Assembly (NCBI GenBank): GCA_004298015.1
Contig: SCSE01000001.1
Span: 87,207 to 151,206 of the forward strand
Direction: 5' to 3'
Length of the DNA stretch: 64,000 bases
Origin: Rhodanobacter sp.
GTDB taxonomy: Bacteria > Pseudomonadota > Gammaproteobacteria > Xanthomonadales > Rhodanobacteraceae
Shown here: one piece after another, positions 1 to 64,000 of the stretch
Layout: every line of letters begins with the position of its first letter
Position numbering within the stretch: the first letter of the stretch is position 1
The notes under the pieces: generated by a model
What the model was told of the DNA's origin: nothing
Database searches by the model: none
The model's input: the letters and a program-made list of their open reading frames with translations, nothing else
Made by a program: the position numbers and the translations under genes

Positions 1-125
1 TGGCGTTGGGCCGTGGTGAGGCGGTGCTGCCGGTATTGACCCGGTCACAGGGGCGGGGCATCGACACCCGTCCGATGGCGATCGAGGATCGTGACCAGCA
101 TGGCCTGCCGCGCCTGCGCGAGTGA
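1..125 (+). CDS. possible C-terminal end of a truncated gene, unknown function
   Basis: A frame is open from the window edge (first full codon at 3) to a TGA at 123-125, giving about 40 residues ending HGLPRLRE. I recognise no family. The stretch is short, so an open frame could occur by chance in DNA of this GC content. It is included because the frame runs through the edge and the following sequence (from about 144) is a dispersed repeat, as expected just past a gene end. Confidence 0.3.
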   Translation, partial: ALGRGEAVLPVLTRSQGRGIDTRPMAIEDRDQHGLPRLRE

Positions 126-143
126 GCTTGCTCTCGGGAGATG

Positions 144-275
144 GTAGGACTTTGCTCGGCCGGCCTGCGAATTCGCCTGCGCGGTCCCTGTTCCCGCCGC
201 TTCTTGCGCGATAGAACCACGATGGGCCGGGCGAGTTGCGATTGTCTGTCCTCGTGCAGCCGGATTCTCGCCTCG
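144..275 (+). repeat. dispersed MITE-like repeat, copy A (degenerate)
   Basis: The stretch beginning GTAGGACTTTGCTCGG aligns over about 130 nt with two other places in the window: 20414-20564 (inverted) and 46350-46508. Shared blocks include CTGCGAATTCGCCTGCG, a (T/C)CCCTGTT block, GCGATAGAAC and TGTCCTCGTGCAG. This copy keeps the left end but its right terminal inverted repeat is eroded. It lies between a gene end at 125 and the stop of a minus-strand gene at 307, so it occupies the whole gap. Confidence 0.7.
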
Positions 276-306
276 ACCGCCACCCGGTCGCTTCCGGGAA
301 TCCTGC

Positions 307-645
307 TCAGCTTACCGAGATGGCCCAGGCGATCGATGCGGCGTTGACCGCGGTGAGAGTCAGCGCGATCAGGAAGATCGCATCGGCGATCCGTTCTAGC
401 CGGTGGTTGCGGCGCTGGCTGCGTCCGCGCAAGGCCCAGTAGGAGAGCAGGCAGGACACCAGGTACAGGATGGCATCGACTGCAAGCAGGTCGTCCACCA
501 GAATGTCGGCCCGGCGCAATGAAATCACCAGGCGGATGATGCCGATCACCGTGAGGCAGACGCCGACCATCGCCGCCGATGCGGTAAAGATGTGCACGCA
601 GATATCGTCATCGAGCGAAGTGCGCTGTGGGTCGGGGTGGCTCAT
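307..645 (-). CDS. small integral membrane protein, unknown function
   Basis: The 112-residue product has about three hydrophobic segments (roughly residues 20-42, 52-70 and 87-108) separated by short Arg-rich loops (SLRRAD, RGRSQRRNHR), which by the positive-inside rule would face the cytoplasm. There are no catalytic motifs and I do not recognise a family. The start at 645 is the only ATG ahead of the first helix; the N-terminus is acidic (TSLDDDI). Repeat copy A lies directly downstream. It is likely a real gene because the helix/loop pattern is clean, but function is unknown. Confidence 0.6.
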   Translation of the reverse strand: MSHPDPQRTSLDDDICVHIFTASAAMVGVCLTVIGIIRLVISLRRADILVDDLLAVDAILYLVSCLLSYWALRGRSQRRNHRLERIADAIFLIALTLTAVNAASIAWAISVS

Positions 646-896
646 GAAAAATTCCGGGGGAGGGTGTCACCGGCCATGCAGGGTTAGACCGCGTCCTGCC
701 GTGGCTGTTGCATAGCCTCCTTCCGGTGTTCAGCTGAGGTCGGCGAAGGGGGCGTATATCGCCAGCGGAATGTACGTCTCAGCATGTAGGGGGATCTGCC
801 GGAGCGCCGCATGGCAAGCGGATCTTCCACGCTATCGCGATTCACCGTCTGTACCGCACACTGACCTTCCAAAGCCCTCGGTGATTGCCACGCAAG

Positions 897-3800
897 ATGC
901 AAAAGAAACCGATCTTCTTCGATCCCACCGGCCGACGGGCCAGCCGCATCTCGCGGCTGGGTCTGGCGCTGGCCGTGATCAGCACCTTGTTCGTGCTGGC
1001 ATTTGCGGCCAGCTTGCTGATCGGGCCACGGATGAACGGGCTGCAGCTGGGTAGCCGCGGCAAGGGCCTGCGTTCGCTGGCCGGGGTCAGGGCAGCGGCC
1101 CCGCAATTGCTGAAACCCGCGGCGCGCCTGGCGGCAGAGGTGCGTGCACGGCAGCGGTTACTGCACCCGAAGCGTCCGCACGCCAACCCAGGCATGCCCG
1201 GGCGCGCGCGGCCGCTGTCGCTGGCCAAACCGGCGGGGCGGCCCCTGGCGATCGGCTTCTATGTCAATTGGGACGATGGCAGCTATGCCTCGCTGAAGCG
1301 GGCACTGCCCACGCTGGACTGGGTGATTCCGACCTGGTTGAGCGTCAGTGGTCCGCAAATGGCGTTGAAGAGCACTCTGGATACCTCCGCCCTGGACCTG
1401 ATTCGGCGGCAGAAGCCGTCGACACCGATCCTGCCCTTGCTGCAGAACGCGGTCGACGGCAACTGGGATGGCGCCGGGCTTGCCCGCATGCTGGCCGATC
1501 CTGCGCTGCGCAGGCAGCGCATAGCGCAGATCGTCGACTTTCTCGCGGCCAACCGCCTGCAGGGCGTGACCGTGGATTTCGAGGAGGTACCCGAAGGCGC
1601 ACAGCAGGACTTGCATGCTTTTCTTTCGGAGTTGTCCGACGCGTTTGCGCCGCACGACTGGGGCATCGTGTTGTCGGTGCCGTTCGACGATGTCGCCTGG
1701 GATTATGCCGGGTACGCCAACATCGTCGACTTCGAGTTGCTGATGGCTTACGACCAGCATTGGGCGGGCAAGGACCCCGGCAGTATTGCCGGCCAGGACT
1801 GGTTCGAGAGCACGCTCGACAAACGGATGAAAGTGCTGGACCCGGACCAGACCATCATTGCGTTGGGTAGCTACGGTTACGACTGGGCCAGCGGCCAGAA
1901 CGCCGAGGCGCTGACGTTCCAGGATGCGATGGATCGCGCGGCCGACGCTCAGGCCGAGATTGCCTTCGATCCGGACAGCCGCAATCCGTGGTTTTCCTAC
2001 AGCGAGGACGATGGCACCGTGCACCGGGTCTGGTTTCTCGACGCCGTTACCGCCTTCAACCAGATCCATGCTGCCGATGCCGATCGGCCGTACGGCTATG
2101 CCGTATGGCGCCTGGGCGCCGAAGATCCCTCGATCTGGCCCTTGCTGGGCAGGCCTTACGGTGCCGCCGCGCCCGCGCAGTTGCACGCGATCGCCCAGGG
2201 CGAGGACATCGACATCGAGGGTGAGGGCGAGATCTTGCAGATCGCTTCCGAGCCGGCGCCGGGCGCACGCACGTATACGCTTGAAAAGGACAGCGGCGAC
2301 ATCGCCGACGAGCATTACACCAGCCTGCCGAAATCCTACGTGATCCAGCGCGTCGGCACGCTGCCGCACAAGATTGCGCTGACCTTCGACGATGGCCCGG
2401 ATCCGGACTGGACACCGCAGATCCTGGATATCCTCAAGGCCAAACATGTGCCGGCCACCTTCTTCATCGTCGGCAAGAATGCCGAGATGTCGCCGCGCCT
2501 GGTACAACGCATGGTCGACGAGGGTCACGATGTCGGCAATCACACGTTTACCCATCCCAATCTCGGTGACAGTCCGCCTGGTATCGTCGCGCTGGAGCTG
2601 AACGCCACCCAGCGTCTGTTCGAGGCGCTCACCGGCCGTTCGATGCGCTTGTTCCGGGCGCCGTATTTCGGCGACGCCGAGCCGACCACCGCCGATGAAC
2701 TGGTGCCGATCAAGCTGGCGCAGAAACTGGGCTACATCGCCGTCGGGCTGCATGTCGATCCGGATGACTGGAAGCGCCCGCCGACCGCGCAGATCGTCAG
2801 CAGCGTACTGACCCAGGTCGATACGCGGAATCCTGGGCGACACGGCCAGGTAGTGTTGCTGCATGATGGCGGCGGTGATCGCTCGCACACGGTAGCGGCG
2901 CTACCGCAGATCATCGACGGCTTGCGTGCGCAGGGTTACCAGTTCGTCACCGTATCCGTGCTGGCCGGACTGACGCGCGATCAGGGCATGCCACTCCTGC
3001 CGCCGGGTTCGTTGTCACGGCTGGCGGACCGCTCGGTGTTCTATACCCTGGGCTGGTTCGGGCACATGCTGCGGGCGTTGTTCCTGCTGGCCATCTGGCT
3101 GGGGGTCGCACGGCTGCTGTTGCTCGGTGGCCTGGGACTGGTCAACTGGCTGCGCGACCGCCGTCGCACGCCCCCGTCGCTCGGCGACGCCCCCGCACTG
3201 GTCTCGGTACTGATCCCCGCCTTCAACGAGGAAAAGGTGATCGTCAGCGCGATTCGGCGCATTCTCGAGAGCCGCTATCCGGCGCTGGAAGTCATCGTTG
3301 TCGACGACGGCTCGACCGACGCCACCACGGCGGTGGTGCAGGCGAGCTATGCGAACGAACCGCGCGTGCGCCTGCTGACCATTCCCAATGGCGGCAAGGC
3401 CCACGCAGTCAATACAGCGCTGCGTGAAGCCGCCGGCTCGGTGATCGTGGCGCTCGATGCCGATACCCAGTTCGAGCCGGACACCCTGCCGCGGCTGGTG
3501 CGCTGGTTCGCCGATCCGGAAGTGGGCGCGGTGGCCGGCAACGCCAAGGTCGGCAACCGGATCAACCTGATCACCTGGTGGCAGGCGCTGGAGTACATCA
3601 CTGCGCAGAATCTGGAACGCCGTGCACTGGCGGCGCTCGGTGCGATTACCGTGGTGCCGGGTGCAGTGGGCGCCTGGCGGCGCGAGGCGCTGGAGCAACT
3701 GGGCGGCTTCCCCGGCGACACCCTGGCCGAGGACCAGGACCTGACCATCGCAGTGCAGAAGGCGGGCTACCGGACCGTGTTCGACGCCGAAGCGGTGGCC

Positions 3801-4319
3801 TGGACCGAAGCGCCGGACAGCATGCGCGGGCTGGCCCGCCAGCGCTTCCGCTGGGCCTACGGGACCTTGCAGTGCCTGTGGAAGCATCGCGATGCCACCT
3901 TTCGCCCGCGCTACGGCACGCTCGGCATGATCGCGCTGCCGCAGGTGTGGTTGTTCCAGATCGTCTTCTCGGTGGTGTCGCCCCTGGTCGACCTGCTGCT
4001 GGTCTGGCAGATCATCTCCACCGGCATCGACTACCTGCAGCACCGCGGCCAGTTCAACCCCGACAACCTGATCCTCGTCGGGATCTTCTACGCCGTGTTC
4101 ATGGCTGTGGACCTGGCCGGTGCGGCGCTGGCCTTCGCGATGGAAAAAAAGGAGCAGTGGAGCCTGCTGTGGTGGCTGGTACTGCAACGCTTCGGCTACC
4201 GCCAGCTGATGTACTACGTGGTGGTGCGTTCGGTCTCCGCCGCGCTCCGCGGTCCCTCGGTCGGCTGGGGCAAGCAGGACCGCAAGGCCACGGTGTCGGC
4301 AAACGCGGAAGCGGGCTGA
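897..4319 (+). CDS. GH18 / polysaccharide deacetylase / GT2 fusion glycan synthase
   Basis: This 1140-residue protein has three carbohydrate-active modules. A membrane anchor lies near residues 22-43. A GH18-type domain (about 116-425) carries the catalytic strand GVTVDFEEV near 222-230. A NodB-type deacetylase domain (about 490-690) has motif 1 TFDDGPDP and motif 2 GNHTFTHP. After a helix (about 718-748) comes a processive GT2 domain with IPAFNEE, VDDGSTD, ALDADTQ, AEDQDL and QRFRW near 981, then C-terminal helices (about 1018-1085). The order suggests a periplasmic hydrolase/deacetylase joined to a cytoplasmic synthase, which would polymerise and process a beta-linked amino-sugar polymer. 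This is reminiscent of PgaC plus PgaB functions in one chain. Substrate is unknown. An in-frame TTG at 885 could add four residues; ATG at 897 is preferred. Confidence 0.88.
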   Translation: MQKKPIFFDPTGRRASRISRLGLALAVISTLFVLAFAASLLIGPRMNGLQLGSRGKGLRSLAGVRAAAPQLLKPAARLAAEVRARQRLLHPKRPHANPGMPGRARPLSLAKPAGRPLAIGFYVNWDDGSYASLKRALPTLDWVIPTWLSVSGPQMALKSTLDTSALDLIRRQKPSTPILPLLQNAVDGNWDGAGLARMLADPALRRQRIAQIVDFLAANRLQGVTVDFEEVPEGAQQDLHAFLSELSDAFAPHDWGIVLSVPFDDVAWDYAGYANIVDFELLMAYDQHWAGKDPGSIAGQDWFESTLDKRMKVLDPDQTIIALGSYGYDWASGQNAEALTFQDAMDRAADAQAEIAFDPDSRNPWFSYSEDDGTVHRVWFLDAVTAFNQIHAADADRPYGYAVWRLGAEDPSIWPLLGRPYGAAAPAQLHAIAQGEDIDIEGEGEILQIASEPAPGARTYTLEKDSGDIADEHYTSLPKSYVIQRVGTLPHKIALTFDDGPDPDWTPQILDILKAKHVPATFFIVGKNAEMSPRLVQRMVDEGHDVGNHTFTHPNLGDSPPGIVALELNATQRLFEALTGRSMRLFRAPYFGDAEPTTADELVPIKLAQKLGYIAVGLHVDPDDWKRPPTAQIVSSVLTQVDTRNPGRHGQVVLLHDGGGDRSHTVAALPQIIDGLRAQGYQFVTVSVLAGLTRDQGMPLLPPGSLSRLADRSVFYTLGWFGHMLRALFLLAIWLGVARLLLLGGLGLVNWLRDRRRTPPSLGDAPALVSVLIPAFNEEKVIVSAIRRILESRYPALEVIVVDDGSTDATTAVVQASYANEPRVRLLTIPNGGKAHAVNTALREAAGSVIVALDADTQFEPDTLPRLVRWFADPEVGAVAGNAKVGNRINLITWWQALEYITAQNLERRALAALGAITVVPGAVGAWRREALEQLGGFPGDTLAEDQDLTIAVQKAGYRTVFDAEAVAWTEAPDSMRGLARQRFRWAYGTLQCLWKHRDATFRPRYGTLGMIALPQVWLFQIVFSVVSPLVDLLLVWQIISTGIDYLQHRGQFNPDNLILVGIFYAVFMAVDLAGAALAFAMEKKEQWSLLWWLVLQRFGYRQLMYYVVVRSVSAALRGPSVGWGKQDRKATVSANAEAG

Positions 4320-4350
4320 CCCCGGCCGCTGCGGTTGGAAGCAGGGCGTG

Positions 4351-6723
4351 CTACAGCGGCGTGAGGTTGGCGTATGCGGCGACCAGCCATTTGCTGCCGG
4401 CCTCGGCGAAGTTGACCTGCAGCCGGGTGTGGGCGCCGCTGCCCTCGGCGCTGATCACCACGCCTTCGCCGAAGCTCGGGTGGCTCACCTGCTGGCCGAG
4501 TTTCACCGGCAGGTCCTCGACCAGCGACGCGGATGCCGCATGGCGTGAGGCGTCGGGGTACAGCGGGCGGCTTACCTGCACCCTCGGGCGTATCTCGTCG
4601 ATCAACTCGGCCGGCATCTCGCCAAGAAAACGCGAGGGTCGGGCCAGCATCTCGGTGCCGTGCATGCGCCGTGATTCGGCGTGGCAGACGAACAGTTTTG
4701 CGCGTGCGCGGGTGATCCCGACGTAGGCCAGTCGCCGCTCCTCTTCGAGGCGGCCTTCGTCGTCGACGGAGCGCTGACTGGGAAACAGCCCTTCCTCCAT
4801 GCCAACCAGGAACACCACCGGAAACTCCAGGCCCTTGGCCGAATGCAGGGTCATCAGCTGCACGCAGTCGTCCCAGGCCTCACCCTGGCTTTCACCCGCT
4901 TCCAGTGTGGCGTGGGCGAGGAAGGCGGACAGTTCGCTCAGGCCGGCTTCAAGGTCGTCCGGCGTGAGCTCGAAGCGACTGGCCACATTGACCAGTTCAT
5001 CCAGGTTCTCGACCCGGGACTCGGCGTTGCCGCGACTGTCCTTCTCGTAGAAGTCGCGCAGACCGGTATGCGTGATCGCGTGGTCGATCTGCTCGGCGAG
5101 GGTGAGGGGCTGAGGCGCAGGGAGCGGGGAACGGCCAAGATCGACAGCCTCGGGGTCGTTGCCCTTTTTGGTTGCGGACAGCGGCTGCGAAGCGGATGGT
5201 TCGGTCCCGACACGAGGCTGGGTATTCCTCGTTCCCTGCGACCGCAAGGAGGTCCCGTCGTCGGATTCCCCGTTCCCGGCCGGTTGTCCGGCGAAGGTTC
5301 GGGCCATCGTGTCGATCAACAGCAAAAATGCCTTCACCGCATTTTTCGCGCGGCCCGCGAGGTCGCCGCTGATCAGCTCGATCAGTGCCGCCTCCCACAT
5401 CGAGATGTCTTCGTGGCGCGCGCGACGGCGCAGCGCATCGAGGGTGCGCTCGCCGATACCGCGGGTGGGCGTGTTCACGGCGCGCTCGAACGCGGCGTCG
5501 TCATGGCGGTTGGCGCTGAGCCGCAGATAGGCCAGCGCGTCCTTGATCTCGGCGCGTTCGAAGAAGCGCTGGCCGCCGTAGACGCGATACGGCAGGTCGC
5601 GTTGAATCAGCTGCTCCTCGAAATTGCGCGACTGCGCGTTGGAGCGATAGAGGATCGCGCAATCCTTTGCGTCGCCGTGCTCGGCGATGTACTCGCGGAT
5701 GCGCTCGATCACGAAGCGCGCCTCGTCCTGCTCGTTGTACGCCGCGTACAGGGATATCCGCTCGCCGTCCTCGCCGGCGGTCCACAGTTGCTTGCCAAGC
5801 CGACTGCCGTTGCGCTGGATGACACTGTTGGCCGCTTTCAGGATGGTCGAGGTCGAGCGGTAGTTCTGTTCCAGCTTGATCGTGCGGGCACCGGGAAAGT
5901 CGCGCAGGAACTGCTGCACGTTCTCGACCTTGGCGCCGCGCCAGCCGTAGATCGCCTGGTCGTCGTCGCCGACCACGAAGACCTGTCCCGACGGCGTCTG
6001 TCCGGTGGCGCCGGCCAATACCCGGATCCACGCGTATTGCAGGGTGTTGGTGTCCTGGAATTCGTCGACCAGCAGATAGCGCCAGCGCTGCTGGTAGTGC
6101 GCCAGCACGGCGGGGTTCTTCAGCCACAGCTCGTGCGCGCGCAACAGCAATTCGGCGAAGTCGACGAGACCGGCGCGGCGGCAGGCATCCTCGTAGGCCT
6201 GGTAGATCTGCACGAAGCTGCGGGTGAGTGGATGGTCACGATGCTCGATGCTGCCGGGACGCTTGCCTTCGTCCTTCCACTGGTTGATCTGCCAGCTGGC
6301 CTGACGCGGCGGGAACTTCGCGTCATCCAGCCCCAGTCCGGCCACCACGCGTTTGATCAGCCGCAGCTGGTCATCGGCGTCGAGAATCTGAAAGGTTTCG
6401 GGTAGGCCGGCATCTCGCCAGTGTCGCCGGAGCAGACGATGGGCGATACCGTGAAAGGTGCCGACGGTCAGTCCCTGGGTGCCGCCGGGAATCAGCGCTT
6501 CCAGGCGGGCACGCATCTCGCCGGCCGCCTTGTTGGTGAAGGTAACCGCCAGAATCGCCCAAGGCGGTACCCGTTCGACCTGGGTCAGCCAGCCGACCCG
6601 GTGGGTCAGCACGCGGGTCTTGCCGGAGCCGGCGCCGGCCAGCACCAGATAATGACCGGGTGGGGCGCAGACGGCTTCGCGCTGGGCATCGTTGAGCGGA
6701 TCGATCAGGTGTGAGACATCCAT
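4351..6723 (-). CDS. uvrD: DNA helicase II, UvrD
   Basis: This SF1A 3'-5' helicase acts in nucleotide excision and mismatch repair. Visible motifs are the Walker A AGAGSGKT (about 29-36), LVDEFQDTN, GDDDQAIYGWRGA, LEQNYRST, TLHSAKGLEFPVVF (about 625) and YVGITRAR (about 670). The start ATG at 6723 (MDVSHLIDPLNDAQ) matches the family N-terminus; the frame stays open upstream but that extension looks unlike UvrD. The product is 790 residues, against roughly 720 for E. coli UvrD. The excess is mostly a Ser/Pro/Gly-rich stretch at about residues 480-537 with no counterpart in my memory of the family. The C-terminal Tudor-like region (HPSFGEGVVISAEG) is present. Confidence 0.95.
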   Translation of the reverse strand: MDVSHLIDPLNDAQREAVCAPPGHYLVLAGAGSGKTRVLTHRVGWLTQVERVPPWAILAVTFTNKAAGEMRARLEALIPGGTQGLTVGTFHGIAHRLLRRHWRDAGLPETFQILDADDQLRLIKRVVAGLGLDDAKFPPRQASWQINQWKDEGKRPGSIEHRDHPLTRSFVQIYQAYEDACRRAGLVDFAELLLRAHELWLKNPAVLAHYQQRWRYLLVDEFQDTNTLQYAWIRVLAGATGQTPSGQVFVVGDDDQAIYGWRGAKVENVQQFLRDFPGARTIKLEQNYRSTSTILKAANSVIQRNGSRLGKQLWTAGEDGERISLYAAYNEQDEARFVIERIREYIAEHGDAKDCAILYRSNAQSRNFEEQLIQRDLPYRVYGGQRFFERAEIKDALAYLRLSANRHDDAAFERAVNTPTRGIGERTLDALRRRARHEDISMWEAALIELISGDLAGRAKNAVKAFLLLIDTMARTFAGQPAGNGESDDGTSLRSQGTRNTQPRVGTEPSASQPLSATKKGNDPEAVDLGRSPLPAPQPLTLAEQIDHAITHTGLRDFYEKDSRGNAESRVENLDELVNVASRFELTPDDLEAGLSELSAFLAHATLEAGESQGEAWDDCVQLMTLHSAKGLEFPVVFLVGMEEGLFPSQRSVDDEGRLEEERRLAYVGITRARAKLFVCHAESRRMHGTEMLARPSRFLGEMPAELIDEIRPRVQVSRPLYPDASRHAASASLVEDLPVKLGQQVSHPSFGEGVVISAEGSGAHTRLQVNFAEAGSKWLVAAYANLTPL
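5110..5283 (-). other. in-frame low-complexity insertion within uvrD
   Basis: About 58 codons lie between the family-conserved segments ending TFAGQ and beginning PLTLAEQ. The encoded stretch is hydrophilic (for example GESDDGTSLRSQGTRNTQ) and lacks helicase motifs. In UvrD these flanks are normally nearly adjacent. The length is a multiple of three, so the reading frame is kept. It looks like an acquired linker, possibly derived from an intergenic repeat. The boundaries are estimates. Confidence 0.5.
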
Positions 6724-6751
6724 TCTGCCGATTGTAACGGGCGCGCAAAAG

Positions 6752-6776
6752 AAAACCGCCGCATGGCGGCGGTTTT
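6752..6776 (-). terminator. Rho-independent terminator
   Basis: A perfect 11-bp stem (AAAACCGCCGC / GCGGCGGTTTT) with a 3-nt loop is followed on the minus strand by a T-rich tail (TTTTCTTTT). It terminates the small membrane-protein gene at 6798-7016 before uvrD. Confidence 0.85.
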
Positions 6777-6797
6777 CGGCCGGGCAATACGTGTCGT

Positions 6798-7016
6798 TCA
6801 GCGCTTCCTGACGAAGCCGCCGATCGCCAGCAGGGCGCCGACCACCACTCCGGCGATGCCCACCCATTGCGGCACACCCTTGTCATGCGTGGCGGTGAGC
6901 TTGGCCGAGCCAATTTGGGCGACGGTATCGGTTGCCTGGTAGCTGGCGTGCCCAGCAATGATCCAGATGCCTGCGATCAACAAAACGATGCCGATGATGA
7001 TCAGCCCTGCGCGCAT
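6798..7016 (-). CDS. small two-helix membrane protein (DUF3185-like)
   Basis: The 72-residue product has two hydrophobic segments: residues 2-22 (AGLIIIGIVLLIAGIWII) and about 48-67 (VGIAGVVVGALLAIGGFV), ending in RKR. The intervening 25 residues are polar. The layout resembles small DUF3185-type inner-membrane proteins, but that family call is from memory of shape only. The ATG at 7016 has a good Shine-Dalgarno (GAGGAGAG) about 5-8 nt upstream; upstream in-frame codons look non-coding. A terminator follows at 6752-6776, so it is probably monocistronic. Confidence 0.7.
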   Translation of the reverse strand: MRAGLIIIGIVLLIAGIWIIAGHASYQATDTVAQIGSAKLTATHDKGVPQWVGIAGVVVGALLAIGGFVRKR

Positions 7017-7096
7017 GATGACTCTCCTCGTAAGTGTGGGGTGAGTATGCCTGCTGCCGCCGTGCACAAAAAGTACACGGGTTGCGGAGCGTCGCC

Positions 7097-7225
7097 AAAA
7101 AAATGGCCCCGAAGGCTAGGGGGAGCCTTCGGGGCCGTGGAGGCGACACCCAGGGGAGAGGTTCGCGTCCGGTCGGCGGCTCAGGGAGGTGAGCCAGCCT
7201 GTGGATGCCGTTGCGTGCATCCGAA
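7097..7225 (-). ncRNA. candidate sX13-like small RNA downstream of polA
   Basis: On the minus strand the segment folds into successive hairpins with C-rich loops: GGCTCA-CCTCCC-TGAGCC (7178-7195); an imperfect stem around a TCTCCCCT loop (7144-7165); and a terminator stem GGCCCCGAAGGCT with loop CCCCCT (7105-7136) followed by seven Ts (7097-7103). A further GGATGC/GCATCC hairpin at 7203-7222 may mark the 5' end. C-rich loops and a position downstream of polA match what I recall of Xanthomonas sX13 (about 115 nt); enterobacterial Spot 42 also sits by polA. The identification rests on structure and synteny; the 5' end is not fixed. Confidence 0.65.
7105..7136 (-). terminator. terminator hairpin of the polA-downstream sRNA
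   Basis: A 13-bp perfect stem with a six-base C-rich loop is followed on the minus strand by A then T7. It ends the candidate sRNA and could also terminate read-through from polA. Confidence 0.85.
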
Positions 7226-7358
7226 GACTTTGAACGCGGTTTGGCGAGAAAGTTGCGAGGTTTCTCAAAAATATTTATCGATGATTCATTTGATGAAACC
7301 TTAACCCGCAACACCTTGTTATATATGGCTCCTACCACCTGGATGCATACCGGATCGC
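7226..7358. other. AT-rich gap between polA and the candidate sRNA
   Basis: This 133-nt gap after the polA stop is unusually AT-rich for the window (for example AAAAATATTTATCGATG at 7266-7282). It probably holds the sRNA promoter on the minus strand. A possible -35 TTGAGA lies there, but I cannot fix a convincing -10. No coding potential is seen. Confidence 0.4.
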
Positions 7359-10124
7359 TCAATGCGCTTGGTCCCAATTGGCGCCCACACCCACATCGAC
7401 CAGCAGCGGGACTGCCAGTTCCGCTGCACCGGCCATCCGTTCGGTCACGGCGGCGCGAAGTAGCTCGACCGCGTCAGCGCGCACTTCGAACACCAGTTCG
7501 TCGTGGACCTGCATCAACATGTGCACATCGTCACGACCGGCGATCCACGATGCCATGGCCAGCATGGCGCGCTTGATGATGTCGGCGGCGCTACCCTGCA
7601 TCGGCGCGTTGACGGCGGCACGTTCGGCCCCCTGGCGTAGCCCGTGGTTGCGTGAACCGAGGTTTTCCAGGTACAGGCGGCGGCCGAACAGGGTCTCGAC
7701 ATAGCCGTCGCGATGGGCCTGTTCACGGGTGGCATCCATGTAGGCGCGGACACCGGGATAGCGTGAAAAATAGCGCCCCATGTAGTCGCTGGCCTCGCCG
7801 CGATCGACCCCGAGCTGTCGCGCCAGTCCAAACGCGCTCATGCCGTACATCAGGCCGAAGTTGATCGCCTTGGCGGCGCGACGCTGGTTGCTGCTGACCT
7901 CCTCCGGTGCGAGTCCGAACACTTCCGCTGCGGTGGCACGGTGCACGTCGCCGCCTTCGCGGAAGGCGCGCAGCAGTCCTTCGTCGCCGGACAGATGCGC
8001 CATGATGCGCAACTCGATCTGCGAATAGTCGGCCGCCAGCACCTTCCAGCCGGGCGGTGCAATGAAGGCCTGGCGGATGCGCCGACCCTCTTCGGTGCGT
8101 ACCGGAATGTTCTGCAGGTTCGGGTCGGACGAGGAGATCCGCCCGGTCGCCACCGCGCCCTGGTGATAGCTGGTGTGGACGCGCCCGGTGCGCGGGTTGA
8201 CGATGCCGGACAGTTTGTCGGTATAGGTTGAGCGCAATTTGGCCAGGCCGCGGTAATCGAGGATCAGCCGCGGCAGTTCGTGGCTGTCGGCGATCGCTTC
8301 CAGAGCCTCTTCGTTGGTCGACGGCTGCCCCTTGGGGGTTTTCAGTTTCGCTGGCAGACCGAGTTCGTCGAACAGGATCGCCTGCAGCTGCTTTGGAGAA
8401 TCCAGATTGAACTCGCGCCCGGCCAGGGTATGGGCCTGCTGTTGCAACTCGAGCATGCGCTTGCCCAGTTGCTGGCTTTGCCGACGCAGTGCGTCGCCGT
8501 CGATCAGCACGCCGCGGCGTTCCATCGCAGCCAGTACCGGCACCAGCGGGATCTCGATCTCCTCGTAGACCTTGCGCAAGGCAGGGATGCCTTCGAGCTG
8601 TGGCCAGAGTGCATGATGAAGACGCAGGGTGACGTCGGCGTCCTCGGCGGCATAGCGGCAGGCGGTATCGAGATCCACCTGCGAGAACCCGATCTGCCTG
8701 GCGCCCTTGCCGGCGACATCGGCGAACTTGATGGTTTCATAGCCGAGGTACTTTCTGGCCAGCGAATCCATGTCGTGGCGCGTCGCGGTCGCGTTCCAGA
8801 TGTAGGACTCCAGCATCGAATCGTGACGCAGACCCTGAACCGCAATCCCGTAGTGCGACAGGATATTGATGTCGTACTTCGCATGCTGGCCCAGTTTGGG
8901 CTGGGCACGATCCTCGAGGATCGGTTTCAGCGCGGCCAGCACGGTATCGCGATCAAGCTGCTTCGGCGCGCCCGGATAGTCGTGGCCGAGCGGGATATAG
9001 CAGGCCTTGCCCGGCTCGACGGCAAAGCTGACGCCGACGATGTCGGCCAGCATCGCGTCGATGCTGGTGGTTTCGGTATCGAACGCGATCAGTTCGGCCG
9101 TGCGCAACTTCTCCAGCCATGCGTCGAAAGCCTCTTGCGTCGTGACGAGCTCGTACTCGCCCGGTGTTTGTAGGAGCGCACCCTGTGCGCGATGCTTTTC
9201 GGGGCCGTGATCAAGAGCATCGCGCACAGGGTGCGCTCCTACAGGTTCCGCCGCAGCGCTAGCTTTTCCGATTCCCGGTTCAGCGCCATCCAGCTCTTTC
9301 AACGCAGCCTTGAACTCGTAGCGTGCGTACAGCTCGCGCAATAGATCGTCGTCAGGTTTGCGCTGGGCCAGATCCGTCGGTTTCAGCGCAAGCGCCACAT
9401 CGGTCTTTATGGTCACCAGCTCGCGCGACAGCGGCAGCTGCGGCAAGGCCGCGCGCAGGCTCTCGCCGATCTTGCCACCGATCTTGTCGGCATTGGCGAT
9501 CAGCTGGTCCAGCGTCGGGTATTCGGCCAGCCACTTGGCGGCCGTCTTGGGACCGCATTTGGGTACGCCCGGAACATTGTCGACGCTGTCGCCGGTGAGT
9601 GCGAGGAAATCGATGATCTGCTCCGGCCGCACGCCGAATTTCTGCTGCACGCCCGCACTGTCCATCACCGTGTTGCTCATGGTGTTGACCAGGGTTACCT
9701 GCGGCGAAACCAGCTGTGCCATGTCCTTGTCGCCGGTGGAGATCAGTACCTCGATGCCGAGTGCCTGCGCCTGCACGGCGAGCGTGCCGATCACGTCGTC
9801 GGCCTCGACGCCGGGTACGCGCAGGATCGGAAAACCGAGCGCGCCGACAATCGCCAGCATCGGCTCGATCTGGCAGCGCAGGTCGTCCGGCATCGGTGGG
9901 CGATTGGCTTTGTACTGGTCGTACAGCGCGTCGCGGAAGGTCGGGCCGGGCGCATCGCTGACAAAGGCCAGGTAATCCGGTTTGGCCTTGAGCGTGGCAC
10001 GCAGCATGTTGACCACGCCGAACAACGCGCCGGTCGGCTCGCCCTGCGCGTTGCTCAGCGGCGGCAGCGCGTGGAACGCGCGATAAAGATAGGAGGAACC
10101 GTCGATCAGGATAAGTTGGGGCAT
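7359..10124 (-). CDS. polA: DNA polymerase I
   Basis: This 921-residue repair and Okazaki-processing polymerase has an N-terminal 5' nuclease (about 1-290; MPQLILIDGSSYLYRAFHA, GVEADDVIGT, STGDKDMAQLV). It also has a 3'-5' exonuclease domain with IAFDTETTSID, suggesting proofreading is retained. The polymerase domain shows motif A (DYSQIELRIMAHLSGD), motif B (RRAAKAINFGLMYG) and motif C (QVHDELVFE). ATG at 10124 gives the canonical N-terminus. Residues about 294-318, at the hinge between the nuclease and the Klenow-like part, are encoded by a 75-nt perfect-palindrome REP element. The frame is preserved, so the protein should be intact. The DUF2782 gene diverges upstream. Confidence 0.97.
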   Translation of the reverse strand: MPQLILIDGSSYLYRAFHALPPLSNAQGEPTGALFGVVNMLRATLKAKPDYLAFVSDAPGPTFRDALYDQYKANRPPMPDDLRCQIEPMLAIVGALGFPILRVPGVEADDVIGTLAVQAQALGIEVLISTGDKDMAQLVSPQVTLVNTMSNTVMDSAGVQQKFGVRPEQIIDFLALTGDSVDNVPGVPKCGPKTAAKWLAEYPTLDQLIANADKIGGKIGESLRAALPQLPLSRELVTIKTDVALALKPTDLAQRKPDDDLLRELYARYEFKAALKELDGAEPGIGKASAAAEPVGAHPVRDALDHGPEKHRAQGALLQTPGEYELVTTQEAFDAWLEKLRTAELIAFDTETTSIDAMLADIVGVSFAVEPGKACYIPLGHDYPGAPKQLDRDTVLAALKPILEDRAQPKLGQHAKYDINILSHYGIAVQGLRHDSMLESYIWNATATRHDMDSLARKYLGYETIKFADVAGKGARQIGFSQVDLDTACRYAAEDADVTLRLHHALWPQLEGIPALRKVYEEIEIPLVPVLAAMERRGVLIDGDALRRQSQQLGKRMLELQQQAHTLAGREFNLDSPKQLQAILFDELGLPAKLKTPKGQPSTNEEALEAIADSHELPRLILDYRGLAKLRSTYTDKLSGIVNPRTGRVHTSYHQGAVATGRISSSDPNLQNIPVRTEEGRRIRQAFIAPPGWKVLAADYSQIELRIMAHLSGDEGLLRAFREGGDVHRATAAEVFGLAPEEVSSNQRRAAKAINFGLMYGMSAFGLARQLGVDRGEASDYMGRYFSRYPGVRAYMDATREQAHRDGYVETLFGRRLYLENLGSRNHGLRQGAERAAVNAPMQGSAADIIKRAMLAMASWIAGRDDVHMLMQVHDELVFEVRADAVELLRAAVTERMAGAAELAVPLLVDVGVGANWDQAH
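9169..9243. repeat. REP palindrome inserted in frame in polA
   Basis: Arms 9169-9196 and 9216-9243 are perfect 28-bp inverted repeats (arm begins TGTAGGAGCGCACCCTGTGC) around a 19-nt loop. The total of 75 nt is 25 codons, read through in polA. A second copy of the same element is at 14863-14936, between prmA and accC. The GTAGGAGCGCAC type of REP is common between genes in Pseudomonas and Xanthomonadales, so a coding location is unusual. Confidence 0.92.
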
Positions 10125-10205
10125 GCCGCATTCTCGCATGTTCGTACTTCACGGAAGGGCTGCGGATAGACTGCTATGCTGTAAAACCCGACCGAGGTTG
10201 CCGCC

Positions 10206-10679
10206 ATGAAAAATGTCGCCTTGCTGGCCGCCGCCAGTGTCCTGCTTGCCTCCGGTGCCTTCGCGCAGTCGTCGAGGCCTGGCGGCGACGTACCGCCCCC
10301 GCCGGGGATCAACGACCCTGGGGTCAAGGCCACGGTGCCACCATCGACATCATCCCAACGACGGCCGGCGCTGCCGTCGATGCGCGATGGCCGTGGTTCA
10401 GCGCCGAGCCGCGAGATGTCGCTACCCGAGGTCAGCGTGCACAAGCAGGGCGAGAACGAGGTCCAGGAGTACCGCCGCAACGGCTTGCTGTACATGGTGG
10501 TGGTGACGCCGAAAAACGGCATCACCCAGACCTACATGGTCAGCCCGGATGGTACCCGGCACATGCAGCCGGGCCAGCCGCCGGTGCAGCCGGTGATGTA
10601 TGACGTGCTGAAGTGGGGCAAGCACAAACCGGCGAGCAAGGATGCCGGTGACAAGGCACAGGGCGACGCGGGTCACTGA
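10206..10679 (+). CDS. secreted DUF2782-type protein
   Basis: The 157-residue product has a signal peptide (KNVALLAAASVLLASGAFAQ, cleavage after AFA). A Pro-rich segment follows (GGDVPPPPGINDPG), then a compact C-terminal half with EVSVHKQGENEVQEYRRNG and LYMVVVTPKNGITQTYMV. That pattern and the position beside polA match the DUF2782 proteins of Xanthomonadales, whose role is unknown. The protein is likely periplasmic or lipid-free secreted. ATG at 10206 is preceded by a weak SD (GAGGTTGCCGCC). It is divergent from polA with about 80 nt between starts. Confidence 0.8.
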   Translation: MKNVALLAAASVLLASGAFAQSSRPGGDVPPPPGINDPGVKATVPPSTSSQRRPALPSMRDGRGSAPSREMSLPEVSVHKQGENEVQEYRRNGLLYMVVVTPKNGITQTYMVSPDGTRHMQPGQPPVQPVMYDVLKWGKHKPASKDAGDKAQGDAGH

Positions 10680-10729
10680 GAGGCTGAGAAAAAATCGCCC
10701 ACCGGCTGCGATTGCCGTCAGGCACCCGT

Positions 10730-10794
10730 GCCGGCGACGCTCTCACTATGGTGTTCGATATTTTCCCAACCCCTGAAAATGTATCGTCGCCGGC
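10730..10794. repeat. nested inverted repeat between the DUF2782 gene and purH
   Basis: The outer arms GCCGGCGACG (10730-10739) and CGTCGCCGGC (10785-10794) are a perfect 10-bp inverted repeat. Inside lies a second pairing, GATATTTTC with GAAAATGTATC. It lies in a 147-nt gap between two convergent genes and has no T-tract, so it is not a standard terminator. Confidence 0.5.
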
Positions 10795-10826
10795 CAGCAA
10801 TCACATAATGGTGTGGCGGGCGCGCC

Positions 10827-12437
10827 TCAATGGCGAAAGTGGCGCATACCGGTGAATACCATCGCCATGTCGTGCTCGTCGGCGGCGGCGATCACCTCCG
10901 CGTCGCGCATCGACCCGCCAGGCTGGATCACCGCCTTGATGCCGGCAGCGGCAGCGGCATCGATGCCGTCGCGAAAGGGGAAGAAGGCATCGGAGGCCAT
11001 CACCGAGCCGGCAACTTCCAGCTTTTCGTCGGCCGCCTTGATGCCGGCGATGCGTGCACTGTAGACCCGGCTCATCTGGCCGGCACCGATGCCGATGGTC
11101 TGGCGGTCGCGGGCATACACGATGGCATTGCTCTTGACGTATTTGGCCACCTTCCAGGCGAAGATAAGGTCGTCGATTTCAGCGTCGTCCGGCGCCCGGC
11201 GCGTGACGACCTTCAGGTCCTGAGCGCCGATCATGCCGCGATCGGCCGTCTGGATCAGCAGGCCCGACCCGACCCTGCGTGAATCGTTGCCCGGATACGC
11301 GCTGGCGAGGTTGCCCTCGGCCGGCAGCGGGATCCGCAACACCCGCACATTGGCCTTCCTGGCGAAGGCTTGCAGCGCCTCGTCCGCGTAGTCCGGGGCA
11401 AGCACGACCTCGACGAACTGCCGCTCGACGATGGCTTGTGCGGTGGCGGCGTCCACCGTGCGGTTGAACGCGATGATGCCGCCGAAAGCGGAGGTGGGGT
11501 CGGTCTGGTGTGCGCGGTCGTAGGCGTGGCCGATGCCATCCATGCTGACCGCCACGCCGCACGGATTGGCGTGTTTGACAATGACGCAAGCGGGTTTGCT
11601 GAAGCTGCGCACGCACTCCCACGCGGCATCGGAGTCGGCGATGTTGTTGAACGACAGCGCCTTGCCTTGCAGCTGGCGGAAGGTGGCAAGTGTGCCGGGC
11701 ACTGGGTGCAGGTCGCGGTAGAACGCCGCCTGCTGGTGCGGGTTCTCGCCGTAGCGCAGGTCCATCAACTTCACGAAGCGACCGTTGACCTGGCCGGGGA
11801 AGGCGGCGCGGCTGGCGATCGCATCGTGGGATGCGTCGAGCTCGATGGCGGACAGGTAGTCGCTGATCGCACCGTCGTAGTCGGACACCCGGTTGAAGGC
11901 GCTGACGGCGAGTTTGAAGCGGGTGGCACGTGAAAGGCCGCCATGGCCTTCGATTTCGTTCAGCGCCTTGGCATATTGCACGGGCGAGGTCAGCACGCCG
12001 ACATCGTTCCAGTTCTTCGCCGCCGAGCGCAGCATCGCCGGGCCGCCAATGTCGATGTTCTCGATCGCCTGCTCCAGCGTGCAGTCAGGTCTGGCCACCG
12101 CGGTCTCGAACGGATAAAGATTGAGTACCAGCAGATCGATCGGTGCAATACCGAGCTCGGCCATCACCGCGTCATCGGTGCCGCGTCGACCCAGCAGGCC
12201 ACCGTGCACCATCGGATGCAGGGTTTTCACGCGGCCGTCCATGATCTCGGGAAAGCCCGTGAGCTCGCTGACGTCGGTGACGGCAATACCTGCGCCGCGC
12301 AGCGCCTTGGCGCTACCACCGGTTGAAAGTAGGGCTACTCCAGCCGCCGCAAGGCGCTGGCCGAGGTCGATCAACCCGGTCTTGTCGGAGACGCTGAGCA
12401 GGGCGCGACGAATCGGCACAATGGCGGGCTTGGGCAT
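10827..12437 (-). CDS. purH: bifunctional AICAR formyltransferase / IMP cyclohydrolase
   Basis: The 536-residue enzyme catalyses the last two steps of IMP synthesis. The N-terminal IMP-cyclohydrolase (MGS-like) part runs to about residue 200 ([51 protein letters not shown]). The AICAR-transformylase part follows ([37 protein letters not shown]). Length is close to the family norm of about 530. ATG at 12437 ([21 protein letters not shown]) is the natural start. It lies downstream of fis on the same strand, as in related genomes, with about 85 nt between. Confidence 0.97.
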
Positions 12438-12521
12438 GGCGAGCTTCCGGACAGTGGGGAAAGCCGCTGATTATAGCCGTCCGATCGATCGGACGTTTTG
12501 GCGCCGGCAGTCAGCCGGCGG

Positions 12522-12809
12522 CTATATCAGGCCGTGTCCGGAGAGCTTCTTGCGCAGCGTGGCGCGATTGATGCCCAGGGCGGTGGCGGCACGACTCTGG
12601 TTTCCCTCGTGGAATGCGAGGACTTCGCGCAGCAGCGGTATCTCGACTTCGCGCAAGACCAGCGCATGCAGGCCTTCGGCGCATGCGGTATCGCCGATAT
12701 CGGCGAGATAGCGCCGTACGGTGCGGCTTACGCATTCATTCAAGGCACTCTGTGACGAGGTCTGCTTTGCGGCCTCGGAAACAGGCACTCTTGCGGCGTT
12801 CACGGGCAT
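12522..12809 (-). CDS. fis: nucleoid protein Fis
   Basis: The 95-residue protein ends in the Fis/NtrC helix-turn-helix (GNQSRAATALGINRATLRKK, about 70-89). The preceding helices (VLREVEIPLLREVLAF) form the dimer core. Fis bends DNA and activates stable-RNA promoters during fast growth. Here it sits between the zinc-ribbon gene and purH. The start at 12809 is supported by SD-like GGTGAGGGG upstream. The last residues (KKLSGHGLI) extend slightly past the HTH, as in the family. Confidence 0.93.
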   Translation of the reverse strand: MPVNAARVPVSEAAKQTSSQSALNECVSRTVRRYLADIGDTACAEGLHALVLREVEIPLLREVLAFHEGNQSRAATALGINRATLRKKLSGHGLI

Positions 12810-12844
12810 TTCCCCTCACCTGCGAGGCGGCGGCTGCTTGGGCC

Positions 12845-12861
12845 GCTGCATATATTATGGT
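12845..12861 (-). promoter_or_regulatory. possible fis promoter -10 region
   Basis: The minus strand here reads CATAATATATGC, an AT-rich island with TATAAT-like hexamers about 40 nt upstream of the fis ATG in otherwise GC-rich DNA. No good -35 is visible, so the call is tentative. Confidence 0.35.
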
Positions 12862-12952
12862 TGTAGACGCTGACGGCGGCGCGTGTCGATGTACTGGATT
12901 CGGCGCGAGCGAAGTAACTGAGTCTACCCGCGTAGGGCGACAATTTTAAGTC

Positions 12953-13807
12953 CTATTCGAAACCAAATTCGAACGCTACCGCGTTGTCGCCGGGGTCCTG
13001 CACCTCGAACAACAGCACGGTGCTGGCGCCGGGAGCCATGCCGCGGCGCCGGATCGCGTCGTCGTCCAGATACTCATGTGGCAGCAGGCGGCGCATCGCC
13101 ACCCGCTTTCCGCTGGCATTGGACAGGGTGATGGTGACGACCGGGTAGGGCTGGGCGAACGGCGCCTCGTTGCGGACGCTGGCGCTGATCATCAAGGCGT
13201 CGGGCACGCTCGGGTGTGCCTGCACGTTGCTGGCGAGCAGGCGCAGCTGATCGGGGGCCGCCACCAGCGGCAGGCGACAGTCCAGCAGGGTGCAGCCCTG
13301 GCGCAGCCATCCGCCCACGATCGGGTTGCGAATCAACATGTCGCGGTTGATCCAGGCCAGCTGCAATCCCAGCGAAACGGTCAACAAGGCACAGGTGATG
13401 ACCCATGGAGCCGTTCGGGAACCGTTGACCTGTCGATGCCGAAGATGGTGTCGATGGCGCGATCGCCGGGTCTTGCGGGCGCCCTTGTCGCGAGCAAAAC
13501 GCGGTGCAAACTGCAGCTGCGAAAAATCGTCGGGTGCCGCCGGAGCTTGCGCCTCCGCCTCTTCGGCACGTACCGCCGGCGGTTCCGGCTTGGGGCGATA
13601 GACCGCCAGATCCAGCGCTGGCGGTCGCTCAGCCTGGGCCTGGATCGGCAATTGTCGGAACGGTTCGGGAGGCAACTGGTCGGTCAAGCCCGGCAATGCA
13701 TCGAATTCGGCCGCACAGTTGCTGCACGCCACATAGCCCCGCGCTTGCGCCAGTGTGGCCGCATCCAGCGAGAAGACGGTCAGGCATTCAGGGCATTGTG
13801 TGTACAT
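12953..13807 (-). CDS. zinc-ribbon protein with DUF3426
   Basis: The 284-residue product starts with an MJ0042-type zinc ribbon: YTQCPECLTVFSLD (CxxC) and YVACSNCAAEF (CxxC). An acidic Pro/Ala-rich linker and a basic patch (KTRRSRHRHHLRHRQ) follow. A single transmembrane helix is at about 133-152 (APWVITCALLTVSLGLQLAW), then a C-terminal DUF3426-like domain. The arrangement suggests a cytoplasmic metal-binding head tethered to a periplasmic domain. Function is unknown. It sits between prmA and fis, on the same strand. Confidence 0.85.
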   Translation of the reverse strand: MYTQCPECLTVFSLDAATLAQARGYVACSNCAAEFDALPGLTDQLPPEPFRQLPIQAQAERPPALDLAVYRPKPEPPAVRAEEAEAQAPAAPDDFSQLQFAPRFARDKGARKTRRSRHRHHLRHRQVNGSRTAPWVITCALLTVSLGLQLAWINRDMLIRNPIVGGWLRQGCTLLDCRLPLVAAPDQLRLLASNVQAHPSVPDALMISASVRNEAPFAQPYPVVTITLSNASGKRVAMRRLLPHEYLDDDAIRRRGMAPGASTVLLFEVQDPGDNAVAFEFGFE

Positions 13808-13899
13808 GCAGGCCGCTTGGGAAGAGATGACGCAAGCCTATGAGCCTGCGCGGTGGAAACCAAGTGAGCCGCGCCGCCGGATTGCGTGCACGCATCGGT

Positions 13900-14844
13900 T
13901 CAACGCCGCCGGCCGCTGATGCGGATCCACTCCTCGCGACTGTCGACGCGCAATTCGTCGAACCATGGGGCGTAGCGCAGCAGAAGCTCCTCCTGCTGGC
14001 CTTGCAGGATGCCGGAGATCGCAAACGGCGCACCGGGTTTCGCGGCGGCGGCGAAAGTCGGCGCAAGATCGCCCAGTGGGCCGGCGAGGATGTTGGCGAT
14101 GAAAACGTCCGCCGGTGCGCCGGTGAAATCCTGCGGCAGAAAAAGCTCCAGGCGATCGGCGACGCCGTTGCGGCTGGCGTTGTCGGCCGAGGCGGTAATC
14201 GCCTGCGGATCGTTGTCGACGCCTGTCGCACTGGCCGCGCCGAGCTTCAACGCGGCGATGGCCAGGATGCCGGAGCCGCAGCCGTAGTCGGTCAGCGTCT
14301 TGCCGGCAAGCTCCAGCCCATCCAGCCCATCCAGCCATTCCAGGCACAACGCCGTGGTGGGATGGGTGCCGCTGCCGAAGGCGAGACCCGGGTCGAGACG
14401 CACCACGACGGGCGTGGGTGCGCTGGAGCGGTCCACCTCCGCGTCGACGCGCTCATCGTGCGTGGGCGGTTCGATGTTCCATGGATAAATCCAGAGCCGA
14501 TGGCCGAACGGCATCGGCTTGAACTGATCCATCCACACCCGCTCCCAGTCGGTATCGGCGACTTCCCGGAACAGCAACTGATCGAGTTCCAGCCAGGGCA
14601 GCAGTTCGGCCAGGGTTTCGCTCAGGCCGCGTCGATCACTGTCGGCATCGAACAGGGCGTTGAGGGTGATCGTCGGCCACAGCGGCAATTCACCCACCCC
14701 CGGCTCGAAGATCGCCTGCTCGTCGGGTGTTTCCGCATTGGCGTCCTGCAACGTGATCGACATCGCGCCCAGATCGCCCAGCGCTTCTTCGGCGCCAGGC
14801 TGCTGGCCGATGCGAACGGTGAGGGAAAGTTCAAGAAAAGGCAT
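13900..14844 (-). CDS. prmA: ribosomal protein L11 methyltransferase
   Basis: The 314-residue SAM-dependent enzyme trimethylates ribosomal protein L11. The N-terminal substrate domain is followed by a class I methyltransferase fold with LTDYGCGSGILAIAALKLGA (SAM motif I), ATGVDNDPQAI and IANILAGPL (the NPPF-like position). DPGLAFGSGTHPTT is the hallmark of PrmA. ATG at 14844 gives the standard start (MPFLELSLTV). It lies 99 nt downstream of accC, with a REP palindrome in the gap. Confidence 0.96.
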   Translation of the reverse strand: MPFLELSLTVRIGQQPGAEEALGDLGAMSITLQDANAETPDEQAIFEPGVGELPLWPTITLNALFDADSDRRGLSETLAELLPWLELDQLLFREVADTDWERVWMDQFKPMPFGHRLWIYPWNIEPPTHDERVDAEVDRSSAPTPVVVRLDPGLAFGSGTHPTTALCLEWLDGLDGLELAGKTLTDYGCGSGILAIAALKLGAASATGVDNDPQAITASADNASRNGVADRLELFLPQDFTGAPADVFIANILAGPLGDLAPTFAAAAKPGAPFAISGILQGQQEELLLRYAPWFDELRVDSREEWIRISGRRR

Positions 14845-14862
14845 GAATGCATTCGTCGACGG

Positions 14863-14936
14863 TAGGAGCGCACCCTGTGCGCGATTGCTTTTGTTCGATC
14901 ATTAAAAAAGGACATCGCGCACAGGGTGCGCACCTA
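14863..14936. repeat. REP palindrome between accC and prmA
   Basis: Arms 14863-14885 and 14914-14936 pair with a single mismatch (TAGGAGCGCACCCTGTGCGC core) around a 28-nt loop containing AAAAAA. It is the same element as the one inside polA at 9169-9243. In an operon gap, such hairpins can stabilise upstream mRNA or reduce downstream transcription. Confidence 0.9.
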
Positions 14937-14943
14937 TAAGTTA

Positions 14944-16308
<1,365 letters not shown>

Positions 16309-16429
16309 GGGAGCTCCAATGAGCGGGGCGTCGGGTGTGGTGAGCGGCTATCGAGAAGATCAAAAGCGCAGTGCTGCAGCTCCTGGCCTCCCGGTTTTCC
16401 GCACCCCAAACCCCTTTCCCGCTCGATCA

Positions 16430-16888
16430 TCAGGCAATCACGTACATCGGCTCATCGAACTCGACCGGCTGGCCGTTCTCGACCAGGATCGCCTGCACCG
16501 TGCCGGCCACATCGGCCTCGATCTGGTTGAACATCTTCATCGCTTCGATGATGCCCAGGGTTTCGCCGGCCTTGACCTGCTGGCCGACCTTGACGAAGGC
16601 CGGCGTGCCGGGGCTGGCCGAGGCATAAAAGGTGCCGACCATCGGTGCCTTCACCACATGACCTGCCGGCAGCGAATCGGCCACCGGTGCGGCGGTGTTG
16701 TCGCTGCTTGCGGCCGGCGCCGCGACCGGAGTCGGCGCGACGGGCGCGACTGGCGCCACCGGCGCGGGAGCGGCATTGCGCGGAACCCGCGACAAGCGGA
16801 CCACCTCCTCACCTTCCTTGATCTCCAGTTCGGCGAGGTTGGACTCCTCGAGCAGGTCGATCAGCTTCTTGATTTTGCGCAAATCCAT
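16430..16888 (-). CDS. accB: biotin carboxyl carrier protein of acetyl-CoA carboxylase
   Basis: The 152-residue carrier begins [16 protein letters not shown], has an Ala/Pro/Val-rich flexible linker (about 38-75) and ends in a biotinyl domain with the modified lysine in [13 protein letters not shown]. The thumb-type insert ([18 protein letters not shown]) is typical of bacterial BCCP. It shuttles carboxybiotin between AccC and the carboxyltransferase. Confidence 0.97.
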
Positions 16889-16973
16889 AGGATCAGCCCT
16901 TTGTCGGTCGTGCCACGGATCGTGGCTGGTAGAGAGAGAAATGAGTTAGGCCGTTGCCTGGCCGAAATGTGGA

Positions 16974-17450
16974 TTACGTGGCGGGTGCCGGCGAAATCCC
17001 GCTGCCCGCCGTTTGCGGTAGCCGCTGGATCGCCGCCGACAACGCCAGCCGGTAGCTGTCGGCTCCGAACCCGCAGATCACGCCGATCGCAATGTCCGAC
17101 AGGTACGAGTGGTGGCGGAACGGTTCACGGGCGTGCACGTTGCTCAGGTGCACTTCGATGAACGGAATCGCCACGCCGGCGAGCGCGTCGCGCAAGGCAA
17201 TGCTGGTGTGGGTGAACGCGCCGGCGTTGAACAAGATCACCGCGGTGCCGTCGTCACGACCCTGCTGGATACGTCCGATCAGCTCGTGTTCGGCGTTGGA
17301 CTGAAACCAGACCAGCTCGTGACCGGCGGCCTGCGCCTGTTCGGCCAGTTGCCCATTGATGTCGGCGAGGGTCTCGTGACCATAGATCGATGGCTCGCGC
17401 ACACCCAGCAGGTTGAGGTTGGGTCCATGCAGGACCAGAATCTTCGCCAC
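16974..17450 (-). CDS. aroQ: type II 3-dehydroquinate dehydratase
   Basis: The 158-residue shikimate-pathway enzyme dehydrates 3-dehydroquinate. Family marks are [19 protein letters not shown] (with the active-site Tyr in IYG), [20 protein letters not shown] (here [10 protein letters not shown]) and [17 protein letters not shown] with the catalytic His. Position ahead of accB is conserved in many Gammaproteobacteria. The C-terminal ten residues (SGISPAPAT) are a variable tail. Confidence 0.96.
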
Positions 17451-17592
17451 AGAGCCACCCAGCTTGCGTCCGGAGATCCCGGCACCGGGCGCAGTGTGCT
17501 CGTCCTCGCGAATGTTGTCTAGTTAAGCGCAGATCGGCGATGTTTGGCGGAGAACCCCGGGTTTCCCGTGCGGAGGCGTATGTCGTTGCGGC

Positions 17593-18132
17593 TCAAGGCG
17601 GGCTGCGGGTGGGCGCCAGCCATTGTGTCAGTTGTGCGCTGGACAAGGCGCCGGCATGACTGGCCACGACCTCTCCCTCGGCGTTGATCAGCAGGCTGTA
17701 CGGCAGAAGTTCGCCCGTGTTGCCCAACTGCAGCGAGGTGCCGGAAGCGCCGAGTTGCCCCAGCAGGATCGGGTAGTCTACCGGGTGGCTGGCCAGGAAC
17801 CGGCGCACCCGGGAGGGCTGGTCCATCGCAATGCCGAGAATCACCACCCCTTGTTTGGCATAGCTTGCCTGAGCCCGATTGAGGGCCGGCATCTCGCGCA
17901 GGCATGGGCCACACCAGGTGGCCCACAGATTCACCAGCACGCGGTGGCCACGGTAGTCGTCCAGGCGATGCCTGACACCGTTGAGATCGCGCAGGCTCAA
18001 TGCGGGCAGCGCCTTGCCCAGCAGCGGCGAGTCGGCCCTGTGCAGTTGCGTGCTGCGGTGCTGCAGCCAGCCGCCCAGAGCCGCGACCAGCACGGCGAGG
18101 GCAAGGATCAAGCCGGTACCGCGACTCAGCAT
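17593..18132 (-). CDS. TlpA-like membrane-anchored thioredoxin
   Basis: The 179-residue protein has an N-terminal signal anchor (GTGLILALAVLVAALGGWL, residues 5-23) and a periplasmic thioredoxin fold with the redox motif WATWCGPCLREMPALN. The ATG at 18132 overlaps the dsbD stop by one base (TGATG), so translation is probably coupled. This supports a role in receiving electrons from DsbD for periplasmic disulfide reduction. The longer frame upstream overlaps dsbD and is not used. Confidence 0.92.
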   Translation of the reverse strand: MLSRGTGLILALAVLVAALGGWLQHRSTQLHRADSPLLGKALPALSLRDLNGVRHRLDDYRGHRVLVNLWATWCGPCLREMPALNRAQASYAKQGVVILGIAMDQPSRVRRFLASHPVDYPILLGQLGASGTSLQLGNTGELLPYSLLINAEGEVVASHAGALSSAQLTQWLAPTRSPP

Positions 18133-20348
18133 CAGCGTGCGGCTTCGCTCAGTGCGCGGTTGACCAGCGAGGAGGTCAGCACTGTCGACAACTGGCGTCC
18201 CGGGCCACCGTTTTTCGGAAACACCACATACAGCGGTACCCCGGGCGAGTGGTATTTCTGCAGGAAGGCGCCGATGGTGGGGTCGACATCGGTCCAGTCT
18301 CCCTTCATGTAGACCGCCCCGGTACGCTTGAGCAGGTCGCGGAACGCCTGGGTATTGAGCACCGTGTGTTCGTTGGCCTTGCAGGTGACGCACCAGTCGG
18401 CCGTGATGTCGACAAAAACCGGGGTACCTGCGGCACGCAGGGCCGCGAGTTTTTCCGGGGAATAGGCCACCACGCCTTGCGCTGTGATGGCGGTCCGCGT
18501 CGGAGGCGGCAGTTGGGCCAGGTAGTACAGCGGCAACGCGGTGAGCAGGGCGAGCAGCAGTACCAGCGCGCGACTGACCGCGCCACGCGAACGGCTACGC
18601 TCGAACCACCACAACGTCATTGCCAGCATGACCGCCGCGACCAGCAGCAGACCGACCGCATCGGCACCGCGCTGGTTGGCCAGTACCCATGCCAGCCATG
18701 CTGCCGTGAGATACATCGGGAACGCCAGCGCCTGCTTGAGCGTCTCCATCCAGCGGCCGGGCCGGGGCAGCAGACGTGCCAGCCGTGGCACGAAACCGAT
18801 CAGCAGGAACGGCAACGCCAGACCGATGCCCAGGGCCAGGAAGACCAACAGGGCCGACAGCATGGGGGCGGCAAAGGCGTAGGCCAGCGCGCCGCCCATG
18901 AACGGTGCAGTGCAGGGGCTGGCCACCACCACCGCCAGCACGCCGGTGAAGAAATGGCCCGCCGCGCCGGAGCGGGAGGCCAGCGACTGGCCAGTGCCGC
19001 CCAGCGAGGTGCCGAACTGCACCATCCCGGACATCGACAAGCCTACCGCCAGCATCACCAGCGCCAGCACGCCGACCAGCAGCGGCTGTTGCAATTGGGT
19101 CCCCCAGCCAAGCGCGTGACCGGCGGAGCGCAGCGCCAGAATGCCGAGACCCAGCGTGGCGAAGCTGAGCAAGACTCCGGCGGTGTAAAACAACGCATGG
19201 CGGCGCGCGGCGCGCGGGCTTTCGCCACTTTCCAGCAGGCTGACCGCCTTGATCGACAGCACCGGCAGCACGCAAGGCATCAGGTTGAGAATCAGGCCAC
19301 CGCCGAGCGCCAGCAGCAAGGCGAACAGCAGGCTGACCTGCAGCGGCGCGCTGGCCTCGGTTGACGACGTTGCCGGCCCGACCGGGCCGGCGGTGGGCTC
19401 GCTGAGGCTGGCGGTGCCTGTGCTACCGCCACCGAGGTCGATCGTCACGCTCCGATGCATCATCGGATAGCACAAGCCGTCTTGCTGGCAGCCCTGAAAG
19501 CTTGCCAGTACCGTCAGCTCTCGACGCCCGGCCAGATCCCCCTTGACCGCCACCGGCAGCTGGAGCTGGTTGAAATAGACCGTGACATGGCCGTAGTGAC
19601 CGTCGTGATGGGCGGTACCGGCTGGCCATGAAGGCTGCAGCCTCAGGCCAGCGGCATCCTGCAGGGCCAGCGTGGTCTGCTTCTTATACAGGTAGTAGCC
19701 CGTGGGCATGGTCCAGCGCAACAGCAGCTGGTGCGGCGAGCTGGCCATGGCCTCGAAACGGAATGCCTGCGCGGCGGGCAGCGGGCTGGCGGCGCCGGCG
19801 GCTGAAGGCGTGTTGCCCAGGGTGTTCAGCGCGGCGCCCAGCGATGCGGCGGCGAGGTTGCCGTTCGCCGGGGTCGCTGCAGCCTTCACGGATACCGGCA
19901 GCGGCAGGTCCAGCTGCTCGGTATGCGGCGGATAACAGATCTTCGGGTCGACCTCATGGCAGCCCTGGTATCGCACCGTCAAGGCGAGTCGGCGCGTGCC
20001 GGCGGCCACCGAGTACGGCAGCGTGGCATCGACGCTGTGGTGGTAGATCTCCACCGGACCGAGGTAGGGATCGACATGCTTGTTGCCGGCCGGCAGCCGT
20101 GCGCTGCCAAGGGTTACCCCTTCACCGCCCCTGAACTTCATCCGGCCGCGGTAAAGGTAATAGTCCGGCGCGATGGTCCAGTGCAGCTTGACGATACCGG
20201 GGGTGCTGGCGTCGGCACTCAGCTTGTACGCCTCGGTCACCGGCAGCAGGTTGGCGGTGCCCTGACCGAGGGCCGGTGTCGCACCAAGCAGCAGGCTCAG
20301 CAGCATCCAGCAGGCGGCGGCCAGCTGGCGATGGGTTCTTGCGCGCAT
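18132..20348 (-). CDS. dsbD: thiol:disulfide interchange protein DsbD, tandem alpha domains
   Basis: The 738-residue inner-membrane reductase moves electrons from cytoplasmic thioredoxin to the periplasm. A signal peptide is followed by two DsbD-alpha-like domains (about 35-165 and 190-310), each with a Cys pair (QGCHEVDPKICYPP; QGCQQDGLCYP). An eight-helix beta domain with LMPCVLPVLS and ASPCTAPFMGG follows, then a C-terminal thioredoxin domain with ADWCVTCKANE. E. coli DsbD is about 565 residues with one alpha domain, so the duplication explains the extra length. A GTG at 20351 is an alternative start. GGAG lies just upstream of the ATG. Confidence 0.95.
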   Translation of the reverse strand: MRARTHRQLAAACWMLLSLLLGATPALGQGTANLLPVTEAYKLSADASTPGIVKLHWTIAPDYYLYRGRMKFRGGEGVTLGSARLPAGNKHVDPYLGPVEIYHHSVDATLPYSVAAGTRRLALTVRYQGCHEVDPKICYPPHTEQLDLPLPVSVKAAATPANGNLAAASLGAALNTLGNTPSAAGAASPLPAAQAFRFEAMASSPHQLLLRWTMPTGYYLYKKQTTLALQDAAGLRLQPSWPAGTAHHDGHYGHVTVYFNQLQLPVAVKGDLAGRRELTVLASFQGCQQDGLCYPMMHRSVTIDLGGGSTGTASLSEPTAGPVGPATSSTEASAPLQVSLLFALLLALGGGLILNLMPCVLPVLSIKAVSLLESGESPRAARRHALFYTAGVLLSFATLGLGILALRSAGHALGWGTQLQQPLLVGVLALVMLAVGLSMSGMVQFGTSLGGTGQSLASRSGAAGHFFTGVLAVVVASPCTAPFMGGALAYAFAAPMLSALLVFLALGIGLALPFLLIGFVPRLARLLPRPGRWMETLKQALAFPMYLTAAWLAWVLANQRGADAVGLLLVAAVMLAMTLWWFERSRSRGAVSRALVLLLALLTALPLYYLAQLPPPTRTAITAQGVVAYSPEKLAALRAAGTPVFVDITADWCVTCKANEHTVLNTQAFRDLLKRTGAVYMKGDWTDVDPTIGAFLQKYHSPGVPLYVVFPKNGGPGRQLSTVLTSSLVNRALSEAAR

Positions 20349-20413
20349 CACGACTCCGCGAAGTGAACGACCCGCGAAGGCCGCGGGGTATCCTCATTAT
20401 GGCCCATGGAGGC

Positions 20414-20564
20414 TGTCGGACTTTGCTGGTCACGGCGAGAATCGGGCCGCGCGCGGACAAATTTTCGACGATTCGCCGGTCTGTAGCGATTCCCTGGGCC
20501 ACTAATCGGCGAAAACAGGGGCCACACAGGCAGGTTCGCGGACCGACCGAACCAAGTCCGACAG
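20414..20564 (-). repeat. dispersed MITE-like repeat, copy B
   Basis: The ends form a terminal inverted repeat: CTGTCGGACTTTG at the left and CCAAGTCCGACAG at the right. Read on the minus strand it aligns with copies A (144-275) and C (46350-46508), sharing the GAATCGTCGAAAATTTGTCC block and TGTGTGGCCCCTGTTTTCG. Internally TTCGCCG/CGGCGAA can pair. It sits between dsbD and cutA and encodes nothing. The 327-nt gap 20349-20675 contains only this element and, presumably, the dsbD promoter. Confidence 0.8.
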
Positions 20565-20675
20565 CCGACAGGGCCTATGTCCGTCTGTTCCGCTGAGGAT
20601 TTGCGTGGTTCCATGTCGTCAGGGTCCACAATGGCAGCGCAACGACTTCGGTGCGGCCCCACCTGCCGGTCGGAA

Positions 20676-20999
20676 TCACTCGCCGCCGCTGCGCAGCCAT
20701 GCCAGATAGGCCGGATGCCCAAGCTCCAGCGGGATGGCGATCAATTCGGGAAGATCGTACGGATGCAGCTCCAGCAGCCGGGCGCTAAGCGCCTCGAAGC
20801 ATGCTGCGGAGGTCTTGATCAGCAGCAAGACCTCGTGGTCGCTGCAAACCTTGCCCTGCCAGCGATAGATCGAGCGCACCCCCGGCAGTTGGTTGATGCA
20901 GGTGGCCAGACGTTCACCGACCAGCGCCTCGGCCAAGACCCGTGCGGATCGCTCATCGGGACAGGTGCAAAAGCACATCAGGACGGTATTTGCGGGCAT
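20676..20999 (-). CDS. cutA: divalent-cation tolerance protein CutA
   Basis: The 107-residue trimeric PII-like fold protein has NTVLMCFCTCPDERSARVLAEALV, LATCINQLPGVRSIYRWQGKV, EVLLLIKT and HPYDLPELIAIPL, which are diagnostic of CutA. The exact function is uncertain (copper tolerance was the original report). It is adjacent to dsbD, as in enterobacteria and Xanthomonadales, but here separated by a repeat. It diverges from groES. Confidence 0.95.
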   Translation of the reverse strand: MPANTVLMCFCTCPDERSARVLAEALVGERLATCINQLPGVRSIYRWQGKVCSDHEVLLLIKTSAACFEALSARLLELHPYDLPELIAIPLELGHPAYLAWLRSGGE

Positions 21000-21147
21000 C
21001 GCAGTAGCCCTTCGGTGGGTGCAAGCGTAAGGAATCTTCCGCTGGCCGGACGCTCTGAACGTCGGCTTCGGACCCAGTTGATGGTAATGCCCTTGAAACT
21101 GACCTGCACTTGCCCAATTAGCTGTTCAGGCCCCGAGTTGAAACGGC

Positions 21148-21175
21148 TTGCGAAGGCGTGCTGTATCGCTAAAAT
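21148..21175 (+). promoter_or_regulatory. sigma70 promoter of groESL
   Basis: A -35 TTGCGA (21148-21153) and a -10 TAAAAT (21170-21175) are separated by 16 nt. The CIRCE operator starts at the last base of the -10, so a bound repressor would cover the start site. Confidence 0.75.
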
Positions 21176-21201
21176 TGGCACTCGCCGAAGGAGAGTGCTA
21201 G
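21175..21201 (+). promoter_or_regulatory. CIRCE operator (HrcA site)
   Basis: TTGGCACTC, nine nt, GAGTGCTAG match the CIRCE consensus TTAGCACTC-N9-GAGTGCTAA with one change in each arm. It indicates HrcA repression of the heat-shock operon. The site is about 70 nt upstream of the groES ATG. Confidence 0.93.
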
Positions 21202-21269
21202 CAAGTGCCCGGTTCGGGACTGTCTGGTCCTTCCAAATTTTCAACCCATAACCGATAGCTGGAGTCGTC

Positions 21270-21563
21270 ATGAGCACACTGCGTCCGTTGCATGATCGCG
21301 TCATCGTCAAGCGCCTCGAAGAAGAGCGCGTTTCCGCCGGCGGCATCGTCATTCCCGACAGCGCCACCGAAAAGCCCACCCGCGGCAAGGTCGTCGCCGC
21401 CGGCACCGGCCTGATCATGGCCGATGGCAAGATTCGCCCGATGTCCCTCAAGGAAGGCGACACCGTGCTGTTCGGCAAGTATGCCGGTCAGGAAATCAAG
21501 ATTGACGGTGAGGATCTGGTGTTCCTGAAGGAAGACGACATCGTGGCCGTGATCGAAGGTTGA
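21270..21563 (+). CDS. groES: co-chaperonin GroES
   Basis: This 97-residue protein forms the heptameric lid of Gro[21 protein letters not shown], the mobile loop [12 protein letters not shown] and [17 protein letters not shown] are the family signatures. It is the first gene of the CIRCE-controlled operon, 129 nt ahead of groEL. Confidence 0.98.
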
Positions 21564-21584
21564 CTGGCCGGGGCCTGATGGCTG

Positions 21585-21615
21585 AGCGCGATTAAAAGCT
21601 AAAAGCGCGCTCGCC
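21585..21615 (+). other. groES-groEL intergenic hairpin
   Basis: GAGCGCG and CGCGCTC pair around a ~15-nt A-rich loop, about 25-50 nt after the groES stop. Such hairpins in groESL mRNA are often processing sites or partial terminators. No T-tract follows. Confidence 0.4.
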
Positions 21616-21680
21616 AGTCGCCGTTGGCTCCTTCTGGCAGCACTTTCGTAACTCGTTTCATTCTTATTCAATTTTTTTGA

Positions 21681-23351
<1,671 letters not shown>

Positions 23352-23376
23352 GTCCCGCCACCTCGTAACGACCTGG

Positions 23377-23408
23377 AAAGCCCCGCCTTTGTGCGGGGCT
23401 TTCTTTTG
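23377..23408 (+). terminator. Rho-independent terminator of groESL
   Basis: The 10-bp perfect stem AAAGCCCCGC / GCGGGGCTTT with a six-base loop is followed by CTTTTG on the plus strand. It lies 26 nt after the groEL stop. Confidence 0.9.
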
Positions 23409-23436
23409 CGCGTCAATCCTTGTGACCGCTTCAATG

Positions 23437-23471
23437 CAGAAGGCCCCGGGAGGTGTTCCCGGGGCCTTCTG
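23437..23471 (-). terminator. long perfect hairpin, possible terminator of the Ala/Gly-rich gene
   Basis: A 14-bp perfect stem (AGAAGGCCCCGGGA with its complement) and 5-nt loop lie just downstream of the minus-strand gene ending at 23499. There is no clear T-run, so termination efficiency is uncertain. Confidence 0.55.
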
Positions 23472-23498
23472 GCTCTGCTGCTCAGGCCACTCGAGGGT

Positions 23499-24074
23499 TC
23501 AGTGGCCGTGGGTGCTCACATTGGCGTTGGCGCTGGAGCGCGCATGGCCCCCGGCATTGCCGCGCGCCTTGACGCCCTTCACCGCAGTGCCGACGGAGCC
23601 GGCGGCGCGGTGCGAGGACTGAATCGCCGAATGAGCGCCGCTGTGCACCTGACCACCGACACCGCGGCCCATCTGCCCTGCCTTGCCGGCCATTCTGGCG
23701 CTGCTCAGCCCAGCGCTTTTGTGCATGCTGGCACCCGCACCGCCATGGGCGCCGGCTGCACCGGCATGTGCCGAGGCGTTGGCATCGAGGTTGGCGTTGG
23801 CCCGTGCGTTCTGCTGCGTCGTGGCCTGTGCCCGGTGCATGGCGTGGTGGCTCATGCTGCGCGTCCGCTGTCCGGCGCGGTTCATGCTGCCATCAACGCG
23901 GTTTCCCATCTGCCCCGCGTTTTGCATCGCAGCAGGCATGGCACCGCCCGCCGTTGCGCCGGCGCCAACCTGACCTGCAGCGCCTGCGGCGCCGCCGAGG
24001 TTTACCTGTGCGAAGGCCGGCAGGGAAAACGCGGCGGCAGTGGTGATGAGAGCGGCGAGTAGGGTCTTGTGCAT
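23499..24074 (-). CDS. secreted low-complexity Ala/Gly/Met/His protein
   Basis: The 191-residue product has a signal peptide (HKTLLAALITTAAAFSLPAFA, cleavage before QVNLGG). The mature chain is very low complexity, rich in Ala, Gly, His and Met, with near-repeats such as GAAGAAGQVGAGATAGGAMP, NAGQMGNRVDGSMNRAGQ and SANANVSTHGH. It has no cysteines and no enzyme motif, and is probably disordered in the periplasm or outside the cell. ATG at 24074 follows a strong GGAGGT. Composition is unlike its neighbours but codon use fits the genome. I do not recognise a family. Confidence 0.7.
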   Translation of the reverse strand: MHKTLLAALITTAAAFSLPAFAQVNLGGAAGAAGQVGAGATAGGAMPAAMQNAGQMGNRVDGSMNRAGQRTRSMSHHAMHRAQATTQQNARANANLDANASAHAGAAGAHGGAGASMHKSAGLSSARMAGKAGQMGRGVGGQVHSGAHSAIQSSHRAAGSVGTAVKGVKARGNAGGHARSSANANVSTHGH

Positions 24075-24223
24075 GGTGATGACCTCCATTGGAGTGGAAC
24101 CGCGAACACCGAACGTGCTGCGGCTGGCATCGAACCTAGGCAAGTACCCCACACTGCTACCTGAACGGGCAGGGTTTTGCTTAAGCTCCAGGACAGCTCG
24201 CTGAATCGGCAGGGGTCAGCCGT

Positions 24224-26122
24224 TCATTCTGGGGGCGGGGTCAAAACCGGCGGTGTCGAGGGGACGGCGCTGTTTGTCGTCCGGAGCACCGAGGGGGTTT
24301 TCGGAAGTTTGGGCAGCAAGCTATCCAGTTGGCCATTCAGGCGCAGCGTCTCGAGGCTCGCCATCGCGCGGTCGACGCGCTGCAGTGTGCCGTCTGTCGC
24401 GGTGGGTGCTGCACCCGGTGCCCTGGTCAGGGCGGCGAGTTGCGGGCCGACCAGGGAGGTCAATGCGAAGTAGGCATTGTCGTGGATGCCTGCCTGTGCC
24501 AGCAATTCGCCGGGCAGCAGCCATGCCGCCGTATCGAGATGTTTCGGCTTGCCGCGGCTGTGCGGATCGACCAGCAACCAGGTGCCGGCCTGACCAAGCA
24601 TGCCTTGTCCGTCGACGAAGCCGGTGATCTTGTAGCTGTCGACCAGGGCGGGCAGGTGATCGCCGTAGAACAGCACCAGGCTCGGCCGCTGGCGTTTGGC
24701 GAGCTGGCTGACCAACCGGCCGAGCTCGCTGTCGGCGTGGCCGATGTGGTAGAGGTAAGTCTGCAGCTCCAGTCTGGCCTTGCCGGTGAGGTTGTCGGGC
24801 ACCTTGATGGCGTCGCGTTCGGCGAGATGGCTTGGGGCGATGTCGTACGGGCCGTGCGCCTCGATGCTGATCGCGAAGATGAACTGCGGCGGCCCGCTGT
24901 CTTTCAGCTGGCTGAGGATTTCATCGGTCATCGCGCTGTCGGCCATGTACTTGCCGTCCATCGTCGCGCTGCCGGGGAAGGACGACCGTGAGACGAAGCG
25001 GTCAAAACCCAGCGCCTTGAACGCGGTGGTACGGTTCCAGAATGCCGGATCGTTGCCATGCAAGGCGACCGTCTCGTAACCGTGGGCGTTCAATACCCTG
25101 ACCAGGCCGGGCACGGTCTTGTGATTCATCTGCAGATACGGGAATTGCAGGTTGTCGAAGTAGCGCAGCGACAGGCCCGTCAGTACCTCGAACTCGGTAC
25201 GAATGGTGCCGCCGCCAAAGGTCGGTACATACAGCTGGCCGCTGATCCCGTGGGCGGCGAGCCGGGTCAGGTTGGGAGTGAAGCGGCTGTGCTCGAAGCC
25301 CCGCATGATGCGCGGATCAAACAGGGATTCGCTCTGTACCACCACGATGTCCGGTTGGACCGCGCCGGCTGCGGATGCCGTCATCGCCTGGTGCAAGGCG
25401 TCGGCATACTGCCCGATCAACTGTGTCGCCGCGGCGCGATCGGGTTTGCGCTGGCCCTGGCCATAGTGCAGCTGAAACATCAGCAACTCACTGACCAATC
25501 CCGAATGAATCGCCGTCGAACGGGCTGACCATGGCTCCAGCCACAACACCTTGCCATTGTAGATTCTACCCCACGCAGGCATCCCGGCCAGCAAGCTGAG
25601 CAGCAGCAGCGACAACACACCGCCAGCAAGCAGGCGTCGACCGCGCGGGCGCTGGACGAACAGAGGCTTTTCGAAACGCCACATCAACACCACCAGGCCC
25701 ACGCCAGTCAGCAGCAGCAGGTAAGGCCATGGGCTGTGCGGCAGATAGCCGCCGAGCAAATGCATGCCACCGTTGCCCAGTTGCCCGACCATGCGGAAGT
25801 CGGCTGGCAACAGTGGGGTGCCGAGATTGGCAACTTTCAGCATGTTGACGCCGTACAGTAACCCCTGCAGCAGGAAGGCCACGCCGAATGACAGCAAGGC
25901 GCGCCGGCTGAATGCCAGCAGCGCGCTCGCCAGCAACAGCCCGGGCAGCGCGTTGGCGAGTGGAAACCGTGGTTGATCGAACAGGCGTGCAGGCAGCACA
26001 CCCTTGCCGCCATCGAGCACGCCAGTCAGCCACACAAACAGCACAGCCAGCACCAGCCATAGTGCGATACGCGAAACCGTGCCGCGCCACAATGGACGCG
26101 GTTGGGTGGAATTCAGGGGCAT
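24224..26122 (-). CDS. LTA synthase-like membrane sulfatase/phosphoglycerol transferase
   Basis: The 632-residue protein has about five N-terminal membrane segments (to about residue 190) and a large periplasmic alkaline-phosphatase-superfamily domain. Motifs are VVVQSESLFDP (the metal-binding Glu region), VPTFGGGTIRTEFEVLTGLS (nucleophile Thr in the GGGTxxxE context), ISIEAHGPYD and LFYGDHLPAL. The fold is shared by LTA synthase, OpgB/MdoB and related phosphoglycerol or phosphoethanolamine transferases. In a Gram-negative it more likely decorates osmoregulated glucans or surface glycan. The substrate cannot be told from sequence. Confidence 0.85.
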   Translation of the reverse strand: MPLNSTQPRPLWRGTVSRIALWLVLAVLFVWLTGVLDGGKGVLPARLFDQPRFPLANALPGLLLASALLAFSRRALLSFGVAFLLQGLLYGVNMLKVANLGTPLLPADFRMVGQLGNGGMHLLGGYLPHSPWPYLLLLTGVGLVVLMWRFEKPLFVQRPRGRRLLAGGVLSLLLLSLLAGMPAWGRIYNGKVLWLEPWSARSTAIHSGLVSELLMFQLHYGQGQRKPDRAAATQLIGQYADALHQAMTASAAGAVQPDIVVVQSESLFDPRIMRGFEHSRFTPNLTRLAAHGISGQLYVPTFGGGTIRTEFEVLTGLSLRYFDNLQFPYLQMNHKTVPGLVRVLNAHGYETVALHGNDPAFWNRTTAFKALGFDRFVSRSSFPGSATMDGKYMADSAMTDEILSQLKDSGPPQFIFAISIEAHGPYDIAPSHLAERDAIKVPDNLTGKARLELQTYLYHIGHADSELGRLVSQLAKRQRPSLVLFYGDHLPALVDSYKITGFVDGQGMLGQAGTWLLVDPHSRGKPKHLDTAAWLLPGELLAQAGIHDNAYFALTSLVGPQLAALTRAPGAAPTATDGTLQRVDRAMASLETLRLNGQLDSLLPKLPKTPSVLRTTNSAVPSTPPVLTPPPE

Positions 26123-26304
26123 GGCAGTCCCGATCTGCTGTCATGGTTCAGAGGCTGCAATGTACGCATCTGGAGATGAACCCGGGATGGATTGAAGGCC
26201 GTAGCGAAGATGGGCATCAGCGCATCAACGCCCCCGAATACAAACGGTGTACCGCACACACTGGCGGTGCATACGAATGGACGTGCGTGCGGCACAATGG
26301 GCCG

Positions 26305-29148
26305 ATGCCGATCCAGGAATCTGCCGAGCTGCGCGCACTGATCGACGACCGTTACCAGGATCTTGTCGGTCGTTGCCGGAGCGCTGGCGTACCGTTGCAC
26401 GACGATGCCGGTGTGGCCGAACGCATCCGGCGCACCCTGCTGGCCAGTGATTTCGCCTTCGACATCTGGAGTCGTCAGCCGCAGTTGCTGTCACCGCAAG
26501 GTCTGCAGCGCCTGCGCTCGGGTAGCGATGCCGGTGCGCGCATCGATGCCCTGCAATTGCCCGATGAGGAGGCCGGCTGCATGGCGGCCTTGCGCCAGTT
26601 CCGTCATGCCGAAGCCCTGCGGCTGGTATTTCGCGACGTCAACGGGCTGGATCCCCTGCCAGAGACCCTTTCCGCGACCAGCGTGCTGTACGAATCGCTG
26701 CTGGAGCTGGCGTTGCGGTGGTCCGAGCGGGCGATGGCTGCACGCTATGGCCACAGCCGTGACGATGAGGGTCGGTTGCAGCGTCTGGTGGTGGTGGGTT
26801 TCGGCAAGCTCGGCGGCAGCGAACTGAATTTTTCGTCCGACATCGACCTTGTTTTTGCCTACCCGCAAGGTGGGCAGAGCGATGGCAGTCGCCCACTCGA
26901 CAACAGCGAGTACTTCGTCCGGCTGGGCCGCCAGTTGGTGCGCCTGCTTGGTGAGGCAACCATGGACGGCATTTGCGCGCGCGTTGACATGCGGCTGCGC
27001 CCGTTCGGGAGCGCCGGGCGCCTCGCGCTGTCATTCGCGGCGATGGAACAGTACTACCAGAACGAAGGCCGTGACTGGGAGCGTTACGCCTGGATCAAGG
27101 CGCGCCCGGTGGCGGGAGATCGCCATGCCGGACGGCAGCTGCAGGACATGCTTCGCCCGTTCATCTACCGCAAATACCTCGACTACACCGCATTCGCGGG
27201 ATTGCGCGAAATGAAGGCCTTGATCGATGCGGAAGTCGCGCGCCGCGACCTCGCCGACAACCTCAAGCTGGGTCCGGGTGGGATCCGCGAGATCGAGTTC
27301 ATCGTGCAGCTGACCCAGCTGATCCGTGCCGGGCGTGAACCGTCGATGCGGGTGCGCGGTTTGCTGCCGGCACTGGGCGCCTGTGAGGCGCGCGGTCATA
27401 TCGGTGCCGTGCGTGCCCGAGTGTTGCGTGAGGCTTATCTTTTCCTGCGCAGGCTGGAAAATCGCGTGCAGATGTTGCGCGATGCCCAGACCCATGACAT
27501 TCCCGACGACGCGCTCAGCCGGGAGCGCCTTGCCGTGAGTCTGGACCGGCCTGATTGGAAAACTCTCGAAGCCGAATTGGCCGGCCATCGAGCCATTGTC
27601 AGCGAGGAATTCGCCGCGGTACTGATGCCCCAGGGGGGGCGCAGTGCCAGGGTGCCGGTGGCGGACAAGCAATTGTGGCAACGAGCTTGCGATGGGACGC
27701 TTGATCCGCAACTGCTGCAAGCCTCCGGTTTCGTGCCGCCTGAGGAGCTGGCCGATGTCCTGCTGAAATTGCCGCAGGCGGCGCAGGTTCGCGCGATGTC
27801 AGCGCGCTCGCATGAACGCCTGGATCGACTGCTGCCGCAACTGTTCGGCGCCGCCCGCGAGAGCGCGGCGCCGGTGGCGTGCATGCTGCGGCTGTGCCGG
27901 CTGATGTTGGCCGTGGCGCGGCGGTCGGCCTATCTGGCCTTGCTGGAGGAGCAACCTTCCGCACGCAAGCGGTTGGCGCAATTGTTCGGTGACAGCGCAT
28001 TTCTGGCCGAGCGCGTGATTGCGCAACCCCTGTTGCTGGATGACGTGCTCGACCCGCGTATCGACCAGCTACCCTTCAAGCGCGCCGATATCACCGCAGA
28101 AATCGCCCGCTTGCTGGGGACACTCGATGAACGCGGCCCCGAGGCCGAGCTCGAACGGATCAATGAGTTCAAGGCATCCACCGCGTTCCGGCTGGGGCTT
28201 GCCTACAACGACGGTCGTGCCGACGCCGTCGCCACCGCGCGCCGCCTGGCGGCGCTGGCTGAATCGGTGGTGATCGCGGTCACCGCTCTGGCCGAGCGCG
28301 AGTTGATCGCCCAGAACGGTCGATTGCCCGGTAGCGGCTCGGGCTTCGCCGTACTCGGCTACGGCAGTCTGGGTGGTCAGGAGCTTGGCTTTGCCTCGGA
28401 TCTGGATCTGGTGTTTGTCTACGATGGCCGTCGTGCCCAGGCGATGAGTGATGGTCGCCGCCCGCTGGAGGGCGTGCGCTGGTATCAGCGCCTGGCGCAG
28501 CGGGTGCTGAACTGGCTGGTCGTGCAGACCCGAGGCGGGCGTCTCTACGACGTCGATGCGCGCTTGCGTCCGGATGGCTCCAAGGGCTTGCTGGTCAGCA
28601 GCCTCGATGCCTTTGTGGCCTATCAGAAAGGGCGTGCCTGGACCTGGGAGCATCAGGCCCTGTTGCGGGCCCGACCGGTCGCGGGCGACGACAGGCTCAA
28701 CCGCAAGCTGGCAGATGTGCGGCACGAAATTCTGGCAGTCTCGCGCGAACCGACGGCCGTGCTGGCCGAGGTCGGCAGCATGCGCCAGCGCTGGCGTGCC
28801 GAGCGCGACCGTTCCGATGCGGCACGCTTCGACCTCAAGCAGGGCCATGGGGGCCTGCTGGATATCGAGTTTGCGCTGCAGGGGCTGGTGCTGGGGCACG
28901 CGGCGCAACATCCAGCGCTGCTCGACGTCACGGCGAATGCAGGCTTGATCGAAGCGTGCCGCGTCGCCGGTCTGCTCAATGCCAGTCAGGCAGCCATCCT
29001 CACCGTGGCGCATGCCGACCTGCTGCGGCGCGCGCTTACCTGCACCCTCGACCTGCGCTCGAGGATCGCCGCGCGTGACAGCGAGCTCGAGCAGCTTGGC
29101 AAGGCGGTAGGCGACGTCATCCGGGCACTTGGCCTGAAATTGGACTGA
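26305..29148 (+). CDS. glnE: glutamine synthetase adenylyltransferase/deadenylylase
   Basis: The 947-residue two-headed nucleotidyltransferase controls GlnA activity by AMP addition and removal. Both halves show the catalytic signature: GSELNFSSDIDLVFAYP (deadenylylase half) and GQELGFASDLDLVFVYD (adenylylase half). KLGPGGIREIEFIVQ and DLKQGHGGLLDIEF are the paired second motifs. ATG at 26305 (MPIQESAEL) gives the length of the E. coli enzyme (946). Upstream codons in the same frame look non-coding. Confidence 0.96.
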   Translation: MPIQESAELRALIDDRYQDLVGRCRSAGVPLHDDAGVAERIRRTLLASDFAFDIWSRQPQLLSPQGLQRLRSGSDAGARIDALQLPDEEAGCMAALRQFRHAEALRLVFRDVNGLDPLPETLSATSVLYESLLELALRWSERAMAARYGHSRDDEGRLQRLVVVGFGKLGGSELNFSSDIDLVFAYPQGGQSDGSRPLDNSEYFVRLGRQLVRLLGEATMDGICARVDMRLRPFGSAGRLALSFAAMEQYYQNEGRDWERYAWIKARPVAGDRHAGRQLQDMLRPFIYRKYLDYTAFAGLREMKALIDAEVARRDLADNLKLGPGGIREIEFIVQLTQLIRAGREPSMRVRGLLPALGACEARGHIGAVRARVLREAYLFLRRLENRVQMLRDAQTHDIPDDALSRERLAVSLDRPDWKTLEAELAGHRAIVSEEFAAVLMPQGGRSARVPVADKQLWQRACDGTLDPQLLQASGFVPPEELADVLLKLPQAAQVRAMSARSHERLDRLLPQLFGAARESAAPVACMLRLCRLMLAVARRSAYLALLEEQPSARKRLAQLFGDSAFLAERVIAQPLLLDDVLDPRIDQLPFKRADITAEIARLLGTLDERGPEAELERINEFKASTAFRLGLAYNDGRADAVATARRLAALAESVVIAVTALAERELIAQNGRLPGSGSGFAVLGYGSLGGQELGFASDLDLVFVYDGRRAQAMSDGRRPLEGVRWYQRLAQRVLNWLVVQTRGGRLYDVDARLRPDGSKGLLVSSLDAFVAYQKGRAWTWEHQALLRARPVAGDDRLNRKLADVRHEILAVSREPTAVLAEVGSMRQRWRAERDRSDAARFDLKQGHGGLLDIEFALQGLVLGHAAQHPALLDVTANAGLIEACRVAGLLNASQAAILTVAHADLLRRALTCTLDLRSRIAARDSELEQLGKAVGDVIRALGLKLD

Positions 29149-29246
29149 GGCGCCGCTATGTTCGCCGCCCTGCCGCCCCTGATCGGGGGGCTCGAGCTGT
29201 TGGTGCAAGAGCCGGCAGCCGGTGGGTGACCGGTCGGGGATTGAGG

Positions 29247-29915
29247 TTATCCGCGGCGGAAGGTGAAAGTCTCAAAAGCCTTGCCGAGGCGAGGCAGTTC
29301 CGGCGGCGTCATGCGGTGTGGGTGCGGCTGGCCATCGACCCGACATGCCTGCAGCGCCCAGTGCCTGACGCCGGCCTGCGCGAGTTCGTCAGCCAGGCGC
29401 CGCAGCTCGGTTTCGGGAAACAGTCCCGGATGCCAGGTGGTGCGGCATTCGTAAGCCACGCCGCTGTCCAGCACATGGCGCAGCGCGAGTGCGGCCTTGC
29501 GGCCACTGCCGTGGCCGTGGGTGACGCTGTCGTACAGGTGGAGCGGTGCCTTGATGTCCAGCCCGACCCAATCCAGCTGCGGCAGCAGCGTGCGAAGTCG
29601 AGCCGGATACATGCCGCCGGTATGCAGCCCGATCTGGTAGCCCAGTCCGCGCACTTGGGTGATTGCCGGGAGTAAGGAGGGTTGCAGGGTAGGCTCCCCT
29701 CCGGAGAACACCACGCCGTCGAGCAGGCCCTGGCGTCGCCGCAGAAACGCCAGAACCGACGTCCATTCGAGGTGGGTTTCGGCCCGCGCGGGTAGCAGAT
29801 GCGGGTTATGGCAGTAATTGCATCGCCACGGACAACCCTGCAGGAACAGCACCGCGGATAGCCGACCGGGAAAGTCGATCGTGGTCAGCGGTGTCATCCC
29901 ACCCACCCGGATCAT
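29247..29915 (-). CDS. nrdG: anaerobic ribonucleotide reductase activating enzyme
   Basis: The 222-residue radical-SAM protein has the iron-sulfur site QGCPWRCNYCHNP (CxxxCxxC) and SGGEPTLQ. It generates the glycyl radical on NrdD. Its ATG (29915) overlaps the stop of the preceding 64-residue glycyl-radical ORF (ATGA), so the two are translationally coupled. This fits its substrate being that small protein. It is close in type to the ssNrdG-like enzymes of Pseudomonas and betaproteobacteria. Confidence 0.93.
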   Translation of the reverse strand: MIRVGGMTPLTTIDFPGRLSAVLFLQGCPWRCNYCHNPHLLPARAETHLEWTSVLAFLRRRQGLLDGVVFSGGEPTLQPSLLPAITQVRGLGYQIGLHTGGMYPARLRTLLPQLDWVGLDIKAPLHLYDSVTHGHGSGRKAALALRHVLDSGVAYECRTTWHPGLFPETELRRLADELAQAGVRHWALQACRVDGQPHPHRMTPPELPRLGKAFETFTFRRG

Positions 29916-30106
29916 GCGGCGCGGGGCAGTCTGGCGGTCTTTTCAACGAAAAACACGCGCTCGTTATGCTCGCCCTGTTTCCCGATGTTGAAGCTCGATA
30001 CCGGGCGGTGATACCCCATTACGCGAGTCCAGACTTCGCAGCGTTGCCGCTCATTCTCGTGCAGGGTGACGGTGTGGCGATCAAATTGGGATGCGGATGG
30101 CATCAT
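29912..30106 (-). CDS. glycyl-radical mini-protein of class III ribonucleotide reductase
   Basis: The 64-residue ORF contains CEVWTRVMGYHRPVSSFN and GKQGEHNERVFF. RVxGY is the C-terminal glycyl-radical motif of NrdD enzymes; the radical would sit on Gly31. The neighbouring nrdD ends straight after its zinc-site cysteines and lacks this motif. The mini-protein has its own start (ATG at 30106) with AAGGAG eight nt upstream, lies 44 nt after the nrdD stop and overlaps nrdG by four bases. So it is a separate cistron rather than a sequencing frameshift. I infer that it supplies the radical domain in trans. Confidence 0.85.
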   Translation of the reverse strand: MMPSASQFDRHTVTLHENERQRCEVWTRVMGYHRPVSSFNIGKQGEHNERVFFVEKTARLPRAA

Positions 30107-30150
30107 GGGTGATTCTCCTTGCGTTGGGTAGCTGGTGCGGTGAACGGCGC

Positions 30151-31911
30151 TCAAGCGCAGGCCTGTGCGCGCTTGCGACTCAGGATGTTCTCGTCGCAGT
30201 TGGGACAAAACTCGTGTTCCCCGGACAGGTAACCGTGCACCGGGCAGATGGAGAACGTGGGCGTTACCGTCACATACGGCAGTCGAAAGCGGGTCAGCGA
30301 ACGTCGCACCAGCTCGCGGCAGGCATCGCCGCTGGACAGGCGTTCACTCATGTACAGGTGCAGCACGGTGCCGCCGGTGTAGCGCGACTGCAGTGCCTCC
30401 TGCCGCTCCAATGCCTCGAAGGGATCGTCGGTAAAGCCCACCGGCAGTTGCGAGGAGTTGGTGTAATAAGGCTGCTGGTCGCTACCGGCCTGCAGAATGT
30501 GCGGCCAGCGCTTGCGGTCCTCTTTGGCGAAACGGTACGTAGTGCCTTCGGCCGGCGTGGCTTCGAGGTTGTACATGTGGCCGGTTTGTTCCTGGAACTC
30601 GAGCATCCGGCCGCGCACGTGGTCTAGCAGGCGTACTGCGAAATCGTGGCCCCAGGCGCTCGTGATGTCATGGGCGTCAGCGGTGAAATTACGGATCATC
30701 TCGTTGATCCCGTTGACACCCAAGGTAGAGAAGTGGTTGCGCAGAGTTCCCAGGTAGCGCCTGGTGTAGGGGAACAGGCCCTGATCGATCAGCTCCTGGA
30801 TTCGATTGCGTTTGATTTCCAGGCTGCGCATGCCGAGAACCAGTAGTTCATCGAGCCGTTGCAACAGCAGGGGTTCGTCGCCCGCATGCAGGTAGCCAAG
30901 ACGGGCGCAGTTGATGGTTACCACGCCGAGACTGCCGGTTTGTTCGGCGCTGCCGAACAGGCCGTTGCCGCGCTTGAGCAACTCGCGCAGATCAAGTTGC
31001 AGGCGGCAGCACATCGAGCGGATCATGCAAGGGTCGAGTTCGGAATTGATGAAGTTCTGAAAATACGGCAAGCCGTATTTGGCGGTCATTTCGAAAAGCC
31101 GCTGCGCGTTCGCCGATTCCCACGGGAAATCGGCGGTGATGTTGTAGGTCGGGATCGGAAAGGTAAATACCCGTCCCTTGGCATCACCACGCGTCATTAC
31201 CTCGATATAGGCGCGGTTGATCATGTCCATCTCGGCCTGAAGCTCGCCGTAGGTGAACCCCATTTCGTCGCCGCCGATAACCGGCACCTGATCGCGCAGG
31301 TCGACGGGGCAGATCCAGTCGAAAGTCAGGTTGGTAAACGGGGTCTGCGTGCCCCAGCGGGACGGTACGTTGAGGTTGTAGATCAGTTCCTGGATGGACT
31401 GGCGTACCTCGTCATAACCAAGGCCGTCCTTGCGCACGAACGGGGCCATGTACGTGTCGAACGAGGAGAACGCCTGTGCCCCCGCCCATTCGTTCTGCAG
31501 GGTGCCGAGAAAATTGACGATCTGTCCCACTGCGGACGACAAATGCTTCGGTGGTGCGGCCTCGACCTTGCCGGGCACGCCGTTGAGCCCTTCATGCAAC
31601 AGGGTGCGCAGTGACCAGCCGGCACAATAGCCGGAGAGCATGTCCAGATCGTGGATGTGGATGTCGCCATTGCGATGGGCTTCACCGATCTCGGGCGGAT
31701 AGATCGTCGAGAGCCAGTAATTGGCGATGACCTTGCCGGAGAGATTCAGTATCAAACCGCCCAGCGAATAGCCCTGGTTTGCGTTGGCGTTGACCCGCCA
31801 GTCGCGACGGGTCAGGTACTCGTCGATGGCGTTGGCGACATCGACATAGACGGGCGCGGGGTCGGACGGGTGGCGTCGTGGGGCCTCTTGAGGGAAACCG
31901 GGTTCGTTCAT
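30151..31911 (-). CDS. nrdD: anaerobic ribonucleoside-triphosphate reductase, catalytic core without glycyl domain
   Basis: The 586-residue class III reductase makes dNTPs without oxygen. It has NANANQGYSLGGLILNLSG, NGDIHIHDLDMLSGYCAGWS, the NLNVPSRWGTQTPFTNLTFD stretch and SMCCRLQLDLRE, with cysteines in the expected active-site regions. The N-terminal ATP-cone of E. coli NrdD is absent. The C-terminus has a zinc-site remnant (ICPVHGY ... FCPNC) and then stops (SRKRAQACA) where the RVxGY glycyl-radical loop should follow. That loop is on the next ORF. ATG at 31911 follows GGAG by eight nt; an upstream TTG is possible. Confidence 0.93.
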   Translation of the reverse strand: MNEPGFPQEAPRRHPSDPAPVYVDVANAIDEYLTRRDWRVNANANQGYSLGGLILNLSGKVIANYWLSTIYPPEIGEAHRNGDIHIHDLDMLSGYCAGWSLRTLLHEGLNGVPGKVEAAPPKHLSSAVGQIVNFLGTLQNEWAGAQAFSSFDTYMAPFVRKDGLGYDEVRQSIQELIYNLNVPSRWGTQTPFTNLTFDWICPVDLRDQVPVIGGDEMGFTYGELQAEMDMINRAYIEVMTRGDAKGRVFTFPIPTYNITADFPWESANAQRLFEMTAKYGLPYFQNFINSELDPCMIRSMCCRLQLDLRELLKRGNGLFGSAEQTGSLGVVTINCARLGYLHAGDEPLLLQRLDELLVLGMRSLEIKRNRIQELIDQGLFPYTRRYLGTLRNHFSTLGVNGINEMIRNFTADAHDITSAWGHDFAVRLLDHVRGRMLEFQEQTGHMYNLEATPAEGTTYRFAKEDRKRWPHILQAGSDQQPYYTNSSQLPVGFTDDPFEALERQEALQSRYTGGTVLHLYMSERLSSGDACRELVRRSLTRFRLPYVTVTPTFSICPVHGYLSGEHEFCPNCDENILSRKRAQACA

Positions 31912-31944
31912 GCCATCGACTCCAAAACACAAGATGTAGTGGAA

Positions 31945-31950
31945 ATACTG
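31945..31950 (-). promoter_or_regulatory. probable -10 of the nrdD promoter
   Basis: The minus strand reads CAGTAT, placed so that a start near 31938 would put the FNR box centre at about -41.5. That is the usual position for class II activation by FNR/Anr. It is a weak hexamer, as activated promoters often are. Confidence 0.45.
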
Positions 31951-31972
31951 GCATCTAACGACTATATATTGA

Positions 31973-31986
31973 TTGATCTAGATCAA
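31973..31986 (-). promoter_or_regulatory. FNR/Anr binding site upstream of nrdD
   Basis: TTGATCTAGATCAA is an exact match to the FNR/Anr consensus TTGAT-N4-ATCAA. Its centre is about 68 nt from the nrdD ATG. It indicates oxygen-controlled activation of the nrdD/radical-protein/nrdG operon. Confidence 0.92.
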
Positions 31987-32053
31987 TTTATTGCCCTGTG
32001 CATGCGCGGATACCGATCCAGGCGCGCTGCATAAGCGGATGATCGATACGTCG

Positions 32054-33031
32054 TCAGCCCGGCGGGTGTACGGGCATCCGCGCGCGCAGCGCGCGCGCGA
32101 ATACGGCGGTTTCTCGTAGTGGCGCCACGCGTTCCGCGCTTGCTGGGGCGTCGATGTCGTGCAACTGCCCGGCATGCCGCAGCGCTTGATGGAACCGTTG
32201 AAGCTTCGGCGGTAACGGGGCGGTGACCAGGGTTTGCACCGGGCAACCGACGGCGCAGGCCTCGCTGAGCATGTTCACCGAGTCGGGCGTGACGACGAGG
32301 CGGTCGGCCCAGCCGAGTACGCCTTGGTAGGGATTGGGGCCGTCGGCCTGGTTGAACCAGCGCAGCCCGGGTGTGGCACGTAGTTCCTGTTGGAAGATGG
32401 CACTCAGCTCAGGGGGAGTGCGCCGCGACCCCAGTACCAGCAGGCTGCCACCTTCCTCCCGTTGTCGCGTGAGTAGCCGAGCGGCCAGCTCTCGTGCGTA
32501 CCGGCCATTGAGGGAAAGGCTCTTGCGCGGCCCACCCAGCAGTACGCCGATGCGTGGTTGTGGCAGCTCCGCCAGCACAGGATGGGAGCAACGGCCATGG
32601 GCCAGCCATGTCTCATCGACCGGATTGAGCGATCCCACCGGCGTAAGCACGTTCGGTCCACTCAGTTGGTCATGCTGTGGCGCGATCACGGTGTCCCAGT
32701 GCGCGGGATCGATCCGCGGGTCGAGGATCTGCACGGTATGGCAGTGGCCTTTCGAGAGCTCGCGCAACTGCCGGGTAAACAGGGCCGCAGTCCGGCCGCA
32801 GCTGATCGCGATGCGTGGCCATGGCGGGGAAAACTGTGAGCGCTGAACGCGGTTGAGGGCGAAACTCCCTCCCGGAAACCGGCGTGGGGCGAACCATGAC
32901 CAGGGTGCTCGGGGTTCGAGTACGAGTTGGCGCAGTGGCAGGCCGAGCCTCTCCGCCAGCGCCAGCGCCTGTCTTCGATTCCCGGCGGCAGTATCGGTGA
33001 TGGCCCAGCATTCACCAGCCGATCTCAACAT
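32054..33031 (-). CDS. ELM1/GtrOC1-family glycosyltransferase-like protein
   Basis: The 325-residue protein belongs by pattern to the ELM1 (DUF1022) family: [21 protein letters not shown] at the N-terminus, [51 protein letters not shown] and [19 protein letters not shown]. These have a GT-B-like fold. In bacteria they often sit near LPS genes, as here; the biochemical role is not settled. It is divergent from the nitroreductase. Its first 12 codons form the family-typical loop, supporting the start at 33031. Confidence 0.85.
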
Positions 33032-33164
33032 GGGCAGTCTGCCCCTGGCATTGTTGTCGCAATCAGCACAGTACGTTCCTCGGGGTGATGCCCTGGCGGC
33101 CTCGCGGACCTTTACACTGACAGTTCATGGCGTCGTCGATGCGCCCCACACGTGGAGAATACCC

Positions 33165-33758
33165 ATGCACGAGATACTTTCCGATACGGCTCTCGACCAG
33201 TTGTTCCGCGAAGCCCGTACGTTCAATGCGTTTTTGCCCAAACCGGTGAGCGACGAACAGCTGGAGCAGCTGTACGAACTGGCAAAATTCGGACCGACCA
33301 GCGCCAATGCGTCGCCGATGCGGGTCATTTTCGTGAAGTCGTCCGAGGCCAAGGCCAAGTTGTCACCACTCATGTCCGAGGGCAATCGCGCCAAGACCCT
33401 GGCCGCGCCGGTGACCGCGATCATTGGCAACGACCACGCCTTCCACCAGCACCTGCCCAGGCTGTTTCCCCATGCCGATGCGAAAAGCTGGTTCGAGGGC
33501 AATCAGCCGCTGATCGATGTCACCGCGTTCCGCAACGCAACGCTGCAAGGCGCCTATGTCCTGCTGGCGGCGCGGGCGCTTGGGCTCGACTGTGGCCCGA
33601 TGTCCGGTTTCGACAACGCCGGCGTGGATGCGGCGTTCTTCGCCGGCAGCACGGTCAAGTCGAACTTTCTGATCAATATCGGCTACGGCGACGCCAGTCG
33701 CGACCTGTTCCCGCGCAGCCCGCGGTTGCCGTTCGACGAAGCTTGCACGATTGCCTGA
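33165..33758 (+). CDS. nitroreductase-family protein, RutE-like
   Basis: The 197-residue FMN-dependent oxidoreductase resembles RutE/malonic semialdehyde reductase: [62 protein letters not shown] and FLINIGYGD. Without other rut genes nearby, the substrate is open (3-hydroxypropionate, enals or nitro compounds are possible). ATG at 33165 follows GGAG; the open frame upstream is non-coding. Confidence 0.88.
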
Positions 33759-33803
33759 AATCCTTGTTTCATCACGTTGGCCAACCCCAGAGAGAGACCG
33801 CAT

Positions 33804-34409
33804 ATGCGCACGTTCAAGTTGCTGATTTTTGCCGGCCTGATGGGTGCCGGCCTGATCCCGGCGAGCCCGGTCCAGGCGGCGCCAGTGAGCTACCGGCTCG
33901 ACCCCAACCATACGATGGTGCTGTTCAGCTGGAATCACTTCGGCTTCTCCAATCCTTCCGCCGACCTCGGGCTGGGCAAGGGCACCATCGTGTTCGACCA
34001 GCAGCATCCGGCCCGTTCCAGCGTGGATGTCACCTTGCCGCTGGCCAAGCTCGACACCTTTGTGCCAGCGCTCGACCAGCGGCTGAAAGAGGCCGACTTC
34101 TTCGATGCGGCCAAGTATCCCCTGGTGACCTTTAAGAGCACCCGGGTGCAGCCACTCGGCCACGACAAGTTCAACGTGACCGGTGAGCTGACGGTGCACG
34201 GGGTAACCCACCAGGTGGTGCTGCATGCCATCCTCAACAAAATAGGCCTGCACCCGATGACCAAGGCGCAGTCGATCGGCTTTGATGCCACCGCAAGCCT
34301 GAAGCGTTCCGAATTCGGGGTGGCGGCCTACGTGCCCCATGTCAGTGACGAGATCACGATCCGGATCACTACCGAAGGTTCGGTGCCGAAGGCTGGAAAC
34401 GCCCGCTAA
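33804..34409 (+). CDS. periplasmic YceI-family lipid-binding protein
   Basis: The 201-residue product has a signal peptide (LLIFAGLMGAGLIPASPVQA, cleavage before APVSY). The lipocalin-like YceI barrel follows: YRLDPNHTMVLFSWNHFGFSNPSA, the SSVDVTLPLAKLDT strand, and FNVTGELTVHGVTHQVVL. Members bind isoprenoid or fatty ligands and are often acid/osmotic stress or surface related. It begins 45 nt after the nitroreductase stop, probably in one transcript. Confidence 0.92.
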   Translation: MRTFKLLIFAGLMGAGLIPASPVQAAPVSYRLDPNHTMVLFSWNHFGFSNPSADLGLGKGTIVFDQQHPARSSVDVTLPLAKLDTFVPALDQRLKEADFFDAAKYPLVTFKSTRVQPLGHDKFNVTGELTVHGVTHQVVLHAILNKIGLHPMTKAQSIGFDATASLKRSEFGVAAYVPHVSDEITIRITTEGSVPKAGNAR

Positions 34410-34593
34410 TTCGGGAGTTTACGCGGTAAAACCGTGCAGTCCTACGCGCAACGCGGCTTTACCGTGCGGGATGCGTGACGCCGCGCATTGGGACCGGCAC
34501 CGGCTTCGGCGCCGATGCCGGGCCGGACGTTGCCGACGAATCGCCGAGGTCCTGCTACCATCGTCGGCCTGATATCTCGCCTGGAGTTTGCCC

Positions 34594-34803
34594 ATGTCGC
34601 GTCCCCTTTCCGCGGCGGTGCCGCTGGTGCCGGCAAATGCCGAAAACCGTTACGAAGTGACGCGTGCCGACCTGCCGCTGTCCTGTCCGATGCCCGGCAT
34701 GGAGTTGTGGAATTCGCACCCCAAGGTATACCTGCCGATTGTCGATGACGGCGGTGAGTCAAGCTGCGCCTACTGTGGTGCGCTTTACGTGCTGCGGGAC
34801 TGA
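34594..34803 (+). CDS. small CHCC-type zinc-finger protein
   Basis: The 69-residue product has a C-terminal zf-CHCC domain like that of mitochondrial NDUFS6: CPMPGMELWNSHPKVYLPI and SSCAYCGALYVL (Cys, His, Cys, Cys). Bacterial homologues are small cytoplasmic proteins of unknown role. ATG at 34594 follows TGGAG by seven nt, though it could be two codons earlier. It stands alone between yceI and the first LPS glycosyltransferase. Confidence 0.85.
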   Translation: MSRPLSAAVPLVPANAENRYEVTRADLPLSCPMPGMELWNSHPKVYLPIVDDGGESSCAYCGALYVLRD

Positions 34804-34856
34804 TTTTTGCCCTGTCATCGGTTTTTGTGGCACTTTTCTTGCATACCTAGCGGTCA

Positions 34857-36008
34857 ATGAACACCGCCAGCCGTGAGCCCATGTCCAGCATTGTCGCACC
34901 CGCCAAGCTGTTGACGGTGGTCCAGCTGATCCCTGCCATGCACGCCGGTGGTGCGGAGCGCTCGACCCTCGAGATCGCCCGTGCGCTGGTACAGGCCGGC
35001 CATCGGTCGGTGGTAATTTCCGCTGGAGGGCGATTGGTCGAGCAGTTGCTGGCCGAAGGCAGTGAGCACGTCACGCTCGACCTTGGCCGCAAGTCATTGC
35101 GCACCTTGACCCGGCTTGGCGCACTGCGCCAAAAGTTGCATGCAATAAGGCCGGACATCGTGCATGCGCGTTCGCGTCTGCCGGCGTGGATGGGTTGGTG
35201 GTCGATCAAGGGAATGACGCCACGCCCGCACTTCATGACCACGGTACATGGTCTCAACTCGCCAGGTCGCTACAGCGCGATCCTGCTGCGCGGTGAGCGG
35301 GTAATCGCGGTATCGCAGACGCTGCGCGACTATGTGCTGAGCCACTACCGCTGGCTCGAGCCGTCCAGGGTGCGGGTAATCCCGCGCGGCATCGATCCTG
35401 CCGCCTTTCCTTACGGTCATCGGCCCGACGACGCCTGGCAAAAGTGCTTTTTTGCCGAGTACCCGGATTTGGCCGGCGCACCGTTGCTGACCTTGCCCGG
35501 GCGCGGTACGCGCCTGAAAGGGCATCATGACGCCATTGAGCTGCTGGCCAACCTCAAACGCCGCGGGATCGAGGCACGTCTGCTGCTGCTGGGAGTGATC
35601 GAACCTGGCCGAGAGGCCTATCTGGCCGAACTGCATGATCTGATTCGTCAGCGGGGCATAACCAACCAGGTGGTGTTGACGCCACCGCGGGATGACATTC
35701 GTGACATCTATGCGGTGTCTTCACTGATCCTGCAGCTGTCCAACCAACCCGAATCATTCGGGCGCACGGTCATCGAGGCATTGTCGCTGTGTCGCCCGGT
35801 GCTGGGCTACGCCCATGGTGGCGTCGGTGAACTGCTGGCCGAATTGTATCCGGCGGGCCGGGTGCCGCCGCGGGATCGCGAACGGCTGATCGAGCGTGCA
35901 GCGGAACTGCTGCGGGTGGCGCCACCGATATCGCCGTTGCAAAGTTATCGGCTGGCTGACATGCAGCGCGCCACACTGGCGCTGTATGAGGAAGTGGCGG
36001 CGGGCTGA
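34857..36008 (+). CDS. GT4-type LPS/O-antigen glycosyltransferase
   Basis: The 383-residue GT-B transferase has LLTVVQLIPAMHAGGAERST (N-terminal donor/acceptor loop). The C-terminal nucleotide-sugar motif is seen as LPGRGTRLKGHHDAIELL and ESFGRTVIEALSLCRPVLGYAHGGVGELL (E-x7-E). There is no membrane segment, so it is presumably cytoplasmic or peripheral. It is the first of a plus-strand run with the O-antigen ligase and a WaaE-type enzyme, pointing to LPS core or O-chain assembly. The acceptor is unknown. Confidence 0.9.
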   Translation: MNTASREPMSSIVAPAKLLTVVQLIPAMHAGGAERSTLEIARALVQAGHRSVVISAGGRLVEQLLAEGSEHVTLDLGRKSLRTLTRLGALRQKLHAIRPDIVHARSRLPAWMGWWSIKGMTPRPHFMTTVHGLNSPGRYSAILLRGERVIAVSQTLRDYVLSHYRWLEPSRVRVIPRGIDPAAFPYGHRPDDAWQKCFFAEYPDLAGAPLLTLPGRGTRLKGHHDAIELLANLKRRGIEARLLLLGVIEPGREAYLAELHDLIRQRGITNQVVLTPPRDDIRDIYAVSSLILQLSNQPESFGRTVIEALSLCRPVLGYAHGGVGELLAELYPAGRVPPRDRERLIERAAELLRVAPPISPLQSYRLADMQRATLALYEEVAAG

Positions 36009-36073
36009 GGGGGTTGTGCCGATCCGGTATCCGCTCGCCTACAATGCGTGATCGCCTTCCAACCGGGTTGCCC

Positions 36074-37357
36074 ATGATCGCTTCAGGCGCGTCGCTCAAG
36101 GCCGCATTGCGTTCACCCTTGCTGCCATTCTGGCTGGTGATCGCGTTGCTGCCGTTCGGGCGCAGCTCGGAGCTTGGCACCTTGCTGTGCCTGATCGGCG
36201 TGGTATGGCTGTTTCGACGCGAGCCGCATGCCCTGCAACAGCACGCGGGGGCACGCTTGTTGCTCTGGCTACTGGCCGCCTACATCGGCGCGGCGCTGCT
36301 GTCGGCGCTGGATGCGATTGCGCCGGGCAAAAGCTGGAGTACGGTGGCTGGCCTGCTGCGCTATGTGCCGCTGGGTCTTTATGCCTGCTTCGCGATTCGT
36401 CGCCAGCGCAAGCTTGAGGCGCTGTATCTGGCGGTCGCCGCGGTGCTGGCGCTATGGGTCGTCGATGCGTGGTCCCAGGCTTTGACCGGCTGGAGTCTCG
36501 GCGGGCCCGCCCAGGCACAGCGAATTTCAGGCATCTTCGGGGCGCACAACCTCAAGCTGGGACCGACACTGGCCGTACTGTCACCGTTTGCCCTGTGGGC
36601 GGCGCGGCGGCGCTGGGGTCTGGCCGGCCTGCTGCTGGCCTTCATACTGATCCTGGGACCGGTCTTGCTGGCCGGCTCACGCGCAGCATGGCTGTGCTAC
36701 GGCCTGGTGGCGCTCGGTTTCATCTGGCGCGAAGCCAGGTCGCCCGGGCGTTTTGCCGCCTACTGCGCGCTCGCGGCGCTGCTGCTCGCGCTGGCCGGCA
36801 GCATTGCCTGGGAAACCTCCGGGCGCTTCCAGGCGCGCATGGATCGCACCTTGCTTGTCTTGCATGGCACCGACCGTTCGGTGGATACCGCACTCAGTGG
36901 CCGCCTGGATATCTGGCACACCAGCGTCAAGATGATTGCTGCGCATCCGATCAACGGGGTCGGTGTGCGCGGGTTCCGCTATGCCTATCCGCACTATGCG
37001 GCGCCCAACGACCATTTCCTGGTGGCCGAACCGTGTGGGGTGGGTGAGGGTGCCTGTCATGCACATCAGCTGGTACTGGAAATCCTCACTGAAACCGGCA
37101 GCGTCGGCTTGCTGCTGTGGCTGGCGGCGGCTGGCCTGGCCTGGCGATCATGGCGCCGGGTGGGCGAGGCGGCGCGAACGCGGGCTTTTCCGGTCAGCCT
37201 GGCGTTGGGTGTGATGCTGTTTCCGCTGAACACCCACCTGGCCTTCTATTCCGCCTGGTGGGGGCTGCTGTTCGCCTGGCTGCTCGGATTGTGGTGTGCG
37301 GCGTTGTATGTATTGCCGCAGGACGCAAGTCCGAATGAGGTGGCCGATGTCGCGTGA
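36074..37357 (+). CDS. O-antigen ligase-family membrane protein
   Basis: The product of about 427 residues has around ten to twelve hydrophobic segments and a large periplasmic loop (about residues 265-345: GRFQARMDRTLLVLHGTDRS and SGRLDIWHTSVKMIAAHPIN). It contains the PF04932-type signature PINGVGVRGFRYAY with downstream CHAHQLVLEILTETG, the His/Arg region typical of WaaL/Wzy. It probably attaches O-antigen to lipid A-core. An alternative ATG at 36044 gives ten more residues. Its 3' end overlaps the next gene start by 11 nt. Confidence 0.88.
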   Translation: MIASGASLKAALRSPLLPFWLVIALLPFGRSSELGTLLCLIGVVWLFRREPHALQQHAGARLLLWLLAAYIGAALLSALDAIAPGKSWSTVAGLLRYVPLGLYACFAIRRQRKLEALYLAVAAVLALWVVDAWSQALTGWSLGGPAQAQRISGIFGAHNLKLGPTLAVLSPFALWAARRRWGLAGLLLAFILILGPVLLAGSRAAWLCYGLVALGFIWREARSPGRFAAYCALAALLLALAGSIAWETSGRFQARMDRTLLVLHGTDRSVDTALSGRLDIWHTSVKMIAAHPINGVGVRGFRYAYPHYAAPNDHFLVAEPCGVGEGACHAHQLVLEILTETGSVGLLLWLAAAGLAWRSWRRVGEAARTRAFPVSLALGVMLFPLNTHLAFYSAWWGLLFAWLLGLWCAALYVLPQDASPNEVADVA

Positions 37358-38108
37358 ACCGCTGTCGGTGGTGGTCATCACCTTCAACAATGCCGACACG
37401 CTGGATGCGTGCCTGACCGAGGTCGACTGGGCCGATGAGATCGTGGTGCTCGATTCCGGCTCCAGTGATGCCACCGTGGCCATCGCCAGACAGCACGGCG
37501 CATGCGTTGCGGTGCATCCGTTCGACGACTACGGCCCGCAGAAGCAGCGGGCCTGCGAGATGGCGAGTCACGACTGGATCCTCAACCTGGACGCCGACGA
37601 AATCCTTTCCCCGGGCACCCGCGCAGTGATCGAGCAGGCCCTGATCAGTCCGCGCTACGCGGGGTTTCGCCTGCCGCGGCGCGAGCGCATGTTCTGGACG
37701 GTGCAACATCGCTGGAGCTGGCGCAATGGACACCTGCGCTTGTTCGATCGCCGCCGCGGTGGCATGAATGACGTCGAGGTGCACGCGGCGGTGGAAGTGC
37801 GGGGGCCGGTGAAGACGCTGCGCGGCGCCGATTTCGTCAACGACGGCGACGGCGACATCGCCACCCGGGTGGACAAGATCAACCGTTATACAAGCGGCAT
37901 GGTGGCGTACAAACTGCGCAAGCGGCAACGCTTCAGCGGACTGCGCATGGTGTTCTACCCACCGCTGTTTTTTCTGCGCCAATATTTGGGGAAGCGCTAT
38001 TTCCTGAACGGCTGGGCCGGTTTTATCGCCAGCGTCACCGGCGCGTTCTACGCATTCCTGAAATACGCCAAGTTGCACGAGGCGAAGCGCCGCCAGCGGG
38101 ATGACTGA
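37347..38108 (+). CDS. GT2 family LPS core glycosyltransferase, WaaE/KdtX type
   Basis: The 253-residue GT-A transferase has LSVVVITFNNADTLDACL, WADEIVVLDSGSSDATVAIA, FDDYGPQKQRACEMASHDWI and LNLDADEILS, diagnostic of the WaaE/KdtX beta-1,4-glucosyltransferase group that modifies heptose I. The C-terminus is basic with a hydrophobic stretch (FSGLRMVFYPPLFFLRQYLG) for membrane contact. An ATG at 37335 is an alternative start. Its last 74 nt overlap the tail of a convergent glycosyltransferase gene. Confidence 0.9.
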   Translation: MSREPLSVVVITFNNADTLDACLTEVDWADEIVVLDSGSSDATVAIARQHGACVAVHPFDDYGPQKQRACEMASHDWILNLDADEILSPGTRAVIEQALISPRYAGFRLPRRERMFWTVQHRWSWRNGHLRLFDRRRGGMNDVEVHAAVEVRGPVKTLRGADFVNDGDGDIATRVDKINRYTSGMVAYKLRKRQRFSGLRMVFYPPLFFLRQYLGKRYFLNGWAGFIASVTGAFYAFLKYAKLHEAKRRQRDD

Positions 38109-39213
38109 AGTCCCCCGTCAGGGCGGCGGCATTGCCACCTTCACCGTTCAGATCTCGTACGAAATCCTCGGCAACGACACGGGTGCTGAAACGTTGCTGC
38201 ACAAAGTCACGGCAGGCGGCAGCCATCGGCAGGCGTTGCGCCGGGTCGCACATCGTCAGGATCGCGTCGCGCCAGGCGGCAACATCGTGCGGTGGCAGCA
38301 ACATGCCGGTCACGCCAGCGTGCAGGGTTTCCGGCACGCCGCCGATGTCGCTACCGAGCACCGGCACACCGGCCGCCTGCGCCTCGATCGAGACGCGGCC
38401 GAAGGTCTCCGGTCGGATCGACGGGAACGCCAAAAAAGACAAGGCGCTGTAATAGGGGTGGACGTCGTCGATCCAGCCCGCGACATGATGGCGTTCAGGT
38501 ACGGAGCTGGCGGCGATCCGTTCACGCAGCAGCGCTGCGTCGGGTCCGTCGCCCAGCCACAGGCAGTGCAGTCTGGGCTCCCGCAGCATGGCCTGGTTGG
38601 CGGCATCGAGCAGGGGCAGAATGCCCTTGCCCTGATGGATGCGGCCAAAATAGCCCAGCACGATGGCCTCTTCCGGGATGCCGCATTGGCGGCGGATGGC
38701 CGAGCTGCGCTGCAGGTCGGGCCTGCATGAGGCGGTATCCACCGGGTTGTGCAGCACCCGGACCAGTGCTGCCGGTATGCCTCTGTCCAGGTACGCCTGC
38801 CGGGCATAGTCCGACACCGCAAAAAAACGGTACGCAAGCCGCGGCAGCAGAAAAGCCGAGAGTCGCTTCATCGGCGGGGTGCGATGCCGGAACAGCACAA
38901 CCGGTACCTTGAGCAGTCGTCCGATCAGGATCAGCGGCCAGTACTCCTTGCCGAAGTTGCCGACCAGCCAGTCGGGTCGGGAACGTCGGGCGGCGGCAAA
39001 CACGGCGGCATAGCCGCGCAGATCCAGCACGTTGCGAAAGCGCGCCTGGCGCAAGTGTACGTTCGCGTCGGCCAGGCCCTGGCCGATCAGGCCTTGCGGC
39101 GACACCACCGCGCTCACCTCGTGACCGGCCTCGGACATCGCCCGGGCCAGCGCCACGAAATGGCTGGCGGCGCCGGTGTTCTCGGGATTGGTGCCGACAA
39201 ACAGGAATTTCAT
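38035..39213 (-). CDS. GT4-type glycosyltransferase
   Basis: The 392-residue GT-B enzyme begins MKFLFVGTNPENTGAASHF (Gly-rich acceptor loop). It has RVLHNPVDTASCRPD, VLGYFGRIHQGKGILPLLDA and PSIRPETFGRVSIEAQAAGVPVLGSD, with a donor-site E-x7-E variant. Its ATG overlaps the stop of the upstream deacetylase (ATGA). The C-terminal 24 residues (from roughly SHPAGGAS) lie opposite the coding end of the WaaE-type gene, a convergent overlap. They look like a low-value tail, so the protein may have been extended by loss of an earlier stop. Confidence 0.9.
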   Translation of the reverse strand: MKFLFVGTNPENTGAASHFVALARAMSEAGHEVSAVVSPQGLIGQGLADANVHLRQARFRNVLDLRGYAAVFAAARRSRPDWLVGNFGKEYWPLILIGRLLKVPVVLFRHRTPPMKRLSAFLLPRLAYRFFAVSDYARQAYLDRGIPAALVRVLHNPVDTASCRPDLQRSSAIRRQCGIPEEAIVLGYFGRIHQGKGILPLLDAANQAMLREPRLHCLWLGDGPDAALLRERIAASSVPERHHVAGWIDDVHPYYSALSFLAFPSIRPETFGRVSIEAQAAGVPVLGSDIGGVPETLHAGVTGMLLPPHDVAAWRDAILTMCDPAQRLPMAAACRDFVQQRFSTRVVAEDFVRDLNGEGGNAAALTGDFSHPAGGASPRATWRISGMRRTRR

Positions 39214-39956
39214 GCGCGCCGATCCTCATACCCGGTGAAGCTGCGCATCGCGAAATGCGCCAGCATGTGGTGGCGGGCGATCTGTATTCGCGGCAACTGC
39301 CACAGATCGCCTCCTGGCATGGCGCGTCCACGCCGGGTGGTGGTGGCGGCGGCGTAGCCGCATTCGCGGGTGAGGTCGGCGACCCGCTCGTCCATGTCGC
39401 CATAGGGATAGCAGAACTGGGTCACCGGTGCGCCGATGCAGTCCTCCAGGTCACTCTTGCTGCCGGCGATTTCGTCGTGCAACCGGTCGTTTCCGCACTG
39501 ACTCAATCGCGGATGGGTGCGCGTATGGGCGCCAACCTCCATGCCGCCGTCATGCCAGCGGCGCAGCTGTGTGGCTGACATCAAGGGCTTTCGTATACCG
39601 AGTCGCTGTGCGTCCCACGCGTTATGGCCGCCGATACTGCCACTGACTACGTAACAGGTAGCACTGAAGCCGAAGTGTTGCAGTATCGGCAGCGCCGCAT
39701 CGAGGTTGTCGAGGTAGCCATCGTCAAGGGTTATCACCGCAATCCGACCGCTGCGTTCGCCACGCAGCCACGGCATCGCGGCATTCATCGAAAGGCCGGT
39801 GTAACCGAGCCGCTGCAGCAGCCACATCTGTCGCGAGAATGAGGGTGGGCTCACGTACAGGCTGCGGTACACGCGCAAATGGCGCGGTGCCCGTGCGATG
39901 TTGTGATACATCAGGACCGGCAGGGGCTTGCCCCCCGGTCTCGTGACTTGCATCAT
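39210..39956 (-). CDS. polysaccharide deacetylase (NodB-type)
   Basis: The 248-residue product starts with LPVLMYHNIARAPRHLRVYR and has the catalytic motifs ITLDDGYLDN (motif 1) and HTRTHPRLSQ (motif 2), followed by FCYPYGDMDERV. It lacks a signal peptide and may act in the cytoplasm or at the membrane. Overlap with the GT4 gene start indicates coupling, so it likely de-N- or de-O-acetylates a lipid-linked surface sugar. ATG at 39956 or the adjacent 39953 is the start. Confidence 0.9.
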   Translation of the reverse strand: MMQVTRPGGKPLPVLMYHNIARAPRHLRVYRSLYVSPPSFSRQMWLLQRLGYTGLSMNAAMPWLRGERSGRIAVITLDDGYLDNLDAALPILQHFGFSATCYVVSGSIGGHNAWDAQRLGIRKPLMSATQLRRWHDGGMEVGAHTRTHPRLSQCGNDRLHDEIAGSKSDLEDCIGAPVTQFCYPYGDMDERVADLTRECGYAAATTTRRGRAMPGGDLWQLPRIQIARHHMLAHFAMRSFTGYEDRRA

Positions 39957-40104
39957 GGTTGAGCGATCTCTGGCTTTGCGGGCCACCCCATTCAAGCAGG
40001 GCAAACTTTCGCGCGCCTGTCCTGGCAGGCGTCAAGTCGCGGTTTCGATGGGAAGGGCAGAATGCTGCAGTTGGCTGGCGGTCGGATTTGCAGCTCGCCA
40101 GCCC

Positions 40105-41040
40105 TCAGTAGATCTCGGGCTGCCCCGGAGGTCGGGTCTTGAAGCGCTTGTGCACCCACAGGTACTGCTCGGGTGCAGCGCGCACCATCTGTTCGATGCT
40201 GCGATTGACGCGCGCCGTATCGATGGTGGCATCCGTACTGGGAACATTTTCCAGCGGCGCACCCAGTTGCATCACGTAACCGCCGCCGTGGGGAAGGCGT
40301 CGATGGCTGAAGGGAATCACCACCGCACCGGACATCCGCGCCAGGTGGTGGGTGGCGGTGATGGTGGCTGCGGGGACGCCGAAGAAGGGGACGAACACAC
40401 TGTCCTTGCTGCGCATGTCCTGGTCCGGCGCATACCACAGGGTACCGCCGCTGCGCAGATACTTAATCGTGCCACGGATATCGTCCTTGTCGAACATGGC
40501 TGCGGCATAGTCCAGCCGCGCGCGCAGTACGGCCCATTCGAACACGGTCGAATCCATCTTGCGATACATCCCCGCAATCGGGATGCGCCGGGAAATCAGC
40601 CGCGCACAGAGTTCAAGATGAGAGAAGTGCCCGCCCACCAGCAGCACACCTCGGCCCTGTGCACGCGCAGCCTGCAGATGTTGCAGCCCGTCGATGCGGG
40701 TGGGTATCCGCGCCAGGCCGCGGTCGCTTCCCATCCAGCCCAGAGCGAACTCCACCATCATCAAGCCGATGTCACGCAGGTTGTTGGCGACCAGGGTGGC
40801 CTGCGCGGGTGACTCCAGTTCGGGGAAGCACAGTGCGATATTGGTTTCGGCGATACGCCTGCGTGGTGATGGCACACGCTGGACCAGCGCGCCGAACAGC
40901 CGGCCAGCACGCAGCAGCGCGGCGTAGGGCAGGCGCGCAATCAACCAGATGACGGCCACTCCAAGCCACGCCGGCCAATGACGGGGCGCGAGCAGCGTGA
41001 GGGAGAAAGAGGGTCGGGTCTTGCCGGGCATCGCTCGCAT
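40105..41040 (-). CDS. lipid A biosynthesis lauroyl/acyl transferase (LpxL/HtrB family)
   Basis: The 311-residue inner-membrane acyltransferase has an N-terminal helix (LGVAVIWLIARLPYAALL) and the H-x4-E catalytic motif GGHFSHLELC, followed by GMYRKMD. WYAPDQD and the C-terminal YLWVHKRFKTRP are typical. It adds a secondary acyl chain to Kdo2-lipid A, consistent with the divergent waaA start 88 nt away. It could be LpxL or LpxM; the sequence alone cannot decide. Confidence 0.92.
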   Translation of the reverse strand: MRAMPGKTRPSFSLTLLAPRHWPAWLGVAVIWLIARLPYAALLRAGRLFGALVQRVPSPRRRIAETNIALCFPELESPAQATLVANNLRDIGLMMVEFALGWMGSDRGLARIPTRIDGLQHLQAARAQGRGVLLVGGHFSHLELCARLISRRIPIAGMYRKMDSTVFEWAVLRARLDYAAAMFDKDDIRGTIKYLRSGGTLWYAPDQDMRSKDSVFVPFFGVPAATITATHHLARMSGAVVIPFSHRRLPHGGGYVMQLGAPLENVPSTDATIDTARVNRSIEQMVRAAPEQYLWVHKRFKTRPPGQPEIY

Positions 41041-41128
41041 TGTAGCGGGCTGCCGTCGATCCGGCTCGGGCCCAGCTCAGCACCAGACGCTGTCGTTATA
41101 CTTGCGCGTTCACTGCAGGGGTCAACCA

Positions 41129-42394
41129 TTGCGCTACCTCTATACCCTCGCGATATATCTGGTGACGCCGTTGTTGGTGCTGCGCTTGCTGCTGCGTGGG
41201 GCACGCTCGACGTCCGGTCGGCGGCGCTGGCCGGAGCGGTTCGGATTCTTCGATGCTCCGGGTTTCACCGGCAGTCTGTGGATACACGCCGTCTCGGTGG
41301 GTGAGGTGAACGCAGCCGAGCCGTTGATCAAGGCCTTGCATCGCGACTACCCGGGCGCGCCGCTGGTGATTACCACGGTCACGGCGACGGGCTCGGCGCG
41401 CGTCCATCAACTGTTCGGCGACAGTGTCTTTCATGTCTATCTGCCCTACGACCTGCCGTTCGCGGTGGGTCGATTTCTGCGCCGCGTGCGCCCGCGGCTG
41501 GCGTTGATCGTGGAAACCGAAATCTGGCCGAATCTCTATTTTGCCTGTCGGCGCCGCGGTATTCCGCTGATGATCGTCAACGCGCGCCTGTCGGACCGTT
41601 CGCTGCGCGGGTACCGTCCGATGCTGGGCGTCGTGCGTTCGGCGCTGCGCTGTGTAAGCAAGATAGCGGCACAGTCGCGCAAGGATGTGGCGCGCTACCG
41701 ATTGCTGGGGGCCGACCCACGACAGCTGGTGGTTACCGGCAACCTCAAGTTTGACATGCCGATACCCCAAGGCGCGGTAGAACGCGGTGCCGAGCTGCGG
41801 GAGCATTGGGGGAGGCAGCGGCCGGTGTGGATCGCCGCCAGCACGCACGAGGGTGAGGAGCTGGCGGTACTGGACGCGCACCATGAGGTTTTGCAACGAC
41901 TTCCCGATGCGTTGCTGTTGATCGCGCCACGCCATCCCGAGCGATTCCGTGTCGTCGAACAACTGGTGCGCAGCCGCGGTCTGGCGCTGGCTACCTACCA
42001 GGCAGAAGGCCGGCCAACGAAGACGCACGGGGTATTCCTGATTGATGCGATGGGCCAGCTGATGCCGTTTTTCGCCGCCGCCGAAGTGGCCTTTGTCGGT
42101 GGTAGCCTGGTGCCCACCGGCGGACACAATGTGCTGGAGCCGGCAGCCCTGTCGACGCCGGTGCTGGTGGGTCCGCATACCTTCAATTTCGAGGAAATCA
42201 CCAGCAGCCTGATTCGCCAGGGCGGCGCAGCGCGGATAAGTGGTGACGACCAGCTGGGTCACGATGTGTTGATGTTGTTGCTCGACGACGCCAGACGCCA
42301 GGAGATGGGTCTGGCGGCGCAGCAGGTTTTCGACCGCGAGCGTGGCGCCGTGCAGCGGATCACGCAACTGATCGACGCACTCCTGCAGGAGTAG
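41129..42394 (+). CDS. waaA: 3-deoxy-D-manno-octulosonic acid (Kdo) transferase
   Basis: The 421-residue GT30 enzyme links Kdo to lipid IVA. It has the WPERFGFF region, GSLWIHAVSVGEVNAAEPLI, VETEIWPNLYFACRRRGIP, NARLSDRSLRGY, GNLKFDM, WIAASTHEGEE and GGSLVPTGGHNVLEPA. The start is TTG at 41129 (RYLYTLAIYLV), with AGGGGT upstream. The longer ATG frame gives a non-family N-terminus. Length matches E. coli WaaA (425). Confidence 0.95.
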   Translation: MRYLYTLAIYLVTPLLVLRLLLRGARSTSGRRRWPERFGFFDAPGFTGSLWIHAVSVGEVNAAEPLIKALHRDYPGAPLVITTVTATGSARVHQLFGDSVFHVYLPYDLPFAVGRFLRRVRPRLALIVETEIWPNLYFACRRRGIPLMIVNARLSDRSLRGYRPMLGVVRSALRCVSKIAAQSRKDVARYRLLGADPRQLVVTGNLKFDMPIPQGAVERGAELREHWGRQRPVWIAASTHEGEELAVLDAHHEVLQRLPDALLLIAPRHPERFRVVEQLVRSRGLALATYQAEGRPTKTHGVFLIDAMGQLMPFFAAAEVAFVGGSLVPTGGHNVLEPAALSTPVLVGPHTFNFEEITSSLIRQGGAARISGDDQLGHDVLMLLLDDARRQEMGLAAQQVFDRERGAVQRITQLIDALLQE

Positions 42395-42447
42395 CGCTCA
42401 AGGTATACGCGGAGCCTGGACCTCCTTGCAGGGTGTGCTGTGCTGCG

Positions 42448-43812
42448 CTACTGAAGCAAGGCGTTGATGGCCTGCAGGTCCTTCAGGTCGGCGGTGCCGG
42501 CTGCCTGCTGCAGCAACAGTTTGTTCAGGATGAACTGATGGCGAACCTGCGAATAGCTGCTTTCGGACGAGGTCAGGGTCTGGATCGCCAGCAGCACATT
42601 GGTCATGGTCTGGGTGCCGACCTCGAAACCGGCACGTGCCGCTTCGAGTGCCTTCTGTCCCGATTCCACCGACGACTTGGCGGACTGGACCTGCGCGATC
42701 CCTGCGATCACCGAACGATAGTAATTGAGCGTCTCGCGCACGATCTGGCGCCGCTGGACTTCCAGCGCATCGGTGGCTGCATCGCGCTGGTAGATCGACT
42801 GACGCACCCGGGATTGAATCGCCCCGCCGGAAAAGATCGGCACGTTCAGGGTCAGTCCGATGGTGGTGGATGCCGGTCGGTTCGGGTAGCTGCTGCCGGC
42901 ATTCTGATACCAGCTGGAACTCTTGCCGTAGCTGACATTCGCGGTGATCGTAGGCAGGTGACCGTCGCGTGCGGCGCTGATGTTGTGCTCGGCGGTGTGG
43001 ACATTGTCGCGCTGTGCCAGCAGGTTCGGGTTGGTCTGCAAGGCCTGCTTGACCCAGCTTTCCTGGTTGGCCGGTGTCGGCGGCTGCATTGGCAGGTTGT
43101 CACGAAGCTTCTTCAGGTCGTCGGTGGGTTTGCCGGTGATCTGGGTGAGGGCTTCGCGAGCATCGTTCAGGGTGTTCTGGGCGGTGATGGTCTGCGACTT
43201 CGCCGCCTCGTAATAGGCCTTGGCCTGGTAGACATCGGTGATGGCCGACAGTCCGACCTTGAAGCGCTGATTTGATTGTTCGTACTGCTGCTTGAAGGCG
43301 TCTTCATTGGCCTTGGCGAAGGTCAGCTGGTCCTCGCTGGTCAACACGCCAAAGTAGGCGGTGGCAACACGGACATAGAGATTCTGCAGCGCTGCCTGAT
43401 AGACCTCGTCCTGGGCATTGGCCGCAGAGTGCGCCGCCTTGAGGTTGGCGTACTTGCTGAAGTCGAGCACGCTCTGGCTGATCGTGCCGTTGATGTTGCG
43501 CGTGCGAATGTGCCCGGACCGGTTGCTGATGGTGATGAACCCGCTTGGCGAATTGGGGTCTGGAACGACCGTGGTGCCACCACTGCTGCCGCCGTTGGTC
43601 TGGCTCATGGTGAGGCCGGCCGACACCTGGGGCAACAGTAGCGCCCGCGCCTGGTTTACCCCTTCGCCGGTTGACAGGCGGGTGGCATCGGCTTGCGACA
43701 GCACCGGGTCGTTGGCGCGAGCCGCGCGATAGGCATCCAGCAAATCCTCGCCATGGCTGGGCAGTGAAATAGCGGCCAGGGCCAGGGCCAGAGTGAGCAT
43801 CTTCAAACGCAT
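42448..43812 (-). CDS. tolC: TolC-family outer-membrane efflux channel
   Basis: The 454-residue product has a signal peptide (LTLALALAAISLPSHG). The tandem TolC coiled-coil halves show EDLLDAYRAARANDPVLSQA, TISQSVLDFSKYANLK and the second-half counterpart LTLNVPIFSGGAIQSRVRQS, with GFEVGTQTMTNVLLAIQTL near the end. It is the outer-membrane exit duct for tripartite pumps and type I secretion. The PCMT-family gene lies 32 nt upstream on the same strand. Confidence 0.95.
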   Translation of the reverse strand: MRLKMLTLALALAAISLPSHGEDLLDAYRAARANDPVLSQADATRLSTGEGVNQARALLLPQVSAGLTMSQTNGGSSGGTTVVPDPNSPSGFITISNRSGHIRTRNINGTISQSVLDFSKYANLKAAHSAANAQDEVYQAALQNLYVRVATAYFGVLTSEDQLTFAKANEDAFKQQYEQSNQRFKVGLSAITDVYQAKAYYEAAKSQTITAQNTLNDAREALTQITGKPTDDLKKLRDNLPMQPPTPANQESWVKQALQTNPNLLAQRDNVHTAEHNISAARDGHLPTITANVSYGKSSSWYQNAGSSYPNRPASTTIGLTLNVPIFSGGAIQSRVRQSIYQRDAATDALEVQRRQIVRETLNYYRSVIAGIAQVQSAKSSVESGQKALEAARAGFEVGTQTMTNVLLAIQTLTSSESSYSQVRHQFILNKLLLQQAAGTADLKDLQAINALLQ

Positions 43813-43844
43813 GGTTTGCCTCGTGGGAATCGGTCGGAACGAAA

Positions 43845-44513
43845 TCAGAACTCGAAACGCCGCGGCGGTTCGGCGTGGGTCAGATAGGGTAGATCGGTTT
43901 CGAACAGGGTTTCCTCGAGCCAGCGATCACTGCCTTGCCGGGCTAGCAGGGTGACACGCTGCGCCGGCGACTGCCCCTGCACGATCAGCGCACGGCCACC
44001 GGGCTTGAGCCAGGTCAGCCAGCGGGCAGGCGTTTCGGCCACCGCACCGGTGACGACCAGTGCGTCGAACAGCTTTCCCGGCTGCCATGCGAGAACCGCT
44101 TCGCCGGTGCTCAAGGACACGTTGCCGATCCCGGCCAGTTGCAGCCGTTGTGTGGCGACTGCGGTGAAGTCGGCATGGATGTCCACCGAGCACACTCGCG
44201 CGGCCAGATGGGCCAGGCACGCGGTGAGATAACCCGAGCCGGTGCCGATTTCCAGTACCTCATCGGCAGGCTGCAATTGCAGTGCCTGCAGTACCCGGCC
44301 TTCCACGACCGGCTTCATCATCACCTCACCGTGACCGAGCGGCAGGCACACATCGGCGAACGCCAGCTGACGGTGCGCTGCGGCGACAAAATCCTCACGA
44401 CGAACCCGGCCGATCACGTCCAGTACGCGGGCATCCAGCACTTCCCAGGGGCGCACCTGGTTTTCCACCATATTCGATCGCGCCTGTTCGAAGTTCATCG
44501 CCATTTTGCTCAT
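43845..44513 (-). CDS. protein-L-isoaspartate O-methyltransferase-family protein
   Basis: The 222-residue class I SAM methyltransferase has DVCLPLGHGEVMMKPVVEG, VLEIGTGSGYLTACLAHLA, VCSVDIHADF and FDALVVTGAV. The usual PCMT substrate signature is partly altered (MMKPVVEGR instead of SQPYI), so activity on isoaspartate is uncertain. This class commonly precedes tolC in Xanthomonadales and Pseudomonas. The start may be at 44513 or the second Met (44504). Confidence 0.88.
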   Translation of the reverse strand: MSKMAMNFEQARSNMVENQVRPWEVLDARVLDVIGRVRREDFVAAAHRQLAFADVCLPLGHGEVMMKPVVEGRVLQALQLQPADEVLEIGTGSGYLTACLAHLAARVCSVDIHADFTAVATQRLQLAGIGNVSLSTGEAVLAWQPGKLFDALVVTGAVAETPARWLTWLKPGGRALIVQGQSPAQRVTLLARQGSDRWLEETLFETDLPYLTHAEPPRRFEF

Positions 44514-44705
44514 GTCCCGTACGGATAGAAGGTCAAAAAGAATAAGCGCTCAACCCTGTTCCGACAATGACAAGCCTGCCGCCTGCGGAGCAGGTGACGA
44601 AGTGCCGGAAGTCATCGCGCGGGGTAGGTGCCTGCTGGCCCATGCAGGCCGCAGCCGATGGCGATGACGTGAAGATGCGTTCTGGAAAATAATTGTACCG
44701 GCGCG

Positions 44706-44711
44706 TATAAT
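44706..44711 (+). promoter_or_regulatory. -10 box of the TetR regulator gene
   Basis: A perfect TATAAT lies about 35 nt upstream of the TetR-gene ATG. The hexamer 17 nt further upstream (TGGAAA) is a weak -35, so some activation is likely. A T7 run is seen at 44724-44730. Confidence 0.6.
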
Positions 44712-44744
44712 AAAGCGAGAATCTTTTTTTGTGAAGGTGCGGGC

Positions 44745-45398
44745 ATGGGTAGCAGCGCGCAAAATATCAAACCCCAGGGTCCGGGCCGGCCCAAGGATAT
44801 GGAGAAGCGGGCGGCGATTCTGCTTGCGGCGAAGGCATTGTTCATCCGCAATGCCTTCGCCGGCACCAGCATGGACGCCATCGCTGCTGATGCCGGGGTA
44901 TCGAAGCTTACGGTCTACAGCCACTTTGGCGACAAGGACAACCTGTTCCGCGAAGTCATCCGTTCGCGTATCCAGGATCTGCTGCCCGAGGCCATCTACG
45001 AATACGATCCGCAGGTCGATGTCGGCGAAACCCTGCTGGCAATCGCGCAGGCTCACATGCGCATGGATTGTGAGGCGGAAAACGTCGGCACCTTTCGTGC
45101 CATTCTCAGCGATTGCCGCCAGGGCAACCCCCGCTATGGCAAATTGCTGTGGGAGGAGGGGCCGGCGCGCATGCATGGTCTGATGGAACGCCTGTTGCGG
45201 CAGGCGGTTGACGATGGCGCGCTGGACATCGCTTCGGTCAAAACCGCCAGCGTGCAGTTTTTTTCGTTGATCAAGGGTGACCTGTTATTGCGGCGGCTGT
45301 TCGCGTGCGACGAATGTCCGGAAACCGCCGCCGTCGAAATCGAGCAAATGGCACGTGCCGGCGTGGAGACTTTCCTGCGGGCGTATCGACCCCGCTGA
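44745..45398 (+). CDS. TetR/AcrR-family transcriptional regulator
   Basis: The 217-residue protein has a TetR N-terminal helix-turn-helix at about 22-66: RAAILLAAKALFIRNAFAGT, SMDAIAADAGVSKLTVYSHF and GDKDNLFREV. The C-terminal ligand domain is a variant with FRAILSDCRQGNP. It is divergent from the methyltransferase-tolC pair, so it probably represses efflux/tolC and itself. That target is inferred from position only. Confidence 0.92.
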   Translation: MGSSAQNIKPQGPGRPKDMEKRAAILLAAKALFIRNAFAGTSMDAIAADAGVSKLTVYSHFGDKDNLFREVIRSRIQDLLPEAIYEYDPQVDVGETLLAIAQAHMRMDCEAENVGTFRAILSDCRQGNPRYGKLLWEEGPARMHGLMERLLRQAVDDGALDIASVKTASVQFFSLIKGDLLLRRLFACDECPETAAVEIEQMARAGVETFLRAYRPR

Positions 45399-45592
45399 AA
45401 AGGCTCCGGTTCGATCGAGTGGCCTGCGTCTGCGCACGACCTCAGCGGTCGGACGAGCGGGGAAATCCCGAGCATTGCACCGATGTGGCCTTCACTCGGT
45501 GTTTTCATCTGCGTTTCTATGCTGCAGCCACCTTGCCTGGGTGTCGTGATATACCCATCCGCATCCTATTTCGCCTCCAAGGGAGTACGTCC

Positions 45593-46180
45593 ATGGCCAG
45601 CAGCAAACCGTTCGCAAGCGACATCGAAAACATTCGCAAGCGTGCCCGCGAGGACATCGAAAAAGGCGCGATGACGGCCGGCTACAGTGCCGATCGAATT
45701 ACTGTGATCAAGCTGCTCAATCACGCGCTTGCCACTGAGCTGGTGTGCGTGCTGCGCTACAAGTATCACTACTACATGGCGTCCGGCATTCACTCGCAGA
45801 GCGTCAAGGCAGAATTCCTGCAACATGCCACCGAAGAACAAGCCCACGCCGACTTGATCGCCGAACGTATCACCCAGTTGGACGGGAAGCCGAACCTGTC
45901 ACCGGAAGGCTTGCTTAGTCGCAGCCATGCCGACTATGTCGAAGGCTCCGACCTGGTCGACATGATCAAGGAGGATCTGGTGGCCGAGCGTATCGCCATC
46001 GACAGCTATCGGGAGATCATCCAATATCTCGGCAACGACGACCCGACCACCCGACGTATGCTGGAGGGTATCCTGGCCATGGAGGAAGAGCACGCCGAGG
46101 ACATGAACACCTTGCTGGAAGAGCTGGGCAGGAAAGGTGAGCCGGCGGGGAAATCCACCGGTTCCCCTGGCCGGACCTAG
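45593..46180 (+). CDS. bacterioferritin/DPS-like ferritin-family protein
   Basis: The 195-residue four-helix protein has the carboxylate ligands expected of a di-iron ferritin: LLNHALATELVCVLRYKYHY, FLQHATEEQAHADLIAERI, VAERIAIDSYREIIQYL and LAMEEEHAEDMNTLLEEL (E, ExxH, E, ExxH). It is close to the stress-linked bacterioferritin-like proteins of Proteobacteria; no haem-axial Met is apparent. ATG at 45593 follows AAGGGAG. Confidence 0.92.
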   Translation: MASSKPFASDIENIRKRAREDIEKGAMTAGYSADRITVIKLLNHALATELVCVLRYKYHYYMASGIHSQSVKAEFLQHATEEQAHADLIAERITQLDGKPNLSPEGLLSRSHADYVEGSDLVDMIKEDLVAERIAIDSYREIIQYLGNDDPTTRRMLEGILAMEEEHAEDMNTLLEELGRKGEPAGKSTGSPGRT

Positions 46181-46185
46181 GAGCG

Positions 46186-46339
46186 TGGGCCGTAGAAATC
46201 TTCGGACTGCGATTGTGCTCTCATCCATAGGCTGAGTCTCTCGTCAGGCTTGCATAGGACCACTGTGCGCTCCTTCCAATAGACCCACCCTTATCTATGG
46301 CGATAGCGCAATCTCGCTATCCAAAGGTTCTACGGCCCA
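46186..46339. repeat. inverted-repeat element next to a MITE copy
   Basis: The perfect terminal repeats TGGGCCGTAGAA (46186-46197) and TTCTACGGCCCA (46328-46339) bound a 154-nt segment. Inner arms also pair imperfectly: GCGATTGTGCTCTCATCCATAG with CTATGGCGATAGCGCAATCTCGC. It begins six nt after the ferritin-like stop. There is no coding potential and no T-tract, so it fits a MITE or a processed structured RNA rather than a terminator. Confidence 0.65.
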
Positions 46340-46349
46340 AGCTTCTGGC

Positions 46350-46508
46350 AGCTGTCGGACTCACGAAGAATCGGCTGCAAATTTGCCTGCGTGGCCCCTA
46401 ATTTCTGCCGTTTCTTGGCCGATAGAACGACTATCGGCCGGGGAGTCGTCGAAAATCTGTCCTCGCGCAGGCAACTCTTCGCTTTCGATCCCATGAGACC
46501 GACAAGCT
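46350..46508 (+). repeat. dispersed MITE-like repeat, copy C
   Basis: The ends pair as AGCTGTCGGACTCA (46350-46363) and CATGAGACCGACAAGCT (46492-46508). Internally it holds the perfect hairpin GGCCGATAG-AACGA-CTATCGGCC (46417-46439) and the family blocks TTGCCTGCGTGGCCCC and AAAATCTGTCCTCGCGCAG, shared with copies A (144-275) and B (20414-20564). Together with the preceding inverted-repeat element it fills most of the 421-nt gap before ppa. Confidence 0.8.
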
Positions 46509-46601
46509 CCTGGCCGGCGGCGTTGATGAGCGACAACCAGGTCACGGCGCCCTCGTGAGGGGTGCGCCGCGCCCGCCATGGGTCGATGGATCAAACTGTG
46601 A

Positions 46602-47138
46602 TCAGTGGGCTTCTTGCCGGTAACGCTCGACCCCCGCCAGGATCTCGGCCTTGGCGTCGGCTGCGCCGACCCAGCCATCGATTTTTACCCACTTGCCTTT
46701 CTCGAGATCCTTGTAGTGCTCGAAGAAGTGGCCAATGCGCTCGAGCCAGTGCGGCGAGACGCTGTTGATGTCGTCGATATGGGCGTAGCCGGGAAACACT
46801 TTCGGCGTCGGAATCACGATCAGTTTCTCGTCACTGCCGGCTTCGTCGGACATCTTCAGCATGCCGACCGGCAGGCAGCGGATCACCGCGCCGGGAATCA
46901 GTGGTAGCGGCAGGATCACCAACGCATCCAGCGGGTCGCCATCGCCGCCCAGGGTGCCTGGCACGTAACCGTAGTTGCACGGGTAACGCATCGGCGTGGA
47001 CAGGATGCGATCGACGAAGATCGCACCGGTTTCCTTTTCCACTTCGTACTTGACCGGCTCGGCATCCTTGGGGATTTCGATGACGACGTTGATTTCGTCC
47101 GGCACGTTGCGTCCGGCGGAGACGAGATGCAGACCCAT
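46602..47138 (-). CDS. ppa: inorganic pyrophosphatase (soluble, family I)
   Basis: The 178-residue hexameric enzyme cleaves PPi. The active-site lysine/acid residues are in EPVKYEVEKETG, YPCNYGYVPGT, GDGDPLDALVI (the DxDPxD metal core) and DEKLIVIPT. ATG at 47138 (MGLHLVSAGRN) matches the family, while the longer frame does not. It belongs to a PPi-handling neighbourhood with hppA and the PPi phosphofructokinase. Confidence 0.96.
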   Translation of the reverse strand: MGLHLVSAGRNVPDEINVVIEIPKDAEPVKYEVEKETGAIFVDRILSTPMRYPCNYGYVPGTLGGDGDPLDALVILPLPLIPGAVIRCLPVGMLKMSDEAGSDEKLIVIPTPKVFPGYAHIDDINSVSPHWLERIGHFFEHYKDLEKGKWVKIDGWVGAADAKAEILAGVERYRQEAH

Positions 47139-47236
47139 GTAGTGTCCTTGAGCGGATGAGAAAAGTTGGCCCGCTAGGATACGCCAAACGCTGTTGCGAC
47201 GCAGCAACGACGGTCAGGCTGCGGGCAGCATATCCG

Positions 47237-48088
47237 TCAAGTGCCTTTGTACGGGCGTTCGCGCAGCCATTTCGTGGCAATCCACTTTTCGCCGGCGCGC
47301 ACCGGCAGCCCGGCGTGCAGCGAACGCTGGTCGCCGCCTTCGTAGGCGAAATAGACCGCTGACCCCTGCCGTGCGGTCACGGTCAGGCCGATCTCGGGGA
47401 ACGCGGTACCGCCGCCTTTTGCGGGCGTGTTGAGGTACATCACCACACTGGCGATGCGCTGCCCGCCGATCGCGGTGATCGCCTCGAAGCCGGGCTGGGT
47501 GGGATCGAACCAGTCAAAGTGCGGTTCGTATTCCTGGCCAGGCAGGTAGTGCAGGATCTGCAGACCCTCGCCATGACTCACCGGCATATCCAGCAAACCG
47601 GCCAGGCGCTGCTCGATCCGTCCGATCAGCGGAAATTCGTTCAGGGCGAAAAAGGTGCCTTCGCTGGTACGCCGTTGGTCGATCTGGTGCTTGCCCTGGC
47701 TGTCGACGGTCAGTGCACGCTGCAATCGTGGACGCGCCAGCTCGGTCAGGTCGGCGCATTCTTCGGCGCTGAGCATGCCGTCGAGCACGCGGACGGTCGG
47801 CGCGTCCACGCTGAGCGTGACATTCAGCCGGTGGCCGTCGATCGTGATCTCGGGTCCCTCGGGATGCCTGCTGCGAAGTCCCTGGGGCTGCCTGCTGCTG
47901 CTTGAGGTGGTGGCGTTGAGCGTGGACAACGGCAGCTTCAGCACCTCGGCGACCAGGGTTCGGCTTTGCCGCGGGTCGTAGCCGCTGGCCTTCATCAGAC
48001 GCAGGACTTCGGGTATGCCGTGCCCGGCACGGGTTGTGGCGAGAATCCACTCGCGCAGTTCGGGACGGATCGAAGTATGTCGGTTCAT
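47237..48088 (-). CDS. prolyl 4-hydroxylase-like 2-oxoglutarate/Fe(II) oxygenase
   Basis: The 283-residue protein has a P4H-type C-terminal domain. The iron ligands are seen as YEPHFDWF (HxD) and DQRSLHAGLPVRAG (distal His), with the 2-oxoglutarate-binding Lys in EKWIATKW. The N-terminal about 80 residues are a separate helical region (LREWILATTRAGHGIPEVL) of the kind seen in TPR-like extensions. The protein substrate is unknown; bacterial relatives hydroxylate EF-Tu or are stress-linked. Confidence 0.9.
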   Translation of the reverse strand: MNRHTSIRPELREWILATTRAGHGIPEVLRLMKASGYDPRQSRTLVAEVLKLPLSTLNATTSSSSRQPQGLRSRHPEGPEITIDGHRLNVTLSVDAPTVRVLDGMLSAEECADLTELARPRLQRALTVDSQGKHQIDQRRTSEGTFFALNEFPLIGRIEQRLAGLLDMPVSHGEGLQILHYLPGQEYEPHFDWFDPTQPGFEAITAIGGQRIASVVMYLNTPAKGGGTAFPEIGLTVTARQGSAVYFAYEGGDQRSLHAGLPVRAGEKWIATKWLRERPYKGT

Positions 48089-48170
48089 GCAAATACAATC
48101 GGGGCGACAGGCATGGAGAGCTTACTTCAGCTGCCGGTGGTAGCAAGTCGGTGTCACCGGTGGTGGCACG

Positions 48171-50324
48171 CTATGTGAGTTGATCCCACAGAAATTCGTA
48201 GGCCAGGGCATGCATCAGTGCGGCCTGCTTGTTATCGGCAGCAGCGCCGTGGCCACCCTCCAGGTTCTCGTAGAACCACACGTTGCGGTAACCCATGGCC
48301 TGCATCTTCGCCGCCATCTTGCGTGCCTGCACCGGGCCGACGCGATCGTCGCTGGTGGCGGTGTAGAACAGTATCGGCGGATAGTGCTCATCCGGCTTCA
48401 CGTTCTGGTAGGGCGAGAACGTCTTGATGAAGTTCCAGTCGGCGGTGTCCGGATCGCCGTATTCGGCCATCCACGAGGCGCCGGCGGAAAGATGGGTGTA
48501 GCGCTTCATGTCGAGCAGCGGTACCTCGCACGAGATGGCGCCGAACAGATGCGGATACTGGGTCAGCATGTTGCCCATCAGCAATCCGCCGTTGCTGCCA
48601 CCCTCGGCGCCGAGATGACTTGGCGAGGTCACGTCACGCCGGATCAGATCCTCGGCAACCGCCGCGAAATCCTCGTAGGCGCGTGGCCGATGGGCCTTCA
48701 GCGCGGCCTGGTGCCAGCGGGGGCCGTATTCGCCGCCGCCGCGGATATTGGCGATCACGTAGACGCCGCCTCGCTGCAACCAGGCGCGACCGATACTGCC
48801 GCTGTAGTGAGGCAGCAGGGAAACTTCGAAACCGCCATATCCGTACAACAGGGTGCGATGGCTGCCATCGTGCTTCATCTCTTTCGGTGCGATCTCGAAA
48901 TAAGGCACGCGGGTGCCGTCCTTCGAACTGACGAAATGCTGGCTGACCGCGAACGCCGCGGCATCGAAGAATGCCGGTTCCTGCTTGACGGTTTCTGCCG
49001 GCACGCTGCCCAGTACTCCACGCGCCAGCGAGGACGGGGTGAGGAAGCCGGTGATGCCGAGCCAGTATTCGTCGCTGTGTTCGGGGTCGGTATCGACCAC
49101 GCTGATGGTGCTCATCGCCGGCGCCCCGGGCAGCTCCTGGCGCTTCCAGGCGCCATCCCCGTCGGGTGGCGTCACCACCTCCAGGCGGCTTTTGACATCG
49201 TCGAGGATGTCCAGGATCAGGTGGTGTCGGGTCCACGCATAACTCGACAGCGCGGTATGCGGGTCGGGCGCAAACAGCACGCTGAAGTGCCGCTTGCCTG
49301 CCATGAATTCGTCAAACCGGGTGGCCAGCAGCGCGCCGGACGGAAAGGTCTTTCCGCCGACCGTCCACGCCGACCGCGTTTGTACCAGCAGCCATTCGCG
49401 GTGCGCATCGGCAGTGGCATCGGTGGGTACCTCAACCTTGACCAGCTCGCCGCCCTTGCGCTGATAGAGTTCGCTGTGGAAAAAGTCCTTGATCACGGAG
49501 ACGAAGTCGCGCGCGTAACCCGGAGTGTGATCGTGCGAGGCCGCCACGGCCAGATCCGTGGGCTTGCCCGCGAAGACGGTGATGGCGGCGGCCAGTGGGG
49601 TGCCGCGGGTCCATTCCTTGACGATGCGCGGGTAGCTTGAGGCGGTCATCGAGCCGGGGCCAAAGTCGGTGCCGACATAGATGTGATCCAGGTCGATCCA
49701 GTCCACTTCACTCTTGGCCACCGGCAGTTCGAATCCGTGCTCGACGAAGGTTTTGCTGCACATGTCGAACTCGCGCACCGCCACCGCGTCGCCGCCGTCC
49801 GGCGACAGCGAGATCAGGCAGCGCTGATAGTCGGGTTGCAGGCACTGTGCGCCCTTGAAGACCCAGCGCTTGCCCTCGGCCTCGTTCAGCGCGTCGATGT
49901 CCAGCACGGTTTCCCAGCGAGGCTGGCTGTTGTGGAATTCCTCCAGCGTGGTACGCCGCCAGATGCCGCGCGGATGGGCCTTGTCGCGCCAGAAGTTGTA
50001 GAGCCAGTCGCCCATCCGGTGGACGTCCGGGATCCGCGCGTCGGAGTCCATCACCTGCAGGATCTGATCACGGGTATGGCGAAAGTCGGCACGCTCCAGG
50101 AAACGCTTCGCGGTGACCGCGTTTTCGCGCTTCACCCAGGCCATCGAGTGCTCGCCGTGAATGCTTTCCAGCCAGCGATAGGGGTCGTCGGCAGCCTTGG
50201 CGGAGGTCGACGGGGGCGCCGCGGTCTTGCTCGTCTTTGCATCGGCATCATTCATGCCGCCGAGTGTGACGTTAAGCGCCAGCATCAGCCAGCGCGATTT
50301 CACAAGCGTCCCCCCGATCGACAT
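48171..50324 (-). CDS. prolyl oligopeptidase-family serine peptidase
   Basis: The 717-residue S9A peptidase has the N-terminal beta-propeller region starting DDPYRWLESIHGEHSMAWV. The C-terminal alpha/beta hydrolase shows ANIRGGGEYGPRWHQAALK, GAEGGSNGGLLMGNML (nucleophile Ser) and ENLEGGHGAAADNKQ (catalytic His). The N-terminus may carry a weak signal peptide (SRWLMLALNVTLGGMNDADA), pointing to a periplasmic site. It cleaves short proline-containing peptides. Confidence 0.93.
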   Translation of the reverse strand: MSIGGTLVKSRWLMLALNVTLGGMNDADAKTSKTAAPPSTSAKAADDPYRWLESIHGEHSMAWVKRENAVTAKRFLERADFRHTRDQILQVMDSDARIPDVHRMGDWLYNFWRDKAHPRGIWRRTTLEEFHNSQPRWETVLDIDALNEAEGKRWVFKGAQCLQPDYQRCLISLSPDGGDAVAVREFDMCSKTFVEHGFELPVAKSEVDWIDLDHIYVGTDFGPGSMTASSYPRIVKEWTRGTPLAAAITVFAGKPTDLAVAASHDHTPGYARDFVSVIKDFFHSELYQRKGGELVKVEVPTDATADAHREWLLVQTRSAWTVGGKTFPSGALLATRFDEFMAGKRHFSVLFAPDPHTALSSYAWTRHHLILDILDDVKSRLEVVTPPDGDGAWKRQELPGAPAMSTISVVDTDPEHSDEYWLGITGFLTPSSLARGVLGSVPAETVKQEPAFFDAAAFAVSQHFVSSKDGTRVPYFEIAPKEMKHDGSHRTLLYGYGGFEVSLLPHYSGSIGRAWLQRGGVYVIANIRGGGEYGPRWHQAALKAHRPRAYEDFAAVAEDLIRRDVTSPSHLGAEGGSNGGLLMGNMLTQYPHLFGAISCEVPLLDMKRYTHLSAGASWMAEYGDPDTADWNFIKTFSPYQNVKPDEHYPPILFYTATSDDRVGPVQARKMAAKMQAMGYRNVWFYENLEGGHGAAADNKQAALMHALAYEFLWDQLT

Positions 50325-50417
50325 GGGGAAACTACGCCATGGATCGGTGACGCAAGTCGGGCTTGAGTGTGCCGGCCAGACTGCCCGGGAGCCAAGTCAG
50401 GGCAGCCAGAAAGCCTG

Positions 50418-50515
50418 CCAGTATATCGATGGATGGGCTCGCTACGCTCTCCCGCCCGACAGAGGGGAGCGCAGCGAGCCGAGCGGCTTGCACCCGGAGC
50501 ATCCGTCGATGCTGG
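50418..50515. repeat. long imperfect hairpin between hppA and the peptidase gene
   Basis: GGCTCGCTACGCTCTCCC (50435-50452) pairs with GGGGAGCGCAGCGAGCC, and the outer flanks (CCAGTATATCGATGGATG with CATCCGTCGATGCTGG) also pair, giving about 98 nt of nested palindrome. It has no T-run. It resembles REP-like sequences, with a different sequence from the GTAGGAGCG family. It lies 3' of hppA. Confidence 0.6.
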
Positions 50516-50518
50516 CGG

Positions 50519-52588
50519 TCAGAGCAATGGAATCAGCAGCAGCGCCACGATGTTGATGATCTTGATCAACGGATTCACCGCGGGCCCGGCCGTGTCCTTG
50601 TACGGATCGCCGACGGTGTCACCCGTCACCGCGGCTTTGTGCGCCTCCGAACCCTTGCCGCCGTGATGGCCGTCCTCGATGTATTTCTTCGCGTTGTCCC
50701 AGGCGCCGCCGCCGGTGGTCATCGAGATCGCCACGAACAGGCCGGTGACGATGGTACCGATCAGTACACCACCGAGCACCTGCGCACCGGCCTCGGCACC
50801 GCCCAGCCACTTGAAGCCGAACACCACCAGCACCGGCACCAGCACCGGCAGTAGCGACGGCACGATCATCTCGCGGATCGCCGAACGCGTGAGCATGTCG
50901 ACGGCGCGCGAATACTCCGGTTTGGCGGTGCCCTGCATGATGCCCGGGATGTCGCGGAACTGGCGACGCACCTCCTCGACTACCGCCCCGGCGGCGCGTC
51001 CTACCGCCTCCATGGCCATGGCGCCGAACAGGTAGGGAATCAGGCCGCCGATCAGCAGGCCGATGATGACGTAGTGGTTGGACAGGTCGAACGGAATGGT
51101 CTGGCCGTTGAAGACCTGCTTGAGGTTGTGCGTGTAGTCGGCGAACAGCACCAACGCCGCCAGTGCGGCCGAACCGATCGCGTAGCCCTTGGTTACCGCC
51201 TTGGTGGTATTGCCGACGGCGTCGAGTGGATCGGTAACTCCGCGCACCTCCGGCGGCAGGTCGGCCATTTCGGCGATGCCGCCGGCGTTGTCGGTGATCG
51301 GGCCGTAGGCGTCCAGTGCGACGATCATGCCGGCCATCGAGAGCATCGCAGTCGCGGCGATCGCGATACCGTAAAGCCCGCCCAGGGCAAACGCGCTCCA
51401 GATCGCCGCGCAGACCGCCAGTACCGGCCATGCCGTGGCCTTCATCGAAATGCCCAGGCCGGCAATGATGTTGGTGCCATGGCCGGTGGTCGAGGCCGCG
51501 GCGATATGTTGTACCGGCTTGAATTCGGTACCGGTGTAGTACTCGGTGACCCATACGATCACGCCGGTCAGCAACAGCCCGATCAGCGAGCAGAAGAAAA
51601 TCTGATGCGAACTGATCAGCAGGCCGTCGGCCGTGCTAAGGCCCTGCGGGAGCAAGGCGGCCGTCACGAACCAGAAGGCGATGGCCGAAAGCACCGCCGA
51701 GACGATGACCCCTTTGTAGAGCGCGCCCATGATCGAGCCGCCCTCCTTCACCTTGACGAACAGCGTGCCGATGATCGAGGCGATGATCGACACGCCACCC
51801 AGCAGCAGCGGGTACATCAGCGCATGGGCATTGCCGACAAACAGCAGTCCGCCCAGCAGCATCGTGGCGATCACCGTCACCGCATAGGTTTCGAAAAGAT
51901 CCGCCGCCATCCCGGCGCAATCGCCGACATTGTCGCCGACGTTATCCGCGATTACGGCCGGATTGCGCGGGTCATCCTCGGGAATGCCTGCTTCCACCTT
52001 GCCCACCAGGTCGGCACCGACGTCGGCGCCCTTGGTGAAGATGCCGCCGCCGAGACGGGCGAAGATCGAGATCAGCGAGCTGCCGAATGCCAGTCCGACC
52101 AGGGCATGCAGGGCACGCTCTCCGTCAATGCCCATGTGGTTCAGTACCAGCCAGTAGCCGGCTACGCCGAGCAGTGCCAGTCCGACCACCAGCATGCCGG
52201 TGATCGCGCCGCCACGAAACGCCACGTCCATGGCCGGGCTCAAGCCACGGCGGGCGGCTTCGGCGGTGCGCACATTGGCGCGGACCGAAACGTTCATGCC
52301 GATATAGCCCGCGGCGCCCGATAGCAAGGCACCGATCAGAAAGCCGATAGCGGTCGGCCAGTTCAGAAAAAACCCAATCAGCAGCAACAACACCACGCCG
52401 ACGATGGCGATCGTGCTGTATTGACGGTTGAGGTAAGCACGGGCGCCCTCCTGGATTGCCGCAGCAATCTCCTGCATCCGTGCATTGCCCGGCGACTGCG
52501 CCAGGATCCAGCGCGTCGAAATCGCGCCATACAAAACTGCCACTACCGCACACGCCAGAACGATCCACCAGCCATACTGCTGTAGCAT
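50519..52588 (-). CDS. hppA: K+-independent proton-translocating pyrophosphatase
   Basis: The 689-residue integral membrane pump has about 16 helices. Catalytic motifs are [40 protein letters not shown] and [32 protein letters not shown] has Lys and Thr at the two positions that mark K+-independent enzymes (K+-dependent ones carry Ala there). It converts PPi energy into a proton gradient, which complements PPi-linked glycolysis via the phosphofructokinase nearby. SD GGGAGG precedes the ATG at 52588. Confidence 0.97.
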
Positions 52589-52712
52589 CGGAGCCTCCCA
52601 TGAGTTGTCAGTGGCCGTCCGGAACGGGCGGTCCCGGCGAGTATAGGCAGACGTTGCTGTGCAGGCTGTTGTGCGGCGCAGCGCGCGGGCACCACGAGGA
52701 GCCAGGGTCCAA

Positions 52713-52740
52713 TAAAAAGGCCATGCACGAATGCATGGCC
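52713..52740 (-). terminator. Rho-independent terminator of the RcnB-like gene
   Basis: A 9-bp perfect stem GGCCATGCA / TGCATGGCC with a 4-nt loop is followed on the minus strand by TTTTTATT. It is 29 nt downstream of the RcnB-like stop and upstream of hppA, so the two are separately terminated. Confidence 0.88.
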
Positions 52741-52768
52741 CTGAGTGGCTATCGTGTCGTCCGCCGCA

Positions 52769-53188
52769 TCAACGCGTAGCGATGTCCAGGATGACGCCGG
52801 TGGTAATGGCTACCAGCAGATAATCGTTGTCGGCTCTTACCCAGCGGTAGCCGCGCGGCGGTGGCCGCAGGCGGTAATGGCGGTAATCCCGCACTACGTA
52901 GCGTGGACCGCGATAATGATGGCCGCGCTCCCAATGACGATAATGACGGCGCTCATGACGGTAACCGTAACGGCGCTGATCGTAGTCATGCCGACGATAG
53001 TCCCGATGCCGACGACGCTCGTCATGCCGGCGGCGCTCATGATGGCGGTTGCCGTGTTCATCCTGGCGATGCTGGTCACCGCGATCATGGCCGTGTCGGT
53101 CCTGATCGCGTGGGGATGGGGTGGCCAGGGCGAGGCTGCCGGTACCGAGCAGAGCGATGGCGATGAGCAGGCGGCTGATGGTTTTCAT
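52769..53188 (-). CDS. RcnB-like secreted His/Arg-rich protein
   Basis: The 139-residue product has a signal peptide (ISRLLIAIALLGTGSLALA). A highly charged mature region has alternating Arg, His, Asp and Tyr (for example HGHDRGDQHRQDEHG and HERRHYRHWERGHHY). A C-terminal RcnB-type segment follows, including RPPPRGYRWVRADNDYLLVA and a short hydrophobic end. RcnB proteins tune periplasmic Ni/Co or envelope stress. The metal here is not known; the His content suggests metal binding. ATG has AGGAGA upstream. Confidence 0.82.
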   Translation of the reverse strand: MKTISRLLIAIALLGTGSLALATPSPRDQDRHGHDRGDQHRQDEHGNRHHERRRHDERRRHRDYRRHDYDQRRYGYRHERRHYRHWERGHHYRGPRYVVRDYRHYRLRPPPRGYRWVRADNDYLLVAITTGVILDIATR

Positions 53189-53398
53189 CTCAGGTCTCCT
53201 CCGGTTGGCGCCGTCACCGCCAGCAGGGCGGTATCGGCTTCAGGCAGGAATCATCGTAAAAACCTTCGGCTGAACAGGACGGTCGCATCAGGCCCGGCTA
53301 TTTCAGCTGAAACTCAGCAAGGCGTCGGCCTGCCCCTCAAGGCGGAAGCCTTTTCGGCCAACAGCAGGTTATGTATCAGTATGTTGTGATTTTTCGCC

Positions 53399-54670
53399 TC
53401 AGGGCGCAAACGGTTCAAGTTTCCTGGTTACGGCGACATTTTTCAGTCGCACATAAGCGGGCAGGCCATCTTTTCCGTACGGCACGGGGGCTTCGCCACG
53501 GATGAGCGGCGCCAGGTAGCGGCGCGCGGCGGCAGTAATCCCGAAACCGTCGCGACGGATGAAGCCGCGGGGCATTTTCTTTTCGCGGTTGGCGATCCGG
53601 GCCAGCGGTGTGGGGAGGATTTTCCAGCGGTAAGGTGCGTCCGAGGTCCGCACGATGACCGGCATCACGGCATTCATGCCATCCAGTGCGTAATCCACCG
53701 CCGCCTTGCCGACGGCGTAGGCCTGCTCCGCGTCTACCTTGGAGGCGGCGTGGCGCGCCGAGCGTTGCAGGTAGTCGGGCAGCGCCCAGTGGTATTTGTA
53801 ACCGAGCTTCTCCTTCACCAGCGCGGCCAGCACCGGCGCTAGCCCGCCCAGTTGCGCATGGCCGAACGCATCGCGGGTACCCGCTTCGGCCAGAAACTGG
53901 CCGGCACTGTTGCGCACGCCCTCGGAGGCCACCACGGTGCACCAGCCGACCCGTTCGACGGTGGCTTTCACCTTGGCCAGGAAGGCGACTTCATCGAAGG
54001 CATTTTCCGGAAACAGGATGATGTGTGGCGGTGCATCTGCACCGTCTCCGGCAAGACCGGCGGCGGCGGCGATCCAGCCGGCATGGCGACCCATGACTTC
54101 AAGGATGAAGACCTTGGTCGAGGTATCGGCCATCGAGGCAACGTCGAGACTTGCCTCCAGGGTGGAGATGGCGGTGTACTTGGCGACCGAGCCGAACCCG
54201 GGGCAACAGTCGGTGACCGCCAGGTCGTTGTCGACCGTCTTGGGGACACCGATGCAGCGGATGTCGTAGCCCATCGCCTTGCCGAGACGGGAAATTTTCA
54301 GCGCGGTATCGGCCGAGTCGTTGCCGCCGTTGTAGAGAAACCAGCGGATGTCATGGGCGCGGAATACCTCGATCAGTCGCGCGTATTCGGCCTGATTCGC
54401 CTCCAGCGACTTCAGTTTGTAGCGACACGATCCAAATGCCCCGCCAGGGGTGTGCCGCAAGGCGGCAATCGCTGCCCTGGAATCCTTGGAGGTGTCGATC
54501 AGATCCTCGCGCAACGCGCCGAGGATGCCATTGCGCGCTGCATAAACGGGTACGCCGCGTGCACGGGCCGTTTCGATGACGCCGGCGGCGGTGGCGTTGA
54601 TGACGGCGGTGACGCCACCGGATTGGGCGTAAAGCAGGCGGCCTGCGGAACGCGGCGGGACAGTGCGCAT
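53399..54670 (-). CDS. pfp: PPi-dependent 6-phosphofructokinase
   Basis: The 423-residue enzyme phosphorylates fructose-6-P reversibly with pyrophosphate. It has YAQSGGVTAVINATAAG, FLYNGGNDSADTA (GGND in place of the ATP-type GGDGS), GVPKTVDNDL (catalytic base) and EVMGRHAGWIAAAAGL. ATG at 54670 with AGGAGA seven nt upstream is preferred to the ATG at 54700; a longer in-frame extension is non-coding. It is a neighbour of hppA. The pair can save or store PPi energy. Confidence 0.93.
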   Translation of the reverse strand: MRTVPPRSAGRLLYAQSGGVTAVINATAAGVIETARARGVPVYAARNGILGALREDLIDTSKDSRAAIAALRHTPGGAFGSCRYKLKSLEANQAEYARLIEVFRAHDIRWFLYNGGNDSADTALKISRLGKAMGYDIRCIGVPKTVDNDLAVTDCCPGFGSVAKYTAISTLEASLDVASMADTSTKVFILEVMGRHAGWIAAAAGLAGDGADAPPHIILFPENAFDEVAFLAKVKATVERVGWCTVVASEGVRNSAGQFLAEAGTRDAFGHAQLGGLAPVLAALVKEKLGYKYHWALPDYLQRSARHAASKVDAEQAYAVGKAAVDYALDGMNAVMPVIVRTSDAPYRWKILPTPLARIANREKKMPRGFIRRDGFGITAAARRYLAPLIRGEAPVPYGKDGLPAYVRLKNVAVTRKLEPFAP

Positions 54671-54841
54671 GAGGGTTCTCCTGGCGAGTGGATTACGCAT
54701 TCCTTTTCGGAACAGCATTTTGGGCCAAAGGCAGCCGCAGACTCGTTTGACTGTATCCGGGACAAACGCTACTTTGACAGCCATTTCGCAAAATTCGTCA
54801 ACCGGCGCAGCCTGCCCCGAACGCGGATTCTCTGGAGCATT

Positions 54842-55426
54842 ATGCGACTCGTCCTACTTGGCGCGCCCGGCTCGGGCAAAGGCACCCAGGCCGCCCGGCT
54901 GAAGCTGGAATTCGGCGTGCCGCACATCTCGACCGGTGACATGTTGCGTGCGGCGGTGGCCGCCGGGACGCCGATGGGGCAGAAGGCCAAGGCGGTGATG
55001 GATGCCGGTCAGCTGGTGTCCGACGACATCCTGCTCGGCATGCTGGAAGACCGGCTTGCCCAGGCCGATGCCGGGGCAGGGTTCATTCTGGATGGCTATC
55101 CGCGCAATCTGGCGCAGGCCGATGCGCTGGATCATCTGCTGACCCGGATCGGCCAGCCGCTGGATGCCGTGATCAAGCTGCAAGTGCCCAATGAGGCGAT
55201 CATCGGTCGTTGTGAAATCCGCTTCAAGGCGGAAGGACGCGCCGATGACAACCCTGACACGGTGCGCAAGCGCCTGGCGATCTATGCCGAACAGACCGCG
55301 CCGGTAGCGGATTTTTACGCCAGCCGCGGCAAGTTGCAGATTGTCGATGGTGTGGGCGAGCTTGACGAGGTCACCGCCCGGGTGAAGCGCGCGCTTGAGG
55401 ATGAATCGGCGGCGGCGAACGGTTGA
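54842..55426 (+). CDS. adk: adenylate kinase (short-LID form)
   Basis: The 194-residue enzyme interconverts AMP, ADP and ATP. The P-loop is LGAPGSGKGTQA, with HISTGDMLRAAV, FILDGYPRNLAQADAL and RADDNPDTVRKRL. The LID segment (CEIRFKAEGRADD) is short, lacking the four-Cys/long LID of E. coli, as is usual in Xanthomonadales. It diverges from pfp. AMP produced in biosynthesis along with PPi is handled by the two. Confidence 0.96.
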   Translation: MRLVLLGAPGSGKGTQAARLKLEFGVPHISTGDMLRAAVAAGTPMGQKAKAVMDAGQLVSDDILLGMLEDRLAQADAGAGFILDGYPRNLAQADALDHLLTRIGQPLDAVIKLQVPNEAIIGRCEIRFKAEGRADDNPDTVRKRLAIYAEQTAPVADFYASRGKLQIVDGVGELDEVTARVKRALEDESAAANG

Positions 55427-55521
55427 TACCTCCCCGGGCCACGGGTGGGAGCCGGCCCGTCGCGATGGATCGCCGCGGCGGTTCGTCGCGCCCTCGAACC
55501 TTTGAAGCGATCAGATAATCC

Positions 55522-56880
55522 ATGCGCCTGCACATTCTCGGCATCTGCGGCACCTTCATGGGCGGCGTCGCCGCATTGGCGCGCGAACTCGGATTGACCG
55601 TCGAAGGCTCGGATGCCAACGTCTACCCGCCGATGAGCACGCAGTTGCAGGCGCTCGGGATCGAGCTGATGTCGGGTTACACGGCGTCGCATCTGCAGCC
55701 GGCACCGGATCTGGTGGTGGTGGGCAATGCGATGGCGCGCGGGAACCCGGCGGTTGAATACGTGCTCGATCATGCCTTGCGCTATGTCTCCGGTCCGCAG
55801 TGGCTGGGCGAGACGGTACTGGTCGATCGCGAGGTACTGGCCGTGGCCGGCACCCACGGCAAGACCACTACCACCAGCTTGCTGGCGCATCTACTGGAAC
55901 ATGCCGGTCTCGCGCCAGGGTTTTTGATTGGTGGCGTACCTGGCAACTTTGGCGTTTCGGCGCGGCTGGGTAACGGGCGGCATTTCGTGATCGAGGCGGA
56001 CGAGTACGACACCGCTTTTTTCGACAAGCGCTCCAAGTTCGTGCATTACCGGCCCCGCATCGCGATCCTCAACAACCTCGAATACGACCATGCCGACATC
56101 TTTCCGGACGTGGCCGCGATCCAGCGCCAGTTCCATCACCTCGTGCGCACGGTGCCGGGCAACGGCCGGCTGATCGTCAACGCCCATGATGAGCGTCTGG
56201 CCGAGGTGCTGGCGATGGGGTGCTGGACGCCGGCGGAAACTTTCGGTGTAGGCAAGGGCGATTGGCAGGCGCGACTGATCGCCGCGGATGGCTCGGTGTT
56301 TTCGGTGCATCACCGCGATGCAAGGATCGGCGAGGTGCACTGGTCGCTGCTCGGCAACCACAACGTGATGAATGCACTGGCCGCCCTGGCGGCGGCCGCG
56401 GCAGCAGGTGCGGATGCGCAACTCCTGTTGCCGGCATTTGCCGAATTCGACAGTGTCAAACGCCGGATGGAGCTGGTCGGCGAGGTCGGCGGCGTGCGGG
56501 TCTACGACGATTTTGCCCACCATCCCACTGCCATCGCCACTACGCTGGCCGGTCTGCGCGCGAAAGTGGGCGATGCACGTATCTGGGTGGCGCTGGAGCC
56601 GCGCTCGAACTCGATGCGGCAGGGTGCCCACGCGGCGGCACTGGCGCCTTCCCTGGCCGACGCCGACCACGTGCTGTTCCTGCAGCGGGCCGAGTTACCC
56701 TGGGATGCGGCGGCAGTCACGGCGGCATTGACCGGCCACGGTACAACGGTTCCGACGGTGGATGCCTTGATCGACAGCCTGCGCGCGCAGGTGCAGCCGG
56801 GCGACCAGGTGATCTTCATGTCCAATGGCGGTTTCGAGGCGGCGCCGCGGCGTTTTGTCGAACGCCTGCAACGCGATTGA
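55522..56880 (+). CDS. mpl: UDP-MurNAc:tripeptide ligase, peptidoglycan recycling
   Basis: The 452-residue Mur-ligase-family enzyme joins recycled L-Ala-D-Glu-mDAP to UDP-MurNAc. Signatures are HILGICGTFMGGVAALA, VAGTHGKTTTTSLLAHLLE (ATP loop), IEADEYDTAFFDKRSKFV, LGNHNVMNALAALAA and VYDDFAHHPTAIATTL. It is typical of Gram-negatives and of normal length. Confidence 0.96.
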   Translation: MRLHILGICGTFMGGVAALARELGLTVEGSDANVYPPMSTQLQALGIELMSGYTASHLQPAPDLVVVGNAMARGNPAVEYVLDHALRYVSGPQWLGETVLVDREVLAVAGTHGKTTTTSLLAHLLEHAGLAPGFLIGGVPGNFGVSARLGNGRHFVIEADEYDTAFFDKRSKFVHYRPRIAILNNLEYDHADIFPDVAAIQRQFHHLVRTVPGNGRLIVNAHDERLAEVLAMGCWTPAETFGVGKGDWQARLIAADGSVFSVHHRDARIGEVHWSLLGNHNVMNALAALAAAAAAGADAQLLLPAFAEFDSVKRRMELVGEVGGVRVYDDFAHHPTAIATTLAGLRAKVGDARIWVALEPRSNSMRQGAHAAALAPSLADADHVLFLQRAELPWDAAAVTAALTGHGTTVPTVDALIDSLRAQVQPGDQVIFMSNGGFEAAPRRFVERLQRD

Positions 56881-56936
56881 GTCGGATGCGATGGTGGACC
56901 CGGCACGGTCTCGCGTTGGCTGGTTAAACTGACGCC

Positions 56937-57539
56937 ATGGTCGCGCCATCCCCTCTCGTCGAGATACCGCTGTTTCCGCTGTCCACCGTGTTGTTCCCCG
57001 GTGGACAGCTGCAGTTGCGCATCTTTGAGCCACGCTATCTCGACCTGGTGCGCGAGTGCACCCGCCACGGCACCGGCTTCGGCGTGTGCATGAGCCTGGA
57101 CGGTGCACAGCGTCGTGAACCGGTGTTGCCCGCGGCGGTGGGCACGATTGCCCGGATCAGCGATTTTCACCGCGACGAAGAGGGCTTGCTCAATATCGTG
57201 GTTACCGGCGACTCGCGCTTCCGGGCCGTGCGCAGCCGCGTGCGCAACGATGGCCTGTTGCGTGGTGAGGTGGATGTCTGGCCACTGGAGCCAGAGGTGC
57301 AGGTGCCAGTGGAGTTTGCCCTGCTGCAGGGCATTCTCGAGCGCCTGATCGAGACGATGGCGCCGCAATGGCGGCACGTGGCGCGCGACACCTATGAGGA
57401 CGCCAGCTGGCTGGGTTTCCGACTGGCCGAACTGCTACCGCTGGATCCGGCCGAACAACAACGCATGCTTGAACTCGATGAACCGGTACAGCGGCTCGCG
57501 GCGTTGCGCGACATCCTGCCGCGATTCCAGAAATCCTGA
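56937..57539 (+). CDS. LON peptidase substrate-binding-domain protein
   Basis: The 200-residue protein is a stand-alone LON N-terminal (PUA-like) domain: IPLFPLSTVLFPGGQLQLRI, FEPRYLDLVRECTRHG, VGTIARISDFHRDEEGLLNI and GLLRGEVDVWPLEPE. It has no ATPase or peptidase part, so it is not Lon. Function is unknown. It lies 56 nt after mpl on the same strand. Confidence 0.93.
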   Translation: MVAPSPLVEIPLFPLSTVLFPGGQLQLRIFEPRYLDLVRECTRHGTGFGVCMSLDGAQRREPVLPAAVGTIARISDFHRDEEGLLNIVVTGDSRFRAVRSRVRNDGLLRGEVDVWPLEPEVQVPVEFALLQGILERLIETMAPQWRHVARDTYEDASWLGFRLAELLPLDPAEQQRMLELDEPVQRLAALRDILPRFQKS

Positions 57540-57617
57540 GCGGCCCGGCGCACCGCATATCACCGATCTGGACATGAAGCCTTAAACTGCCGTTTTCGAT
57601 GACGGAGTCCGGTTCCC

Positions 57618-58436
57618 ATGAGCAGTCTTGCCGGCAAGACCTTATTCATCACCGGTGCCTCGCGCGGTATCGGCCTGGCGATCGCCCTGCGTGCGGCGCG
57701 AGACGGTGCCAATATCGTGATTGCGGCGAAAAGCGTCGTGCCCAATCCGAAGCTCCCGGGCACCATCCATACCGCCGCTGCGGCCATCGAGGCAGCGGGT
57801 GGCCGGGCACTGGCATTGCAGGTGGATATCCGCGAGGAAACCCAGGTGCGGGCCGCCGTGGCCGAGGCGGCCGAGCATTTTGGCGGGATCGACATCGTGG
57901 TCAACAACGCCAGTGCGATCTGGCTGGCCGGGACCGCCGAGACGCCGATGAAACGCTTCGACCTGATGCATCAGGTCAATACGCGCGGCACCTTCCTGGT
58001 CACCCAAAGTTGCCTTCCGTATTTGCGTCAGGCGGACAATCCCCACGTGCTGATGCTGTCGCCGCCGCCGAATCTGGATCCCAAGTGGTTTGCGCCACAT
58101 ACGGCCTACACCATCGCCAAGTACGGCATGAGCCTGTGCGTGCTGGGGATGAGTGCCGAATTTGCCGCGCTGGGCATCGCGGTGAATGCGCTGTGGCCGC
58201 GCACGGTGATTGCCACGGCGGCGATCGGCATGATCGACGGGGTGCGGGCCGAGCAATGCCGAACGCCGGAGATCGTAGCCGATGCAGCACATGTCATTCT
58301 TTGCCGGCGCGCGCGCGATTTCACCGGCCATTTCGCGATCGACGAGGAAATTCTGCAGCAATCGGGCGTGACCGAATTCGATCGTTACGCGGTGCAAGCC
58401 GGTGCGAGCCTGATGCCGGATCTTTTTCTCGACTGA
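57618..58436 (+). CDS. short-chain dehydrogenase, HSDL2-like
   Basis: The 272-residue SDR has the Rossmann motif FITGASRGIGLAIALRAA and NNASAIWLAGT. The catalytic pair in YTIAKYGMS (Y-x3-K) follows a serine-containing LMLSPPPNLD. The sequence is of the SDR_a35/HSDL2 type, whose members often act on lipid or acyl substrates. There is no local pathway clue. ATG at 57618 with GGAG upstream. Confidence 0.92.
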   Translation: MSSLAGKTLFITGASRGIGLAIALRAARDGANIVIAAKSVVPNPKLPGTIHTAAAAIEAAGGRALALQVDIREETQVRAAVAEAAEHFGGIDIVVNNASAIWLAGTAETPMKRFDLMHQVNTRGTFLVTQSCLPYLRQADNPHVLMLSPPPNLDPKWFAPHTAYTIAKYGMSLCVLGMSAEFAALGIAVNALWPRTVIATAAIGMIDGVRAEQCRTPEIVADAAHVILCRRARDFTGHFAIDEEILQQSGVTEFDRYAVQAGASLMPDLFLD

Positions 58437-58468
58437 CGCGGTTGCCGTAGCCCCCCGGCCTTCCGGGT

Positions 58469-58483
58469 GATCAAGTCTTGATC
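58469..58483. promoter_or_regulatory. 15-bp perfect palindrome between the SDR gene and argD
   Basis: GATCAAGTCTTGATC is a seven-bp perfect inverted repeat with a single central T. It lies 33 nt after the SDR stop and about 155 nt upstream of argD. It may be an operator or part of the local hairpin with the neighbouring CCGGCCTTCCGG. Confidence 0.35.
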
Positions 58484-58639
58484 GGAAGTACGGTATGGCT
58501 GTCGATGGGTGTTCCGAAAAATTCGCCCGGCAAACCGGGCAGTCTGGATGACTTTGCTGCCGTGCAGGCATGCCGGATGCGCGACAATAGCCACAAATCA
58601 CATGATGGCGGCGCCATGTGGCGGCCCGCGGAGTGCAAC

Positions 58640-59875
58640 ATGCCCTTGCAGGACTCATCTTCGACTTCCTTGACCGAGCTTGGTCAACGTTACTGGCTGC
58701 CGGTGTACAAGCCGCGCGAGCTGGTGCTCGATCACGGCAAAGGTGCCCGGTTGTGGGACACGCAGGGTCGCGAATACGTCGATTTTGGTGCCGGCATCGC
58801 AGTCAACGCGCTGGGCCACCAGGACCCGGACTTGCTCGCCGCGTTGACCGCGCAGGCGCACAAGCTCTGGCATAGCAGCAATGTTTTCTATACCGAGCCG
58901 CCGCTGCGATTGGCCGAAGAACTGGTGCTGGCATCGGGGTTTGCCGAGCGGGTCTTTCTGTGCAACTCCGGGGCCGAGGCGAATGAGGCGGCGATCAAGC
59001 TGGTGCGCAAGTGGGCGGCGAGCCAGGGTCGCCCACCGGAACAGCGCACCATCATCACGTTTACGGGCTCGTTCCACGGCCGCACGCTGGCCACGGTCAC
59101 GGCCACCGCGCAACCGAAATACCAGGAAGGCTATGAACCATTGCCCAGTGGTTTCCGTTACCTGAAATTCAACGACGCCGGGAGCCTGGAAAAGGCTTTC
59201 ACCGAGGGCGGCATTGCCGCCGTCATGCTCGAGCCGGTACAGGGTGAAGGTGGCGTGGTTCCCGCTGCCCCCGGGTTTTTGCAGCGCGTGCGTCAATTGT
59301 GCGATGCACACGATGCGCTCTTGGTGCTGGATGAAATCCAGTGCGGCATGGGTCGCACCGGCACGCTGTTCGCGCATGCCCATGACGCGGTTCGGCCGGA
59401 TATCGTGACGCTGGCCAAGGCGCTCGGTTGCGGCTTCCCGATCGGTGCAATGCTGGCTGGTCCAAAGGTGGCCGAGGTCATGCAATACGGCTCACATGGC
59501 ACCACGTTCGGAGGCAACCCGATGGCGGCCGCGGTGGCACGTGTCGCGCTGGCCAAGCTCGCCTCGCCTGCCGTGCAGATCAACGTGGTGCGCCAGGCAC
59601 AGGCATTGCGTACGGGGCTGGATCAGATCAACAAAGAGCTGGGCCTGTTTGCAGAAGTGCGTGGGCGAGGCTTGATGATCGGTGCGGTGCTGCGCGATGC
59701 ATATCAGGGCCGCGCAGGTGCGATTCTCGATCATGCCGCAAACCATGGCCTGCTGCTGCTGCAGGCCGGCCCGGATGTGCTGCGCTTCGTGCCGCCATTG
59801 ACGATCACTGACGAAGAGCTGCACGCCGGCCTTGAGCGCCTGCACGCGGCTTTGCAAGATTTTGTGGCAGCCTGA
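58640..59875 (+). CDS. argD: acetylornithine aminotransferase
   Basis: The 411-residue class III PLP enzyme acts in arginine and possibly lysine biosynthesis. Signatures are LWDTQGREYVDFGAGIAVNA, FCNSGAEANEAA (here LCNSGAEANEAAIK), FTGSFHGRTLATVTAT, LEPVQGEGGV, LDEIQCGMGRTG and TLAKALGCGFPIGAM with the PLP lysine. ATG at 58640 follows CGGAG; an upstream ATG at 58619 adds seven residues. Confidence 0.93.
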   Translation: MPLQDSSSTSLTELGQRYWLPVYKPRELVLDHGKGARLWDTQGREYVDFGAGIAVNALGHQDPDLLAALTAQAHKLWHSSNVFYTEPPLRLAEELVLASGFAERVFLCNSGAEANEAAIKLVRKWAASQGRPPEQRTIITFTGSFHGRTLATVTATAQPKYQEGYEPLPSGFRYLKFNDAGSLEKAFTEGGIAAVMLEPVQGEGGVVPAAPGFLQRVRQLCDAHDALLVLDEIQCGMGRTGTLFAHAHDAVRPDIVTLAKALGCGFPIGAMLAGPKVAEVMQYGSHGTTFGGNPMAAAVARVALAKLASPAVQINVVRQAQALRTGLDQINKELGLFAEVRGRGLMIGAVLRDAYQGRAGAILDHAANHGLLLLQAGPDVLRFVPPLTITDEELHAGLERLHAALQDFVAA

Positions 59876-59912
59876 CCAGGTTGCCCGACACTTCCCGCAG
59901 GAGTATTCCCCG

Positions 59913-60335
59913 ATGAAATATCTGCACAGCATGGTCCGCGTCCGTGACCTGGACGCCTCGTTGCGCTTCTATGGCGAAGGTCTCGGGCTCCACGAGGTGC
60001 GCCGCAGCGACCATCAGGCCGGTCGCTTCACCCTGATCTACCTTGCCGCGCCGGAGAGTCCCGATGCCGAGGTTGAGCTGACCTGGAACTGGGATGCTGA
60101 CGAAGACTACGGCTCGGCGCGCAATTTCGGCCATCTGGCGTTTCGCGTGGACGACATCTATGCCGTTTGCGAGCACCTGCAGTCGATGGGCATAACCATC
60201 AATCGACCGCCCCGCGACGGGCACATGGCCTTTGTTCGCTCGCCGGACCTGATCTCGATCGAGTTGTTGCAGAAAGGCGAGGCATTGCCGCCATCCGAGC
60301 CATGGTCTTCGATGCCGAATACCGGTGTCTGGTAG
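59913..60335 (+). CDS. lactoylglutathione lyase-like VOC protein
   Basis: The 140-residue glyoxalase-fold protein matches GloA closely: MKYLHSMVRVRDLDASLRFY, VELTWNWD, FGHLAFRVDD and ISIELLQ. The four metal ligands H5, E55, H74 and E117 are present at nearly the E. coli positions. It is therefore probably a true glyoxalase I, detoxifying methylglyoxal with glutathione, though other VOC activities cannot be excluded. SD CAGGAG; 37 nt after argD. Confidence 0.85.
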   Translation: MKYLHSMVRVRDLDASLRFYGEGLGLHEVRRSDHQAGRFTLIYLAAPESPDAEVELTWNWDADEDYGSARNFGHLAFRVDDIYAVCEHLQSMGITINRPPRDGHMAFVRSPDLISIELLQKGEALPPSEPWSSMPNTGVW

Positions 60336-60351
60336 CGCCGGACGTCCGGTC

Positions 60352-61215
60352 TCAATCCTGGCGAGCCGGTAGCTGCGCGCCGCAGGCCTTGCAGAACATG
60401 GCGTCGTCGTCGTGGCCATCGCGTCGGCATGTCTGGCAGCGCACCCCGGATTTTTGCGCGCGGATGCCTGACGCCAGTTCCGCGGTGAAGATCCCGGTCG
60501 GTACCGCAATGATGCTGTAGCCGATCAGCATGATCAGCGAGGTAAGCAGCTGGCCGAGCACGGTCTTGGGGGTGATGTCCCCGAATCCGACGGTGGTCAT
60601 GGTCACCACTGCCCAATACATCGAGGTCGGAATCGAGGTGAATCCGTTCTCCGGCCCCTCGATCAGGTACATCAACGCACCAAAGATCAGCACCAGGGTG
60701 AAAATCGTGCTGACGAAGATCAGTACCTTGCGGCGGGTTCGTGCGAGCGTCGACCACAGCAGATTGGCTTCGCCGACATAGCGCGTCAGCTTGAGGATGC
60801 GGAAGATGCGCAGGATGCGCAGCGCCCTGACGACCAGCAGGTACTGGCTGCCTGCCAGCACCAGGCTGATGAAGGTCGGCAGGATCGACAACAGGTCGAC
60901 CACGCCAAAAAAACTTCGCGCATAACGTGTTGGACGATCGACTACGGCAAGCCGCACCAGGTATTCCAGGGTGAATGCGAGGGTGAAAAACCATTCCAGC
61001 GCATAGAACAGCATGCCCAGCCGCAGGTGCAGCGTGGTCACCGAATCCAGCACGGCAACAGCGATGCTGGCGACGATGGCGATGATCAGCGCGACGTCGA
61101 AGCGGCGCCCGGCGCCATCCTCATGCCCAAAGATGATATGGAACCAGCGCGCTCGCCAGGCGGCGCCAGAAGCAGGTTCGAATCCACCGGAATGTGGTGC
61201 TGCGGGTGCTTGCAT
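60352..61215 (-). CDS. voltage-gated-type potassium channel with C-terminal zinc ribbon
   Basis: The 287-residue protein has six helices: S1-S3 about 38-110, then an Arg-rich S4 (RALRILRIFRILKLTRYV). The pore follows with filter TTVGFGD and S6 (SLIMLIGYSIIAVPTGIF). The C-terminus carries CQTCRRDGHDDDAMFCKACG, a CxxC...CxxC zinc ribbon. Kv-type channels in bacteria normally end soon after S6, so the ribbon suggests metal or redox gating or assembly. The frame is open further upstream but overlaps hemL, so ATG at 61215 is used. Confidence 0.88.
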   Translation of the reverse strand: MQAPAAPHSGGFEPASGAAWRARWFHIIFGHEDGAGRRFDVALIIAIVASIAVAVLDSVTTLHLRLGMLFYALEWFFTLAFTLEYLVRLAVVDRPTRYARSFFGVVDLLSILPTFISLVLAGSQYLLVVRALRILRIFRILKLTRYVGEANLLWSTLARTRRKVLIFVSTIFTLVLIFGALMYLIEGPENGFTSIPTSMYWAVVTMTTVGFGDITPKTVLGQLLTSLIMLIGYSIIAVPTGIFTAELASGIRAQKSGVRCQTCRRDGHDDDAMFCKACGAQLPARQD

Positions 61216-61226
61216 GGGCAGTCCGC

Positions 61227-62513
61227 TCAGGTGTCTTTTGCTTCGCGCAGGGCGTCGCGCGCGGCATCCAGGGTGAACGCGATATCGTCGTCGCTGTGTG
61301 CCGCCGACATGAAGCCGGCCTCGTAGGCGCTGGGTGCCAGGTAGACGCCGCGACGCAACATGCCGTGGAAGAAACGGTTGAACATGCTGACGTCGCACGC
61401 GGTGGCCTGGGCGAAACAGGTTACCGGTTCGGCTGAAAAGAACAGGCCGAACATACCGCCGACGTGATTGGTGGTGAACGCGATGTGGGCCTCGTCGGCC
61501 ACGGCTTGCAGGCCATCGCAGAGCCGGCGTGTCCGATCCGCCAGGGTGTCGTGGAAACCCGGTGCCTGGATCAGTTCCAGCATGGCCAGGCCCGCAGCCA
61601 TCGCCACCGGGTTGCCGCTCAAGGTGCCCGCCTGATAGATCGGGCCCGCCGGCGCGATCTGTTCCATCAGGTCCCGTCGCCCGCCGTAGGCACCTACCGG
61701 CATGCCACCGCCGATGATCTTGCCGAAGGTGGTCAGGTCCGGCGTCACGCCGTAATGTGCTTGCGCCCCGCCCAGCGCGACACGAAATCCGGTCATCACT
61801 TCGTCGAAGATCAGGATGGTGCGATGCCGGTCACACAGCTCGCGGAGGCCTTGCAGGTAGCCTTCCATGGGCAGAATGCAGTTCATGTTGCCGGCCACCG
61901 GTTCGATGATCAGCCCGGCGATGCTCTCACCACGCTCGGCGAACAGTGCCCTGGCCGCGTCGAGATCGTTGTAGGGCAGGGTGAGTGTGAGATCGGCATT
62001 CGCCTTGGGCACGCCCGGCGACGTCGGCACCCCGAACGTCAGTGCGCCAGAGCCGGCCTTGACCAGAAAGCTGTCACCGTGGCCGTGGTAGCAGCCCTCG
62101 AATTTGACGATGTTGTTGCGGCCGGTGGCGCCGCGGGCGAGACGAATCGCCGACATCGTCGCTTCGGTACCGGAGTTGACCATCCGCACCATCGCCATCG
62201 ACGGCACCAGTCGCGCGATGGTTTCGGCCATGGTGACCTCGGCCGGGCAGGGCGTGCCGAACGAAAGTCCGTTCTCGATCGAGCGGGCGACTGCTGCGCG
62301 GACCGCGGGGTGGTTGTGGCCGGCGATCATCGGCCCCCATGAGCCGACGTAGTCGATATAGCGTGTGCCTTCGACATCCCACAGATACGGGCCATCCGCC
62401 CGCGCCGTAAAGAAAGGCTCGCCGCCGACCGAGCGGAAGGCGCGGACCGGTGAGTTGACGCCGCCCGGCATGAGTTTTTCGGCGCGCTGGAACAATTCGT
62501 GGTTGCTGGTCAT
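61227..62513 (-). CDS. hemL: glutamate-1-semialdehyde 2,1-aminomutase
   Basis: The 428-residue PLP enzyme makes 5-aminolevulinate for haem. Signatures are [50 protein letters not shown] and [18 protein letters not shown] with the PLP lysine. Its ATG overlaps the thiE stop by four bases, so expression is coupled. Confidence 0.96.
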
Positions 62514-63154
62514 GGGGATGTTTCGTCAATGGATGAAAACAAATCGCCGAAGCGTTGCGCCGCATGGCGGACATCGGCAGCGCCGAAGAGCGCCGATATC
62601 ACCGCCAGGTAATCGGCGCCCGCATCGATCAATGAACGCCCATTGTCGGGGGTGATGCCGCCGATCGCCACCCGCGGCACGTCGAGCATGGCGCTTTGCC
62701 GCAACAGCTCGATGGGCACCTGGGTGGCCTGCGGTTTGCTGGGTGACGGGAAAAAGGCGCCAAACGATACATAGCTGGCACCGCCCCTTGCTGCAGCCCG
62801 TGCACGCGGCAACGAGCCGTAGCAGGAAACACCGACCAGCGCATGTTCACCCAGTTCGGCGCGTACGGCCGCAAGGTCATCGTCCTCGCTGCCCAGGTGT
62901 ACGCCGGCCGCACCGACCGCTCGCGCCAGGGCGATATCGTGGTCGATGATCAACGGCACGCCATGATCGCGGCACAAGATGTTGAGGGCGGACGCTTCGG
63001 CATGGCGCCGCAAACTGTCGTTGCTCAGGTCACGGTACTGCAGGGCGCGGACGCCGCCGACAAGCGCTTCGGCGACTATCACGAGCAGATCCGGGCGCGG
63101 GCCATCGGTAATGGCATACAGGCCGTTGCCTGGCCGTGCGGTAAAGGTAGTCAA
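62510..63154 (-). CDS. thiE: thiamine-phosphate synthase
   Basis: The 214-residue TIM-barrel enzyme joins HMP-PP to thiazole phosphate. It has [20 protein letters not shown] (family QxRxK variant, here YRDLS), [39 protein letters not shown] and [10 protein letters not shown]. The start is TTG at 63154, with GGGAGA upstream; no in-frame ATG lies near the natural N-terminus. The rubredoxin gene diverges 109 nt away. Confidence 0.9.
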
Positions 63155-63263
63155 GGCCTGTTCTCCCGGTGGGTTCGGCGGTTGGCGGCAGCGCCGCACG
63201 CTTTCGCATTGTCGGGCGAGTTGCGAGAATGTGCCATTCCATCGCGACCTGAAGAAGATTGAC

Positions 63264-63461
63264 ATGAGCCAGAGTTCCACCGACACCGTAGCCCAGCGCA
63301 AGTGGATGTGCGTCGTGTGTGGCTATATCTATGACGAAGCCGAGGGTGTTCCCGATGAGGGCATCCCCGCGGGTACGCGCTGGGAAGACGTGCCCGATAC
63401 CTGGACCTGTCCGGACTGCGGCACCACCAAGGACGATTTCGAGATGATCGAAATCGACTGA
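63264..63461 (+). CDS. rubA: rubredoxin
   Basis: The 65-residue electron carrier has the two Cys knuckles MCVVCGYIYDEAEG and TCPDCGTTKDDFE binding a single Fe. The central GIPAGTRWEDVPDTWTC is typical of the family. ATG at 63264 follows GAAGAAG. It is divergent from thiE-hemL, a common pairing in Gammaproteobacteria. Confidence 0.96.
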   Translation: MSQSSTDTVAQRKWMCVVCGYIYDEAEGVPDEGIPAGTRWEDVPDTWTCPDCGTTKDDFEMIEID

Positions 63462-63573
63462 TTGTCGACCGTTGCCCGTAAATGGCCCGATCCTGCCCGC
63501 GCAGTGGCCGGGCCATCTGCTCTGATGTTCACGTGCCTGTCTGCAAGGCACGCAAACATGTGAGGAGCACCCT

Positions 63574-63798
63574 ATGCGCCAGTTCATCCCCTTTGAAGAC
63601 GACTGGGACTTGTTGGAAACACTGGGCATTGCGGATCTGATTCCCTATCGGGCGGGTCTGCTGGATGTGCCGGATGCGATCGCCCGGTCAACAGCCACTG
63701 ACGCCAGCACGTCGCCACGCAGCGTAGAAGCCTGGGAGTACGTGCAGTCTCCGCCTCATGACTTGCATGAACATCAAAATTTCTGCCAAAAAATGTGA
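63574..63798 (+). CDS. small hypothetical protein
   Basis: The 74-residue ORF starts MRQFIPFEDDWDLLETLG after a strong SD (GAGGAG seven nt upstream). The N-terminal 30 residues look conserved-type (hydrophobic/acidic alternation). The C-terminal half (STATDASTSPRSVEA) is low complexity. Such 80-100-residue proteins beginning MRQFIPF are, as I recall, found in Xanthomonadales. I do not know a function. The tail may have been changed by a frameshift. Confidence 0.6.
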   Translation: MRQFIPFEDDWDLLETLGIADLIPYRAGLLDVPDAIARSTATDASTSPRSVEAWEYVQSPPHDLHEHQNFCQKM

Positions 63799-63909
63799 GA
63801 CTGCCCCTTCACACGAGCGCGATCCGGCGCTATGATTCTCGCCCCTTCGCCGAGCCGGATTGTGGCGAGGGGTGCTGAGCGGATCGGAAAAAGAGTCAAC
63901 GAAAAGGTG

Positions 63910-63937
63910 TTGACGGTCAGCGAAAGCGATGTAGAAT
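63910..63937 (+). promoter_or_regulatory. strong sigma70 promoter with GC-rich discriminator, probable stable-RNA operon
   Basis: A -35 TTGACG (63910-63915) and -10 TAGAAT (63932-63937) are separated by 16 nt, followed by GGGCGG. The GC-rich discriminator is typical of stringently controlled rRNA/tRNA promoters. The next 60 nt to the window end have no start codon with SD. The most likely product is a stable RNA that begins beyond 64000. Confidence 0.7.
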
Positions 63938-64000
63938 GGGCGGCTCACCGACGACGAAATGTCTTCGGAGCAACACGAGGAATCGGTTGCAAGTGATTGA

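Follow-up and report, generated by a model that had tools for sequence, protein, structure and literature searches.

A two-gene class III ribonucleotide reductase in Rhodanobacter sp. with a predicted radical glycine on a second protein of 64 residues

Results

Organization of the nrdD locus

The window, that is, the whole stretch of 64,000 nucleotides of Rhodanobacter sp. DNA analysed here, carries on its minus strand an operon of three genes in the order nrdD core, a 64-aa open reading frame (referred to below as the mini) and nrdG. The core gene (30151..31911, minus strand) starts with ATG, encodes 586 aa and matched PRK08270.1 with 1038 bits. It is separated from the mini gene (29912..30106, minus strand) by a gap of 44 nt between core stop and mini start (30107..30150, minus strand), and the mini frame therefore differs from the core frame. 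The ribosome-binding site of the mini, AAGGAG (30115..30120, minus strand), lies 8 nt before its ATG, and the mini stop overlaps the nrdG start in the sequence ATGA (29912-29915, minus strand). The nrdG gene (29247..29915, minus strand) encodes a radical-SAM activase of 222 aa and of the NrdG2 type (TIGR02495, 188.4 bits against a cut-off of 131.15).

A perfect palindrome, TTGATCTAGATCAA, was located at 31973..31986 (no strand assigned), with 61 nt between it and the start codon of nrdD. It was the sole match in the 64-kb window, where 0.03 would be expected by chance. We take this palindrome to be an FNR/Anr/Dnr-type box; control by anaerobiosis is likely.

Division of NrdD between core and mini

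The C-terminus of the core reads ...SICPVHGYLSGEHEFCPNCDENILSRKRAQACA, followed directly by the stop codon, which is placed 14 residues past C572; this cysteine completes a set of four candidate zinc ligands (C556-x2-H559 ... C569-x2-C572; 30196..30246, minus strand). The RVxGY motif is absent from the core. The mini begins MMPSASQ...CEVWTRVMGYHRPVSSFN..., with a possible alternative start one codon later, and carries CEVWTRVMGYHRPVSSFNIGKQGEH, which holds the motif RVMGYHRP; Gly31, the predicted radical glycine of RVMGY, is encoded by GGG at 30014-30016 (minus strand). Each of these elements of the first-pass annotation was confirmed: an nrdD ending soon after its zinc-site residues without RVxGY, and 44 nt downstream a separate ORF with its own AAGGAG, the RVMGYHRP motif and an ATGA overlap with nrdG. 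Cys23 of the mini is not essential to the motif and is absent from some phage minis.

On the Pfam NRDD profile (PF13597, 562 positions), the core spans positions 2-531 and the mini positions 530-562, both above the curated cut-off; being complementary on the profile, they jointly make up one complete NrdD. The mini matched PF13597 only, with no match to PF01228 (Gly_radical), and a sequence search of the PDB with the mini gave no match up to an E-value of 10.

Several features of a class III ribonucleotide reductase (RNR) were present, namely the NRDD catalytic domain with the RNR barrel, the finger-loop and active-site cysteines, and a nearby nrdG. The core lacks an RVxGY radical glycine of its own, which makes this a two-chain variant. 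The finger-loop motif M300-C301-C302-R303 (31003..31014, minus strand) contains the expected catalytic cysteine, while GYC at 94 provides Cys96 and NLE at 448 provides Glu450. The meaning of the finger-loop motif follows the available text of PMC9669993; under the scheme given there, MCCR at 300-303, Cys96 and Glu450 are predicted from sequence to equip such enzymes for either formate or thioredoxin as the reductant.

A Pfam search detected no ATP-cone in the core, in agreement with the first-pass annotation. Close relatives vary in this respect: PF03477 was present in 18 of 120 core homologues among the matches listed (the window's own included). Absence of the domain does not belong to the split, since split relatives occur both with and without an ATP-cone; a split caused by ATP-cone loss was rejected because split cores with an ATP-cone also exist.

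Conservation of the split

Of 5199 length-limited candidates, 5197 were homologous to the mini at E<=1e-3. RVxGY was present in 120/120 mini homologues among the matches listed (one of them the window's own) and in 0/119 core homologues among the matches listed, and RVMGY was invariant across 18 aligned minis.

Loci were then collected by a search with the mini, taking one genome per species and using the best 80 of at least 572 confirmed places. The split was conserved in 78 of these best 80; one locus was fused (L082, with a partial core) and one was without a detectable core (L040). The two-gene arrangement thus recurs across many genera and in numerous other Proteobacteria; by record title, the loci included Burkholderiales, Pseudoxanthomonas, Stenotrophomonas, Pseudomonas cedrina, Thiobacillus and Afipia, among others. 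Labels of other phyla stood on a few metagenome bins.

Across 79 split loci (window included), the relative frames of core and mini were distributed 34/27/18, and the gap between them ranged from -41 to 415 nt with a median of 34, the mini start codon in this measurement being picked by a ribosome-site rule. A recognisable ribosome site preceded the mini in 77 of the 79. In one genome (G699), approximately 9.5 kb separates the core from the mini-nrdG pair; both are on one strand, and the pair comes first. Given the three frames, the range of gaps, the ribosome sites of the minis themselves and this separation, no single scheme of frameshifting or read-through fits.

Differences between minis at codon positions 1, 2 and 3 amounted to 0.152, 0.132 and 0.488 per codon, respectively (2730 codon comparisons). 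The median dN was 0.139 (78 pairs), with dS finite in 40 pairs (median 1.73). These codon-position differences and the median dN indicate that the mini is a selected protein. This two-gene class III RNR is thus real, widespread and old.

Co-occurrence of core and mini in genomes

The source genome (99.6% complete) contains exactly one core and one mini. When it was searched as a whole, no NRDD match beyond these two was found, so that a second complete nrdD, named in the first-pass annotation as evidence against the split, was looked for there without result. Two matches to the class I/II large RNR subunit were present, and no PFL-type glycyl-radical domain (PF01228) was found in this genome.

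Genome surveys were based on the NRDD family at E<=1e-3, with split calls checked in the DNA. Among relatives, an NRDD match was found in 3/41 genomes, all three split; the genus sample gave 3/25 NrdD-bearing genomes (own included), again all split. A fused nrdD in close relatives, likewise sought, was not encountered: the NrdD genomes of the genus sample were split in 3/3 cases, and 119/119 listed cores were without RVxGY. In the class survey, 38/369 genomes had an NRDD match (28 split, 7 one-frame, 3 partial), and in the phylum survey 57/398 (15 split, 41 one-frame, 1 weak partial).

With every genome counted once, the mini was present in 41/41 split genomes, and a separate mini in 0/45 one-frame genomes, most of which carry other NrdD subfamilies. 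In the sampled genomes, mini and core thus co-occur strictly, which supports the initial description of the mini as an obligatory part and not a spare one. Three genomes (G599, G682 and G750) have stops between the core and the radical piece and were counted as split. The last two belong to one genus, and their NrdD is distant, with 23% identity to this core; its RITGY piece is preceded by an in-frame TAG followed by AAAGGG-TTAATA-ATG. They represent either an independent split or a case of read-through.

Relationship to one-chain NrdD

A tree of 115 cores was built by a quick method with SH-aLRT as the only support measure; incomplete rows and rows below 40% identity were left out, and one in every three of loci L007-L086 was retained. 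A single group of 77, with a support of 99, took in 73/75 split rows; the two remaining split rows, both viral, fell outside. Four one-chain rows were nested within the group, from Acidiphilium and Acidithiobacillus plasmids, Actinomyces oris and genome G259. Six changes were needed, 4 of them forced by well-supported branches, compared with about 33 for shuffled labels; the branches are long and single placements unsure. We read this as one old fission followed by a few re-fusions, plus one or two fissions that arose separately among viruses. A smaller tree of 84 rows, which left out 7 incomplete loci and held four one-chain rows only, needed 3 changes, scarcely fewer than the shuffle mean of 4.0.

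The nearest one-chain forms encountered show about 74-76% identity and occur in other lineages. One-chain NrdDs of the PRK08270 subtype (Actinomyces oris, Acidiphilium cryptum, Geoalkalibacter) have the same core residues and the same RVxGY domain as here, but the domain lies within the same chain, one annotated gene spanning both matches. Identity to this core was about 75% for A. oris and Acidiphilium and 50% for Geoalkalibacter. One further protein search returned only near-copies of A. oris NrdD.

Predicted structure

An AlphaFold model was made as a single linked chain, with the core stop read as Ser and the real linker retained. In this model (pLDDT 88), the mini sits at the position of the glycyl-radical domain of solved NrdDs, a docking partly built into the model by the single-chain design and by natural one-chain rows, which its alignment (A5) included together with viral relatives. 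An earlier model on a shallower alignment (A4) was poor (pLDDT 69). Compared with solved NrdDs, the register was off by one in T4 1h7a, in T. maritima 4u3e_B and in three P. copri entries (Gly711), while 4con aligned to residue 539 only.

Minis on phage contigs

Viral contigs were searched with the mini, and the best 80 of 165 loci were used, in which core and nrdG were sought by tblastn with the window's proteins. In 79/80 of these best loci, no core or nrdG was found in the fetched stretch, which was often short (upstream sequence exceeded 3 kb in 52/80, and both flanks did in 29/80). A search of whole records for 50 viral contigs, hand-picked among those longer than the fetched stretch, gave a single NRDD match per record, in every case limited to the radical segment; all 50 may be fragments, so a core may lie elsewhere.

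Neighbours of the mini in viral contigs included tape-measure, tail-fibre, virion structural, terminase, portal, transposase and endolysin genes, and 8/10 scanned neighbour proteins (six loci) gave matches of this kind. The mini falls in phrog_4132, annotated as 'unknown function'. Against cultured phages, the window mini gave no match at E<=0.01, and a phage-contig mini gave two weak matches (47.4% and 45.5% identity, E<=1). Some phage contigs carry an NrdD of their own, split or one-chain. In G305, a bacterial genome that has a split NrdD itself, a further mini lies between ssb and recT genes on a different contig.

Discussion

Comparison with known systems

A close counterpart is NrdDG of Cupriavidus necator H16 on megaplasmid pHG1, which has the same split operon (a 676-aa core, a 66-aa mini named nrdD, and nrdG). 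Its core is 83% identical to this one and differs in a longer N-terminus, whose length is interpreted as an ATP-cone. The CH34 locus (L095) is likewise split. NrdDG of C. necator H16 is reported to be essential for complete denitrification, and the available text of PMC2864759 gives it an anaerobic role; the mini goes unmentioned in that portion.

Like the mini, YfiD/GrcA and T4 Y06I, the spare parts of pyruvate formate-lyase (PFL), are small separate glycyl-radical proteins that complete a large enzyme in trans. They repair oxygen-cleaved full-length PFL, whereas the genome here is without a full-length NrdD; spare parts for other glycyl-radical enzymes are treated as speculation in the accessible part of the same source (PMC8683613). 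YfiD/GrcA has a PF01228 domain and coexists with an intact one-chain enzyme, neither of which applies to the mini. In the split class II RNR NrdJa/NrdJb, as described in the portion of PMC9669993 consulted, the catalytic chain is divided into two genes near the C-terminus, as here, but the enzyme is B12-dependent and not of class III. Fragmented phage nrdD is also a gene in pieces, although in the available text of PMC3653736 such genes are interrupted by introns, inteins or homing genes or are broken, with no free-standing radical domain mentioned. In the open-licence literature searched, as far as its text was available, we found no description of an NrdD whose radical domain sits on another protein; the split is nevertheless visible in databases.

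Two-gene enzyme and alternative explanations

It is very likely that the radical glycine is provided in trans on the mini. With high confidence, the locus is interpreted as a two-gene class III RNR, in which a core lacking the motif is docked in trans by the mini, as predicted, and NrdG likely installs the radical on Gly31. NrdG would activate the mini either on the core or together with it. Gly31 would then hold the radical and pass it to the finger-loop cysteine (C301/C302), in the manner of Gly580 in T4 NrdD. The enzyme would supply dNTPs in anaerobic growth under FNR/Dnr-type control. Should oxygen cleave at the radical glycine, the loss would probably be confined to the 64-residue part, for which a replacement could be made, with the core retained.

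Several other explanations have to be weighed. Programmed frameshifting or stop read-through might join core and mini into an ordinary one-chain NrdD, and in some loci the mini frame is open upstream into the core end, the mini is in the core's frame in 18/79 loci, and the single in-frame TAG between the parts in G682 and G750, members of another subfamily, would permit read-through there. Against this stand the relative frames of 34/27/18, gaps of up to 415 nt, the ribosome sites before 77/79 minis, the approximately 9.5 kb between the genes in G699, and an in-frame locus (L078) with 7 in-frame stops between core and mini, so that the probability given to this explanation is very small. A recent frameshift, an assembly error or a decaying gene has in its favour that one-chain relatives exist, and nothing more; its probability is close to nil given that the split is conserved in 78/80 loci (the best 80 of at least 572) and 41 genomes and that the mini is under purifying selection (median dN 0.139). 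On frames, ribosome sites and conservation, frameshift, assembly error, programmed frameshift and read-through were all rejected for this subfamily.

The core might instead keep its own radical glycine in the HGYLxGE sequence between the zinc ligands, the mini being a YfiD-like repair part. Siedow (1999) is reported to name Gly-650 of a 76.2-kDa H16 NrdD, possibly as the radical site. The calculated mass of the H16 core, mini excluded, is 76.19 kDa, and Gly650 of this core lies in PTHGYLA of the zinc loop. One-chain relatives, however, carry both HGYLxGE and RVxGY, so the former is no substitute for the latter, and HGYLxGE as radical site was rejected on this ground. Moreover, HGYL stands between the zinc ligands, ahead of the position of T4 Gly580 and T. 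maritima Gly621, and a mini that is present in 41/41 split genomes and separate in 0/45 one-frame genomes is the opposite of a repair part. This alternative was thus given a low probability; if the 1999 H16 paper does point to Gly-650, the radical site would have been assigned to the wrong glycine. That the mini is an NrdD-derived regulator or decoy, binding NrdG or the core with no radical in catalysis, gains something from the phage-contig minis found with no core alongside, as the domain may live apart from NrdD. It would leave the core without any radical glycine, and the invariance of RVMGY in the 18 aligned minis and of RVxGY in all 120 listed also speaks against it; we consider it highly improbable.

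Lone phage minis

Returning to the two-gene enzyme, the lone phage minis suggest phage-borne spare parts. By analogy with YfiD/Y06I, they may repair or re-arm NrdD. A broader proposal, to which we give about an even chance, is that the NrdD radical domain is a mobile stand-alone part with an ancient split lineage, and that minis borne widely and on their own by phages (PHROG 4132) re-arm split or oxygen-cleaved NrdD of the host in the course of infection as a counterpart of T4 Y06I.

Significance

In glycyl-radical enzymes, the radical glycine belongs to the catalytic chain, and oxygen destroys the enzyme by cutting there, according to the available text of PMC8683613. If true, having the radical glycine normally on a 64-residue protein of its own would render the radical part disposable, which would suit an organism that often meets oxygen. 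With two purified parts, radical transfer across a protein-protein interface would become directly testable. Databases name the pieces separately, as 'ribonucleoside triphosphate reductase' and 'nrdD', and expressing or deleting 'NrdD' alone in Cupriavidus, Pseudomonas and relatives may consequently mean working with half an enzyme. For the phage-contig minis, the finding offers a predicted function for a PHROG family of unknown function and would extend the spare-part idea beyond pyruvate formate-lyase.

Ribonucleotide reductase genes and unusual NrdD arrangements

Two matches to PF02867, the class I/II large-subunit family, were observed in the genome that contains the window, on contigs C71 and C40, one of them within an open frame of 1114 codons.

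At locus L300 (G699:C4), approximately 9.5 kb lies between the core and the pair formed by the mini-protein and nrdG, which is a natural unlinked arrangement. On plasmid pS11L-3 of Bradyrhizobium japonicum (L096), the match to the nrdD core is broken by an ISRj2 transposase gene, with annotated genes for the mini-protein and nrdG next to it.

Two genomes of one genus, G682 and G750 (loci L313, L216, and L219), encode a divergent NrdD, 23% identical to the window's core, with an in-frame TAG separating its core from an RITGY piece. The layout is identical in both genomes and represents either an independent split or read-through.

Mini-proteins apart from a core

In G305, which has its own split NrdD, a second mini-protein is encoded on a different contig (L190, G305:C3, positions 3303-3491, minus strand), flanked by ssb and recT genes, and these surroundings are prophage-like. 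Plasmid pALVIN01 of Allochromatium vinosum carries a lone mini-protein annotated as nrdD (L093, positions 2495-2704), with no core or nrdG annotation around it in the 5-kb stretch of the plasmid covered.

Among the best 80 of 165 viral-contig loci matching the mini-protein (IMG/VR, L220-L299), 79 encoded it, and neither an NrdD core nor nrdG was found in the sequence retrieved around it. When 50 of these contigs were searched over their whole length, the radical segment was the sole NRDD match in each. The viral mini-protein was assigned to phrog_4132, a family annotated as "unknown function".

Viral NrdD insertions and fusions

In six viral NrdDs (L144, L147, L152, L153, L154, and L157), inserts of about one hundred to several hundred residues were observed at or adjoining the MCCR finger loop, the match breaking near core residue 301. 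An intein splicing domain was detected in L152; none was detected in L144. In four viral one-chain NrdDs (L112, L117, L152, and L158), a glutaredoxin/thioredoxin-like domain is fused behind the radical motif, which suggests a built-in thiol reductant.
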